Under the pieces are notes generated by a model. That model searched no databases and was not told the origin of the DNA. It worked only from the letters and a program-made list of their open reading frames with translations. From positions 1 through 51,724 of the forward strand of contig CAKMJS010000111.1 in assembly GCA_927405585.1 (NCBI GenBank): a stretch of 51,724 nt of DNA, given 5' to 3'. The number at the start of each line of letters is the position of its first letter. Position 1 is the first letter of the stretch. Below, one piece after another: positions 1 through 51,724 of this stretch. This DNA comes from an uncultured Desulfosporosinus sp. (GTDB lineage: Bacteria > Bacillota > Desulfitobacteriia > Desulfitobacteriales > Desulfitobacteriaceae). Both the position numbers and the translations under genes were made by a program.

Positions 1-1
1 G

Positions 2-841
2 CGAATTCCATCGGATGCGGGGTACCGGTATTTTGTGGATTGCCTTATGGATCCTCAAGCACTCAGTGAACAGGATCGCGAAACTATTGAGAGGGAAAGT
101 ACGAAGCGAATCCATGAGATTCAAGAAGTTATTTCCCATACGAGTAAGCTGCTCTCTGAACTCACCAATTTAACGAGTATTGTACTCGGGCCACAAAAAG
201 GAAAAAGCACGTTTGGAAAAATGCATTTTCTGCCGTATCAACCGGGTCAGGTTATCATGGTGATCGTGAAAGAAAACGGTGTGGTAGAAAACCATATTAT
301 CGATGTTGGAGAAAATCTCACAGCTGAAGAGCTTCAACATGTGGCCACAGTTTTCAATCAAAAAATGCGTGGGTATTCTCTTGGTCAGGTTAAAAGTAGC
401 TTGTTGCGTGAAATCTATAGTGAATTATCCCGACAGAGGTTACTGATTGATAATACGATGGATATGCTGAGGACTATTTTGGACGATACCGATGGCGAAG
501 AACGCGTTTATCTTGGTGGAACTCTCAATATGCTCAATCAACCTGAATTTAAGGATTTATCGAAGGTTAAAACTTTATTTCGAGTGTTCGAGGAAAATGA
601 ATCTCTGAAAAAACTCCTGCATCCTTATCATGAAGGGTTAAATGTCACCATCGGTGGGGAAAATATGTTAAAAGAATTTCGTGATTGTAGCTTGATTTCT
701 GCAACTTATAAAGTGAATGGGCTAACCATTGGGGCGGTGGGGGTCCTAGGGCCAACCCGGATGGATTACGCTAAAGTGATTAGTATTGTCGAATTTATGA
801 CTCGCAGTTTGACGGGAGTTTTGACGGGTAGAAGGTTATAA
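2..841 (+). CDS. hrcA: Heat-inducible transcription repressor HrcA (5' partial)
   Basis: HrcA represses class I heat-shock operons by binding CIRCE operators. The reading frame is open from base 2, so the gene starts before the window; the first visible residues (RIPSDAGYRYFVD) are the end of the winged-helix wing typical of HrcA. About 279 residues are visible, so roughly the first 65 of a ~345-residue protein are missing. The remainder shows the GAF-like central region and the C-terminal segment ending GVLTGRRL. grpE, dnaK and dnaJ follow on the same strand, which is the classic hrcA operon order. No CIRCE inverted repeat is visible in the window; it would be expected upstream of hrcA. Recognition is firm from residues plus context. 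Confidence 0.95.
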   Translation, partial: RIPSDAGYRYFVDCLMDPQALSEQDRETIERESTKRIHEIQEVISHTSKLLSELTNLTSIVLGPQKGKSTFGKMHFLPYQPGQVIMVIVKENGVVENHIIDVGENLTAEELQHVATVFNQKMRGYSLGQVKSSLLREIYSELSRQRLLIDNTMDMLRTILDDTDGEERVYLGGTLNMLNQPEFKDLSKVKTLFRVFEENESLKKLLHPYHEGLNVTIGGENMLKEFRDCSLISATYKVNGLTIGAVGVLGPTRMDYAKVISIVEFMTRSLTGVLTGRRL

Positions 842-944
842 GGGATAAAATTTTTATTGCTAATTTTGGGCTTGTAACTCATTAGAGTTGAAGGTCCTTA
901 AATCATAAACGTATGAAGTTATTAAGCACGAGAGGTGATTATGG

Positions 945-1550
945 ATGGTTCGAAGGAGAGATGAAGCTCTCAAAGATCAAAAATTAAGTCAGGATGAGGA
1001 TAGTATGGAGGGCAAAGGGCTTAAATCTGAAAAACCCATCCAGGATGAAACAAGCCAGGATGACAAGGATATGAACCCTCTAGAAAAAAATCTGACCTTG
1101 GAAGCGGAGCTTGTGAAGGCTAAAGCCAAAGCGGAAGACCTTTATGGTCAGCTGCAACGCCTGCAGGCAGATTTCGATAACTATCGAAAACGCACTCAAA
1201 AGGAAAAGGCTGAACTCATTAAATATGCGTCTGAACACCTAGTGGGGGATTTGCTTCCTGTGCTAGACAATTTTGATCGCGCCGTGAGTGCAGGTAAAGT
1301 CAATCCGGATTTTGCATCCTTTTCGCAAGGGGTGGAGATGATTCTTCGCCAATTGCAAACCGCGCTTAGCAAGGAAGGTTTAAAGGCCATGGATACTGTC
1401 GGCCAGCCTTTTGACCCAAATCTTCATGATGCAGTACTCAGAGTGGCTTCAGAAGAGCATCCCGAAAATACTGTTGTCGAAGAACTGCAAAAAGGGTATT
1501 TTCTCAAAGAAAAAGTGTTGAGACCTTGTATGGTTAAAGTTTCTAATTAG
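945..1550 (+). CDS. grpE: Nucleotide exchange factor GrpE
   Basis: GrpE releases ADP from DnaK. The 201-residue product has an acidic, low-complexity N-terminus (about residues 1-50), a long helical coiled-coil segment containing [11 protein letters not shown] (about 70-85), and the C-terminal beta domain ending in [11 protein letters not shown], as in the family. ATG at 945 is preceded by AGAGGTG at 931-937, a good ribosome-binding site. The ATG at 941 is in another frame. It lies about 100 bases after hrcA and 23 bases before dnaK, consistent with one transcript. Confidence 0.95.
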
Positions 1551-1573
1551 TTAATTTAAGGAGGAAGAAAATA

Positions 1574-3406
1574 ATGGGTAAAATTATTGGTATTGACTTA
1601 GGTACAACAAACTCCTGCGTAGCAGTTATGGAAGGTGGAGAAGCGGTCGTTATCCCTAATGCGGAGGGAAATCGCACAACTCCATCGGTAGTAGGCTTTT
1701 CTAAAACCGGTGAGCGGTTAGTCGGTCAGGTTGCTAAGCGTCAATCGGTCTCTAATCCCGATAAAACGGTCAGTTCTATTAAACGTCACATGGGTACCGA
1801 CTTTAAGGTTAGAATTGAAGACAAGACGTATAGCCCACAAGAAATTTCCGCGATGGTTCTCCAGAAACTTAAAACGGATGCTGAAGCTTATCTCGGTCAA
1901 ACGGTCACCCAAGCGGTTATTACGGTGCCAGCTTATTTCACAGACGCTCAACGTCAAGCAACGAAAGATGCTGGAGCCATTTCCGGACTGGAAGTGCTTC
2001 GGATTATTAACGAGCCTACCGCTGCAGCGCTGGCTTATGGCCTTGACAAAAAAGAAGATTCAACGGTTTTGGTGTATGACTTAGGGGGCGGAACTTTTGA
2101 TGTTTCAATCCTCGAATTAAGCCAAGGCATGGTCGAAGTGAAAGCGACGAGTGGTAATAACCATTTGGGTGGCGATGACTTTGATCAACGGTTGATCGAC
2201 TATATGGTGGCAGAATACAAGAAAAGTAATGGAGCAGATCTCTCCAAAGACCGTGTTGCCCTTCAACGTTTAAAAGAAGCAGCAGAAAAAGCTAAGATTG
2301 AGCTTTCCGGAGTTACCAATTCCAATGTTAATCTGCCGTTTATCACCATGACTGAACAAGGACCGCAACATATGGATATGAATATTTCGCGTGCCAAATT
2401 TGAAGACATCATCTCAGATCTCGTGGAATCGACCATTGGTCCCACACGTCAAGCAATCGAAGATGCTAAACTTTCTTGGGACAAAATTGATCAGATCATT
2501 TTAGTCGGTGGATCGACTCGTATCCCATCAGTCGTAGAAGCGATTAAGAAGTTAAGTGGAAAAGACCCTCACAAAGGGGTTAATCCAGATGAAGTGGTCG
2601 CTATGGGTGCTGCAATTCAAGGTGGCGTGCTCAGTGGAGAAGTCAAAGATATGATCTTGTTGGATGTTACCCCGCTTTCCTTAGGGATTGAAACCCTTGG
2701 CGGAGTCTTTACTCGGATCATTGAACGCAACTCTACCATTCCGACCACCAAATCGCAGACGTTCTCAACGGCTGCCGACAATCAAACCTCAACTGACATT
2801 CATGTTCTCCAAGGGGAACGCGAAATGGCCAATTATAATAAAACGCTTGGGCGTTTCCAACTGACAGGAATCCCTCCTGCACCACGCGGCATTCCACAAA
2901 TCGAAGTTAAATTCGATATTGATGCCAATGGAATTGTCCATGTGTCTGCAAAAGATATGGCTACAGGGAATGAACAAAAGGTGACGATTACTTCTTCCAC
3001 GGGTCTCTCTAAAGATGAGATCGAAAAAATGAAGCAAGACGCTGAAGTCCATGCTGAGGAAGATAAGAAAAACAGAGAGATGATCGACGCTAAGAACCAA
3101 GCGGATTCTCTCGCTTATCAAACAGAGAAAACTCTGAAAGAGTTCGAGGGTAAGGGGGACGCTGCTGAAGTCGAAAACATCAAAAAGGCTCTCGAAGATC
3201 TGAAAAATGCGGCGGCTGCTCAAAACCTTGAAGAAATCAACGCCAAAACAGAGGCCTTGAACAAAGTGCTCCATCCTTATATCGAAAAAATGTATCAAGA
3301 AAAAGCAGCTCAAGAGCAAAATGCTGGGGCACAGCCTGGAGCTGAAGAGCCTAAAAAAGAAGACGATGTAGTGGATGCTGAATTTACTGAAGTTAAAAAA
3401 GAGTAG
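1574..3406 (+). CDS. dnaK: Chaperone protein DnaK (Hsp70)
   Basis: ATP-dependent Hsp70 chaperone. The 610-residue protein has the nucleotide-binding signatures [13 protein letters not shown] near residue 5 and [13 protein letters not shown] near 170, then the interdomain linker region [10 protein letters not shown]. The substrate-binding domain and helical lid follow, with an acidic tail ending [13 protein letters not shown]. Length matches Firmicutes DnaK. AAGGAGG lies directly upstream of the ATG. It forms a unit with grpE upstream and dnaJ downstream, although a hairpin and a possible promoter lie before dnaJ. A 225-codon antisense frame at 2789-3466 is a shadow of this conserved gene. Confidence 0.98.
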
Positions 3407-3518
3407 GACGACGGGCTTCGTCCGATAAAGATTGGTGACGACTGAACGGACTACGAAACTTTGCAACTGGATAGAACACGTTAGATCTGGCTAGGATAAG
3501 GATTAGAGATAAACTTGG

Positions 3519-3560
3519 GGGTGCAAAGGTGTAAAGCCTTTGTGCCCGCCTTTGTTTGTG
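3519..3560 (+). terminator. Hairpin downstream of dnaK, possible weak terminator
   Basis: The arms 3519-3529 and 3537-3547 pair over 11 positions (two G-U pairs) around a 7-base loop. The following tract is only moderately T-rich (CTTTGTTTG). It may reduce read-through from dnaK into dnaJ or stabilise the upstream mRNA end. Function is inferred from structure and position only. Confidence 0.4.
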
Positions 3561-3605
3561 CAGTTAGTGAATTTTAATATTATTTCCATTTAATTGGATA
3601 TTGCC

Positions 3606-4803
<1,198 letters not shown>

Positions 4804-4819
4804 AAAGGAGTATAAACAC

Positions 4820-5761
4820 ATGAATTGGCGTGAGGTAGCGGTAACAGTTTCATCTGAAGGAGAGGAAGCTGTTGCCGATCTTTTTTATCAGTTAGGGTGT
4901 CCTGGTGTTAGTGTGGAAGATCCGGAGCTTTTACGCAGTTACATAGAATCTGGAGAGTGGGATTACCATAATTTTGGAGAAGTGGAGCTTACCGGGACTT
5001 CTGTGGTAAAGGGTTATTTCTCGGAGGATGACGAGCTGACTGATAAACTGAAAATGCTCGATCAGGGAATTCGGGAACTGCTCCAGCGCTTTTCGCATTG
5101 GGTTGTGCAGGCCAAAGGGATCTCGTTGAAGGAAGAAGATTGGGAAACTGCCTGGAAGGCTTATTTTAAGCCAATCCGTGTTGGTGGGCATTTTCTGATT
5201 AAACCGACTTGGGAGCCAGTTGAGCTCCTCGAAGGAGATATCGTCTTAGAGCTCGATCCTGGTATGGCCTTCGGTACGGGGACGCATCCTACAACGACGC
5301 TGTGTTTGAGAGCTTTGGAAGATGTGGTTCAACCAGGACATAGAGTGTTTGACCTAGGGACAGGCTCTGGAATTTTAGCGATCGCTGCAGCAAAACTCGG
5401 TGCAGAGGTGGAGGCGGTGGATCTCGATTCCGTCGCGATCAGAGTGGCCCAGGAAAACGTCGATTTAAATCAAGTCAACGACCGGGTCCGTGTCGTGCGT
5501 GGAGATTTAGGGACCGTGCTCACGGGGCAGGCAGATGTCGTGATTGCCAATATTATTGCCGATGTGATCTTAATCTTACTACCGGACTTAGAACGCATAT
5601 TGCGTGCGGACGGTGAATTTTTAGCGTCTGGGATTATTGAAAATCGAGCGGACGAGGTCGAAGAAGGATTGAAGGAAGCTGGATTTGAGATTGTGGAACG
5701 CCTTGAAGATTCTGGGTGGATTTTATTTCGAGCGAGGTGGGCCAACCATGAATCGGTTTAA
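4820..5761 (+). CDS. prmA: Ribosomal protein L11 methyltransferase PrmA
   Basis: SAM-dependent methyltransferase that methylates ribosomal protein L11. The 313-residue product has the N-terminal L11-recognition domain ([10 protein letters not shown]...) and then [17 protein letters not shown], the SAM motif [15 protein letters not shown] and ANIIADVI, all typical of PrmA. ATG 4820 follows AAGGAG (4805-4810). An upstream in-frame start at 4763 would overlap dnaJ by about 40 bases and lacks support. The stop overlaps the start of rsmE by 14 bases, indicating translational coupling. Confidence 0.95.
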
Positions 5762-6488
5762 AATTACGGAGCTGGGAAACGATGTCTTTTGGTTACGTGA
5801 TTCGGAACGAGAACACCTTGTCCGGGTTCTAAGGCTAAAACCCGGAGATATGGTGGTGGGTTTTGATAATAAGACCGGGATGGAGTATACCAGTGTCATT
5901 CAAAAGATTGAGGATAGTAGCGTAACCTGTCGGATTCTCAGTGCGGATCAGCCTGATGTGGAAGCCCATACCTCTGTTTACCTGGTGGCGGGTCTCTCTA
6001 AAGGGGAGAAAATGGAATGGGTGATTCAGAAAGGGACTGAACTGGGGATGGAGGGGCTTACACCGCTGCGAACGAAACGATCTGTGATGCAGCTGGAGGG
6101 GAGTAAAGCTCAGGATAGGGTCGTACGGTGGCAAAAGATTGCCTCAGAAGCAGCTAAGCAGTCCCATAGAGTTCAGGAACCTGTAATATCCAAGGTCTGC
6201 GATTGGCGAGACTTGGCTGAGCAGTTGCCCCCTGACACACAGTGGCTTATTCCCTATGAAGAGGAATTGACTCAGCGGCTGGCTTCTGTGCTTAAAAGCT
6301 TGGATCCCAAACGCCCTATTGCCATACTGATTGGTCCTGAGGGAGGGTTTGACCCAACTGAGGTGGCCTTTGCCCAAGAAAAGCTTGGGGCTCAGAGTGT
6401 GTCGTTGGGGCCGAGGATTTTGAGGACGGAGACGGCGGCGGTGGCAACGCTGACGATGGTGTTGGCGCATTTCGGGGACCTCGGGTGA
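5748..6488 (+). CDS. rsmE: 16S rRNA m3U1498 methyltransferase RsmE
   Basis: SPOUT-class enzyme methylating U1498 of 16S rRNA. The 246-residue product has the N-terminal PUA-like region ([10 protein letters not shown]) and the C-terminal SPOUT knot signature [13 protein letters not shown] followed by [16 protein letters not shown] 5748 has GAGGTGG (5734-5740) upstream. The longer in-frame start at 5685 lies deep inside prmA and is unlikely. The stop codon is followed immediately by repeat DNA, so the hrcA-rsmE transcription unit may end here or run into the repeat. Confidence 0.93.
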
Positions 6489-6780
6489 GGGACTTGTGTC
6501 ACACAGCGCTCGGTGCTTACGACGCCGAGCAAACTAACCGCATAAGCTCTTAAAGTAAGAGCGGGGTTCATCCTTCGGCGATTAGTATTATTTTAAAGAA
6601 CACGCCTACGGCGATAATCTCCACTGGAGACTATCGTACCAAATTCGCCATCCTTGGCTCAGTTGGCGGCAGTGCCCGTCCTTGGGCACTGCCCCGTATT
6701 TGGGGTCGCTTACACGGAAGTTTGCTTTTCGGCTTACGTAAAGACGTCGCGCTCGTGTGACACTGCGTCCCAGGCTTAGG
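6485..6780 (-). repeat. Intergenic repeat element, inverted copy of 38690-38912
   Basis: This stretch matches the reverse complement of 38690-38912 over most of its length: shared blocks include GGGACTTGTGT, GAGCAAACTAACCGC, TTCGCCATCCTTGGCTCAGT and GGGGTCGCTTACACGGAAGT. It carries an extra ~60 bases (about 6570-6637) absent from the other copy. It holds two hairpins with RTCCTT loops, at 6647-6658 and at 6668-6693 (10-bp perfect stem). On the minus strand these loops read AAGGAT and AAGGAC. Antisense open frames across it are not convincing genes. Confidence 0.85.
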
Positions 6781-6954
6781 TCGGGAGGGACGGAACGAGG
6801 AGCGGGAGACGTTCGGGAGACGGCACATTTCATGTGCGCCGTCTGTCTTGGGTCGGAGAAGGAGCGGGAGAAGGGACGGTTCTTGACTTGCATTCGTGCA
6901 TCGTCTTATTACTGAAGTTGCATGACCACGAATTACGAAGAAGGTGGAATATTT
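6781..6954. other. Non-coding interval with a GGGACGGTTCT repeat motif
   Basis: No supported gene. At 6873-6900 it contains GGGACGGTTCT followed by GACTTGCAT and GTGCA. These are the reverse complement and relatives of the AGAACCGTCCC / ACTTGCA units tandemly repeated at 18551-18645. It appears to be accreted repeat sequence up to the mtaB ribosome-binding site. Confidence 0.5.
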
Positions 6955-8316
6955 ATGCCCTTGGAAGTTGAACATAGCAAAAAACCACCAACTGTGAATA
7001 ACGAAGCACGAGTTTGTTTTGTTACGCTTGGCTGCAAAGTGAACCAGACTGAAAGTGAAGCGGTGGCTCAACTTTTTAGGGAGGCAAAGTATCAGGTGGT
7101 CGGTGCCTCAGAGGAAGCGGATGTTGTGGTCGTTAATACGTGTACTGTGACGAATATGGGGGATAGTAAATCTCGCCGGGTTATTCGACGTATGATTAGA
7201 GAGCATCCGGAAAGTGTTGTTGTGGTTATGGGGTGTTACGCACAGACCGCTCCGGGAGAGGTCTTGGGTATTGAGGGTGTTGATCTCGTGCTCGGGACGC
7301 AGGATCGTATGAAGATGTTAGAATGGATTGAGCAAGTTAAAACTGAGCGAAAACCGCAAAATGCTGTACACGAGATTTGGAATGCGGAGGAGTTTGAAGA
7401 ACTTCCCCAACTCAGCGAAGAGCATCGGACGAGAGCACTCATCAAGATTCAAGAAGGGTGTAATCAATTCTGCACCTATTGTATTATTCCTTTTGCACGT
7501 GGCCCGTTGCGGAGTCGTCTACCAGAGAATGCTCTCGCGGAGGCACGTAGGCTGATTGAAGCAGGATATCCAGAAATCGTCTTGACTGGAATTCATACTG
7601 GGTATTATGGACAAGATTTAGGGGAAGAATTAGGGGTAGAATGGAACTTAGCTCGTTTAGTAAGGGAATTGGTCAAATTACCCGGGCTTTGTCGTCTGCG
7701 CTTGAGTTCGATCGAACCGATGGAATATACCCCTAAACTCATCGAGTGTATCAGCTCGTCAGTTAAGGTCTGTCCCCACTTACACATGCCTTTACAGAGT
7801 GGAAGCGATCGGATATTGAAGCGTATGAACCGACCCTATACTTTGAAGGAATACCGTAGTTTGCTGGAAAGACTTCGTCAGCGCATTCCAGAGCTTGCCA
7901 TCACGACGGATATCATTGCTGGTTTTCCAGGAGAAACGGAAGACGATCACGTCTCTACTTTAGAATTTGTGAGGTCCTGTGGTTTTTCCGGAGTTAATGT
8001 TTTTCCTTATTCAAAACGCAAAGGAACCCCTGCGGCAGACTATCCAGACCAAGTTCCGAAGCAACTAAAGGAACAAAGAGTCAAGGAGCTGTTGCTGGTT
8101 GCTCGTGCAAGTCAGGATGAGTTTGTTCGTCGCTTTACAGGGAGGCCTGTGGAAGTGCTGATCGAATGGATTGATCCGAAAGGATTTGCAATTGGGCATA
8201 CTCCACACTATATTCAGGTTCAAATACCGGTCAATGAACACGGGAAGCTGTATAAAGCGGGGCAGTTCGTAACGGTCATTCTGGAGGAACATCATTTAAA
8301 GCAATCTTCCAATTGA
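6955..8316 (+). CDS. mtaB: tRNA t6A methylthiotransferase MtaB
   Basis: Radical-SAM methylthiotransferase converting t6A37 to ms2t6A37 in tRNA. The 453-residue product has the N-terminal UPF0004 domain (FVTLGCKVNQTES, then cysteines near VVNTCTV and VMGCYA), the radical-SAM cluster motif CNQFCTYC, and a C-terminal TRAM-like region. The GCKVNQTES signature favours MtaB over MiaB or RimO. ATG 6955 has AAGGTGG (6941-6947) upstream; the in-frame ATG at 6922 has no ribosome-binding site. In related genomes it follows rsmE directly, as here except for the inserted repeat. Confidence 0.93.
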   Translation: MPLEVEHSKKPPTVNNEARVCFVTLGCKVNQTESEAVAQLFREAKYQVVGASEEADVVVVNTCTVTNMGDSKSRRVIRRMIREHPESVVVVMGCYAQTAPGEVLGIEGVDLVLGTQDRMKMLEWIEQVKTERKPQNAVHEIWNAEEFEELPQLSEEHRTRALIKIQEGCNQFCTYCIIPFARGPLRSRLPENALAEARRLIEAGYPEIVLTGIHTGYYGQDLGEELGVEWNLARLVRELVKLPGLCRLRLSSIEPMEYTPKLIECISSSVKVCPHLHMPLQSGSDRILKRMNRPYTLKEYRSLLERLRQRIPELAITTDIIAGFPGETEDDHVSTLEFVRSCGFSGVNVFPYSKRKGTPAADYPDQVPKQLKEQRVKELLLVARASQDEFVRRFTGRPVEVLIEWIDPKGFAIGHTPHYIQVQIPVNEHGKLYKAGQFVTVILEEHHLKQSSN

Positions 8317-8508
8317 GGCAAGGTAGTTCAAGGAGTTCAAATTTGTTCAAGGCAATGCGAGGCAGGCAGGCAAGGCAAGGCACCGCACCGAACCGCACCG
8401 CACTCAGGCGGACGTTGATAAGAGCGTGGTAGAGTAAAAATCTATTAACTTGTGAATGATACAGTGAATTAAAATGCTCTGGTGGAATATGATAAGGGAG
8501 GTAAGAAA
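8317..8508. other. Low-complexity intergenic tract
   Basis: About 8320-8405 consists of short degenerate tandem units: AGGCAGGCAGGCAAGGCAAGG at 8361-8381 and then a CCGCA/CCGAA unit repeated four times. No gene, terminator or promoter is clear. The remainder leads to the ribosome-binding site of the HIT gene. Confidence 0.6.
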
Positions 8509-8859
8509 ATGCAAGTGTCGGATTGCATCTTTTGTAAAATTGCCCAACGTGAAATTCCTAGTGAAATTGTCTATGAAGACGACGAGATTCTCGCCTTCAA
8601 GGATATCCAACCGTTGGCGCCTGTGCATCTGGTCATCATTCCAAAAATCCATTTGCGGAGTCTTAATGAGGTTAACCCAGAACACGAACGATTAATTGGC
8701 CACATTTTCGGTGTAATTTGTCGTTTAGCAGAGGAGTTAGGTGTAGCAGCGACTGGTTATAGAGTGGTCACTAATACTGGGACTGATGGGGGACAAGTTG
8801 TGGGACATCTACATTTTCATTTGCTCGGGGGTCAGGCTCTAGAGGCTAAGATCGGATGA
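8509..8859 (+). CDS. HIT family (histidine triad) nucleotide-binding protein
   Basis: Small HINT-like protein of 116 residues, likely a purine nucleoside phosphoramidate hydrolase; physiological substrate unknown. It begins MQVSDCIFCKIAQREIPSE, typical of HINT proteins with the CxxC pair. It ends with the histidine triad HLHFHLLGG (His100, 102, 104). The start at 8509 follows GGGAGGT at 8496-8502; an upstream in-frame ATG at 8482 is not supported. Its place between mtaB and rpsU is common in clostridia. Confidence 0.94.
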   Translation: MQVSDCIFCKIAQREIPSEIVYEDDEILAFKDIQPLAPVHLVIIPKIHLRSLNEVNPEHERLIGHIFGVICRLAEELGVAATGYRVVTNTGTDGGQVVGHLHFHLLGGQALEAKIG

Positions 8860-8915
8860 TTTAGAGTATTTGTTGCATAGATACCCTCTAGGGGTAATTA
8901 GTGGGTTAGCTATAC

Positions 8916-8944
8916 TTGACGCAAACTACTTCATCCAGTATAAT
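8916..8944 (+). promoter_or_regulatory. Sigma-A promoter of rpsU
   Basis: TTGACG (8916-8921), a 17-base spacer, and a perfect TATAAT (8939-8944), about 47 bases before the rpsU start. Near-consensus strength suits a ribosomal protein gene. Confidence 0.85.
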
Positions 8945-8990
8945 AATAAAGGTATATTTGTGATGATCCAGTGGAGGGAGGGATAAGACA

Positions 8991-9167
8991 ATGAGTGAAG
9001 TCAAAGTTGGTAAAAACGAATCCCTTGATGCCGCACTCCGCCGGTTCAAGCGTACTTGTCAAAAGGCAGGGGTTAGTGCAGAAGCTCGTAAGCACGAGGC
9101 ATATGAGAAACCAAGTGTGAAGAAAAAGAAAAAATCCGAAGCTGCACGTAAACGCAAGTTCAAGTAA
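8991..9167 (+). CDS. rpsU: Small ribosomal subunit protein bS21
   Basis: Component of the 30S subunit. The 58-residue, strongly basic protein has the bS21 pattern: [20 protein letters not shown], then [18 protein letters not shown] and a basic tail ending RKRKFK. The ATG follows GGAGGGAGG. A near-consensus promoter lies just upstream. The GatB/YqeY gene starts 13 bases after the stop, the order seen in many Firmicutes. Confidence 0.97.
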
Positions 9168-9180
9168 GGAGTGTCTCGAA

Positions 9181-9633
9181 TTGACCCTGAAAGATCGCCT
9201 CGTTGAGGATATGAAGGTTGCCATGAAGGCCAAAGAGGAGGGGAAGGTAAGACTTTCCGTCATCCGAATGGCCAGGGCTGCCATAAAAAATGCTGAGATT
9301 GACAAGAGAATCGAGTTCAATGATGATCAAGTCATCGAAGTATTAGCACATCAAGTGAAACAACGTCGGGATTCGCTTGAAGTATATGAGAATGCAGGTC
9401 GCCCCGAAACGGTTAAGGCTCTAGAAGAGGAACTGGTTATTCTAATGGATTACCTTCCTCAACAGCTTTCCGAAGGGGAAATTCGCCAACTCGTCCAGGA
9501 GACCATCGCTATGGTAGGAGCTCAGGGTCTTAAGGACCTTGGGAAAGTCATGGGTACATTAACACCTAAGACAAAAGGCCGTGCAGATGGCAAAGCTGTC
9601 AATCAGATTGTACGCGAAATTCTAGGGGCATAA
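9181..9633 (+). CDS. GatB/YqeY domain-containing protein
   Basis: YqeY-type protein of 150 residues, resembling the tail domain of the GatB amidotransferase subunit; probably tRNA-associated, exact role unknown. It starts MTLKDRLVEDMKVAMKAKEE and ends with the conserved KGRADGKAVNQIVREIL. The start codon is TTG with AAGGAG at 9166-9171. Co-transcribed with rpsU and followed by a strong terminator. Confidence 0.93.
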   Translation: MTLKDRLVEDMKVAMKAKEEGKVRLSVIRMARAAIKNAEIDKRIEFNDDQVIEVLAHQVKQRRDSLEVYENAGRPETVKALEEELVILMDYLPQQLSEGEIRQLVQETIAMVGAQGLKDLGKVMGTLTPKTKGRADGKAVNQIVREILGA

Positions 9634-9655
9634 CATTTAATATTTGCTGAAGAGG

Positions 9656-9691
9656 CCGGTTACACATTCGTTGTAACCGGGTCTTTTTTTT
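9656..9691 (+). terminator. Rho-independent terminator after yqeY
   Basis: Perfect 9-bp stem (9656-9664 with 9672-9680), 7-base loop, followed by eight T residues at 9684-9691. It ends the rpsU-yqeY transcript. Confidence 0.92.
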
Positions 9692-9771
9692 AGGTTCAAA
9701 CAATTCGATGAAAGGCTTGGACTATTTTTGTGCTTCCCTTCATAACTATCATACAGAAGGGAGGTCTTTTG

Positions 9772-10053
9772 ATGTTCAAAAAAATACAAACGAGTGTCGG
9801 AGATATTTTGGATTTTCCACCAGATGCAGTGGGAGAAGGTCCCAAAATTACGATAACCGGACGGCGACAAATTCTGGTGGAGAATTATCTTAGTATTGTT
9901 AACTTTTCTGAGGAAGAAATTCGTTTGGAAACCGCGGAAGGAGATGTCTGTTTCGGAGGGAAGGAGTTAGTGCTAAAGGTCTTACTATCAACGGAACTCC
10001 GAATTGAAGGGGAGCTTTCCTCCTTAACCTTCAAAGGAGGGGAGATCAAATAA
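9772..10053 (+). CDS. yqfC: Sporulation protein YqfC
   Basis: YqfC-family protein of 93 residues, expressed in the mother cell during sporulation in Bacillus. It begins MFKKIQTSVGDILDFPPD and contains the family pattern ITITGRRQILVENYLSI. The ATG follows AGGGAGGT; a longer in-frame start at 9730 would lie inside the gap without a ribosome-binding site. The stop overlaps the yqfD start (TAATG), showing tight coupling. Confidence 0.92.
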   Translation: MFKKIQTSVGDILDFPPDAVGEGPKITITGRRQILVENYLSIVNFSEEEIRLETAEGDVCFGGKELVLKVLLSTELRIEGELSSLTFKGGEIK

Positions 10054-11273
10054 TGTTTGAACGATTGAGGGCTTTTTGGCAGGGTCGAATCTTCTTTCTC
10101 GCTAGGGGAGACCAGTTAGCAAGGTTTTTAAATGAAATTTTAAAAGATGGTGTGATTGTTTTTCGCACTCAAAAGTCTGAACGAGGGATGCGGGCGCAGA
10201 TAAAACTGGGAGATTTCAGGCGCTTGCGACGAGCGGCGCGCCAAACCCACACTCGGGTCCATATCATGGCTAAATATGGTTGGCCTTTCATTGCTGCACG
10301 TTGGTGGCGTAGAAAGGGTCTTTTAACCGGGATTGCCATTATTGCCTTGGTGTTAACAGTTTTATCCCAACTTGTGTTGTCTATTTCCGTAATGGGTAAT
10401 CACAATGTAGAATCCGCGGAGGTCTTGGAACGGGCGGAAAAACTTGGGTTAAAAACTTGGACCTATTCAAAAGACCTAGATCTAAACCAGATTGCCAAAG
10501 CGCTTCAAGAACAATTGCCGGATGCTGCTTGGATTGGTGTGGAACGAAACGGGACGGATGTGCTAATTAAAATTTCAGAGAAAACTCGGCCATCCATACC
10601 TAAAGAAGCCGGTAATCTCGTGGCTAGACATGCTGGAATTGTCAAAGAAATTATGGTGATTCAGGGTACCCCTCAGGTGCATGAGGGGGAAACCGTTCGG
10701 GCTGGCCAAGTGCTGATCACACAAGCTGTAAACCCAGGCATCCCAAGTCAGCCTGCTGTGCCAAATTCCGAGGTGAACAATCCTAAAAGTTCTAAACCGA
10801 CTCCCCCAACTTCTATAGCTAGAGGGTTCGTACGGGCACGAGTGTGGTATAGTGTTGAAAAACAAGTCCCCTTGGTGGAGGATAAACTCGAAGAAAGTGG
10901 CAAGGTTGCTATGGGGTGGGGTATAAAATTTGGTTCTCGCGTCATAATGGTAACTATGCAGGATTCGCCATTTGAACAAGTAAATCAAGAAGTAATCAGT
11001 CATTCCTTGAAACCCTGGAGGAATTGGCGTTTCCCTGTCGAAGTTATAAGAGTGAACTATAAAGAACTCCATAATGTGCACTTTGAACGCTCTATTGCCG
11101 AAGCACGTCAACTGGCAGAGGAAAACGCTCGGACTGAAGTTCAGAAGAAAATGACGCCCGGGGTTTTGATTGTGGTTGAAAACGTGAAGGTTCTTCCCAA
11201 TATTTCTGGCGCCGAACGGGTTAGAGTAGAGGTTGAAACATACGAGGATTTAGCAGTGTACGCTAATCCTTAA
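10053..11273 (+). CDS. yqfD: Sporulation protein YqfD
   Basis: Membrane protein of the YqfD/SpoIV-associated family, 406 residues. After an N-terminal cytoplasmic region (about 1-85) there is one transmembrane segment (LLTGIAIIALVLTVLSQLVL, about 90-109) and a large extracytoplasmic domain with POTRA/FtsQ-like character (VMGNHNVESAEVLERAEKLG). It probably acts at the forespore or mother-cell membrane; the molecular role is not established. The start overlaps yqfC. A proline/serine-rich segment lies near residues 230-250. Confidence 0.92.
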   Translation: MFERLRAFWQGRIFFLARGDQLARFLNEILKDGVIVFRTQKSERGMRAQIKLGDFRRLRRAARQTHTRVHIMAKYGWPFIAARWWRRKGLLTGIAIIALVLTVLSQLVLSISVMGNHNVESAEVLERAEKLGLKTWTYSKDLDLNQIAKALQEQLPDAAWIGVERNGTDVLIKISEKTRPSIPKEAGNLVARHAGIVKEIMVIQGTPQVHEGETVRAGQVLITQAVNPGIPSQPAVPNSEVNNPKSSKPTPPTSIARGFVRARVWYSVEKQVPLVEDKLEESGKVAMGWGIKFGSRVIMVTMQDSPFEQVNQEVISHSLKPWRNWRFPVEVIRVNYKELHNVHFERSIAEARQLAEENARTEVQKKMTPGVLIVVENVKVLPNISGAERVRVEVETYEDLAVYANP

Positions 11274-11334
11274 AGTATGTATGATTCACTCGGCCTTTGA
11301 CGTGTCAATATGGCGAAGGCGCTCGTAAGTTAGG

Positions 11335-13647
11335 ATGATGGTATTGAAGGTCATTTGGCTCAGAAGGATCATAAAAGTGCTATCCAACCGTCTGGATTTG
11401 CTTAAACATCACACCAATTGGCTTCGCGCCATAGTAGGGGTGATGTATTTTCTCTTGTTTACAATTCTGTTATCTTCAAGCTTGTTTGTTGCTAAACTTC
11501 ATTTAGTCGTAGGGGAACCAAGTCCTCAGCTGATTACTGCGCCTTGGGATAAGGACATCGACGATATCGAAAAGTATTCTCAAGATCAGGACGCCGCTGC
11601 GAAAGCCGTTCAAGCGGTGTATAAACCGGACGACGAGTATTTGGGCCAACTGAGTAAGGATCTAGCAAAAGCGTTCACTGCCGTGCGGGATGCCGTAGCC
11701 AGCGCGGAGGAAGAGAGTTTGCGCGTCACTATGCTGCAGCAAACCCAGCCGTTTACAGTGTTAGATAAGGAGATCTTAATTTCCTTGATGAAGACCTCTC
11801 CAGAGGCCTTAACGGCGGCTGAAAAAGTTGGTAGTACAATTATTATTAATAAAGCGCGAAACGGGGATACTGGGGCGCGGACTGACTCGGATGTGGTTCC
11901 ACTCCGTGAGGAAACTAAATCGGATCTTAATAAGTCCGGGCTACAGGAGGATGCCAAAGTATTCTTCAAGGCTTTCGTAGATCAAAACGTGACTCGTCCT
12001 ACCTTGACCGTCAATGAAGAAACTACGGAAGAATTACGTGTGGCAGCTCGAGCGGCGACGAAAAAGGATGTACTTCGTTTCAAGGCGAATCAAAAGATTA
12101 TCGGCGTGGGTGAGATTGTTGATGAAAAGGATTACCACGTCTTGGAAGCCTACGGTCTTATCGATAGTAGCAACACCTGGAAGTCGGCTTCCGGAATTGC
12201 GCTGATTGTGCTCATCGGAATAGGTGCCATATGGATTTATTTGCTTCGATATAAACGGGACATCGTGTCTATGTTCAACCGAGTTGTTCTAATTGGGTTA
12301 GTGATGTTCCTAGTTCTGGCGATTGGTCGTGGCGTAATTTCTTTAAATTTAGGTGGATCGGAGTTTAACTCCTTATCTGGTATGCTCATTCCAGTGGCTT
12401 GGGCAACCATGTCAATAGCTATATTAATCGGTGTGGATGTCGCTTTGATCGTGGCAGTTGTGTTAGCAATTTTTGTGGCATTTTTGATTGACCCTACTCT
12501 AACAACCTCGTTTGGCCTTCAAACAGGTATTGTTGCGCTTTTTGGAGGGTTTGTCGGGGTGTATAGTGTGTCGAATTTAAGTCAGCGTTCTGATTTGGCT
12601 CGTGCGGGACTGTTTGTGTCTGCGGTCAATATTTTAATGATCAGCGCGATCGCCTTGACTACCGGAATGCGTTTGTCGGTGTGGTTGGTTGGCTTGCTCC
12701 TGGGAACTGTAAATGGTGTGGCGTCTTCGTTTTTAACAGTGGGGGCTTTACACTGGTTTGAATCAGGGTTTAGGATTACTTCCTCTGTTCGGCTTTTGGA
12801 ATTATCCAATCCCAATCGACCATTGCTGAAGCGTTTGTTGATGGAGGCACCAGGGACCTACCACCATAGCATTTTAGTAGGCAATCTAGCCGAGGCCGCT
12901 GCTGAGGCAGTACAGGCAGACGCTACGTTGGTAAGGGTAGGCTCAATGTATCATGATATTGGAAAATTGAAACGTCCTTACTTTTTTATTGAGAATCAAT
13001 TTACGCAAGATAACCCCCATGATAAAATCGCCCCGACCTTGAGTTCGTTGATTATTACCTCCCATGTCAAAGATGGGTTAGAGTTGGCGAGAGAAAATAA
13101 ACTTCCTCAGCAGCTTCAAGATATTATTGCGCAGCATCATGGAGACGGATTGGTCAGTTTCTTTTACCATAAAGCTCTTGAGGAAAGAGAAGATGTTCCT
13201 GAGGAAGCCTTTCATTACGAAGGGCCAAAACCTCAGACCAAGGAGGCTGCTCTTGTAGCCTTAGCGGACACCGTGGAAGCAGCAGTGCGGTCAATGAAGC
13301 AACCTACACCGGGACGAGTGGAAGGGCTTATTCGAAAAATTATCAAAGACAAGCTGAACGATGGGCAGCTGAATCAATGTGATTTAACCTTTCAGGATTT
13401 AGATCGAATTGCAATGGCTTTTGTCCGTGTCCTGAGTGGTATTTTCCACTCACGCGTCGAATATCCAGATATGCCAGCTATAAGAGAGAATGCACTTAAT
13501 GCGGCAACGAAGAAGCTCGCTGAAGATGTCAGCATAGCGACCAATATATTGAGTGGGGATGCAGAGAAGAAGCCTGAAGACGGCGATGCGACAAAACCCC
13601 AAACTCCTCAAGATAATCAAAAGCCCCTTGCTAATCAAAAGGCTTAG
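11335..13647 (+). CDS. HD-family (PgpH/YqfF-like) membrane phosphohydrolase
   Basis: Probable cyclic-di-AMP phosphodiesterase of the 7TM-HD family. The 770-residue protein has a transmembrane segment near residues 38-60, then a long extracellular 7TMR-HDED region. A cluster of about seven membrane helices follows (about 285-480), then a cytoplasmic HD domain with YHHSIL near residue 510 and the metal-binding HD in MYHDIG (about 540). The C-terminus is a polar tail. The start lacks a strong ribosome-binding site. In relatives phoH usually sits between yqfD and this gene; here only 61 bases separate them. Confidence 0.92.
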   Translation: MMVLKVIWLRRIIKVLSNRLDLLKHHTNWLRAIVGVMYFLLFTILLSSSLFVAKLHLVVGEPSPQLITAPWDKDIDDIEKYSQDQDAAAKAVQAVYKPDDEYLGQLSKDLAKAFTAVRDAVASAEEESLRVTMLQQTQPFTVLDKEILISLMKTSPEALTAAEKVGSTIIINKARNGDTGARTDSDVVPLREETKSDLNKSGLQEDAKVFFKAFVDQNVTRPTLTVNEETTEELRVAARAATKKDVLRFKANQKIIGVGEIVDEKDYHVLEAYGLIDSSNTWKSASGIALIVLIGIGAIWIYLLRYKRDIVSMFNRVVLIGLVMFLVLAIGRGVISLNLGGSEFNSLSGMLIPVAWATMSIAILIGVDVALIVAVVLAIFVAFLIDPTLTTSFGLQTGIVALFGGFVGVYSVSNLSQRSDLARAGLFVSAVNILMISAIALTTGMRLSVWLVGLLLGTVNGVASSFLTVGALHWFESGFRITSSVRLLELSNPNRPLLKRLLMEAPGTYHHSILVGNLAEAAAEAVQADATLVRVGSMYHDIGKLKRPYFFIENQFTQDNPHDKIAPTLSSLIITSHVKDGLELARENKLPQQLQDIIAQHHGDGLVSFFYHKALEEREDVPEEAFHYEGPKPQTKEAALVALADTVEAAVRSMKQPTPGRVEGLIRKIIKDKLNDGQLNQCDLTFQDLDRIAMAFVRVLSGIFHSRVEYPDMPAIRENALNAATKKLAEDVSIATNILSGDAEKKPEDGDATKPQTPQDNQKPLANQKA

Positions 13648-13712
13648 AAAACGTGTGAACTTAATAATTGTTTGAAGGGGGGGAGGGTGCCCCAAAGCCT
13701 GGTTTAACCGCG

Positions 13713-14207
13713 ATGGGGTTTGCCCAAAACACTGTGATCCTGGATATTTCCTGGGAAGAGGAGTCAGTTTTGCCTGAACAGCGTGAACCGCTTACCGTGA
13801 TGTTCAATCAGGCTATTGAAGCAGGGATCCGTCTGTCTGGCGGATCAGATGAGGCCGAAGTTAGTGTGATGCTAGTTGATGATCAGCGTATCCATGCTTT
13901 AAATTTAGAATATCGAGGGGTGGATCGTCCGACGGATGTTCTTTCATTTGCCTTACAAGAGGAGATGGAGGAGGAACCAGATTCGGGATTTGAAGACGAC
14001 ATGCTTGGGGACATCGTAATTTCCGTTCCACGGGCAAGGGCGCAAGCTGTGGAATATGGTCATTCCTTTGAACGAGAACTAATCTATCTAGCTGTTCATG
14101 GGACGCTCCATTTATTAGGGTATGATCATGAAGAAGAGGCCGATAAACTAGAGATGCGCCATAGAGAAGAAGAAGTGATGACACTACTTAAGTTAGGCAG
14201 AGCATGA
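13713..14207 (+). CDS. ybeY: Endoribonuclease YbeY
   Basis: Metal-dependent single-strand RNase involved in rRNA maturation. The zinc motif [11 protein letters not shown] (HxxxHxxxxxH) is intact near the C-terminus, preceded by [12 protein letters not shown]. From ATG 13713 the product is 164 residues, close to the family length. A TTG at 13668 would add 15 residues; neither start has a clear ribosome-binding site, so the N-terminus is uncertain. dgkA follows after 23 bases. Confidence 0.92.
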
Positions 14208-14230
14208 ATATTTAGTCCATCGGAGGGTGC

Positions 14231-14614
14231 ATGGGGATCTATCAGAAGCCAGGGTTTGGCCGCAGTCTCAATCAGGCTTGGCGAGGGTTGCTACATACTT
14301 GGAAAACACAGAAACATATGAAGTTACATATTGTTACGGGAATTTGCGTCTTGTGCTTAGCGTGGGGGTGGCAGGTTTCCAGTGTGGAATGGATGACTCT
14401 GATTTTTGCAATTGGCTGTGTTATTGGTGCAGAGGTCATTAATACTGCGATTGAGATTGTGGTAGATTTGGTTGAACCGAAATTTCACCCACTCGCGGGA
14501 TTGGCTAAGGACGTGGCTGCGGGCATCGTTTTGGTAAGTGCGATCCAAGCGATTGCAATTGGGATAATTGTCTTTTTGCCACGTTTGTTTCACTTGGTGA
14601 GTAAGTTTTTATGA
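14231..14614 (+). CDS. dgkA: Diacylglycerol/undecaprenol kinase family protein
   Basis: Small integral membrane lipid kinase of 127 residues; in Gram-positives this family phosphorylates undecaprenol. It shows an amphipathic N-terminus (FGRSLNQAWRGLLHTWKTQ), three hydrophobic helices, and the conserved catalytic blocks GAEVINTAIEIVVDL and KDVAAGIVL. GGAGGG precedes the ATG. It sits between ybeY and cdd as in most Firmicutes. Confidence 0.93.
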   Translation: MGIYQKPGFGRSLNQAWRGLLHTWKTQKHMKLHIVTGICVLCLAWGWQVSSVEWMTLIFAIGCVIGAEVINTAIEIVVDLVEPKFHPLAGLAKDVAAGIVLVSAIQAIAIGIIVFLPRLFHLVSKFL

Positions 14615-14668
14615 CTGCGTTAAGGTTTTTTTATTATAAGGTGACACTACAGACAGGAGTTTTTGTGT

Positions 14669-15109
14669 TTGAAGATGGATCAGTCTCATACGATAGGAGC
14701 AGCTAAAGACCTTGAACCGGAATTAATGCTCGAACTTATTAATCAAGCTCAATCAGCATATCGACACGCTTATGTTCCATATTCTCATTATCCCGTTGGA
14801 GCGGCCGTGCTTTTTTCTTCTGGTAAGATTTATAGCGGGTGTAATGTAGAGAATGCCAGTTACGGTTTAACTATTTGCGCTGAGCGAAATGCAATTTTTA
14901 ATGCTGTAACTCAGGGAGAACGGCAATTGATGGGAATTGCCATTGCTGTTCCGACGGAAGAATACCCATCCCCCTGTGGTGCATGCCGTCAAGTAGTTCG
15001 TGAGTTTGCCGTAGATTGCCCCGTTATTTTGATAAATGGGTCAGGTAAGACTCGGGTGACAAATTTGAAAAAGTTATTACCCGACTCGTTTGGGCCGGAA
15101 TTTCTATAA
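14669..15109 (+). CDS. cdd: Cytidine deaminase
   Basis: Zinc hydrolase deaminating cytidine/deoxycytidine to uridine. Catalytic motifs are intact: CNVENASYGLTICAERNA (the CAE motif with the proton-shuttling Glu) and PCGACRQ with two zinc-binding Cys. The substrate loop YSHYPVGAAV is present. I chose TTG 14669 because CAGGAG at 14654-14659 is 9 bases away; alternatives are TTG 14663 (too close) and ATG 14675. The product is 146 residues with a ~20-residue N-terminal extension. Confidence 0.92.
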   Translation: MKMDQSHTIGAAKDLEPELMLELINQAQSAYRHAYVPYSHYPVGAAVLFSSGKIYSGCNVENASYGLTICAERNAIFNAVTQGERQLMGIAIAVPTEEYPSPCGACRQVVREFAVDCPVILINGSGKTRVTNLKKLLPDSFGPEFL

Positions 15110-15296
15110 GGGACTGGACGCTCAAGCACCAGCTGGGACTTGTGTCACACAAGTCCCCGATCTGTGAGAGCAAGCAAGTGAGCGTTGTAACGCAAGTTCC
15201 TTACACAAGGCCTTGGATAGAGTTAATAACTTCAGGTTATGGTAATGAAGATAAATAGGATAAGATAGATAATAAATAAAGTATTTAGATAGGGAA
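15110..15296. other. Intergenic interval with a 10-bp palindrome
   Basis: 15135-15157 is a perfect inverted repeat, GGGACTTGTG then TCA then CACAAGTCCC. The same GGGACTTGTGT block forms the ends of the repeats at 6485 and 38912, so this looks like a terminal fragment of that repeat family. No T-run follows, so it is not a canonical terminator. The rest is AT-rich leader to era with no clear promoter. Confidence 0.6.
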
Positions 15297-16223
15297 GTGA
15301 CTGTACCGTTGGTTTCAACAACATCGAAAGATTTTCGTTCAGGTTTTGTTTCCGTGATTGGAAGGCCTAATGCAGGGAAATCGACTCTGCTTAATCATTT
15401 AATTGGACAAAAAGTACTCATTATGTCAGACAAACCTCAGACTACTCGAAATCGAATCCAGTGTATTCTGACGGAGGAACGGGGACAAATTGTCTTTTTG
15501 GATACTCCAGGAATTCATAAACCCAAACATAAGTTAGGTGAATATATGGTCGGTAAGGCCAAGGAATCGATGCGTGAAGTAGACGTAATCTTATATATCG
15601 TGGATCTTTCCGCTGAATATGGCCCGGGCGAAGAGTATATAATCGAGATGCTGAAGCAAACGAAGATCCCATGTGTGCTCGTTTTAAATAAGGTTGATTT
15701 ATTAGGATCAAAAGACCTGCTGATGCGTAAAATTCAGCATTTTTCTACGTTGGTCGATTTTACTGCGATTGTTCCTATTTCGGCGAAAACTGGGGAAAAC
15801 TCGGATGAACTGCTCAATGTGGTTTTTGCCCAACTCTCGAAAGGACCGATGTATTATCCTGAAGATGAGGTGACCGATCAGCCGGAACGGTTTATCATGG
15901 CGGAATTGGTGCGCGAAAAAGTGCTCCAGCTGACTCACGATGAAATTCCTCATTCGATTGCTGTTGTGATCGAGGAGGTCGAAGAGAAGAAGACACTTGT
16001 TAAAGTGAGAGCGTTGATTGTGGTTGAACGTGACTCTCAAAAAGGGATCATAATCGGGGCAGGTGGTAGACAACTCAAAGAGATCAGCACCTTGGCTCGA
16101 ATGGACATTGAGGCGTTATTAGGGAGTAAGGTGTTTTTAGAGGTATGGGTTAAAGTTAAGAAAGATTGGCGTAACCGTATGGATAGTTTACGAAATTATG
16201 GATATGGAAAGGAACGAGAGTAA
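15297..16223 (+). CDS. era: GTPase Era
   Basis: Essential ribosome-associated GTPase needed for 30S maturation. The 308-residue frame contains G1 GRPNAGKST, G3 DTPGIH and G4 NKVD in the GTPase domain. A C-terminal KH RNA-binding domain has GIIIGAGGRQLKEI. The start is uncertain: GTG 15297 lies almost on top of AGGGAAG, whereas TTG 15309 is 11 bases from it. deoC follows one base after the stop. Confidence 0.95.
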   Translation: MTVPLVSTTSKDFRSGFVSVIGRPNAGKSTLLNHLIGQKVLIMSDKPQTTRNRIQCILTEERGQIVFLDTPGIHKPKHKLGEYMVGKAKESMREVDVILYIVDLSAEYGPGEEYIIEMLKQTKIPCVLVLNKVDLLGSKDLLMRKIQHFSTLVDFTAIVPISAKTGENSDELLNVVFAQLSKGPMYYPEDEVTDQPERFIMAELVREKVLQLTHDEIPHSIAVVIEEVEEKKTLVKVRALIVVERDSQKGIIIGAGGRQLKEISTLARMDIEALLGSKVFLEVWVKVKKDWRNRMDSLRNYGYGKERE

Positions 16224-16224
16224 G

Positions 16225-16857
16225 ATGAATCTTGCAGCAATGACTGATCATACGTTATTAAAACCACAAGCTACTGAAAAAGACATCGTGGCACTTTGCC
16301 ATGAGGCTCAACAGCATAAGTTTGCAACGGTTTGTGTCAACCCGACGTATGTGCAAATGGCGGCAAAGCTATTACACGGCACTAGAATTGGTGTCGCGGC
16401 TGTAGTGGGTTTTCCGTTAGGTGCGACATTTACGGAAGCGAAGGTTCAAGAGGTCTATATGGTTAAAGCGCATTGCGCTAAAGAAGTGGATATGGTTATT
16501 AATATTGGATGGGCAAAATCCGGAAAATGGGAGGCCGTAGAGCAAGATATTGTTCGAGTGGTCGAAGCGGCTCATGGATGCGGATTACTGATAAAGGTGA
16601 TTATCGAAACTAGTTTGCTTACAGAAGATGAGAAAAAGACAGTGGCTGAGATCGTTAAGCGAGCGGGAGCAGATTATATTAAGACCTCGACTGGCTTTGC
16701 CGGGGGTGGAGCTACCGTTGAGGATGTGCGTAATCTAAAAGCGTGGGTTGGAGAGGGCGTAAAGGTTAAAGCCTCGGGCGGAATAAGGACTAGGGAGTTT
16801 GCAATGGAGCTGGTTGAGGCAGGGGCGGAACGGCTCGGTACTAGTGCTATATTGTAG
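16225..16857 (+). CDS. deoC: Deoxyribose-phosphate aldolase
   Basis: Class I aldolase cleaving 2-deoxyribose-5-phosphate to glyceraldehyde-3-phosphate and acetaldehyde. The 210-residue TIM barrel begins MNLAAMTDHTLLKP and contains KEVDMVINIG and the Schiff-base lysine in DYIKTSTGF (about Lys153), then VKASGGIRT. ATG 16225 fits homologues; an earlier in-frame start at 16198 lies inside era. With cdd nearby it suggests deoxynucleoside salvage. Confidence 0.94.
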   Translation: MNLAAMTDHTLLKPQATEKDIVALCHEAQQHKFATVCVNPTYVQMAAKLLHGTRIGVAAVVGFPLGATFTEAKVQEVYMVKAHCAKEVDMVINIGWAKSGKWEAVEQDIVRVVEAAHGCGLLIKVIIETSLLTEDEKKTVAEIVKRAGADYIKTSTGFAGGGATVEDVRNLKAWVGEGVKVKASGGIRTREFAMELVEAGAERLGTSAIL

Positions 16858-16927
16858 GGACTTTCCGGGGTTTCAATGTATACTGAGATTAGAGATTACA
16901 AAGAATAGCAAGAGAAAGGGTGAGGAC

Positions 16928-17671
16928 GTGGCCGTTTATCATGCGGACGCGTTAGTGATCCGTAGTCGTGAATTTGGAGAGTCGGATCGGGTGCTTACTC
17001 TTTTTTCTCGTGAGATGGGGAAGCTACAAGCTGTGGCGAAAGGGGTGCGTAAACCCAAAAGTCGTCAAAGGGCTGGGGCTCAGTTGTTTACATATGCGGA
17101 TTACTTAATTCATCGGGGCAAATCGATAGATACGGTTAGCCAGTGTAGCCCTAGGGAAAGTTTCCCACACCTTTGGTATGATCTTGATCGTTCATTTGCG
17201 GCGACGGGTATCGCCGAACTTTTGGACATTTCGACGATTCCAGCTCAGCCTAATAAGGAACTATTTGGACTTACTTTGACGTGTTTGTTTCTTTTAGAGC
17301 AGTTTGATCCCGCCCTTGTGCTTAGTGCTTATGCCTTGCGATCGATGACGTTGTTAGGATATCGTCCGCTTTTGGGGGAATGTGCCGAGTGTGGGGTTAA
17401 TATAGCGGGTGAGCGTTTATTTTTTAGTTCTGAGGCCGGTGGTACGCTTTGTGGTCAATGCCAGGAGTCTTATTCTGGACGATGGCTTCGGGCGGGTAGT
17501 GTTGCTTTCATGCGTCAATTGATTAAAGCGGATATTACAAAAATAGATCGTTTGCGTTGGAATGCCTGGATGCAACAAGAAATATTGGAGACTTTACGGC
17601 TTTTCGTGGAGCATAGATTTGAACGGCCCCTTAAGTCTTGGAGGATGGGGAGTTTAAGTGCTGATGTGTAG
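16928..17671 (+). CDS. recO: DNA repair protein RecO
   Basis: Mediator that loads RecA onto SSB-coated DNA in the RecFOR pathway. The 247-residue product has an N-terminal OB fold (VYHADALVIRSREFGESDRVLTLF) and a four-cysteine zinc motif (CAECG...CGQC) in the C-terminal half. GTG 16928 is chosen because the family starts near here; the longer frame from 16799 overlaps deoC. It sits in the usual era-recO-glyQS neighbourhood. Confidence 0.93.
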   Translation: MAVYHADALVIRSREFGESDRVLTLFSREMGKLQAVAKGVRKPKSRQRAGAQLFTYADYLIHRGKSIDTVSQCSPRESFPHLWYDLDRSFAATGIAELLDISTIPAQPNKELFGLTLTCLFLLEQFDPALVLSAYALRSMTLLGYRPLLGECAECGVNIAGERLFFSSEAGGTLCGQCQESYSGRWLRAGSVAFMRQLIKADITKIDRLRWNAWMQQEILETLRLFVEHRFERPLKSWRMGSLSADV

Positions 17672-17704
17672 GACGACATAAGAGCGGAAAGGAAGGGAAA
17701 GAAA

Positions 17705-18160
17705 ATGACTGAAGCGTTATGGACTGAGCTTGAAAAGTTAGATGTGTTACGGGAACGTATGGGAATAGGCTATGAAGAGGCTCGTGCAGCCTTGAACTTT
17801 GCGCAGGGTGATGTAGTGAAGGCTTTGGATGATCTTGAGAAGGCTCGCGCTGGAGAAAGTCAGGGTTTTGACTTTGTCGATCAAGGGCAGGGATTATGGA
17901 ATAGTGTTAAAGCTACGATGTCAACTATTAGTCACAGCACAATCAGTCTTAAAAGACATGATAATACGATTGTAAGTCTTTCGGCTCCTTTGGGTCTGGC
18001 CCTGGCGTACACGATTTGGCGAAAGCCGGGCTTGAGGCTATTAGCGCTTGCCGGCGCTGTAGGGGCAGCAGTGAACAATTTTGAGCTGGAAGTGGCTACT
18101 AAAGATGAGTCAATGTACGAGGATGATGCTTTTAATTTCTCAACAGATAAGGAATATTAA
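17705..18160 (+). CDS. DUF4342 domain-containing protein with UBA-like N-terminus
   Basis: Protein of 151 residues, function unknown. Residues about 10-45 (ERMGIGYEEARAALNFAQGD) resemble a UBA/TS-N helical bundle like that of EF-Ts. Residues 65-125 form the DUF4342-type part with a hydrophobic stretch (SLSAPLGLALAYTIWRKPGL) that may associate with membranes. The acidic tail is disordered. GAAAGGAAGG precedes the ATG. It lies between recO and the glyQS leader. Confidence 0.8.
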   Translation: MTEALWTELEKLDVLRERMGIGYEEARAALNFAQGDVVKALDDLEKARAGESQGFDFVDQGQGLWNSVKATMSTISHSTISLKRHDNTIVSLSAPLGLALAYTIWRKPGLRLLALAGAVGAAVNNFELEVATKDESMYEDDAFNFSTDKEY

Positions 18161-18172
18161 GGGAATTATTTA

Positions 18173-18201
18173 TTGACACACCTTCTTTCACCGCATATAA
18201 T
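18173..18201 (+). promoter_or_regulatory. Consensus sigma-A promoter of the glyQS leader
   Basis: TTGACA (18173-18178), 17-base spacer, TATAAT (18196-18201). Both boxes are perfect consensus, and the T-box RNA would start near 18208. Confidence 0.93.
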
Positions 18202-18207
18202 AAAATC

Positions 18208-18422
18208 TAAATTGAAACTCTCTTAATGCAATGATGGGAAAGAAATCCGTGAATCCTCTCTTTTAGCGAGTTCGGGTAGGTGGAAGCCGAATGAGAGTTA
18301 CGGATGGGGAAGCTCTGAGCATATGTAATGAAGGGGACCCCTCGGGGTCAAACAGGGTGGAACCGCGGGAACAAGCTCTCGTCCCTGTAGCTTAAATGCT
18401 ACGGGGGTGAGTGCTTTTTTTT
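18208..18422 (+). ncRNA. T-box riboswitch (glycine) controlling glyQS
   Basis: Transcript leader that senses uncharged tRNA-Gly and controls termination. The hallmark T-box sequence AGGGTGGAACCGCGGG is at 18354-18369. Upstream, ATCCGT and ACGGAT pair as the base of Stem I, with an inner TTCGG/CCGAA hairpin. Downstream, a GTAGC/GCTAC stem flanked by complementary C and G runs and followed by eight Ts (18415-18422) is the terminator. Glycine specificity is inferred from the downstream glyQ and glyS; I did not assign the specifier codon. Confidence 0.93.
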
Positions 18423-18692
18423 GCTTGTTAATTGTAGTGTATGACAAGAGCCTTCCTTAATTTTGCATGGATTCAAGTTATGACAACTGTCCCCGACTTG
18501 CATGAGTGCAAGGAAAGAGCCATGCCTCTTGTAAGAGTCCGATGCATGTAAGAACCGTCCCTACTTGCATTAGAACCGTCCCTACTTGCACGAGTCTCTA
18601 CTTGAACGATTTGCCGATGCAAGCACGAACCGCCCCTACTTGTATTCAAACTTGCATAGTCGTATGAAAATGAATAATAGGAGGTTGCTGAA
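18423..18692. repeat. Leader interval with tandem AGAACCGTCCCTACTTGCA units
   Basis: Two near-identical 19-base units at 18551-18569 and 18572-18590 are followed by diverged copies (about 18591-18607 and 18624-18645). GACTTGCATGAGTGCAAG at 18495-18512 resembles 6886-6900. This sits between the T-box terminator and glyQ, so it is inside the glyQS mRNA. No spacers or repeat regularity of a CRISPR array. The glyQ ribosome-binding site TAGGAGG follows at about 18678. Confidence 0.7.
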
Positions 18693-19583
18693 ATGAAGTT
18701 CCAAGACATTATCCTTACCCTCAACAAGTTTTGGGGGGAACAAGGGTGTATTATCGCTCAGCCTTATGATGTGGAAAAAGGAGCTGGGACGATGAACCCT
18801 GCGACATTCCTGCGCGCTCTTGGACCGGAGCCGTGGAATGTGGCTTATGTTGAGCCGTCGCGCCGGCCAACCGATGGACGATATGGAGAAAATCCTAATC
18901 GCTTACAACATTATTTCCAGTACCAAGTCATCCTTAAGCCCTCTCCGGAGAATGTTCAAGAACTTTACCTGCAGAGTTTAGAGAGCTTAGGGATTAATCC
19001 GAAAGAGCATGATATCCGTTTTGTAGAAGATAACTGGGAGTCTCCGACCCTCGGTGCGTGGGGGTTAGGTTGGGAGGTCTGGCTAGATGGCATGGAAGTG
19101 AGCCAGTTTACGTATTTTCAGCAATGTGGGGGTATTGACTGCAAACCAGTTTGTGCAGAGCTTACCTATGGTCTGGAACGTCTGACGACCTATATTCAAA
19201 ATAAAGATAGTGTCTATGATATCGAGTGGGTCGGAGATGTCACCTATGGTGATATCTATCTCCAAAATGAAATTGATTACTCGACGTACAATTTCGAAGT
19301 GGCGGATATTGAAGCCTTACAAATCTGGTTTGAGATGTATGAGCGTGAGGCGAAGCGGGTCGTGGAAAAAGGTTTGGTCCTTCCTGCTTATGACTATGTG
19401 TTAAAGTGCTCGCATACGTTTAACCTGCTGGATGCTCGTGGAGCAATCAGTGTCACGGAACGAACCGGTTATATTGCTAGGGTGCGTGCCCTCGCTCGTC
19501 TTTGTGCTCATGCTTATGTGGAGCAGCGGGAGAGGCTAGGCTTCCCTTTGTTGAAAACTAATTTAGTGAAAGAGGTGGAGTAA
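18693..19583 (+). CDS. glyQ: Glycyl-tRNA synthetase alpha subunit
   Basis: Catalytic subunit of the tetrameric (alpha2beta2) glycyl-tRNA synthetase. The 296-residue protein begins [19 protein letters not shown] and contains [38 protein letters not shown] and [12 protein letters not shown], all characteristic of GlyQ class II fold. It is preceded by a glycine T-box and followed 1 base later by glyS. Confidence 0.97.
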
Positions 19584-19584
19584 G

Positions 19585-21660
19585 ATGGCGACCGATTTTT
19601 TGCTTGAGCTTGGAACGGAAGAAATCCCAGCTAAATTCTCCCCAGGGGCAATGACCCAGCTTGAAGAACAAGCGCGCAAACGGTTGGCTGAACTGCGCTT
19701 ACCCTTTGCGGAAGTGAAGATCTTCGCGACGCCTCGCCGTCTCGCACTTCTTGTGATGGGTCTTGAGGAGATGCAAGACGATTTATCGATGGAAGTGAAG
19801 GGGCCGGCTGTTAAAGCCGCTTACGACGTCAATGGGGCCCCTACAAAAGCAGCTCAGGGCTTCGCTAGAGGGCAGGGGGTGTCGGTAGAGGAACTATTCG
19901 TCCAAGAACTCAACGGAGTGCCGTATGTCTTTGCCCGTAAATTAGAAACTGGGCTGGAGACCAGGGCTCTTTTACCTCAGTTAGCGAAGGATCTGATTAA
20001 TGCCCTGCATTTTCCCAAACCTATGCGCTGGGCAGATTTAGATTTTCATTTCGCTCGGCCTATTCGTTGGATTGTCGCGCTTTATGGAACTGAGGTGGTA
20101 CCGTTTGAGTTCGTCGGATTAGAGTCAGGACGCACCTCGCGCGGGCACCGCACTCTGGCCACAGAAGCCGTTTTGCTAGAGCAACCGTTCGATTATATAG
20201 AAGACTTACGTAAAGCCTTTGTCATTGTCGATCCTAATGAGCGAAGGGCTGAGATTCAAGCCCAAATCAAGCACCTAGCGGAAAGCGTCGGCGGAGAAGT
20301 GCCTGAAGATGATGAACTTCTGGACGAAGTCATCCACCTTGTTGAATATCCGACCGCTTTATTAGGGGAAGTGGCCCCTAAGTACATGGAGTTACCAGAC
20401 GCTGTGATCACAACTCCGATGCGAGAGCATCAACGATATTTTCCAGTCCGGGCCTTTAACGGAAAACTTTTACCCTATTTTATCACGGTGCGTAACGGCG
20501 ATGCCTTTGCCCTAGACAAAGTAAAAGCGGGCAATGAAAAAGTGTTGAAAGCTCGTTTGGAAGACGCGGTCTTTTATTATAAGGAAGATCAAAAGGTTTC
20601 TTTGGCAGAATTAGTGCCTAAACTAGGAAAAATAGTGTATCACGAAAGATTAGGTACCGTCGAACAACGAGTCGAGCGTTTACGTGGCCTGTCTCGTTTC
20701 ATGGCGGATAAGCTTGAATTCGCAGGAGCCGAAAAAGAGGTGATTGATCGCACTGCGTTCTTGGCAAAGGCGGATCTTGTCACTCTGATGGTCAGTGATT
20801 TTCCGGAACTACAAGGGATCATGGGAGCAGATTATGCAAGTGCTAGCGGAGAGAAACCCGAAGTCTGTCAGGGTATACTTGAACATTATCAACCTCGTTT
20901 TACGGGCGATGAGTTGCCGTTGTCTGAACCGGGCCGTGTGGTTAGTCTGGCAGATAAACTAGATGCTATAGTCGGGGCGTTCAGCATTGGGATTCAGCCT
21001 ACCGGGTCCCAAGACCCATATGCCCTAAGACGTCAGGCACAAGGGGTTGTGGCGATCCTTTTAGACTCAGGCTGGAACCTTTCCTTAACGGAACTATGGC
21101 AGGAGTCTTATCGGGCTCTCACCGTGCAGGGGACTTCTCCGTTGCCGATCCAGGATATATTGCCCCTTTTACAGGATTTCTTTTATCAGCGGTTGCGTTT
21201 TGTGCTACAAGAACAAGGACTGCGCTATGACACTGTCGTTGCCGCGCTCGCTCTGGGAAGCGACCAATTGAATCGAGCATTACGCAGAGCCCAGGTGCTT
21301 TCTGAAAAACGAGAAGAAGAAGCCTTTGTTTCGTACGCCCAAGCGTATACTCGTTGCTTTAACCTGACGAAAAAAGAACCGGCTCAAGCCTTAAATCCAT
21401 CCATGCTAGTAGATGCGACGGAAATTGCCCTTGCTAATGGGATATCCATACGTAGAGAGCGTTTTGATCAGGCGATATCGATAGGTGATTTCGCTCAGGG
21501 ATATGAACTGGCAGCAGAGCTTGTCCCGCTGATCGAGGCACTCTTCCAAGCAGTAATGATTATGGTGGAGGATGCGGATTTGAGAGTTGCCCGACTGGCT
21601 TTACTCAGTCAATGTGTGGAGATGCTGGGGTGTTTGGGTGATCTTAGTATTTTAGCATAG
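19585..21660 (+). CDS. glyS: Glycyl-tRNA synthetase beta subunit
   Basis: tRNA-binding subunit of glycyl-tRNA synthetase, 691 residues. It starts MATDFLLELGTEEIPAKF and contains PTRRLA-type FATPRRLALLV, the HD-like core and a C-terminal DALR-type anticodon-binding region. Length matches the family. It ends next to a strong palindrome at 21724-21778. Confidence 0.96.
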   Translation: MATDFLLELGTEEIPAKFSPGAMTQLEEQARKRLAELRLPFAEVKIFATPRRLALLVMGLEEMQDDLSMEVKGPAVKAAYDVNGAPTKAAQGFARGQGVSVEELFVQELNGVPYVFARKLETGLETRALLPQLAKDLINALHFPKPMRWADLDFHFARPIRWIVALYGTEVVPFEFVGLESGRTSRGHRTLATEAVLLEQPFDYIEDLRKAFVIVDPNERRAEIQAQIKHLAESVGGEVPEDDELLDEVIHLVEYPTALLGEVAPKYMELPDAVITTPMREHQRYFPVRAFNGKLLPYFITVRNGDAFALDKVKAGNEKVLKARLEDAVFYYKEDQKVSLAELVPKLGKIVYHERLGTVEQRVERLRGLSRFMADKLEFAGAEKEVIDRTAFLAKADLVTLMVSDFPELQGIMGADYASASGEKPEVCQGILEHYQPRFTGDELPLSEPGRVVSLADKLDAIVGAFSIGIQPTGSQDPYALRRQAQGVVAILLDSGWNLSLTELWQESYRALTVQGTSPLPIQDILPLLQDFFYQRLRFVLQEQGLRYDTVVAALALGSDQLNRALRRAQVLSEKREEEAFVSYAQAYTRCFNLTKKEPAQALNPSMLVDATEIALANGISIRRERFDQAISIGDFAQGYELAAELVPLIEALFQAVMIMVEDADLRVARLALLSQCVEMLGCLGDLSILA

Positions 21661-21923
21661 GCGATGCTCGAGAGTTGAGGAGACGAAGAGAAGAAACAAG
21701 GAAACAAAGGGAAAAAGGGCAAAGGGGGACAGGTTCCTTGTCCCACCAACTAGGATTGGGACAAGGAACCTGTCCCCCTGTCCCGTAAGCTCTGCCGAGG
21801 AAATATTGAAAATTATGTACACTATCTAGTAAATAAATCATATATTATGATATAATTAGATGGTACGGTAACGCAATAGTATGTCACATTAGGGCGAAGA
21901 TTAACATTAAGAGGTGAAATGGG
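21661..21923. repeat. Intergenic interval with a perfect 22-bp inverted repeat
   Basis: The arms 21724-21745 and 21757-21778 are perfect reverse complements around an 11-base loop; the arm reads GGGGGACAGGTTCCTTGTCC plus CA. There is no T-run, so it resembles a REP-like palindrome more than a terminator. Before it is an AG-rich tract (about 21670-21725). After it, an AT-rich segment includes TATAAT at 21851-21856, possibly the -10 of the next gene, but its -35 is not recognisable. Confidence 0.75.
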
Positions 21924-22565
21924 TTGGAATGGACGGATCGTCAACAGCGTATTGTGGAAATCGTGAAAGAATCAGGTTCAATCACCGGTGAAAGGATTGC
22001 GGCAAAGCTGGATTTGACGCGGGCTACTCTCCGCCCGGATTTAACCATCTTGACAATGTCCGGGGTTCTTGAGGCCAGGCCGCGCGTCGGGTATTCTTAT
22101 CGTGAAAACACTGGACCTTCTCCGATTATGGAACGTTTACTTCAGCTTCGGGTTTGCTCGTATAAGTCGATGCCTGTTACTGTGCTAGAAACCGCGAGTA
22201 TTTATGAAGCGACAGTTGCAATGTTCACACAAAACGTAGGAAGCGTGGCGGTTGTCGGGACAGATCGTCTCCTTTTAGGAATGATCTCACGCAAAGATAT
22301 TATGAAAGCCTCTTTAGGGAAGAGCGACCTTCAACAAGTTCCAGTCGGCGTTATTATGACACGCATGCCGAATATCTATATGACGACACCAGATGAGCCG
22401 GTCTTTAGTGCTGCCAAAAAACTTGTACAACATCAGGTTGACAGTCTACCAGTGGTGGAAGGGTATGTGGACGAGAACGGGGATGAATGTTATGAAGTGG
22501 TGGGTCGGTTTACTAAGACGAATGTCACAAAGCTCTTTGTAGAAATTGCGGAAGCAAGGCTATAA
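21924..22565 (+). CDS. CcpN-like transcriptional regulator (HTH plus two CBS domains)
   Basis: DNA-binding regulator of 213 residues. Residues 1-60 form a winged HTH (QRIVEIVKESGSITGERIAA, then LDLTRATLRPDL); residues about 78-210 hold two CBS domains (VTVLETASIYEATVAMF; VGVIMTRMPNIYMTTPDEP) that usually sense adenine nucleotides. This is the CcpN/YqzB architecture, which in Bacillus represses gluconeogenic genes. Its place just before the PPDK regulator and ppdK supports control of PEP/pyruvate flux. TTG start with GAGGTG 7 bases upstream. Confidence 0.88.
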   Translation: MEWTDRQQRIVEIVKESGSITGERIAAKLDLTRATLRPDLTILTMSGVLEARPRVGYSYRENTGPSPIMERLLQLRVCSYKSMPVTVLETASIYEATVAMFTQNVGSVAVVGTDRLLLGMISRKDIMKASLGKSDLQQVPVGVIMTRMPNIYMTTPDEPVFSAAKKLVQHQVDSLPVVEGYVDENGDECYEVVGRFTKTNVTKLFVEIAEARL

Positions 22566-22851
22566 TTCGATGCACGATGCACGATGCCAGAGATCAGAGT
22601 CGGAGAGCGGAAGCTAGAAGAGGGTTGCCGGAAGCAACGGCTGGAGATTGAGCTAGAGATCGGAGTCGGAGGCAGGGCGGAATCTGGAATTGGGTAGTCT
22701 GAGGCTGGAGATCAGAGGTCAGAAGCCGGAAGTTGGAGAGAACAGAGGTCAGAGTCTGGTTGGACTTCGAGTGAACTCGTTCAGTATAAGCTGAACATTG
22801 AGACTTCGATTGGGAGTCGGGGAAGTGAAAAAGTCGGAGGAGTGTGAACGT
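22566..22851. repeat. Purine-rich period-6 degenerate repeat tract
   Basis: About 22575-22760 is built of loosely repeated hexamers such as GATCAG, AGTCGG, GGTCAG and CGGAAG. No gene is supported. The PPDK-regulator ribosome-binding site GGAGGAG lies at 22836-22842. Confidence 0.65.
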
Positions 22852-23673
22852 GTGACGACCCAAAGTACGGTGATTTATGTCATTTCTGATGCACTGGGAG
22901 AGACGGCTGAGTTTGTTAGCCGGGCGGCGGCTGCACAATTTCTTGGTGTTAAAACCCGGATACGTCGAATTCCCTATGTACGAGATGAATCGCATCTGGA
23001 AGATATTATGGAAGAGGCTGTGGCCGAAAAGGCCGTCTTAGTTTATACATTGGTACTTAAAGAACTTCGGGAATATTTGGAGAAAACAGCTCTTGAGAAA
23101 GGGCTTATTACTGTTGATATATTAGGTCCCTTGATTGGCGCCCTGACTAGCCAAACTGGTCTGCAACCCACGCATATTCCAAATATTATCCATCGCTTAG
23201 ATGAACAGTATTTTCGTAAAGTGGAGGCGGTCGAATTTGCGGTCAAATATGACGACGGCAAAGATGCTCGCGGGGTTCTCTATGCCGATGTTGTACTGAT
23301 TGGCGTCTCACGAACTTCGAAAACTCCACTCAGTATGTACTTAGCCCATAAAGGGCTCAAAGCTGCGAATATTCCGTTGGTTCCAGAAGTCAGTCCCCCT
23401 GATGAACTGTTTTATATTTCCCCTAGAAAGGTAATTGGGTTAACCTTGCGGCCTGAATTGCTGAACACAATTCGAACGGAGCGCTTAAAAACCTTAGGGT
23501 TAAAGGCAGGCTCGGACTATGCAAACCTTGATCGAATTATGCAAGAGCTGGAGTATGGACGGAGTGTCATGAAACGTATTGGTTGTCCGATCATCGACGC
23601 GACTGGCAAAGCGGTCGAAGAAACCGCCAGCATAGTGTTAGAATTATTGTTTAAGGAGGACAGAAATGAGTAA
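22852..23673 (+). CDS. Pyruvate, phosphate dikinase regulatory protein (kinase/phosphorylase)
   Basis: Bifunctional enzyme that inactivates PPDK by ADP-dependent phosphorylation of its active-site threonine and reactivates it by phosphorolysis. The 273-residue product begins MTTQSTVIYVISDALGETAE and has the P-loop GVSRTSKTPLS and YVR-type motifs of the DUF299/YqfL family. GTG 22852 follows GGAGGAG with 9-base spacing; the upstream in-frame start at 22798 is in repeat DNA. Its stop overlaps ppdK by 8 bases, matching its substrate gene. Confidence 0.95.
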   Translation: MTTQSTVIYVISDALGETAEFVSRAAAAQFLGVKTRIRRIPYVRDESHLEDIMEEAVAEKAVLVYTLVLKELREYLEKTALEKGLITVDILGPLIGALTSQTGLQPTHIPNIIHRLDEQYFRKVEAVEFAVKYDDGKDARGVLYADVVLIGVSRTSKTPLSMYLAHKGLKAANIPLVPEVSPPDELFYISPRKVIGLTLRPELLNTIRTERLKTLGLKAGSDYANLDRIMQELEYGRSVMKRIGCPIIDATGKAVEETASIVLELLFKEDRNE

Positions 23674-26314
23674 GAAGTATGTATACTTATTCCAAGAAGG
23701 TAAGGCTTCCATGCGAGACTTATTAGGAGGAAAAGGGGCCAATTTGTGCGAAATGACCAATATTGGGTTACCTGTGCCTCCAGGATTTACGATTACTACG
23801 GAAGCGTGTAATGAATACTACAGCAACGACCAAAATGTCCCGGAGAGTTTATGGGAGGAAGTCTGGCCTGCTCTCGCGGAAGTTGAGGCGGTCACGGGTA
23901 AACGTTTTGGGGATAAATTGAATCCCTTGCTCGTTTCTGTTCGGTCAGGGGCTAAGTTCTCAATGCCGGGCATGATGGACACGGTGCTTAACTTGGGGTT
24001 AAATGACGATACCGTAGAGGCTTTGGCTGTGAATACGCAAAACGAGCGTTTTGCTTGGGATTGCTACCGCCGCTTCATACAAATGTTCGGGGATGTCGTT
24101 TTAGAAGTAGAGCATTATGTGTTTGAACATATTTTGGAAATCGCCAAAGAGAAACAAGGGGTCAAATATGACTCCGAACTCTCTCCAGAAAGCCTTAAAT
24201 GGATGGTCAGTGAGTATAAGAAAAAGATTGTGCGTAACACTGGCAAACCGTTTCCCATGGATCCAAGAGAACAGTTAATACTCGCGGTGATGGCGGTATT
24301 TCGTTCTTGGAACATTGACCGAGCTGTTTTTTATCGCAAAATTAATAATATTCCCCATGACATCGGCACGGCGGTAAACGTTCAGTCCATGGTCTTTGGC
24401 AATATGGGTGACGACTCAGGCACTGGTGTGGCCTTTACCCGTAACCCATCGACGGGGGAAAGCGTTCTCTATGGCGAATATCTAATGAATGCTCAAGGGG
24501 AGGATGTGGTGGCGGGTATCCGGACGCCTAATCCGATCGCCACCTTGGCAAAGGAAAATGCGGAGATCTACGAGCAGTTTGTGGATATTTCTAAGCGCTT
24601 AGAGACCCATTATCGCGATATGCAGGATATTGAGTTTACAATGGAGCGTGGAAAACTTTATATTCTCCAAACTCGAAATGGTAAACGAACCGCCTCAGCG
24701 TCAATTCGTGTGGCTGTCGAACTGTTCCATGAAGGTGTAATTACTAAAGAAGAAGCGGTCATGAGGATCGAACCGGATCAATTGGACCATTTACTACATC
24801 GTCGTATGGATACGGATGCTAAGCTCCAAGTTTTGGCGAAAGGGCTTCCTGCCTCACCGGGCGCTGCCTCCGGACGAATTGTCTTTAGTGCGGAAGAAGC
24901 AGAACGCTTAGGGAATGTCGGAGAGAAAGTAATTCTGGTTCGTACTGAAACGACTCCGGACGATATTCGGGGTATTTTGGCAGCTCAGGGGATCTTAACG
25001 AGTCGAGGCGGTATGACCAGTCATGCAGCGGTCGTCTCTCGCCATATGGGCAAACCTGCTGTTTGTGGGTGTGATGCCTTGAAGATTGACTATGCTAAAG
25101 GTTTAGTGGCTATAGAGGGAGTTGAGTATCTCCAAGGAACCATCCTGTCCATCGATGGATCAACCGGTCGGGTTATCAAGGGAGAGGTCTCTATGGTCGA
25201 TCCGGAACTGAGTGAAGGCTTTAAAGAGTTCTTGGACTGGGCCGATGAAATTTCTCGACTCAAAGTAATGGCGAATGCTGATAGTCCGACCGAAGCAACG
25301 AACGCTAGGGATTTCGGAGCGGTCGGGATTGGGCTGACTCGGACGGAGCATATGTTTATGGACCCAGAACGGATTCCGATCGTTCAAGATATGATCCTTG
25401 CGCAGAGTCTCGAGGAACGTGAAGAGGCCTTGACTAAGCTCTTGCCTATGCAGGAAGAAGACTTCTATGGCATTTTAAAAGCGATGCAGGGACTTCCTGT
25501 GACCATTCGCCTCCTGGATCCTCCGCTTCATGAGTTTCTGCCGCATTCTGAGGAGTTGGTAGTGGAGATCACAAAACTCAGAATTAATAAAAACGATCCA
25601 CAAGCCTTATTTAAGAAAGAAATTTTGCTCAGCAAAGTGCGAGCCTTAGCAGAACTTAACCCGATGCTCGGTCACCGTGGTTGTCGTCTAGGGGTGTCCT
25701 ATCCGGAAATCACGGTTATGCAAGCCCGTGCTATTTTCCAAGCGAGTGCACGCTTGATAAAAGAAGGGTATGATATTCATCCGGAAGTCATGATTCCTCT
25801 GATTATGGGCAAGGAAGAATTTCTGATGATGCGTAAGCTGGTGGATGACACCGCGGACTTAGTTATGAAAGAACAAGATGTCCATATTCACTATAAAGTG
25901 GGGACAATGATTGAGGTGCCAAGGGCGGCTCTTCTGGCGGATGAGATCGGAGAAGTAGCAGACTTTTTCTCCTTTGGGACGAATGATCTCACCCAAATGA
26001 CGATGGGCTTGTCACGTGATGATGCTCAGGGCAAGTTCCTCCCAGTCTATCTGGAAAAGAATCTGATGAAAACAGATCCCTTTGTGGTGCTCGATCGAGC
26101 GGGAGTTGGAAAACTCATTGACCTGGGTGTGAAGCTGGGCCGAAGCACCAATCCGAACCTCACCTTAGGAATCTGTGGTGAGCATGGCGGGGAACCTAAT
26201 TCGGTCGAGTTCTGCCACATGGTTGGACTGGATTATGTTTCTTGCTCTCCATTCCGCGTACCTATCGCGCGTTTGGCAGCTGCCCAGGCAGCTGTAAAAC
26301 ACAAGGGTCAATGA
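23666..26314 (+). CDS. ppdK: Pyruvate, phosphate dikinase
   Basis: Interconverts pyruvate, ATP and Pi with PEP, AMP and PPi. The 882-residue enzyme has an N-terminal ATP-grasp domain (GGKGANLCEMTNIGLPVPPGF). The phosphohistidine domain contains GGMTSHAAVVSRHMG, with catalytic His453 and the regulatory Thr451. A C-terminal PEP-binding barrel has LTLGICGEHGGEP with the catalytic Cys. Full length for bacterial PPDK. GGAGG precedes the ATG. It is coupled to its regulatory kinase and followed by a strong bidirectional terminator. Confidence 0.97.
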   Translation: MSKKYVYLFQEGKASMRDLLGGKGANLCEMTNIGLPVPPGFTITTEACNEYYSNDQNVPESLWEEVWPALAEVEAVTGKRFGDKLNPLLVSVRSGAKFSMPGMMDTVLNLGLNDDTVEALAVNTQNERFAWDCYRRFIQMFGDVVLEVEHYVFEHILEIAKEKQGVKYDSELSPESLKWMVSEYKKKIVRNTGKPFPMDPREQLILAVMAVFRSWNIDRAVFYRKINNIPHDIGTAVNVQSMVFGNMGDDSGTGVAFTRNPSTGESVLYGEYLMNAQGEDVVAGIRTPNPIATLAKENAEIYEQFVDISKRLETHYRDMQDIEFTMERGKLYILQTRNGKRTASASIRVAVELFHEGVITKEEAVMRIEPDQLDHLLHRRMDTDAKLQVLAKGLPASPGAASGRIVFSAEEAERLGNVGEKVILVRTETTPDDIRGILAAQGILTSRGGMTSHAAVVSRHMGKPAVCGCDALKIDYAKGLVAIEGVEYLQGTILSIDGSTGRVIKGEVSMVDPELSEGFKEFLDWADEISRLKVMANADSPTEATNARDFGAVGIGLTRTEHMFMDPERIPIVQDMILAQSLEEREEALTKLLPMQEEDFYGILKAMQGLPVTIRLLDPPLHEFLPHSEELVVEITKLRINKNDPQALFKKEILLSKVRALAELNPMLGHRGCRLGVSYPEITVMQARAIFQASARLIKEGYDIHPEVMIPLIMGKEEFLMMRKLVDDTADLVMKEQDVHIHYKVGTMIEVPRAALLADEIGEVADFFSFGTNDLTQMTMGLSRDDAQGKFLPVYLEKNLMKTDPFVVLDRAGVGKLIDLGVKLGRSTNPNLTLGICGEHGGEPNSVEFCHMVGLDYVSCSPFRVPIARLAAAQAAVKHKGQ

Positions 26315-26379
26315 AAGTAGGGCTTTAAATAATAAGGCCGAAACTCTTATACCAAACTTTGAAAGAATAAAATAAAAGC

Positions 26380-26423
26380 GAGGGTACTGTCTCTTAAGTT
26401 ACAAGAGACAGTACCCTCTTTTT
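26380..26423. terminator. Strong bidirectional terminator after ppdK (copy A)
   Basis: Perfect 16-bp stem, 26380-26395 with 26403-26418, 7-base loop, then T-rich CTTTTTG on the plus strand. On the minus strand the hairpin is followed by CGCTTTTATTTTATT. It can stop both ppdK and the convergent FtsW-like gene. Related hairpins recur at 28575 and 32339. Confidence 0.92.
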
Positions 26424-26525
26424 GCTTGTTAAATCTTAGAACATACTTAATAAAATAAAAATGAGCCATTAAGAGATATTGCAATTTGGTATTTCTTAGA
26501 CTCCAGCATTTTAAGTTAAGATAAC

Positions 26526-27824
26526 TCAATTATAGCTCTGAGAAATTTTTTTTCGCCTATAAATGCTTGATATAATTCCAACTGTTGCTGCATTAATGAT
26601 AAGCTGTGAACCACCAAAACTTATAAAAGGTAATCCTAAGTCGCTTATAGGTGCTAGTCCTAAATTCATAGATATATTCCATAAAAACTGTACCGTTAGA
26701 ATAGATACAAAACCACTTATTAATAACTTAGCGTAATTAATCTTTACTTGTCTGGCTATACCAGCAATACGGACTAGGAACATTATAACAAAAGTAATTA
26801 ATAAGAGACTTGCTATCCAGCCAAAAGTATAGGTAATAAAGGCAAAAATAAAATCTGTATGGATTTCAGGTAATACTTGGTGATTAAACGTAAGCCCTTG
26901 TCCCCAAAGCCCTGAGTCAAAAATTATTTTACTCAACTGGATGTTTAAATATCCACTTCCTAGTGGATCTGCCGCAGGATTTAAAAATTTAAGGATTCTA
27001 TCTAGTCTATGAGGTTCAGTAATAGTTGATAGGATTAGTAAAGTCATAAATGTACCCAATATTAAGAAGAGTTTTTTTAATTTTGCGCCTGAAACAATCA
27101 TGATAACTATACAGGCTATACTATATATAGCTCCTGTTGAAATTGAAGGTGCCTTTAAAATTAAAATCAATGGTACTGCGAATAATGCTAAACCTTGCAA
27201 GCGCTGAAGATTGTTTTCCCAGTCTAATTTATTAATGATACCTGCCAGGGCTATTATGAACAATAATGGGCTAACTGCCACAAAGTTAACGTTAAATGGA
27301 CCAAAACTTAACCAACTTCTACTACCATTTACTTGATTTCCCCATAAAATAGTAAAAATGAGAAATAAAAGGGTTCCTAGATAAATATGTTTAGAATATT
27401 TTTCAAACTTTCTATAATCAAAAAAGTAAAAACCGATAATGGAGATTATACCCATAAATGAAAAGAGTAGACTTTTTTCGAAAATTTGGATATCGTATGC
27501 AAGCAAACCCTGGCTCTGGATAAAATACATTCCTAATAATCCTATATTTATAAAAAGAAAGGAAAATAATAAAATGCTCCATTCAGGCTTAGGTTTATGT
27601 ATTTTATTAAGCTGTTTTCCGATAATATCAGCATTACCCATTTGAACAATGGCCTTTTCGACAGCCTCCTCTTCGGAAGAACCTTGTGCTAGATGTTCTT
27701 CTAAAATTTCTTGGATATGAGTTTCTAATTCTAGTTTTACATCTTGATGAACATCACGAAATCTTATTTGTTTACATACTTCGCTAATATAATATTGGAT
27801 TTTTTTATTGTGATTTAAGTCCAT
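26526..27824 (-). CDS. FtsW/RodA/SpoVE family protein with N-terminal permease-prefix domain
   Basis: Polytopic membrane protein of the SEDS family, 432 residues. Residues about 5-75 form a soluble helical domain (DVKLELETHIQEILEEHL...EEAVEKAIVQMG) like the HAAS/permease prefix domain that often pairs with PadR regulators. About ten hydrophobic helices follow, with SEDS-like SRSWLSFGPFNVN and the C-terminal PFISFGGSQLIINAA. A peptidoglycan-polymerase or lipid-linked substrate role is possible but unproven. It overlaps the padR gene by 10 bases. Base composition is clearly more AT-rich than the ppdK region, suggesting acquisition. Confidence 0.88.
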   Translation of the reverse strand: MDLNHNKKIQYYISEVCKQIRFRDVHQDVKLELETHIQEILEEHLAQGSSEEEAVEKAIVQMGNADIIGKQLNKIHKPKPEWSILLFSFLFINIGLLGMYFIQSQGLLAYDIQIFEKSLLFSFMGIISIIGFYFFDYRKFEKYSKHIYLGTLLFLIFTILWGNQVNGSRSWLSFGPFNVNFVAVSPLLFIIALAGIINKLDWENNLQRLQGLALFAVPLILILKAPSISTGAIYSIACIVIMIVSGAKLKKLFLILGTFMTLLILSTITEPHRLDRILKFLNPAADPLGSGYLNIQLSKIIFDSGLWGQGLTFNHQVLPEIHTDFIFAFITYTFGWIASLLLITFVIMFLVRIAGIARQVKINYAKLLISGFVSILTVQFLWNISMNLGLAPISDLGLPFISFGGSQLIINAATVGIISSIYRRKKISQSYN

Positions 27825-28159
27825 GCAAGAACCTCCCCCGTTAAAATTTTATCAACCGTTGAACGGAATGTAACCCATTCTTGTTGTTTTTCTATTAATT
27901 CAGTTTTTCCTTTGGTAGTTAGACGATAGTATTTCCTTTGTCTACTGCCTTCGTTACCACACCAGTAGGATTCAATCATATTTTTAGACTCTAATGAGTG
28001 GAGAATAGGATAAAGGGTTCCTTCTTTAAAACTAAAGATACTGTTTGATTCCTTCTCAATTTCTTTAATCATCTGATAGCCATACATGGGTTCACGGTTA
28101 AGCAAGCTTAAAACTAAAACTACTGTACTACCTTTAAGCATTTCATTATTTACCTGCAT
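27815..28159 (-). CDS. PadR family transcriptional regulator
   Basis: Winged-helix repressor of 114 residues with the PadR pattern ALLSLLNREPMYGYQMIKEI-like start (LVLSLLNREPMYGYQMIKEI), then FKEGTLYPILHSLE and the basic wing RQRKYYRLTTKGK. The minus-strand ATG is preceded by AAGGAGGT. It overlaps the SEDS-like gene, so it probably autoregulates that two-gene operon. PadR plus a HAAS-domain membrane protein is a recurrent Firmicutes pairing. Confidence 0.92.
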   Translation of the reverse strand: MQVNNEMLKGSTVVLVLSLLNREPMYGYQMIKEIEKESNSIFSFKEGTLYPILHSLESKNMIESYWCGNEGSRQRKYYRLTTKGKTELIEKQQEWVTFRSTVDKILTGEVLAWT

Positions 28160-28819
28160 AAAGTTTTACCTCCTTTTAAAATGCATCATTCATCTATGCA
28201 TCGAGTATCTAGGTATAATTATAGATTAAATCTCCTTATCATGCAATATATTTATAATAACTCTTTGGCACAATTAATAGAAAGGGCCATATCGAAATCA
28301 AGGATATATTTAAAGTGTTTAAAAGCAGTAAAAATAATGTGTTAGACAAAGCAAATATGAAATTCAGAAGGATTTAATACTTTATGATTTATCCTGTTTA
28401 GTTAAGATTAAAAGTGTTCCATAATGTGAAGAACGGGATTAGTCCTAAAGTGTTTGCAGTCACTCAGGCGGCTATAATCAACAAGGGGCAATAAATTATA
28501 ACAACAGATAATATAGAAATAGCTTTCAGAGCCTTATACACCAAGGCTTTGAGGGTTTAGGTCTAAAAATAGTGAGGGTATTGTCTTTTAGTGATTTCAA
28601 GAGACAATACCCTACTTTCAAGCTGTTCAATAATATCTGTAACTACATTCTTAGTCATTGATCGGTATCCCATATATAAAAAACCCAGCAGGATTTGATT
28701 ATCCCATCGATGAGATAACTATTGTCTTTGAGATGGGCGTTGGATTCAGAAGTTAGACGACTGCCTAACGTATTTATTATTATGGAAAAATACGGTATAA
28801 TATTTCTGAGGTGATTTGA
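28160..28819. pseudogene. AT-rich interval with a ppdK 3'-end relic and terminator copy B
   Basis: At 28453-28494 the plus strand reads VFAVTQAAIINKGQ followed by a stop, matching the C-terminus of the intact PPDK (RLAAAQAAVKHKGQ). It is followed, as at ppdK, by a terminator-like hairpin (28575-28613, 15 pairs with one G-T). The block about 28510-28620 resembles 32270-32385. Upstream (28190-28440) I see only AT-rich sequence, including the padR promoter region. A TATAAT at 28796-28801 is a possible mntA promoter element. Confidence 0.7.
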
Positions 28820-29110
28820 ATGCAGGCTATTAAAGATATCATTAGTAAACGTGATCAGATTATTAGTATTGCGTCACATTACAAAATGTTTAATGTTAAA
28901 CTATTTGGTTCTGTACTTAGAGAAGAGGAAAATGCGGAAAGTGACATAGACTTTTTGGTTGATTGTGGAGATGATTGTTCTCTGTTTGACCTTATCTCAC
29001 TGAAATATGATTTAGAAGAAATTTTAGGTAGAAAGATTGATGTGGTCACTTCTGATTCTGTGCATTGGACTTTAAAGGACAAGATTGCACAGGAGGCTAG
29101 ACCCATATGA
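28820..29110 (+). CDS. MntA-like nucleotidyltransferase antitoxin
   Basis: Minimal nucleotidyltransferase of 96 residues with the catalytic signature GSVLREEENAESDIDFLVD (GSx...SDxD) and a third Asp in KIDVV. In characterised type VII toxin-antitoxin pairs, MntA AMPylates the HEPN toxin HepT and neutralises it. GAGGTG precedes the ATG. Its stop overlaps the HepT start (ATGA), as is usual for this pair. It lies in the accessory segment between two repeated terminators. Confidence 0.92.
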   Translation: MQAIKDIISKRDQIISIASHYKMFNVKLFGSVLREEENAESDIDFLVDCGDDCSLFDLISLKYDLEEILGRKIDVVTSDSVHWTLKDKIAQEARPI

Positions 29111-29433
29111 AAGATGACAAGGTATACCTGCAAAACATCCTTGAATGTATCGTGAAGATTGAAACATATACTAACTCTGGTAAACAAAAATTCATGAGTT
29201 CAGACCTCATTCAGGATGCGGTTATTCGGAATCTCGAAATAGTCGGAGAAGCTACAAAGAGAGTATCACAAGGAACCAAAGAACAACACCAAGAAATTCC
29301 ATGGAGACAAATGGCCGGACTACGCGATGTGTTAATACATGATTACATGGGAATTAGTCTGAAAATTGTTTGGAATGTGGTACAAAACGAGTTGCCTCAA
29401 CTTAAAGCTAAGATAATAGAATTATTGGATTAA
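29107..29433 (+). CDS. HepT-like HEPN ribonuclease toxin
   Basis: HEPN-domain protein of 108 residues. It has the RX4HXY active motif in RDVLIHDY, preceded by DAVIRNLEIVGEATKRVS, which is diagnostic of HepT (DUF86). The tyrosine in HDY is the expected AMPylation site. The active-site residues are intact, so the toxin is probably functional. It overlaps mntA by 4 bases. Confidence 0.92.
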   Translation: MKDDKVYLQNILECIVKIETYTNSGKQKFMSSDLIQDAVIRNLEIVGEATKRVSQGTKEQHQEIPWRQMAGLRDVLIHDYMGISLKIVWNVVQNELPQLKAKIIELLD

Positions 29434-29552
29434 GCACTGGACTTTTTTAGTTCAGTGTTTGTTTATTTGGAGTTCAATATTGTTTCAATCGTTCCAGATA
29501 CGTAACAGACCTTCTCTGTTGTATCCGCTAGTGCATCCAGCGACAGGAACTT
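29434..29552. other. Short interval upstream of the truncated PEP-synthase-like gene
   Basis: Contains CACTGGACTTTTTTAGTTCAGTG at 29434-29458, a short imperfect hairpin that may terminate mntA-hepT. No N-terminal ATP-grasp coding sequence for the following gene could be found in any frame; an in-frame TAG is at 29529-29531. Confidence 0.45.
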
Positions 29553-32009
29553 GTGCAAACGGTCACAATGAATAATATCTGTGAAGAAGAAGTTTCTGCC
29601 CAACTCACAGAGATTAGGGACAGAATCAATTCTGGTTTTATCCCTGCAGATATTCAGGAGCAGGTCTTCATGTGCTTAAGAGAAACGGGCGTATTAGAAA
29701 GACCGCTAGCCGTTCGCTCATCGGCTACGGCTGAAGACTCAGCGAGAGCCTCTTTCGCCGGTGTGCACGAGTCTTTCTTAAACGTACACGGGCCAGAATA
29801 CCTCCTGTCTGCCATAAAAGGATGTTACGCCTCTCTGTGGACCACGAGGGCAGTGGCTTACCGTCGGAAAATGAACATCAAAGATGATGAGGTTCAGGCA
29901 GCAGTGGTGATTATGGAAATGTTAGAGGCTAAAGCTGCAGGGGTCGGTTTCACCTGCGATCCCCGCACGGGGCGGCAGGATATCTTATTGATTAACGCTA
30001 ATTATGGTTTGGGAGAATCGGTGGTTAGTGGAATGGTAGAACCGGACGAATACCAGCTAGATCCCACGCCCGCTTTGCCAACGGTATTAGCAAAAAAAAT
30101 TGGGTCAAAGAAGAGTCAAGTTGTCGTTAAAGAGGATGGAGGTACTGAACCTGTTCCTTCGGATAAACCCGAAAGAAACCAGGTGCTAGAGGACAGTCAA
30201 ATCAGGCAATTAGGCTTGCTCATGTTAAGAGTTTATGAAGCTTTGGGACAAGGGGAGCAACATCAAGATGTGGAATGGGTCTTTGATGGACAAGATTTTG
30301 TTATAGTTCAAGCTCGCCCGGTGACCGTTTTGCCGAGGTACACTTATGCCGAAATCAAGGATCAACTGGATATTTGGTCTAGTTCTGGTTTGCGAGATTC
30401 AAATGCCATGGTCCAGTCCACACTCAACTGGAGGTTAGCTGAACTACATATAACAGCAAATACGATCGAACCGATTCGATCCACCGGCTATCCTCTGGTT
30501 CCAGGTGTCCAGTATGTTAGACTGTTTGAAGGACGGATATATTTTAATCTTACCGCCTTTCAATGGCTTGACTATGACTCAGTGGGTTTAAATCCGGCCG
30601 ATTATGAATCGTCGTTTGGGTATCCTGTAGCAATAAAAATTAGGGACAAAAGTCCTTATCATGGGATTGTCGGGATAAAAAGACTAAGGCGATTGACAAA
30701 ACTTCTATTGAAGAATCTTAGCATTTGGCGACATGAAGGGCAATTTTATTCTCGAGTTAAACGTACTACAGAAAGTTGGCAGGAGAGCGGTTTCGGTGAC
30801 GTACTAGATCTGGCGTGTATTGACTTATATAACGATTTAACCAGTATGCTGAAAGAAGTAACTGTGGTCTTTTACGCAATGATGGCTGCTGCTATTTACC
30901 CACATATAGTATTAACTAAAGCGTTACATAAGTATTTCCCAGGCAAAGAAAATGGTATCATTAATGGCCTAATGGCTGGAGAAGCGCTAATTACCAGTGC
31001 TGAACACGGTTATCGCCTGATGGAACTGGCTGAGCTGGCGAGTAGTGATCAAGAGGCTCAAAGGTTCCTATCATCAGAGGATGATTCTTTGTCATGGGAA
31101 AAAGCACTTAAGGACGATTCCCCGTTCAAACAAACCTTCCGCGTTTTTCTTACGGAATTTGGGCATCGGGGGACTGACGAACTTGACATCATCAATCCTC
31201 GTTGGGGAGAAAGTCCTGCTTACCTCATGCAAACGATCAGAAACAGCATAAATACAGCTGACGTCAGTAAATTGAAGACTCGACAAAAGGAAATACACCA
31301 ACGGGCATTACAAGAGGTCCAGCAAAAGGTTCCTGTTTATCGACGACCTATCCTCAAGTATTGGCTCAAGCGAGCGATTAAAGGCGCAGAGATGCGAGAA
31401 ATGTCTAAGTCAATCTTAGTTAGGGTCTTTGGATCGTTTCGAATATTGGCGCTGGAGTTGGGTCAGCGCTTCGAGGAACGAGGAATTATTCAGCGGCAGA
31501 ATGACATTTTTCACTGTGCTTGGTCAGAAATCTTTTCGATTTTACGCAAGGAATGGGACGGTAAAGGATTAACAGTGCTGGTGGCTGAGCGAAAGGCCAG
31601 AAGACGTAAAATGGAGGAGACTGCCTTGCCAGTCCTAATAACTGGGGAAGTTCCTAGACATGTAGAGCCAGTAAAATTGAGTGCGGGCAGTTCCTTGACA
31701 GGATTTGGGGTGGCTTCAGGAAGAGCTGTTGGTCGAGCAAGACTAATTTACCATCCCAACGAAGGAGGAAGTTTGGAATACGGAGATGTCTTAGTGGCTC
31801 CATCTACTGACCCTGCCTGGACGCCACTGTTTTTGAGAGCGTCTGCAGTAGTAATGGAAACAGGGGGAGTTATATCCCATGGCGCTATTGTAGCCCGGGA
31901 GTACGGCATCCCAGCGGTGGTGAACGTCCTCGGAGTAATGAAATCAATTAGCGAGGGTCAGACGATAGAGGTCGACGGTGACGAAGGAAAAATTGTTCTG
32001 CATGACTAA
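29553..32009 (+). pseudogene. PPDK/PEP-synthase family protein, N-terminally truncated
   Basis: Related to PEP synthase and rifampin phosphotransferase-like enzymes, 818 codons from GTG 29553 (ATG 29568 also possible). It has the ATP-grasp part from PLAVRSSATAEDSARASFAG, VGFTCDPRTG and GLGESVVSG. A divergent ~400-residue central domain follows, then a C-terminal phosphohistidine domain GGVISHGAIVAREYG with His776. The usual N-terminal GGKGANLG segment, roughly 60-70 residues, is absent and upstream sequence has a stop. The frame is otherwise open, so it may still be translated, but full activity is doubtful. Which of rph- or ppsA-like is unclear. Confidence 0.7.
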
Positions 32010-32030
32010 TCCAAGATAACAAAATTCAGG

Positions 32031-32201
32031 CAGAACATTTTTTTCGGAAATGAGATTGCCCAAGGACGCATGAAAAATGTGGGTATCTTACCGAAGGAAC
32101 TTGCGGAAAACCTCTCTATTACTGGCCCAGTATTACGGGCTTCGGGAGTTAATTACGATGTTCGTAAAGCAGAACCGTACATCCATATTAGTGAAAAATA
32201 G
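32031..32201 (+). pseudogene. nuoD: nuoD fragment (NADH-quinone oxidoreductase subunit D)
   Basis: In frame from about 32034 the plus strand reads [20 protein letters not shown], then [19 protein letters not shown] and [10 protein letters not shown] before a [22 protein letters not shown] is the highly conserved NuoD core (usually GPMLRASG...DVRKAEPY). Only ~55 codons remain, with no upstream or downstream NuoD sequence in the window. This is a relic, not a gene. Confidence 0.8.
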
Positions 32202-32506
32202 TGATTGGTCCTTTATGATAGTGGCTGCCCAAGCCGCGATAAAAAATAAAGGGTCTATTGGTTAAAGCAACTATAGTAGACATAGCTTTCTAAGCCTTAT
32301 ATATCAAGGCTTAGAAAGTATATGTACAAAATAAAGTAAGGGTATTGTCTTTTATGATTTTAAGAGACAGTACCCTATTTTCAAGCTGTTACAGGAACTA
32401 CTGATACAATGAAAAGAAATCATGGGCTTTTATAAGGTTTATATTGACATCTTTGAGTTACAGTTGTAGACTATGTTCAAGGTTACACTTGTAACTTGAA
32501 AGGTGG
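32202..32506. pseudogene. Second ppdK 3'-end relic, terminator copy C, and blaI leader
   Basis: At 32219-32265 the plus strand encodes IVAAQAAIKNKGSIG and a stop, resembling the PPDK C-terminus AAAQAAVKHKGQ. A GCCTTATATATCAAGGC hairpin follows (about 32297), then the hairpin 32339-32376 (15 pairs, two G-T) closely related to 26380 and 28575. From 32444 on lies the blaI promoter/operator. Confidence 0.7.
32444..32493 (+). promoter_or_regulatory. blaI promoter with two TACAnnTGTA operators
   Basis: TTGACA (32444-32449), 17-base spacer, TAGACT (32467-32472). Two dyads match the BlaI/MecI operator core: TACAGTTGTA (32459-32468), which overlaps the promoter, and TACACTTGTA (32484-32493), which lies just downstream of the -10. 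This predicts autorepression of the blaI-M56 operon, relieved by proteolysis of BlaI. Confidence 0.82.
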
Positions 32507-32896
32507 ATGCAAGTGAGTAAATTAGTTTCAAAGATAACCGATTCAGAAGTTGAAGTCATGCGTGTTTTCTGGGAAGCAGGCCACGATCTTCCTATCTCGG
32601 ATATCAGAAGGACGCTTGAGCAGACTAGCAAATGGGAATCCTCAACAATCAAAACCTTGCTTCGTAGACTTTGTGAAAAGGGTGTAGTTCTAGTGACTAA
32701 AAAAGATGTATTTTATTATACGCCTTTGGTCAGTGAGGCAGAGTATAACGAATATACTACTCAAAGTTTGATCGACCGCTTATACTCTGGCAGTGCAAAA
32801 AACCTTGTAGCCTCTCTTTTGGGAAGCAAGAAGCTTGATGATTCAGACATAAGAGAATTACGTAATCTATTTAGGGTCGGTGATAGTGATGAATGA
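32507..32896 (+). CDS. BlaI/MecI/CopY family transcriptional repressor
   Basis: Winged-helix repressor of 129 residues: ITDSEVEVMRVFWEAGHDLP, then TIKTLLRRLCEKGVV and a dimerisation tail. The family is inactivated by cleavage triggered by a partner M56 metallopeptidase. The ATG follows AAAGGTGG. The stop overlaps the M56 gene start by 8 bases. Operator dyads lie directly upstream. Confidence 0.94.
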   Translation: MQVSKLVSKITDSEVEVMRVFWEAGHDLPISDIRRTLEQTSKWESSTIKTLLRRLCEKGVVLVTKKDVFYYTPLVSEAEYNEYTTQSLIDRLYSGSAKNLVASLLGSKKLDDSDIRELRNLFRVGDSDE

Positions 32897-34886
32897 AACT
32901 ATTAAGCTAATACTATCACTATCCTTATCGGCTAGCATTCTTGCAGTATTATTATTTGCCTTTAAGCCGTTAATAAGTAATAAGTTCTCAAAGTCTATTC
33001 AATACTGTCTTTGGATCGTAGTACTCCTAAGATTGGTACTGCCGTTTTCGTTTGAAACAAGTATTATGAATGAATTGTTTTATGGCAATCAAACGCCAGC
33101 AGCGACAGCTTCTCCGGCTATAGTTCAACCAATAGGTGGAAAAGTCGATAACAATTTCAAGACATCAATCCGGCCAGGTAAAGAAAGCACAGCTGACGGT
33201 ATAGATAATGATGATGCTGGCTACGGGAGAAGTTTTCTGAATATATTTAACCGGTATTCTTTCTACCTTTGGCTGCTTGGCGTAATAATTGCATTGACTG
33301 TTAACTTAGTTGGATATATCCGGTTTTCAGATCATCTGAAACAATCAAATAAGGCGGCTACTGATAAGGAAGTCGGAATGTTGGTTGCCCTGTTGAATGG
33401 GCGCAAAAATGTGAGGCTTGTTCGTAATCACTTTGTGACCACCCCAATGTTGATTGGAATAATAAGACCTTATATTATTATTCCAGATACTAAGTTTAAT
33501 GAAGTGCAGCTGAAAAACATCCTACTTCATGAAATAACTCATCTAAAGCATTTTGATATTGCGGTAAAGTGGTTAACCACGATAGCTTCAGCAATCCACT
33601 GGTTTAACCCATTGGTGTATTTTATTAAAAAAGAAGTCAACTATGCTTGTGAATTGGCCTGCGATGAAGCAGTTATCAAGAACCTCAGCCCGGCAGAAAA
33701 GCAGGCCTATGGTGACACATTAATATCTGTTGTAGCAGAACATAAATATCCTATTGGAGTATTGCAGGCGACTATGTGTGAAGAAAAAAAGAGCTTAAAA
33801 GAAAGATTATTAGCAATAATGAACCATAATAGAAAGTCAAAACCAATAATAATCTTATCAATAATCTTAATAGGGGTCGTAATATTTGGAGCATTATTTT
33901 TAGGAGCGGGGGTTGGAATTGGAAGAGATACTCCGCCCAACCTATATATCAGTGCAGAAGGGAGCAAAACAAAAGCAGCCCTTACCGGAACCTATGATCT
34001 GGCTGAGATTTCAAGACACAAGACACCCTATGTTGGCGATAATAGCAAGGTTTCAGCAATTGCAAGCAGTCTACCAATCCCTGACAACTACTTCAACCAG
34101 CGGTATATCTCTATGAAAACTGGTGAAAAGCCTTATGGGTTGACCATATATTACGAGGCGGCATCAGACGGTGAGTATGGAGCTGAGTGGCCAATTATTA
34201 CACCGGACTCTGTCATTGAAGCAAATTCACGAATGAATGCATTGGTGGTGTTCTGCATGATCGATAATCTTGACCAAGTGACCTTTGCATTTCGCAATTC
34301 ACAATCTAACGGTGAACTAGATACCTCAAAATATAATACTACATTTACGTTTCAAAGGGCTTCGTTTGAAGAAAAATACGGGAAGCTTACCGCATTGGCA
34401 GCGGACTTAGATAAACTGCAAAGTGTATTGAAAAATGACGGACATGAGCCTGACAAAGGCACGACTATTGAATCGCCGCTGCCTGAACTTACCGATGAAG
34501 AGGTGTCTGAAGCTCATGGGGTGGTGAAGGAATACTACCGTGCTATTGCTGCAAAGGACAATGAGGCCATACTTGCTACAATGCACCCCCGAGAGGGCCT
34601 TACAATGGGGAATGTGAAAAGTGGCAATGTCCAGCTTTATGGTACGGAAACACGTACCCTGATAACCATTGATTATGACTCCCAGGATCGGAAGCGCCGC
34701 AGTTATCGACCAAGTACTCATTATATATCTGATGAAAATGTCATTGTATTCAAGGTGAGTTTTGATATTAAATACCCACAGAAAGATGGAGGTCCATGGA
34801 ATGAAGGCATTTACGAGAATTGGAGCATGATACTAATTCGCGATGACCAGAATAGTCCGTGGCTTATCTATGACCAAGGTTATTAA
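32889..34886 (+). CDS. M56 family metallopeptidase sensor (BlaR1-like) with DUF4825 and DUF4829-like C-terminus
   Basis: Membrane metallopeptidase, about 665 residues from ATG 32889 (GTG 32880 also in frame). Four membrane segments lie around residues 5-25, 35-55, 125-145 and 315-335. The zinc motif HEITH with ELACDEAV is intact. Instead of the penicillin-binding sensor domain of classical BlaR1, the extracellular part has a DUF4825-like region (YVGDNSKVSAIASSLPIPDN) and a C-terminal DUF4829-like region (VVKEYYRAIAAKDNEAILATM). The inducing signal is therefore unlikely to be a covalent beta-lactam. Paired with blaI. Confidence 0.88.
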   Translation: MNETIKLILSLSLSASILAVLLFAFKPLISNKFSKSIQYCLWIVVLLRLVLPFSFETSIMNELFYGNQTPAATASPAIVQPIGGKVDNNFKTSIRPGKESTADGIDNDDAGYGRSFLNIFNRYSFYLWLLGVIIALTVNLVGYIRFSDHLKQSNKAATDKEVGMLVALLNGRKNVRLVRNHFVTTPMLIGIIRPYIIIPDTKFNEVQLKNILLHEITHLKHFDIAVKWLTTIASAIHWFNPLVYFIKKEVNYACELACDEAVIKNLSPAEKQAYGDTLISVVAEHKYPIGVLQATMCEEKKSLKERLLAIMNHNRKSKPIIILSIILIGVVIFGALFLGAGVGIGRDTPPNLYISAEGSKTKAALTGTYDLAEISRHKTPYVGDNSKVSAIASSLPIPDNYFNQRYISMKTGEKPYGLTIYYEAASDGEYGAEWPIITPDSVIEANSRMNALVVFCMIDNLDQVTFAFRNSQSNGELDTSKYNTTFTFQRASFEEKYGKLTALAADLDKLQSVLKNDGHEPDKGTTIESPLPELTDEEVSEAHGVVKEYYRAIAAKDNEAILATMHPREGLTMGNVKSGNVQLYGTETRTLITIDYDSQDRKRRSYRPSTHYISDENVIVFKVSFDIKYPQKDGGPWNEGIYENWSMILIRDDQNSPWLIYDQGY

Positions 34887-34988
34887 TTTTGTTTGTTGCA
34901 TAAGTCCTCTCACATCTTTGTCTGAACCGTATGTTACAATAAAAGAGATATAGGTTGTGATAACCTGTTTAAACTTGGGGGGATTAAG

Positions 34989-35981
34989 ATGAGTGAGGTT
35001 CAGAATATCCGTCAGCGGACTGAAAAGGAAGAGGAAGAACGACTTTCTCAATATGCTGCAAAAAGCAAAGAGGCCAGGCGTGAACGATTAGAAGAAGAGT
35101 GCCCGATCCGCACAAAATTTCAAAGAGATCGTGATCGGATTTTGCACAGTAAACCGTTTCGCCGCCTTAAACATAAGACTCAGGTTTATATTGCTCCTAC
35201 TGGGGATCATTACCGAACCCGTATGACGCATAGCTTGGAAGTGTCACAAATATGTCGGACAATTGCTCGGGGGTTACAATTGAATGAGGATCTCATCGAG
35301 GCAATTGCTTTAGGGCATGATGTCGGTCATACTCCCTTCGGACATGTCGGGGAGGAGGCTCTTCGACAGATTATCACTCACTTTGAACATAATGAGCAGT
35401 CGATACGTATTTTAAAGGTTCTGGCACGTGAGGGTGAGGGATTGAATCTCACAGAGCCGGTTCTGGATGGGATCTTACATCACACTGGTGAAGGCCTTCC
35501 GACAACTCTCGAGGGACAGATTGTGAAAACAGGAGATCGGATAGCATACCTTTGTCATGATTACGATGATGCCCTGAGAGCGGGTCTGCTGGTTAGGAGT
35601 GACTTGCCTGAGAGTGTTAAGCGGACACTCGGAGAGAAGCCAAGCGATATGATCACGACGATGGTAATTGACATGATTGAGGCCTCTATCGGGAAAAATT
35701 GCATTCTTCAGTCGGGTGAGGTCCAAGAAACAATGCAGGAATTCCGGCAATTTATGTTTAATATGGTTTACAATAGTGAAGCATTACGCGAAGAGCGTCG
35801 TAAAGGGCAGTACATTATTCAAGCTCTTTTTGACTATTATAGACGGGATACCTCCAAACTCCCCGAGAATCTATTGGTTTGGGCTGGCGGAGATGAAACT
35901 CAAGCTGTCGTTGACTATATATCTGGTCTGACTGATAATTACGCGATTGATCTGTTTGGAAGATTGTTTGTTCCTAGATAG
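34989..35981 (+). CDS. dgt: Deoxyguanosinetriphosphate triphosphohydrolase-like HD protein
   Basis: dNTPase-type HD hydrolase, 330 residues, cleaving dNTPs to nucleoside and triphosphate. Motifs: CPIRTKFQRDRDRILHS, FRRLKHKTQV, RMTHSLEVSQICR and GHDVGHTPFGHVGE (HD metal site). In clostridia this gene commonly follows ppdK and precedes dnaG-sigA; here it follows ppdK only after the accessory insert and is followed by repeat DNA instead of dnaG. TTGGGGGG precedes the ATG. Confidence 0.93.
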   Translation: MSEVQNIRQRTEKEEEERLSQYAAKSKEARRERLEEECPIRTKFQRDRDRILHSKPFRRLKHKTQVYIAPTGDHYRTRMTHSLEVSQICRTIARGLQLNEDLIEAIALGHDVGHTPFGHVGEEALRQIITHFEHNEQSIRILKVLAREGEGLNLTEPVLDGILHHTGEGLPTTLEGQIVKTGDRIAYLCHDYDDALRAGLLVRSDLPESVKRTLGEKPSDMITTMVIDMIEASIGKNCILQSGEVQETMQEFRQFMFNMVYNSEALREERRKGQYIIQALFDYYRRDTSKLPENLLVWAGGDETQAVVDYISGLTDNYAIDLFGRLFVPR

Positions 35982-36287
35982 AGAGGGTGCGCGAGACACG
36001 TCCTCAACCATGCGTTCGTCGTGCCAAACTAGGGATTTAATCCTTTCTTGCAAGCGGGCAGGGTTCCCGGCAAATGCGACATCCTTGTCGCAGTGCCGGC
36101 GGGAAACGTCCTTGTTTCCCCCCCTACCTATGAGAGGGCCTAAAGCCGAGTTTGGCTACGACGACCGCATAGGCGTCGGAGCGTGTGATCGTGGACCCTC
36201 TTCTGGCTTGGGGTCGACGGGGCTTAGGAACTAGGGCCGACGGAGAAGGCCGTAGTGATGTTTTCTTTAATGACGCAAAGACGCTTG
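35981..36287. repeat. Intergenic repeat, copy 1 of a ~300-bp element
   Basis: Starts at the dgt stop codon and aligns with 38365-38660 nearly end to end (shared GAGAGGGT, CGTGCCAAACTAGGG, CGACATCCTTGTCGCAGTGC, GAGTTTGGCTACGACGACCG, GGGGTCGACGGGG, TTAATGACGCAAAG). It contains GCGAC-ATCCTT-GTCGC (36076-36091), nested inside CCGGCA/TGCCGG, and GGGAAAC-GTCCTT-GTTTCCC (36101-36120). Minus-strand loops read AAGGAT and AAGGAC. The plus-strand open frame 35947-36234 is not a credible gene. Confidence 0.85.
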
Positions 36288-36316
36288 GCGGCGAGGGATG
36301 AAGATTTGGACAGACA

Positions 36317-36354
36317 AAAAAGTAAGCGACAATTTTCATTGTCGCTTACTTTTT
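36317..36354. terminator. Bidirectional terminator downstream of rpsT
   Basis: 12-bp perfect stem 36321-36332 with 36339-36350, 6-base loop, flanked by A5 on the left and T5 on the right. It terminates the minus-strand rpsT transcript and anything entering from the left. Confidence 0.9.
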
Positions 36355-36375
36355 ATTAAGCTAGCCCGTTATGTT

Positions 36376-36648
36376 TTACCCAACTTGAGCAAAATGCTTG
36401 CTGAATCGACTTGTAAGACGAGATTTCTTGCGAGCGGCTAGGTTTTTATGAATTAAACCCTTGGAGGAGGCTTTATCCAAAGCACGAGTTGCCTTTTTCA
36501 AAGCGAGCGCTGCGGTTTCGGAATCCGTTGTGATTGATTCTTCAAAACGACGAATAGTCGTCCGTAAGAAAGATTTCGCAGCAGCATTCTTAATCATGCG
36601 AGCTTTTCCCAACTCAACTCTTTTGATGGCGGATTTAATGTTTGGCAC
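36376..36648 (-). CDS. rpsT: Small ribosomal subunit protein bS20
   Basis: 30S ribosomal protein of 90 residues, lysine/arginine-rich: MPNIKSAIKRVELGKARMIK at the start and IHKNLAARKKSRLTSRF near the end, both diagnostic. Start codon is GTG on the minus strand, with GGGGGTG upstream. In Bacillus and many clostridia rpsT is divergent from gpr-spoIIP upstream of lepA-hemW-hrcA; here it sits far downstream of hrcA with spoIIP nearby. Confidence 0.97.
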   Translation of the reverse strand: MPNIKSAIKRVELGKARMIKNAAAKSFLRTTIRRFEESITTDSETAALALKKATRALDKASSKGLIHKNLAARKKSRLTSRFSKHFAQVG

Positions 36649-36851
36649 TAATAGTCACCCCCTTTGGTTATTGATACTCCTTGCTTGTTACACAAACTAC
36701 ATTTTAACATTATGAGGAGAATTTATCAAGAAAAATCAGCTGATAAATCATATATTAATAAATTTTGTTTTTTTTGTCTAAACTATGTTAGTAGGTAAGC
36801 AACGCTTTAGAAATAAAGTGAATTGAAACAAATTAATTGGGAGGTACAAAA
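36649..36851. other. Divergent intergenic region rpsT / membrane protein gene
   Basis: AT-rich; must hold promoters for rpsT (minus) and the plus-strand membrane gene. No box pair is convincing enough to assign. GGGAGGT precedes the plus-strand start. Confidence 0.4.
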
Positions 36852-37181
36852 ATGTTAGGAATGATCGTACGGTTCATTGTTTCCGCTCTGGTTTTACTTC
36901 TGGTAAGCTTTATTGTTCCGGGACTTCGGGTGAATGGCTTCACCGGTGCTCTAATCGCAGCCGCGGTGATTGCAGTACTGGGCTATGGTATTGAAATGAT
37001 CTTTGGTGATAAAATTTCACGGACAGGCCGAGGGGCGGTTGGATTTCTTACGGCAGCTGTGGTGATTTATTTCAGTCAGTTTCTTGTTCCAGGGTATATT
37101 ACGGTTTCAATTATTGGTGCTTTACTGGCTTCGCTCGTCATTGGGATTGTCGATAGCTTTGTTCCAACGACGCTTCGTTAG
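36852..37181 (+). CDS. Phage-holin-superfamily-4-like small membrane protein
   Basis: 109 residues, almost entirely hydrophobic with four likely transmembrane helices. It begins MLGMIVRFIVSALVLLLVSF and ends DSFVPTTLR. The pattern VRFIVSALVLLLVS...VPGLRVNGF matches the YvlD / phage holin family 4 annotation group. The name is historical; a lytic role is not implied. ATG 36852 follows GGGAGGT; the TTG at 36837 overlaps that site. Located just before spoIIP. Confidence 0.8.
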   Translation: MLGMIVRFIVSALVLLLVSFIVPGLRVNGFTGALIAAAVIAVLGYGIEMIFGDKISRTGRGAVGFLTAAVVIYFSQFLVPGYITVSIIGALLASLVIGIVDSFVPTTLR

Positions 37182-37289
37182 TAAATACCTAAAGCGTCAG
37201 ATACCTATTCTGCGAAAAATCCATAGATTTGTTCTACCTAGGACTTGTCTCTCATAATTCTTCAATATAGAGGAAGGGGGACAAGTCCT

Positions 37290-38366
37290 TTGTTGCGGGA
37301 AGATTTTTATCATCGACAAAAAAAGCATTTTCGGATTTGGAGATTTAGAGAATGGGCGCGAGGATTTCTCTTAGGATTAGTCAGTATTCTGATTATCTTG
37401 GGCTTGGCTTATGCCCTCAAAAGCGGGAGTTCTCGTGAATTAATTGGATTTCTAGCTCAACAGTCGTTTCCATTTGAAGCCATTTTACTAGAAGGAGCTC
37501 CGGGGTATTCTCAGCCTGAGCGCGCTCGCGTGGAGCTAACGAGGAATCAAGGGGCAGCGGTCAGTATGTTTCTATTAACGGGTGTTAACATAGCAGATCC
37601 CCGGACATTTTTCTTGGGGTATTTCTCTCCGCCACCACAAGGGCCGGTGTGGTTAGGGTGGGCTTATAATCCCGATGATCCAGAGTTTGAAGGGCCGATT
37701 CTTGAACCCATTGAACCTCAGATACCGAGTGAAAACTCGGATCAGCCTCCTGTGCTCATACCGGGGGCAAAAGAAATTTTGGTAGGAATCTATAATACGC
37801 ATAACAGTGAGTCTTACTCAGGTGACGGTGGAGCTGAACATGAGTTTGGTGAAAACGGGGATGTGGTATCGGTAGGAGAAACACTTAAGAAAGCTCTAGT
37901 ACGGAATGGAATCGGTGCCGTTAACTCGCTACAAATACATGATGCTGTGGAATTCATGAAAGCATATAGTAAATCGGTCACTACGGCAACACAGATGACC
38001 AAAGATTATCCTTCTATGAAGGTTTTAATTGACCTCCACAGAGATGGCTTACCCGCTGGAGTTCCGAAACGAACAATTATGGTAAAGGGACAGCTGGTAA
38101 GTAGGGTGCTAGTGGTGATAGGAAAGATGAATCCGAACTGGCAAAAAAATGAGGCTTTAGCAAAGGAACTCATGGCCTTAGGGGAAAAGAAATATCCGGG
38201 GCTATTTATGCCGAACATTAGTTATGCAGCGGATGCGCGGTACAACCAACACCTCTCGAACGGCGCGTTGCTGTTAGAGTTTGGGACTCAGTTGAATACG
38301 CTAGGAGAATCTAATCGGGCAGCAGAGGCTGTGGCGGAGATTTTGGCAGATTATTTTAAGAAGTGA
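37290..38366 (+). CDS. spoIIP: Stage II sporulation protein P (SpoIIP)
   Basis: Peptidoglycan amidase/endopeptidase of the SpoIID-SpoIIM-SpoIIP engulfment complex. From TTG 37290 the product is 358 residues: an N-terminal cytoplasmic basic stretch, one transmembrane segment (GFLLGLVSILIILGLAYAL, about 27-45), then the extracytoplasmic catalytic domain. That domain has VGIYNTHNSESY (catalytic His), LIDLHRDGL (His) and LLEFGTQLNT (Glu). Start chosen because AAGGGGG at 37274-37280 is 9 bases upstream; TTG 37293 is also possible. gpr, its usual neighbour, is absent. Confidence 0.94.
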   Translation: MLREDFYHRQKKHFRIWRFREWARGFLLGLVSILIILGLAYALKSGSSRELIGFLAQQSFPFEAILLEGAPGYSQPERARVELTRNQGAAVSMFLLTGVNIADPRTFFLGYFSPPPQGPVWLGWAYNPDDPEFEGPILEPIEPQIPSENSDQPPVLIPGAKEILVGIYNTHNSESYSGDGGAEHEFGENGDVVSVGETLKKALVRNGIGAVNSLQIHDAVEFMKAYSKSVTTATQMTKDYPSMKVLIDLHRDGLPAGVPKRTIMVKGQLVSRVLVVIGKMNPNWQKNEALAKELMALGEKKYPGLFMPNISYAADARYNQHLSNGALLLEFGTQLNTLGESNRAAEAVAEILADYFKK

Positions 38367-38660
38367 GAGGGTCCGCGAAACACGTCCTCGGCCACGCGTC
38401 CGCCGTGCCAAACTAGGGCTTTAAATCCTGATGCAAGCGGTAGGGTCCCCGGCAAATGCGACATCCTTGTCGCAGTGCCGGCGGGAAACGTCCTTGTTTC
38501 CCGCCCTACTTCAGGTAAGGAATTTAAAGCCGAGTTTGGCTACGACGACCGCAAAGGCGTCGGAGCGCGTTATCGCGGCCCCTCTGGCTGGGGTCGACGG
38601 GGATTATGAGCGACGGAGAAGGCCGTGGCGCTGTTTGCGTTTAATGACGCAAAGGCGCTT
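38365..38660. repeat. Intergenic repeat, copy 2 of the ~300-bp element
   Basis: Starts at the spoIIP stop codon and is the direct repeat partner of 35981-36287. Hairpins: GCGAC-ATCCTT-GTCGC (38458-38473), nested inside CCGGCA/TGCCGG (38449-38481), and GCGGGAAAC-GTCCTT-GTTTCCCGC (38481-38504, 9-bp stem). On the minus strand these carry AAGGAT and AAGGAC loops. Together with copy 1 it brackets the rpsT-spoIIP block. Confidence 0.87.
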
Positions 38661-38689
38661 GTGTTCGATCGGGGTTCTGCCCCGACCCC

Positions 38690-38912
38690 AGAAGGGACGC
38701 AGTGTTACACGAGCGGGACGTCTTTACGTTAGCAGACTAGCAAACTTCCGTGTAAGCGACCCCAGACACGGGGCTGAGCACAAGGATGTGCGAAGCCAGC
38801 AACTGAGCCAAGGATGGCGAATTTGCTGGGAACCCCGCACCCACTTTAGGAGCTTACGCGGTTAGTTTGCTCTGCGTCGTATGTACTGAGCGCTTGTGTT
38901 ACACAAGTCCCA
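38690..38912 (+). repeat. Intergenic repeat, plus-strand copy of the 6485-6780 element
   Basis: Reverse-complement match of 6485-6780. Plus-strand hairpins: GGCT-GA-GCAC-AAGGAT-GTGC-GA-AGCC (38772-38797) and GCC-AAGGAT-GGC (38807-38818). The 38782 hairpin carries ACAAGGATGT. It ends with the GGGACTTGTGT terminal block in inverted form. The overlapping open frame 38431-38865 crosses both repeats and is not credible as a gene. Confidence 0.85.
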
Positions 38913-38979
38913 CAAAGGTTCTCGGAAGGCTTCGCAAGTAACGCTCGTCTTGCAAGTGGTGTCGGATCTTAAATTATTC

Positions 38980-39008
38980 TTTAACGGTTACGTGAAAGAT
39001 GCTATAAT
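38980..39008 (+). promoter_or_regulatory. Possible murJ promoter
   Basis: Perfect TATAAT (39003-39008) with TTTAAC (38980-38985) 17 bases upstream, 43 bases before the murJ start. The -35 is poor. Confidence 0.45.
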
Positions 39009-39051
39009 TCGGGTGGTGGATCACGACGATGGGGAGAAGGGGTCAACTCGA

Positions 39052-40620
39052 ATGTCATCTACTAACCGTATACTTATTAAAGCTGCCGGTTTTTTAATGG
39101 CTGCTCAATTAGTGTCTCGGATTTTGGGTTTTTTGCGCGAAACACTGATGGCGGGTTTTTATGGACAGAACGCTGCTACGGATGCTTATAATACGGCGTT
39201 CATTCTTCCCGATTTATTATACTGGTTGTTAGTAGGCGGTGTTTTAAGTGCCGCCTTTATCCCTGTCTTCTCGGAATATATCGCCAAAGGAAATGAAGAT
39301 GAGGGTTGGCGGGTTGCTAGCTCTGTTGCAAATTTGATCTTTCTGACCCTTGGAGTATTTACCTTGATAGGCCTTTTCCTGACGCCTTATTTTATTCATC
39401 TTGTAGTTCCAGGATTTGAGCCTGAGAATAAGGTCCTAGCTACCCACTTGACTCGAATCCTCTTGCTTCAGCCGTTGTTTATGGCCCTAAGCGGGTTGAC
39501 GATGGGGATATTAAATTCATATAAAATTTTTTGGCCCTCAGCGGTGGGGACAGTGCTTTATAATGCAAGTATAATATTCTTCGGGACGATTCTGGCGGAT
39601 CCATCAAGGCCTGAAAGTATTTCTGGGTTTGCTATTGGGGTAGTTATCGGGGCAATTGCCAATTTTGCTGTTCAAATCCCTGCCTTACGAAAAGTGGGGA
39701 TTCGCTATTATCCGATCATTGACTGGCGAAATCCAGGAGTTCGTTTGATCGGGGCTTTGGCGTTACCGATTATTCTTAGTTATTCTTTGAATCAAATTCA
39801 GGTGGTGGTCAATAATAACTTTGGGTCGTTGCTCTTCCCCGGCAGTATTTCTGCTGTCTGGTGGTCCTATCGGCTTTTCCAATTGCCGGTAGGAATCTTC
39901 GCTTTGGCTATCGCAGTGGCGACCTTTCCGACGATGACGGAGCAAGCGGCTTTAAAACGGTGGGATGATTTTCGACAGACACTATCTAATGCCATCCGTA
40001 TGGTTATTTTTATAACCCTACCGATTTCAGTTGGAATGATCGTTTTGCGCTTTCCCCTGATTCGGGTCTTGTTTGAACATGGTCATTTCACCGCGGATGA
40101 TACATTAACCATGGCCATTCCATTATTTTATTTTTCGATAGGGATTACTTCTCAAGCGGTGATTCAAATCCTGCCGCGGATTTTCTATGCTCTTAAGGAT
40201 ACTTGGACACCGGTGGTATTAGGGATTATTGCGATGGCGGTTAACATTTTAGCCATGGTTTTATTGGTTGGTCCGCTAGAACACGGGGGCTTAGCTTTTG
40301 CCACAACGATTGCTGCGTTTGTAAATATGCTGCTTTTGTTTTACTTTCTGCGCAAGAAATTTGGGAAAATGGATGGTTGGGCTATGTTCTGGACAAGCAT
40401 AAAATCATTGGTGGCTTCGCTGGTCATGGGGGGGGTAATCTGGGTGTGGAGTGAATGGCTGACCCCTATGATGGGCGTTCGCACCTTAGCTTCGTTTATC
40501 ATACTTGGGACTGGAACGGTAGTTGGAGTGGTTGCCTTTGCTGGAATGGCGAAGATTATGGGAATGCAAGAATATGAGCAGGCGATGGGTTTGTTGCACC
40601 GGAAGATCGGTAAGCGCTAG
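39052..40620 (+). CDS. murJ: Lipid II flippase MurJ
   Basis: MOP-superfamily membrane protein of 522 residues, predicted to flip lipid II for peptidoglycan synthesis. It has about 14 hydrophobic helices and the MurJ/MviN landmarks SRILGFLRETLMAGFYG, TDAYNTAFILPDLLYWLLVGG and LSAAFIPVFSEY near the N-terminus. ATG 39052 with AGAAGGGG upstream is preferred over the start at 38896, which lies in repeat DNA. An LtaS-like gene follows. Confidence 0.94.
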   Translation: MSSTNRILIKAAGFLMAAQLVSRILGFLRETLMAGFYGQNAATDAYNTAFILPDLLYWLLVGGVLSAAFIPVFSEYIAKGNEDEGWRVASSVANLIFLTLGVFTLIGLFLTPYFIHLVVPGFEPENKVLATHLTRILLLQPLFMALSGLTMGILNSYKIFWPSAVGTVLYNASIIFFGTILADPSRPESISGFAIGVVIGAIANFAVQIPALRKVGIRYYPIIDWRNPGVRLIGALALPIILSYSLNQIQVVVNNNFGSLLFPGSISAVWWSYRLFQLPVGIFALAIAVATFPTMTEQAALKRWDDFRQTLSNAIRMVIFITLPISVGMIVLRFPLIRVLFEHGHFTADDTLTMAIPLFYFSIGITSQAVIQILPRIFYALKDTWTPVVLGIIAMAVNILAMVLLVGPLEHGGLAFATTIAAFVNMLLLFYFLRKKFGKMDGWAMFWTSIKSLVASLVMGGVIWVWSEWLTPMMGVRTLASFIILGTGTVVGVVAFAGMAKIMGMQEYEQAMGLLHRKIGKR

Positions 40621-40697
40621 GATATGGGGGTTACGGATTAATAGCTCGAGCAGGTGAAAGTGTTATTTTGAAATTACTGTAAAGGAATTGAGTTTAT

Positions 40698-42587
40698 TTG
40701 TACCAGATAGAACGAAAGGCTATTAGAACTCAAGAGACGTACCCACCTATTTCGATTCAATCGCTGCAAGCGAGTCTACACCGCCTTCGACATCATGAAA
40801 AGCTATTTCACTATACGTGGATTGCGTTACTGCTTAAATCAATCTTCTTTCTAGGCCTAGTCAACAATGACGGGGTACATTTTAGCCTGAGTAGTGCGTT
40901 TCAACTGTATACTAATCCGCCGTTCTTTCTGATTTATATTTCCTTTGAAGTTGCCTTACTGAGCGTTGCGTTTCTTTTTAGAGGTAAGCTTCATTACTGG
41001 GCGTTGGTGATCTTCAATCTTTTCCTTTCGTTGGTCATGATCACCGATTTGATGAATTTTAGGGCCTCCGGCAATTTCCTTTCTGTTTATGCTTTATCCC
41101 TATCGACTAATTTAGACAATCTCTTTGACAGCATTATTTCCATGTTGCGACCGCTCGATCTAGTGTTTGGGATTGACCTAATGTTGCTCACGTTGGCGGG
41201 ATATAAAATTGCGCCAAGGTTTAAATCCGACCTGCGCAGTTTCCCGATTTTCTTAGTGTTGCTGCTTTGTTCATCGAGTTATATCTTTGTTAATCATCTT
41301 GTGGTGGACATCTTAAATAAAGATACTCAGTATTACTTGTTTAGGCGTTCTTGGTCACCGAACCAGACCATGGCAAACCTTTCGCCGCTCGGGTATCACC
41401 TTTTTGATACTTTTAATTACAGAGAAGATAGTAAACCGCTTTCCTTAAGCGTTGGAGACAGACAGCGAATCGAGGCTTGGTTTTCATATAAAACAGAGAA
41501 CCTTCCTGTGAACAGCTATGCAAGCAAGTTTCAGGGAAAAAATTTAATCGTTTTGCAAGTCGAATCTCTTGAAAAATTCGTAATCGGAAAGCGAGTTAAC
41601 GGTCAGGAGATTACGCCAAACTTAAATAGACTGCTAAATAATAGCCTGTATTTCTCCAATTTCTATGAGCAAGTGTGGAATGGTACGAGTTCGGACGCTG
41701 AGTTAATGATCAACACGTCCGTTTATCCAGTGCGTCAAGGCTCTACGTTCTTCCGATTTCCGGGTAATACCTATAATTCGCTACCCAAAATTTTAGTAAG
41801 CCATGGCTATCAGACGTTGGCGATCCATCCTGACAAGGGGGGGTATTGGAACTGGCGCCAAGCTCTTACAGGGATTGGATTTCAGAAGACGATCGATGAA
41901 AGCTATTTTCAAATGGACGAACGGATTGGCTTAGGTCTTAGTGACGGGAGTTATCTTAGGCAGGTAGGGTCGCTGATCAAGGCAGAAAAACAACCCTTTT
42001 ATACATTTCTCATCACGCTTACCAGTCATGCTCCGTTTGATTTACCGCAACAATATTGCGACTTGAACTTGGACCCTGGTTTACAAGAGTCCAAGCTGGG
42101 TGGTTATTTTCAGAGCATCCATTACACGGATCGACAGATTGGGGCCTTTATCGAGAAATTGGACCAAGACGGATTGTTGGACAATACAGTCATTGTCCTG
42201 TATGGCGATCACACGGGAGTGCATAAGTTCTATGATGACGAGATAATACAACTAAAGAACCCAGAAAGCTGGTGGATGGAGGGGCATTCTCAAATACCGT
42301 TAATCATTTACTCGAAGGGAATGACTGGAGGAGAAGTAAAGGCGACCGGTGGGCACATTGATGTCTTGCCAACGCTGGCCTATCTCATGGGGGTCGAGGA
42401 TAAAGAGTATGAGGGCACGGCAATGGGACGAAATCTGCTAAATACTAAGAGGGATTTTGTGGTTTTATCTAGTGGGGAAGTAGTTGGGACATTTTCTTCT
42501 GATGAAGAGCGAGAAAAAGCCCTGCATGGGGTGGGCATTGCTGATGAGATAATTCGGAGCGATTACTTCAAATATTATCGAGAATAG
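40698..42587 (+). CDS. LTA synthase family sulfatase-fold protein
   Basis: Membrane phosphoglycerol transferase family, 629 residues. About five N-terminal membrane helices (40-230) are followed by an extracytoplasmic alkaline-phosphatase-fold domain. That domain has VLQVESLEKF, the nucleophile Thr330 in WNGTSSDAE, YGDHTG and EGHSQIPLIIY with the metal-binding His. These match LtaS-type lipoteichoic acid synthases or related glycerophosphotransferases. TTG start with AAAGGA 11 bases upstream. Exact polymer unknown. Confidence 0.9.
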   Translation: MYQIERKAIRTQETYPPISIQSLQASLHRLRHHEKLFHYTWIALLLKSIFFLGLVNNDGVHFSLSSAFQLYTNPPFFLIYISFEVALLSVAFLFRGKLHYWALVIFNLFLSLVMITDLMNFRASGNFLSVYALSLSTNLDNLFDSIISMLRPLDLVFGIDLMLLTLAGYKIAPRFKSDLRSFPIFLVLLLCSSSYIFVNHLVVDILNKDTQYYLFRRSWSPNQTMANLSPLGYHLFDTFNYREDSKPLSLSVGDRQRIEAWFSYKTENLPVNSYASKFQGKNLIVLQVESLEKFVIGKRVNGQEITPNLNRLLNNSLYFSNFYEQVWNGTSSDAELMINTSVYPVRQGSTFFRFPGNTYNSLPKILVSHGYQTLAIHPDKGGYWNWRQALTGIGFQKTIDESYFQMDERIGLGLSDGSYLRQVGSLIKAEKQPFYTFLITLTSHAPFDLPQQYCDLNLDPGLQESKLGGYFQSIHYTDRQIGAFIEKLDQDGLLDNTVIVLYGDHTGVHKFYDDEIIQLKNPESWWMEGHSQIPLIIYSKGMTGGEVKATGGHIDVLPTLAYLMGVEDKEYEGTAMGRNLLNTKRDFVVLSSGEVVGTFSSDEEREKALHGVGIADEIIRSDYFKYYRE

Positions 42588-42834
42588 GATGGAATCGAGC
42601 ACCGTTCATCCAAGTGAGAATCCCACTTCTACAAGTGGAAGTGGTACGCCCGATTCCGCTTCGGTGGTAGGGTCACCCAACGAAGGCTAGATGTACTACT
42701 TTAATTGAACGAGTTCACTGAGACAAGACCGTCAAATATGACGAGCGGAGCACAGAGCTATGCTTAAATCTGATGTAGTCTATATGTATAATGTATAAAA
42801 CAGTATTATAACAGGATATGCTGCTTTTTTAGCG
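42588..42834. other. Intergenic interval with an IS200/IS605-like end palindrome
   Basis: At 42617-42644 the sequence TGAGAATCCCACTTCTAC continues AAGTGGAAGTGG; CCACTT-CTAC-AAGTGG (42623-42638) is a perfect hairpin. GAATCCCACTTCTA...AAGTGG is typical of right ends of IS200/IS605-group elements. No transposase or TnpB gene is present. The rest is AT-rich with TATAAT-like strings near 42790. Confidence 0.45.
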
Positions 42835-42863
42835 TTGACAATGGGTGGGTTATCAAGTACTAT
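42835..42863 (+). promoter_or_regulatory. Promoter of the hutP-like leader
   Basis: TTGACA (42835-42840), 17-base spacer, TACTAT (42858-42863). Transcription would begin near 42870, just before the leader hairpins. Confidence 0.75.
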
Positions 42864-42870
42864 GGTGAAT

Positions 42871-42946
42871 ATCACTTAGTGATTAGATCCGGCAATGGAG
42901 CCGTCAAGATGTCTTCGAGACATATGGCGGCTTTTTTATATTGCCG
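42871..42946 (+). promoter_or_regulatory. Attenuator-like leader of the hutP-like gene
   Basis: In order: ATCACTTAGTGAT palindrome (42871-42883); CGGCAAT (42890-42896); a hairpin with inner ATGTCT-TCG-AGACAT (42909-42923) and outer GCCG/CGGC (42900-42903, 42928-42931); six Ts (42932-42937); then ATTGCCG (42940-42946), which is complementary to CGGCAAT. The hairpin plus T-run is a terminator placed 28 bases before the start codon. TAG-TGAT-TAG (42877-42886) has the NAG-N4-NAG spacing of HutP sites. Regulation is inferred. Confidence 0.65.
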
Positions 42947-42964
42947 CTAGAGGGAGGGTTTATC

Positions 42965-43405
42965 GTGAAAGGTTCTAGTCTGGAAAAAGTGAAACCTTCC
43001 TTAGAACGGTCAGCCTTACTACTAGCGATGACTGAGACAAGAGAGGAAGAGGTTAAGCTCAAAAACTCGTTGTTTGATTCGTTTGATCTACGATGTGGCG
43101 TGACGGAAATTGGTGGAACGGTAGCAAATCTTCAACATACCGGAAAGCTCACAAGCGCCGTGATGTCAACCGCCTTTAACACTGGTGTCATCCCTAAAGA
43201 AGGTCGAAAGATTCACGCCTTGATCCATGCAACGCTAGAAGCCAGCAACAGTATTTTTATTCATACGAATAGCAATGCTAGTTTTGCTCTAAAAATTGGG
43301 TTAACGACAGACTTTGAATGGATTGCGGTAGCAATTTATGGTCGTTCCTCCCTTCATCCCCTTCTAGAGCACGCTCGGGTGGGACTGGGAGTCATGCATC
43401 TTTGA
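42965..43405 (+). CDS. HutP family RNA-binding antiterminator
   Basis: Homologue of Bacillus HutP, which binds histidine and Mg2+ and prevents transcription termination. The 146-residue product shares the core SGVI-type segment NTGVIPKEGRKIHALIHATLEA with the metal-coordinating His residues. It also has the C-terminal EWIAVAIYGRSSLHPLLEHA...GVGINH-like end (LGVMHL). GTG 42965 follows GAGGGAGGG (42950-42958). No hut genes are nearby; the downstream operon is nif, so the regulated target and effector may differ. Confidence 0.88.
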   Translation: MKGSSLEKVKPSLERSALLLAMTETREEEVKLKNSLFDSFDLRCGVTEIGGTVANLQHTGKLTSAVMSTAFNTGVIPKEGRKIHALIHATLEASNSIFIHTNSNASFALKIGLTTDFEWIAVAIYGRSSLHPLLEHARVGLGVMHL

Positions 43406-43561
43406 ATCAATGACGAAATTAGGACGAATCAGAGTGATCAAGGGATTAGTGGAATTAGAGTGATAGAGCGCCAGAGCACCAGTGATGTAGATTAATATAA
43501 AATGTACAACTTCATAACCGGGCACCAAATCGATGGTTGATTTGGAGCGGAAAAGTGTTTT

Positions 43562-43610
43562 AGAGAGCCCTTAATTATGCGAAATTAAGGGCTCTCTTTG
43601 TCTTTTTCTT
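43562..43610 (+). terminator. Strong hairpin terminator between hutP and the nif operon
   Basis: 15-bp perfect stem 43562-43576 with 43583-43597, 6-base loop, then TTGTCTTTTTCTTT. A second hairpin CCAAATC/GATTTGG (43525-43545) lies just upstream. It either ends hutP transcription or acts as an attenuator in a long nif leader; it is 80 bases before the 35-codon ORF. Confidence 0.85.
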
Positions 43611-43689
43611 TAACACCTGTCAGACCTCGATGTGGCTGTGAAGCACCAACAGAGGATGAAAACGGGCTAACAATTAAGGAGGTGATGCG

Positions 43690-43797
43690 ATGGCGTTAGA
43701 TTTACGCCTCTACGAAATTTCACTCAGTGAACTGGTTCAAGTGAAGTTGAAGATCGACCAAAAATTAAAGGAGGATGAATTCTATGAAAATGATTAG
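43690..43797 (+). CDS. Small 35-residue ORF preceding nifI1
   Basis: Sequence begins MALDLRLYEISLSELVQVKL and ends KEDEFYEND; not recognised. It has an exceptionally good ribosome-binding site, AAGGAGGTGAT (43676-43686), and its stop overlaps the start of nifI1 by 14 bases. The hydrophobic-charged pattern suggests an amphipathic helix. It may be a real small protein, or a leader peptide that couples translation into nifI1. Confidence 0.55.
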   Translation: MALDLRLYEISLSELVQVKLKIDQKLKEDEFYEND

Positions 43798-44101
43798 AGC
43801 AATTGTAAGACCGGATAAAACGGAGGTTGTGGCGGAAGCCTTAGCACAGGCTGGAATGCCGTCGCTGACAAAAATGCACGTTTTTGGTCGCGGTCGGACC
43901 AAGGGGATTCGGATCGGGGATGTGGTTTACGATGAGTTTCCCAAGACGTTGCTACTTTTAGTTATTGAAGATGAAAAGTTAGACGAGGCCATCTCGATTA
44001 TTCTGGAAAGCGCCAAAACGGGAACCATGGGCGATGGTAAGGTCTTTGTGACCGAAGTTGAAGAGGCCTACACCGTAAGTAAAGGAACAAAGGGGTTGTA
44101 G
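43784..44101 (+). CDS. nifI1: NifI1, nitrogenase PII-family regulator
   Basis: PII-like protein of 105 residues, subunit of the NifI1-NifI2 complex that inhibits dinitrogenase post-translationally in response to 2-oxoglutarate and ATP. It starts MKMIRAIVRPDKTEVVAEAL, with the T-loop region VFGRGRTKGI and TGTMGDGKVFV near the C-terminus. ATG 43784 is 9 bases after AAAGGAGG (43767-43774); ATG 43775 is too close. nifI2 starts 2 bases later. Confidence 0.93.
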   Translation: MKMIRAIVRPDKTEVVAEALAQAGMPSLTKMHVFGRGRTKGIRIGDVVYDEFPKTLLLLVIEDEKLDEAISIILESAKTGTMGDGKVFVTEVEEAYTVSKGTKGL

Positions 44102-44103
44102 AG

Positions 44104-44487
44104 ATGAAGGAAATAATGACAGTGATTCGACGCCATCAAGTACCAGCTACGAAGAAGGCTTTTGAAGATGCTGGCTTTCCTGCTCTGACCATACAAAGTG
44201 TTGAGGGCCGCGGAAAACAAGGCGGGATCGGAGGCTGGGCAGCTGAAATTGACCCTGAATTAAATCACATGCTGAGTCAAGAACTGGCGGATGACACCAG
44301 ATTCAACTGGATTCCGAAACGGATGTTAACAGTGGTGGTGCAGGATGATCAAGTTGAAGAAGTGGTCGATGTAATTATTAAAGCGAATCAGACAGGGCAC
44401 ATGGGGGACGGGAAAATATTCGTTCTGCCGTTAAAAGAGGTGGTTCGCGTTCGCACGGGGGAAACCGGAAAAGAAGCAGTTATTTAA
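44104..44487 (+). CDS. nifI2: NifI2, nitrogenase PII-family regulator
   Basis: Second PII-family subunit, 127 residues: MKEIMTVIRRHQVPATKKAF, long T-loop GRGKQGGIGGWAAEIDPEL, and TGHMGDGKIFVLPLKE. Order nifI1-nifI2-nifH is typical of archaeal and clostridial nitrogenase operons, where the pair sits directly upstream of or within nifHDK. This points to ammonium switch-off by binding NifDK. Confidence 0.94.
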   Translation: MKEIMTVIRRHQVPATKKAFEDAGFPALTIQSVEGRGKQGGIGGWAAEIDPELNHMLSQELADDTRFNWIPKRMLTVVVQDDQVEEVVDVIIKANQTGHMGDGKIFVLPLKEVVRVRTGETGKEAVI

Positions 44488-45450
<963 letters not shown>

Positions 45451-45485
45451 TTTTAATCTAGGCAGAAACAAGGAGGGACAGAATT

Positions 45486-46919
45486 ATGAGCATCAAGGAG
45501 ACAATCGATTTCAGAAAACAAGTCATTGAAGATGTGCTGGAAGTGTATCCGGAAAAGGCCAAAAAGAATCGCAGACAACATCTTGCGGTTAAAGATAGTG
45601 AGTGTAGCAGTTGCGCAGTCAAATCCAATGCAAAAACAGTTCCTGGCATCATGACCGCACGAGGGTGCGCATACGCAGGGGCTAAAGGGGTTGTTTGGGG
45701 TCCGGTCAAGGATGTCGTGCATATTTCCCATGGACCCGTGGGGTGCGGTTATTATTCTTGGGGTAACCGCCGGAACTTGGCAGATGGTGAAATCGGAGTT
45801 GATAACTTTGTACCCTTTCTCTTCACCTCAGACTTCCAGGAAAGCGATATTATCTACGGTGGGGACAAAAAGCTGGAGAAAATAATCAGCGAGGTGGTAG
45901 GGCTTTTCCCGAATGCTAAAGGGGTTTCTGTTCTTTCAGAATGTCCTGTCGGACTGATTGGAGACGACATTGAAAGCGTCGCTCGCCGCACGAGCTTGGA
46001 ACACGGTCTGCCGGTCATCCCGGTACGTTGTGAAGGGTTTAGGGGCATAAGCCAGTCCCTGGGCCATCATATTGCCAATGATGCTATCCGTGATCATCTT
46101 TTAGGTAAAGGTCCAGCTAGAGAAGTTGGAAAGTACGACATTGGAATTATCGGTGATTATAATATTGGCGGAGATGCTTGGGCCAGTAAAAAGATTCTGG
46201 AAGAAATGGGTTTAAAGGTTGTCAATATTTGGACCGGCGACTCTACGATGGAAATGCTTCAGAACGGACATCTTGTCAAGCTTAATTTAATCCACTGTTT
46301 CAGAAGCATGAACTATATCGCTAAACACATGGAAGACACTTATGGAACCCCTTGGATGGAGTTCAACTTCTTCGGACCGACTAAAATTAAGGAATCAATT
46401 CTTAAAATTGCGGCTCAGTTTGATGAAAGTATCCTGGAAAAAGCCTTAGCAGTGATCGCTAAATATGAGCCATTGATGCAAAAAATGATCGACACTTACC
46501 GCCCACGTCTGGATGGCAAAAGCGTCATGCTTTATGTAGGTGGCCTGCGTCCGAGACACATTGTGGGAGCTTATGAAGATTTGGGCATGGAGGTTATCGG
46601 AACGGGTTATGAATTTGCGCATAAAGAGGATTACGAGAAAACCCTTCCTGCTTTAAAAGAGGGAACGTTGATTTATGACGATGTGACCGCTCTTGAGCTT
46701 GAGGAATTCGTAATGAAGTTAAAGCCTGATTTAGTTGGATCGGGGATTAAAGAGAAGTATGTCTTTGAGAAAATGGGTCTTCCTTTCCGTCAGATGCACT
46801 CTTGGGACTATTCAGGTCCTTACCACGGCTACGAAGGATTCCCGATTTTTGCTCGGGATATGGATATGGCCATTAACAGCCCTACCTGGAAATCAATCAA
46901 AGCCCCTTGGACAAAGTGA
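45486..46919 (+). CDS. nifD: Nitrogenase molybdenum-iron protein alpha chain NifD
   Basis: Carries FeMo-cofactor and half of the P-cluster. The 477-residue protein retains the P-cluster ligands Cys61 (ARGCAYAG), Cys87 ([10 protein letters not shown]) and Cys153 ([11 protein letters not shown]). It also retains the FeMo-co ligands Cys271 ([10 protein letters not shown]) and His447 (PYHGYEGF). The active-site HHIAND segment is present. These features separate it from VnfD and AnfD, although fine typing needs phylogeny. Good SD, 35 bases after nifH. Confidence 0.97.
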
Positions 46920-46946
46920 TTAAATTGGGCAGAAAGGATGTCACAT

Positions 46947-48365
46947 ATGGAAACTAAAACTAAGGCAACAACAGCTTGGCTAAATACTGTAGAATACCGA
47001 GAAAAGAATTTTGCCCGTGAAAAGTTAGTCATCAATCCGGCCAAAGCATGCCAACCTCTTGGCGCCTTGCTTTGTGCCTTAGGGGTTGAAGGATGCTTAC
47101 CGTTTACTCATGGTTCGCAAGGATGTACTGCGTATTTTCGAAGCACGTTATCCCGTCATTACAGGGAACCAATAGCAGCAGTCTCCGATTCTATGACTGA
47201 GGATTCAGCGGTATTTGGCGGACAGTCAAACTTAATTGAAGGGTTGAAGAATGCTTACGCGGTTTATAACCCAAAAGTGATCGCGATATTCACGAGCTGC
47301 ATGGCGGAAGTCATTGGGGATGATATCAATGCTTATTTAGGTAATGCCAGAGAACAAGAGGCAATACCTCAAGATTTTCCGGTTGCACAGGCTAACACTC
47401 CGAGCTTTAAGGGGTCACATATTACAGGGTACGACACTATGCTCAAAGGCCTCATAGATTGCTTAGCAACGCCTAGACAAGAGGATAAAATCAACGACAG
47501 GCTCTACGTTGTCCCTGGTTTTGACACTTATCCCGCCAATCTTCGTGAATATAAACGACTTCTTAAAATGATGGATGCGCCTTATACCCTGTTACCTGAC
47601 TATAGTGATGTTGTAGATGCTCCTAATTTGGGTACCTTCGAGTTATACCAAAAAGCAACATCCATTTCAGAAATGAACGATGCTTTAAACGCTGCAAGTT
47701 ATTTACTCTGTCAGACTTACTCAACTCCGACAACCAGTAAATATCTGGCCAGTAAGGCAGTTCCCTTCGAAACGCTTTCTATGCCCATCGGGGTCGCGGG
47801 CACGGACAAATTTATAGAATCCGTTGCCAAATTCACCGAAAAGGATGTTCCGGAGGAAATAACCATGGAACGGGGACGTGCCATCGATGCCATGACGGAC
47901 TCCCATCAGTATATTCATGGCAAGAAATTCGCACTGTTTGGCGACCCGGATGTCCTGATAGGACTCGTTAGTTTTCTCCTCGAAATGGGAGGAGAACCGG
48001 TCCATATTGTTTGCACAAATTCCACCCCATTATTTAAAAAGGCCATGGAAAGTTTACTAGCGTCAAGCCCTTACGGTCAAGGAGCCACACTCTATGCCGG
48101 CAAAGATCTCTGGCACCTCCGTTCCTTGTTGGTAACAGAACCAGTGGATATGTTAATCGGTGACTCCCATGGTAAGTGGGCCGCACGTGACGCCAATATT
48201 CCACTTGTTAGAGTAGGTTTTCCCATCACGGATAGAGTGAATCTCCATCGTTATCCAATCATTGGCTATTCCGGAGTAATTAATTTAATAACCATGATCG
48301 TTAACACGTTTTTGGAGGATGTCGACAGGAATTCCCCAGAGGCATACTTTGAAATGATGCGTTAA
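46947..48365 (+). CDS. nifK: Nitrogenase molybdenum-iron protein beta chain NifK
   Basis: Beta subunit of dinitrogenase, 472 residues from ATG 46947. P-cluster cysteines Cys35 (KACQPLGA), Cys60 (HGSQGCTAYF) and Cys118 (TSCMAEVIGDD) are present. It is shorter at the N-terminus than proteobacterial NifK, as usual for clostridial Group II/III enzymes. ATG 46938 is also in frame but sits on the AGAAAGGA ribosome-binding site, so 46947 is preferred. Confidence 0.96.
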   Translation: METKTKATTAWLNTVEYREKNFAREKLVINPAKACQPLGALLCALGVEGCLPFTHGSQGCTAYFRSTLSRHYREPIAAVSDSMTEDSAVFGGQSNLIEGLKNAYAVYNPKVIAIFTSCMAEVIGDDINAYLGNAREQEAIPQDFPVAQANTPSFKGSHITGYDTMLKGLIDCLATPRQEDKINDRLYVVPGFDTYPANLREYKRLLKMMDAPYTLLPDYSDVVDAPNLGTFELYQKATSISEMNDALNAASYLLCQTYSTPTTSKYLASKAVPFETLSMPIGVAGTDKFIESVAKFTEKDVPEEITMERGRAIDAMTDSHQYIHGKKFALFGDPDVLIGLVSFLLEMGGEPVHIVCTNSTPLFKKAMESLLASSPYGQGATLYAGKDLWHLRSLLVTEPVDMLIGDSHGKWAARDANIPLVRVGFPITDRVNLHRYPIIGYSGVINLITMIVNTFLEDVDRNSPEAYFEMMR

Positions 48366-48454
48366 GAGGTCAGGGGACACACCTCCTTTCAAGGTCATTT
48401 GGAATAATGATAAATGGCTGAGAGGAATGTCCTCACTAGAAGGAGGGGTGCTTC

Positions 48455-49822
48455 ATGTTCACCAATCTTACAAAATTGGATCTTAAAGATAAAAAGTGCA
48501 TGTCCGATGCCGGTTCGCCAAAATTATGCATGAAGGCCCTACCCGGTGAAGGCGCAGAAAGAAGTTGCGCTTATGACGGGGCACGGGTAGTGCTGATGCC
48601 CATTACGGATGTTGCTCACCTTGTGCATGGACCGATAGCCTGTGCTGGAAACTCTTGGGATAACCGAGGAGCTCGCTCCTCAGGTTCCCAGCTGTTCCGA
48701 CGGGGGCTGACCACGGACATTATGGAAAATGATGTGATCTATGGCGGAGAGAAGAAGCTGAAAGAGTCGATTTTGGAAATCGCGACGAGGCATGATCCCA
48801 AAGCAATCTTTGTCTACGCGACCTGTGTTTCCTCGCTGATCGGGGATGACGTCGACAAGATTTGCCAAGAAGCAGAAAAAGAGTTGACCATTCCGGTAAT
48901 TCCCGTCAATTGTCCAGGTTTTTTGGGGGATAAAAACATCGGGAATCGGATTGCTGGGGAGGTATTATTTGATCGGGTGATTGGCACAGGGGAGGGTTCT
49001 GACGAGAAAATTCCTTTGGCTATTAACCTGATCGGAGAGTATAACATTGCTGGAGATCTTTGGGGAGTCTTACCGGACTTAGAAAACTTAGGGATCACAC
49101 TGCAGACGGCGATTACCGGTGATGCCAATTTCGATGATTTGCGTTCAGCGCACCGAGCAAGCTTGAATGTGCTGATCTGCTCCAAAAGTCTGACCAATTT
49201 AGTTCGGAAAATGGAGATCCGTTATGGGATACCGTTTATTGAGGGGTCGTTTTACGGGATTCATGACATCTCAGAAACACTGATCAAGATTGCTACAGCG
49301 CTAGAGGATCCGGACCTGCTGGAACGAACGCTGGTATATGTTAAAACGAAGGAAGAGGAAACCCGGAAGACCATTGCGAGATACAGGACGTTGCTAGAGA
49401 ATAGACAGGCTATCCTATTTACTGGTGGGGTTAAAACTTGGTCGATGGTGTCGACCTTGGCTGAATTAGGAATCAATATCTTAGCAGGAGGAACCCAAAA
49501 CTCCACCCCAGAGGATTTTCAGCGCATGAAAGCCTTGATGGATCCCTCCGCTCAGATCATTGAAGACACCAGTTCGGCAGGTTTTCTAAAGATTATTGCC
49601 GAGAGAAAGCCGGACCTAATTGTCGCTGGCGGTAAGACAAAGTATTTAGCACATAAAACGAGAACCCCTTTTTTGGATATTAATCACGGTCGAAAACTAC
49701 CGTATGCCGGCTATCAGGGGATGATTCAATTCGCAGAGACCTTAACACGTACGGTGCTGAGTCCTGTATGGGGGCACTTAAGGCGTGAATTTCCCCCGAA
49801 GGAGGGTGAGCAAGATGACTGA
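48455..49822 (+). CDS. nifE: Nitrogenase cofactor scaffold protein NifE
   Basis: Alpha-like half of the NifEN scaffold on which the NifB-co precursor becomes FeMo-co. The 455-residue protein has NifE landmarks: RSCAYDGARVVL, GPIACAGNSWDNRG, YATCVSSLIGDDVD, and a late cysteine in VLICSKSL. The His ligand region differs from NifD. Strong SD AGAAGGAGG. The 3' end overlaps the nifN start by 8 bases. Confidence 0.95.
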   Translation: MFTNLTKLDLKDKKCMSDAGSPKLCMKALPGEGAERSCAYDGARVVLMPITDVAHLVHGPIACAGNSWDNRGARSSGSQLFRRGLTTDIMENDVIYGGEKKLKESILEIATRHDPKAIFVYATCVSSLIGDDVDKICQEAEKELTIPVIPVNCPGFLGDKNIGNRIAGEVLFDRVIGTGEGSDEKIPLAINLIGEYNIAGDLWGVLPDLENLGITLQTAITGDANFDDLRSAHRASLNVLICSKSLTNLVRKMEIRYGIPFIEGSFYGIHDISETLIKIATALEDPDLLERTLVYVKTKEEETRKTIARYRTLLENRQAILFTGGVKTWSMVSTLAELGINILAGGTQNSTPEDFQRMKALMDPSAQIIEDTSSAGFLKIIAERKPDLIVAGGKTKYLAHKTRTPFLDINHGRKLPYAGYQGMIQFAETLTRTVLSPVWGHLRREFPPKEGEQDD

Positions 49823-51236
49823 GATGACGAAGACAAGACACTATCAGGGGAATCCACAGAAAAACAGTCCAGCCTTAGGCGCAACGCTCGCCTACCTCGG
49901 TGTCAATGGCCTTTTAGCCTTACTCCATGGTTCACAGGGCTGTTCCTCGTTCATTCGATTACAGCTTTCTCGGCACTATAAGGAGCCTATTCCCCTTAAT
50001 TCGACAGCTCTTTTAGAAGACTCGGTCATTTTTGGTGGTTGGGAGCATCTTAAGAAAGGAATTGAAGTGGCTGCCGATAAGTACAAGCCGCAAATTATTG
50101 GGGTGATGAGTTCCGGCCTAACCGAAACTTATGGCGACGATATGGTGAGTGCCCTAGCCAGCTTGCGCTTAGAAAGACCGGATTTAAAGGATATGCCTGT
50201 GGTTCTGGCTTGTACGGCGGATTATATAGGGTCCATGCAAGAAGGTTATCAACGGACGGTAGAGGCTCTGATTAGCACGTTGGCAGGACATTGTACTAAG
50301 ACGACGGTATTGCATGGAACTAGTACTGGTTGCACCGGCACCGGCACTGGCACAAGCACAAGCAATAGTATAGGTGCAAACGCAAACTCAAGCTCAAGCT
50401 CAAATTCAAATTCAAGCCCTAGCCCTAGCCCTAACGTTAATGAAGATCCCGTTCTGTCTATCGCCTTAATACCGGGCTGTCATCTAACGCCAGGTGATGT
50501 CGACGAACTCAAAGAGATTGTGATGGAATTCGGATTTAAGCCAATTACCATCCCTGATCTTTCAATCTCTCTGGATGGGCATGCCGAACTAGAAGCTGCT
50601 CCGGTGGTTCAGGGCGGTACCTTACTTGAAGATTTTCAACGATTGCCAGAATGCACGGCTTGTCTATCGTTTGGATTGAGTATGGAGAAGTCGGGAGAAA
50701 TCCTGCAGCAAGCGTACGGGATTCCACATGTCAACTTTCCTTCCTTAACTGGACTCACAGTAACCGATGAATTTGTCTTAACGCTCGCTAAAATATCGGG
50801 TAAGGCTGTACCGGAGAAACTGCTCCGGCAAAGAAGCCGATTACTGGATACTCTAGCTGACTATCATGATCAACTGGGCGGTCTTAAGATTGCGATTGCC
50901 TTGGAGATGGATCTACTCTATAGTCTTGCCTCTTGTTTGGTGGAAGTCGGTGCTGAGCTTATTGTGGCTTTGGCGGCCTCTCAAGCCGGAATCCACAAAC
51001 TATCTCTACCAATTCCTATCGAAGTAGGAGATTTGGAAATGCTCGAGGAGAGAGCGGGTCAGAGCACCTTGATTATTGCTAATTCGAACGGTCGTCAGGC
51101 CGCAGGGTTGCTGAAGATCCCCCACTTAAGGGCGGGCTTGCCTGTCTTTGACCGAGCGGGTTACCCTCAAAAACGTTGGATTGGCTATGAGGGTACGCAA
51201 CAATTCCTCTTCGATACTCTTAATTCAGTGAGTTAG
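49815..51236 (+). CDS. nifN: Nitrogenase cofactor scaffold protein NifN with low-complexity insert
   Basis: Beta-like half of NifEN, 473 residues from ATG 49815 (GGAGGG upstream). The N-terminus has PALGATLAYLGVNGLLALLHGSQGCSSF, homologous to the NifK P-cluster region. Residues about 168-210 form a low-complexity stretch of Gly, Thr, Ser, Asn and Pro encoded by hexamer repeats at about 50316-50445, before conserved sequence resumes at LSIALIPGCHLTPGD. The insert does not break the frame. It probably loops out on the surface. Confidence 0.92.
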   Translation: MTEMTKTRHYQGNPQKNSPALGATLAYLGVNGLLALLHGSQGCSSFIRLQLSRHYKEPIPLNSTALLEDSVIFGGWEHLKKGIEVAADKYKPQIIGVMSSGLTETYGDDMVSALASLRLERPDLKDMPVVLACTADYIGSMQEGYQRTVEALISTLAGHCTKTTVLHGTSTGCTGTGTGTSTSNSIGANANSSSSSNSNSSPSPSPNVNEDPVLSIALIPGCHLTPGDVDELKEIVMEFGFKPITIPDLSISLDGHAELEAAPVVQGGTLLEDFQRLPECTACLSFGLSMEKSGEILQQAYGIPHVNFPSLTGLTVTDEFVLTLAKISGKAVPEKLLRQRSRLLDTLADYHDQLGGLKIAIALEMDLLYSLASCLVEVGAELIVALAASQAGIHKLSLPIPIEVGDLEMLEERAGQSTLIIANSNGRQAAGLLKIPHLRAGLPVFDRAGYPQKRWIGYEGTQQFLFDTLNSVS

Positions 51237-51341
51237 GGAAAAAATTCGTTAGGTCGATAGCTCGAAAGGGCAATAGCTAGTAACGACAGACTATGTGTGA
51301 GGAAGATTTCAAAAAATAAAAATTTGTGGGAGGGTACAGGT

Positions 51342-51724
51342 ATGCTAGTAGCCTTTGCTAGTAGTGATGGATTAACTATTGACTCGCATTTTGCTTCCGC
51401 CCCAAAATTTGAGATGTATAAATTCTCTGGAGGGTTTCAAGGGATCATCCATACATCCTTATCCTCAGAAGACCTGGCGGAATCCGATGATAAAGTCGAT
51501 GTGCGGATTAAAATGCTTCGAGCATGTGCGATTGTCTATTGTACACAGATGGGTGGACCCGCAGCAGCACGCCTTGTTCAAAGCGGTATTCATCCGCTGA
51601 AAGTGCTGGAAGGGACATCGATTATAGACGAACTTAACCGTTTGAACAAGTTGCTACTTTCTAAACAATTACCACCTTGGTTAAAAAAGAAAGTGGGAGA
51701 CGAAGAAAGGAAGAATTTCAATTG
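51342..51724 (+). CDS. nifX: NifX/NafY-type FeMo-cofactor carrier (3' partial)
   Basis: The frame from ATG 51342 is open to the window end (127 codons). It starts MLVAFASSDGLTIDSHFASA, the hallmark of the dinitrogenase iron-molybdenum cofactor-binding family, and includes RACAIVYCTQMGGPAAARLV and HPLKVLEG. Position after nifEN fits NifX, a carrier of NifB-co/FeMo-co precursors. GGGAGGG precedes the ATG. A NifB C-terminal-like stand-alone protein is the alternative. Confidence 0.88.
   Translation, partial: MLVAFASSDGLTIDSHFASAPKFEMYKFSGGFQGIIHTSLSSEDLAESDDKVDVRIKMLRACAIVYCTQMGGPAAARLVQSGIHPLKVLEGTSIIDELNRLNKLLLSKQLPPWLKKKVGDEERKNFN

Follow-up and report, generated by a model that had tools for sequence, protein, structure and literature searches.

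Clostridia appear to collect foreign gene blocks at the 3′ end of ppdK

Introduction

Why should the end of a gene be repeated downstream of the gene itself? In the DNA of an uncultured Desulfosporosinus sp. studied here (the whole stretch of 51,724 nt, hereafter the window), the 3′ end of ppdK and its terminator hairpin recur twice between that gene and dgt, with accessory genes in between. We examined these repeats in the window, in the genus and in other Clostridia. It appears that in these bacteria blocks of foreign genes have been added one by one behind ppdK, each with its own copy of the ppdK tail.

Results and discussion

Three ppdK ends in the window

The features of the locus are listed below with their coordinates, strand and, in brackets, the basis of the assignment or further detail.

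23666..26314, + strand: ppdK, the anchor gene (ORF; last codons FRVPIARLAAAQAAVKHKGQ-stop)
26276..26314, + strand: copy A, the true ppdK end and ppdK-proximal site (core GCAGCTGCCCAGGCAGCT with the CAG/CAA codon at 26285-26287, then tail and stop, both variable among genomes; stop 26312-26314)
26381..26417, + strand: terminator hairpin of copy A (aligns with the hairpins of B and C)
26526..28159, − strand: cargo of segment 1, a SEDS (FtsW/RodA/SpoVE) protein at 26526-27824 and a PadR regulator at 27815-28159 (Pfam)
28412-28613, + strand: copy B as a whole, repeating the ppdK 3′ end and terminator
28412..28451, + strand: leader of copy B, which begins AAGTGTTCCATAAT and is foreign to ppdK (similar leaders in other Clostridia)
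28452..28494, + strand: core of copy B, a ppdK-like end with its stop at 28492-28494 (alignment)
28575..28613, + strand: terminator hairpin of copy B (alignment)
28820..29433, + strand: cargo of segment 2, a pair of MntA-like (28820-29110) and HepT-like (29107-29433) genes (Pfam Polbeta/NTP_transf_2 and HepT-like)
29553..32009, + strand: cargo of segment 2, a PEP-synthase-like protein with PPDK_N and PEP-utilizers domains, not a ppdK copy (Pfam)
32036..32181, + strand: nuoD fragment of 146 nt, abutting copy C at its shortened leader (90% identity with the nuoD of this genome, G000:C94:8495-8640)
32182-32376, + strand: copy C as a whole, repeating the ppdK 3′ end and terminator
32182..32213, + strand: leader remnant of copy C, its first nucleotides lost at the nuoD junction (comparison with other leaders)
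32214..32265, + strand: core of copy C, a ppdK-like end reading IVAAQAAIKNKGSIG-stop, with the stop at 32263-32265 (ORF, alignment)
32339..32376, + strand: terminator hairpin of copy C (alignment)
32507..34886, + strand: cargo of segment 3, from copy C to dgt, a BlaI-family repressor at 32507-32896 and an M56 (BlaR1-like)/DUF4825/DUF4829 protein at 32880-34886 (Pfam)
34989..35981, + strand: dgt, the distal border gene of the interval (ORF, Pfam)

A preliminary description of this DNA had read copy C as a repeated ppdK 3′ end followed by a hairpin, and this proved to be real. The alignment of copies B and C extends over some 220 nt with a local score of 135 (best of 300 shuffles, 29), and their likeness begins before the ppdK-like part. 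The scores of A with C (58; best shuffle 32) and of A with B (47; best shuffle 27) arise mainly from the terminator. The same description had called the copies relics of the gene's 3′ end. The ppdK-like end and the terminator are indeed repeated, but the copies are not plain relics, as their ppdK-like core is preceded by a leader of about 45 nt, for which ppdK itself has no counterpart. Copy B, used as a query against the whole genome (4.48 Mb, 181 contigs), matched C with 83% identity over 114 nt, and no full copy besides B and C was found there at E≤1.

The accessory DNA had been divided into a PadR/SEDS segment and a MntA-HepT/PEP-synthase-like segment. Both stand, but a third segment (BlaI/M56) and the nuoD relic had been missed.

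Parts of this cargo recur in relatives. Positions 26380-28260 of the window are 84% identical to positions 481-2355 of G007, the first segment behind ppdK in that genome. MntA-HepT blocks with 92-97% identity were found in the islands of G011, G021 and G026; in NCBIfam, the HepT-like protein scores 60.7 bits (cut-off 60) and the MntA-like one 48.5 bits, under its cut-off of 60. The PEP-synthase-like gene is 95% identical to its counterpart in the G011 island, where this gene and the MntA-HepT block stand in reverse order relative to the window. Relatives of the BlaI/M56 gene pair are present in stretches of G002 and G023 and on contig G011:C15. The nuoD fragment (32036-32181) is 93% identical to a nuoD-like gene of the G011 island. 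Since that island has a longer nuoD-like gene directly 3′ of the same PEP-synthase-like gene, the fragment is probably what is left of a second nuoD that was carried as cargo and decayed in the window.

This fragment tells us that decay does happen here, and the copies might themselves be the products of decay of tandem ppdK paralogues or segmental duplications, a reading to which a PEP-synthase-like gene with PPDK_N and PEP-utilizers domains could also be thought to point. However, that protein groups with PEP synthases (its top NCBIfam matches, every one below cut-off) and its gene is itself shared cargo. Moreover, the copies keep only the last ~15 codons of ppdK together with a leader that does not come from it. 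Full-length tandem ppdK paralogues, which the preliminary description had named as the sign of simple gene decay, were sought and none was found: at E≤1e-60 there is one ppdK match in 28 of the 29 genus genomes and zero in the other. We regard decay as a hardly credible source of the repeats.

Anatomy and distribution of the repeats in the genus

A profile built from 26 full copies shows the order of the parts: a leader (AAGTGTTCCATAATaGTGAAAAAttGaGATTGGTC), a core (TTTTGATAGCtGCcGCtCAGGCgGCtgT), a variable tail with a stop and then the terminator hairpin. Copies adjoining ppdK are without the leader. The repeats are about 250 nt long and typically 70-90% identical, and their ppdK-like part keeps the ppdK coding sequence in register.

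The genus set comprised 29 Desulfosporosinus-group genomes and 38 stretches, 21 with the ppdK and dgt region (window included) and 17 partial. The profile gave 47 leader-bearing matches, spread over 18 of the 29 genomes, and not one lies on the opposite strand. In 40 cases ppdK or dgt is present in the stretch as well, so their orientation was not imposed by the analyst. Among the seven without such an anchor, six lie on contig G011:C15, whose stretch was turned to read them forward, and one on G016:C58. Within the genus, the leader-bearing copies are nearly confined to this locus. Minus-strand profile matches were mostly palindromic terminators, with one partial copy inverted in G017.

No leader copy was detected in 11 of the 29 genomes, and the whole interval is covered in five of these (G002, G005, G008, G017 and G019). 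The DNA of copy C matches 27 of the 29 at E≤0.01, a count that includes terminator-only matches. The distance between ppdK and dgt ranges from 1.4 kb (G019) to 106 kb (G007), with several islands split by contig ends. The preliminary description had expected relatives to show different cargo and the same gene-end duplications, and both were found among the Desulfosporosinus-group genomes.

In G019, which has no repeat, the ORF directly behind ppdK resembles a REP-associated (Y1) transposase, as judged by eye, and related ORFs occur in stretches of G002, G020 and G023. This would suit a reading in which a Y1 (RAYT-like) transposase has spread the units, as dispersed terminator or REP-like elements. 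Against it stands the finding that nearly every leader copy is at the same locus and that the copies have a single orientation and carry the ppdK coding sequence in register, which makes such a spread very improbable in our opinion.

Two leader-bearing sites deserve separate mention. Contig G011:C15 (L111-L113; 41.8 kb), which carries six leader copies, is separate from the ppdK contig of G011. It may represent a second array, be set apart by a gap in the assembly or come from a contaminant. In G015, a leader with the left part of the core (G015:C1:4149463-4149527; L261) lies far from ppdK between unrelated genes and is possibly a secondary site.

Abrupt breaks in the core and changes of whole segments

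For the change-point test, 351 pairs among 27 ppdK ends were compared, and we kept the 15 with an identity of 86% or more over the stretch of up to 200 nt that precedes the CAG codon. Three of these run on into homologous sequence, leaving 12 informative pairs. Similarity breaks abruptly 5-18 nt after the first base of the CAG codon in nine of the 12 and at 28-36 nt in the other three; the pairs share genomes and are not independent. Between G021 and G018, identity is 98% before the break and 27% after it. Because the sequences break just after the CAG codon, the PpdK tail after AAAQA differs between genomes. An in-frame stop is kept in all 27 ppdK ends read, though this tail varies.

Whole segments are present in some genomes and absent from close ones. 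In nine such comparisons, repeats were found at the edges in both genomes in five cases, in one genome in one case and in neither in three; two of the five both-genome cases are a single G018 event. One indel (G006/G010) is interior and bounded by repeats. In G018, 6.7 kb lie between two repeats, where G021 and G017 go straight to the next gene. Since the far border of this extra segment is without the usual leader, it may be another element type that uses the same site.

Common cargo also stands at different ranks. A two-gene block occupies the first place behind ppdK in G022 but an interior one on G011:C15, with 95% identity and homology that begins in the core; such breakpoints, being BLAST ends, are approximate. 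In G005, G006 and G010, the distal 10.6 kb is common at 92-95% and the proximal parts differ. Because the three are alike distally and unlike near ppdK, comparison of their sequences suggests insertion at the ppdK end.

Occurrence beyond the genus

A scan of 84,980 species genomes with a leader pattern returned 44 stretches, Desulfosporosinus included. In 37 of them the leader runs into the core, in two it is without a core and five are chance matches. From outside the genus, we analysed 19 larger stretches of 18 genomes, namely 15 of the 19 genomes reached by the pattern and three from a search with an Anaerovirgula copy. They contain 38 leader copies, which lie on a single strand within each stretch. 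Where ppdK is present (16 stretches), it lies upstream of the leader copies and on their strand in 16 of 16, and seven of these stretches also contain dgt. The hosts include Natronincola and Sinanaerobacter, both of the Peptostreptococcales, as well as Lutispora of the Lutisporales and Desulforadius, which NCBI places in the Eubacteriales.

The leader consensus of 36 outside copies is the same as that of 44 genus copies at 42 of 45 positions, an agreement that is partly built in because most outside copies came from a pattern fixing about 20 leader bases. In a search of 82 genomes of the window's class with the natural Anaerovirgula copy, 21 gave a match at E≤1e-6, and six of these are outside the genus. 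Full-length PpdK proteins of the outside Clostridia are 56-75% identical to that of the window.

Cargo and the search for a recombinase

Cargo was surveyed in the islands of 20 relatives in which the same contig carries both ppdK and dgt. Genes were called by a simple ORF rule, which gave 406 ORFs of at least 120 aa; these fall into 202 clusters, and 323 of the 406 are on the ppdK strand. The Pfam scan covered 195 of the 202 cluster representatives, the rest being longer than 800 aa or spanning two sequence pieces. According to Pfam, the cargo comprises transporters, enzymes and regulators (rve transposase cores in 2/117). Phage_integrase was absent among the matches listed, which were the best 25 of 206 and the best 25 of 81 Pfam families.

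A search with PF00239 (serine recombinase domain), which covered the islands of 11 genomes, had no match at E≤0.001, and one with PF00589 found no intact gene in the islands of nine genus genomes, with one degraded fragment in G018. This tyrosine-recombinase fragment (G018:C22:380104-380283) lies beside the first repeat behind ppdK, within the extra 6.7 kb. Some 19.5 kb into the G015 island, which extends from ppdK to dgt, lies an 80-aa fragment with 52% identity to a G014 large serine recombinase. Local profiles and tblastn, applied to all genus stretches, added only this piece and weak G018 matches.

Outside the genus, no intact tyrosine integrase was detected by local profile in 18 of the 19 stretches. 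The exception, G070 (L283), has a XerC/XerD-like gene that scores under NCBIfam cut-offs and may belong to the backbone. At the contig end of an Alkaliphilus MAG (G074, L281), a partial large serine recombinase was recognized by a local profile only, with no Pfam or NCBIfam match. It is followed by two ORFs, which we take to resemble a Gabija defence pair (OLD-type ATPase and UvrD-type helicase), and then by a leader copy. No recombinase found is intact and clearly tied to a leader-type site; the finds are relics and fragments of both tyrosine and serine types. The search for a free element bearing the site gave no match in plasmids or phages, and the viral_contigs set gave one chance-looking match and later none.

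A possible resemblance between the leader and a Xer half-site was set aside because the break sits more than 40 nt away from it.

If the islands tested hold no intact recombinase, could the cargo have been moved without one, by RecA-dependent homologous recombination between old ppdK-end repeats? Repeats of the length and identity observed here would allow it, and the interior indel with repeats at its bounds is what it would produce. It leaves unexplained, however, why a leader absent from ppdK is similar between Clostridia with 56-75% identical PpdK, why the leader copies have a single orientation and why the breaks fall in the core, though the terminator is conserved too. We therefore consider RecA-dependent exchange unlikely.

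Probable serial integration at the ppdK 3′ end

The explanation we favour, with a probability of about 0.78, is serial site-specific integration (accretion) of recombinase-less cassettes at an attB in the ppdK 3′ end. The gene end would act as the attachment site, and the segments, or cassettes, would integrate successively by site-specific recombination within a core of ~20-30 nt (GCNGCNCAGGCNGC) that encodes the conserved AAQAA. On its ppdK side, each segment would supply a new ppdK tail, stop codon and terminator, and ppdK would therefore stay intact. The far side of each segment would consist of the conserved leader and the core. Serial insertion would then yield a row of segments in ppdK orientation, parted by repeats of leader, core and terminator. 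Because the segments tested carry ordinary cargo and no intact recombinase, the enzyme would either work from elsewhere or have gone with a former helper element. What the sequences show directly are the repeats, their orientation and near-confinement to the locus in the genus, the abrupt break in the core, the presence or absence of whole segments, the cargo common to different ranks and the occurrence across Clostridia. We infer from them that a dedicated recombinase, of whatever kind, acts here rather than chance homologous exchange, that there are circular intermediates and that the process is still active.

Repeated insertion at the ppdK 3′ end had already been proposed in the preliminary description. 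Our results support that proposal but amend it in that the copies add a conserved leader and the segments are without an intact recombinase.

Comparison with known systems

Integron cassette arrays have modular cargo, a fixed anchor site and repeated sites in one orientation, and the same holds for the ppdK arrays. It is therefore worth asking whether an integron relative is at work, with the repeats as its attC-like sites, which would fold as single strands and be recombined by an IntI-type integrase. The array layout with its fixed anchor would agree with this, as would the co-orientation with ppdK of 323 of the 406 ORFs (at least 120 aa) and a possible palindrome around the core. In some copies the core, together with GATTGGTC and GACCAATC on its flanks, looks palindromic. 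The attC-like hairpin was dropped, since its arms gave no sign of coupling within the junction: the outer arms reached 176 of 280 pairs, where shuffling gave 170 on average and 0.16 of the shuffles did as well, and in the same test the inner arms gave 0.38 and the centre 0.79. Within one cassette, the outer arms gave 0.38 and the inner arms 0.01, the latter being the sole coupling result in favour. Furthermore, no integrase (intI) was found beside the anchor. In contrast to integrons, the ppdK arrays are thus without intI at the anchor, attC folding is unsupported, and the segments are often multi-gene and partly inverted. An integron relative strikes us as quite improbable.

The preferred reading, accretion at a gene end, has closer parallels. 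The features of accretion arrays seen here are repeats of the target-gene end at segment borders, a gene end kept in frame and borders at a fixed point. In CIME/IME accretion, as described in an excerpt of PMC5704250, decayed or integrase-less elements with att flanks stack tandemly at a gene end, and integrase-less segments stacked in this way are what the excerpt and the ppdK arrays have in common. The arrays differ in having up to six leader copies per contig, cargo that is mainly metabolic, transport and regulatory, and an occurrence in several genera.

The architecture of the ppdK arrays also matches, at another gene, that of the ssrA islands of Dehalococcoides, as far as the excerpted account in PMC3146451 goes. 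These islands stand in tandem downstream of a single gene, all within 100 kb, and each has a repeat of that gene's 3′ end as its border. Upstream of the repeat comes a short motif that the gene itself does not have. Of the islands, 15 are without integration genes, and 16 retain an integration module whose serine recombinase, DsiB, is Ccr-like (PMC3146451, excerpt). There the target is ssrA, whereas here it is ppdK and the repeats include the stop and terminator. Another difference, which extends to SCC, is that no intact Ccr/DsiB-type module was found in the ppdK arrays tested, where fragments like large serine recombinases occur in G015 and the Alkaliphilus MAG.

In Bacteroidota, ppdK itself is the target. 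According to an excerpt of PMC11005914, conjugative transposons of the PvCTn family insert in the ppdK 3′ end at AAQAA codons, where the attB measures 20 bp, restore the stop codon, give rise to imperfect direct repeats and use a related set of integrases. The same ppdK codons (AAQAA) serve as the putative attB in the arrays described here; by eye, the window's ppdK does not fit the published degenerate attB motif of PvCTn at every base. As the same excerpt has it, PvCTn elements are conjugative and carry their own integrase and T4SS genes (PMC11005914), whereas the Clostridia arrays are rows of smaller segments with a conserved leader and, in those tested, without an intact recombinase. The ppdK attachment site known in Bacteroidota would thus be joined to a further set in another phylum.

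A broader claim can be formulated, and we see its chances as evenly balanced. It holds that this is a cassette-accretion system previously undescribed in open-licence PubMed Central papers, one that is widespread among Clostridia and has the ppdK 3′ end as its anchor. In this system, recombinase-less cassettes would share a conserved site of leader and core, and a trans-acting recombinase would insert them one way. Such a gene-collecting array would be like an integron in role, not in enzyme. If this is right, the interval from ppdK to dgt is one locus where many Clostridia gather accessory genes, its recombination site is readable and directly searchable, and cassettes can be catalogued without knowing their cargo. 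This raises the question of which recombinase serves arrays that encode no intact one.

Other repeats in the window

Two further repeat pairs were noted in the window. A direct repeat of about 290 nt, in pieces that are 76-96% identical, occurs after dgt and again 2.4 kb further on (35981-36268 and 38365-38641) and showed no link to the ppdK repeats. Additionally, positions 6505-6771 and 38694-38894 form a long inverted repeat pair (132 and 65 nt, 86%) whose members lie 32 kb apart.
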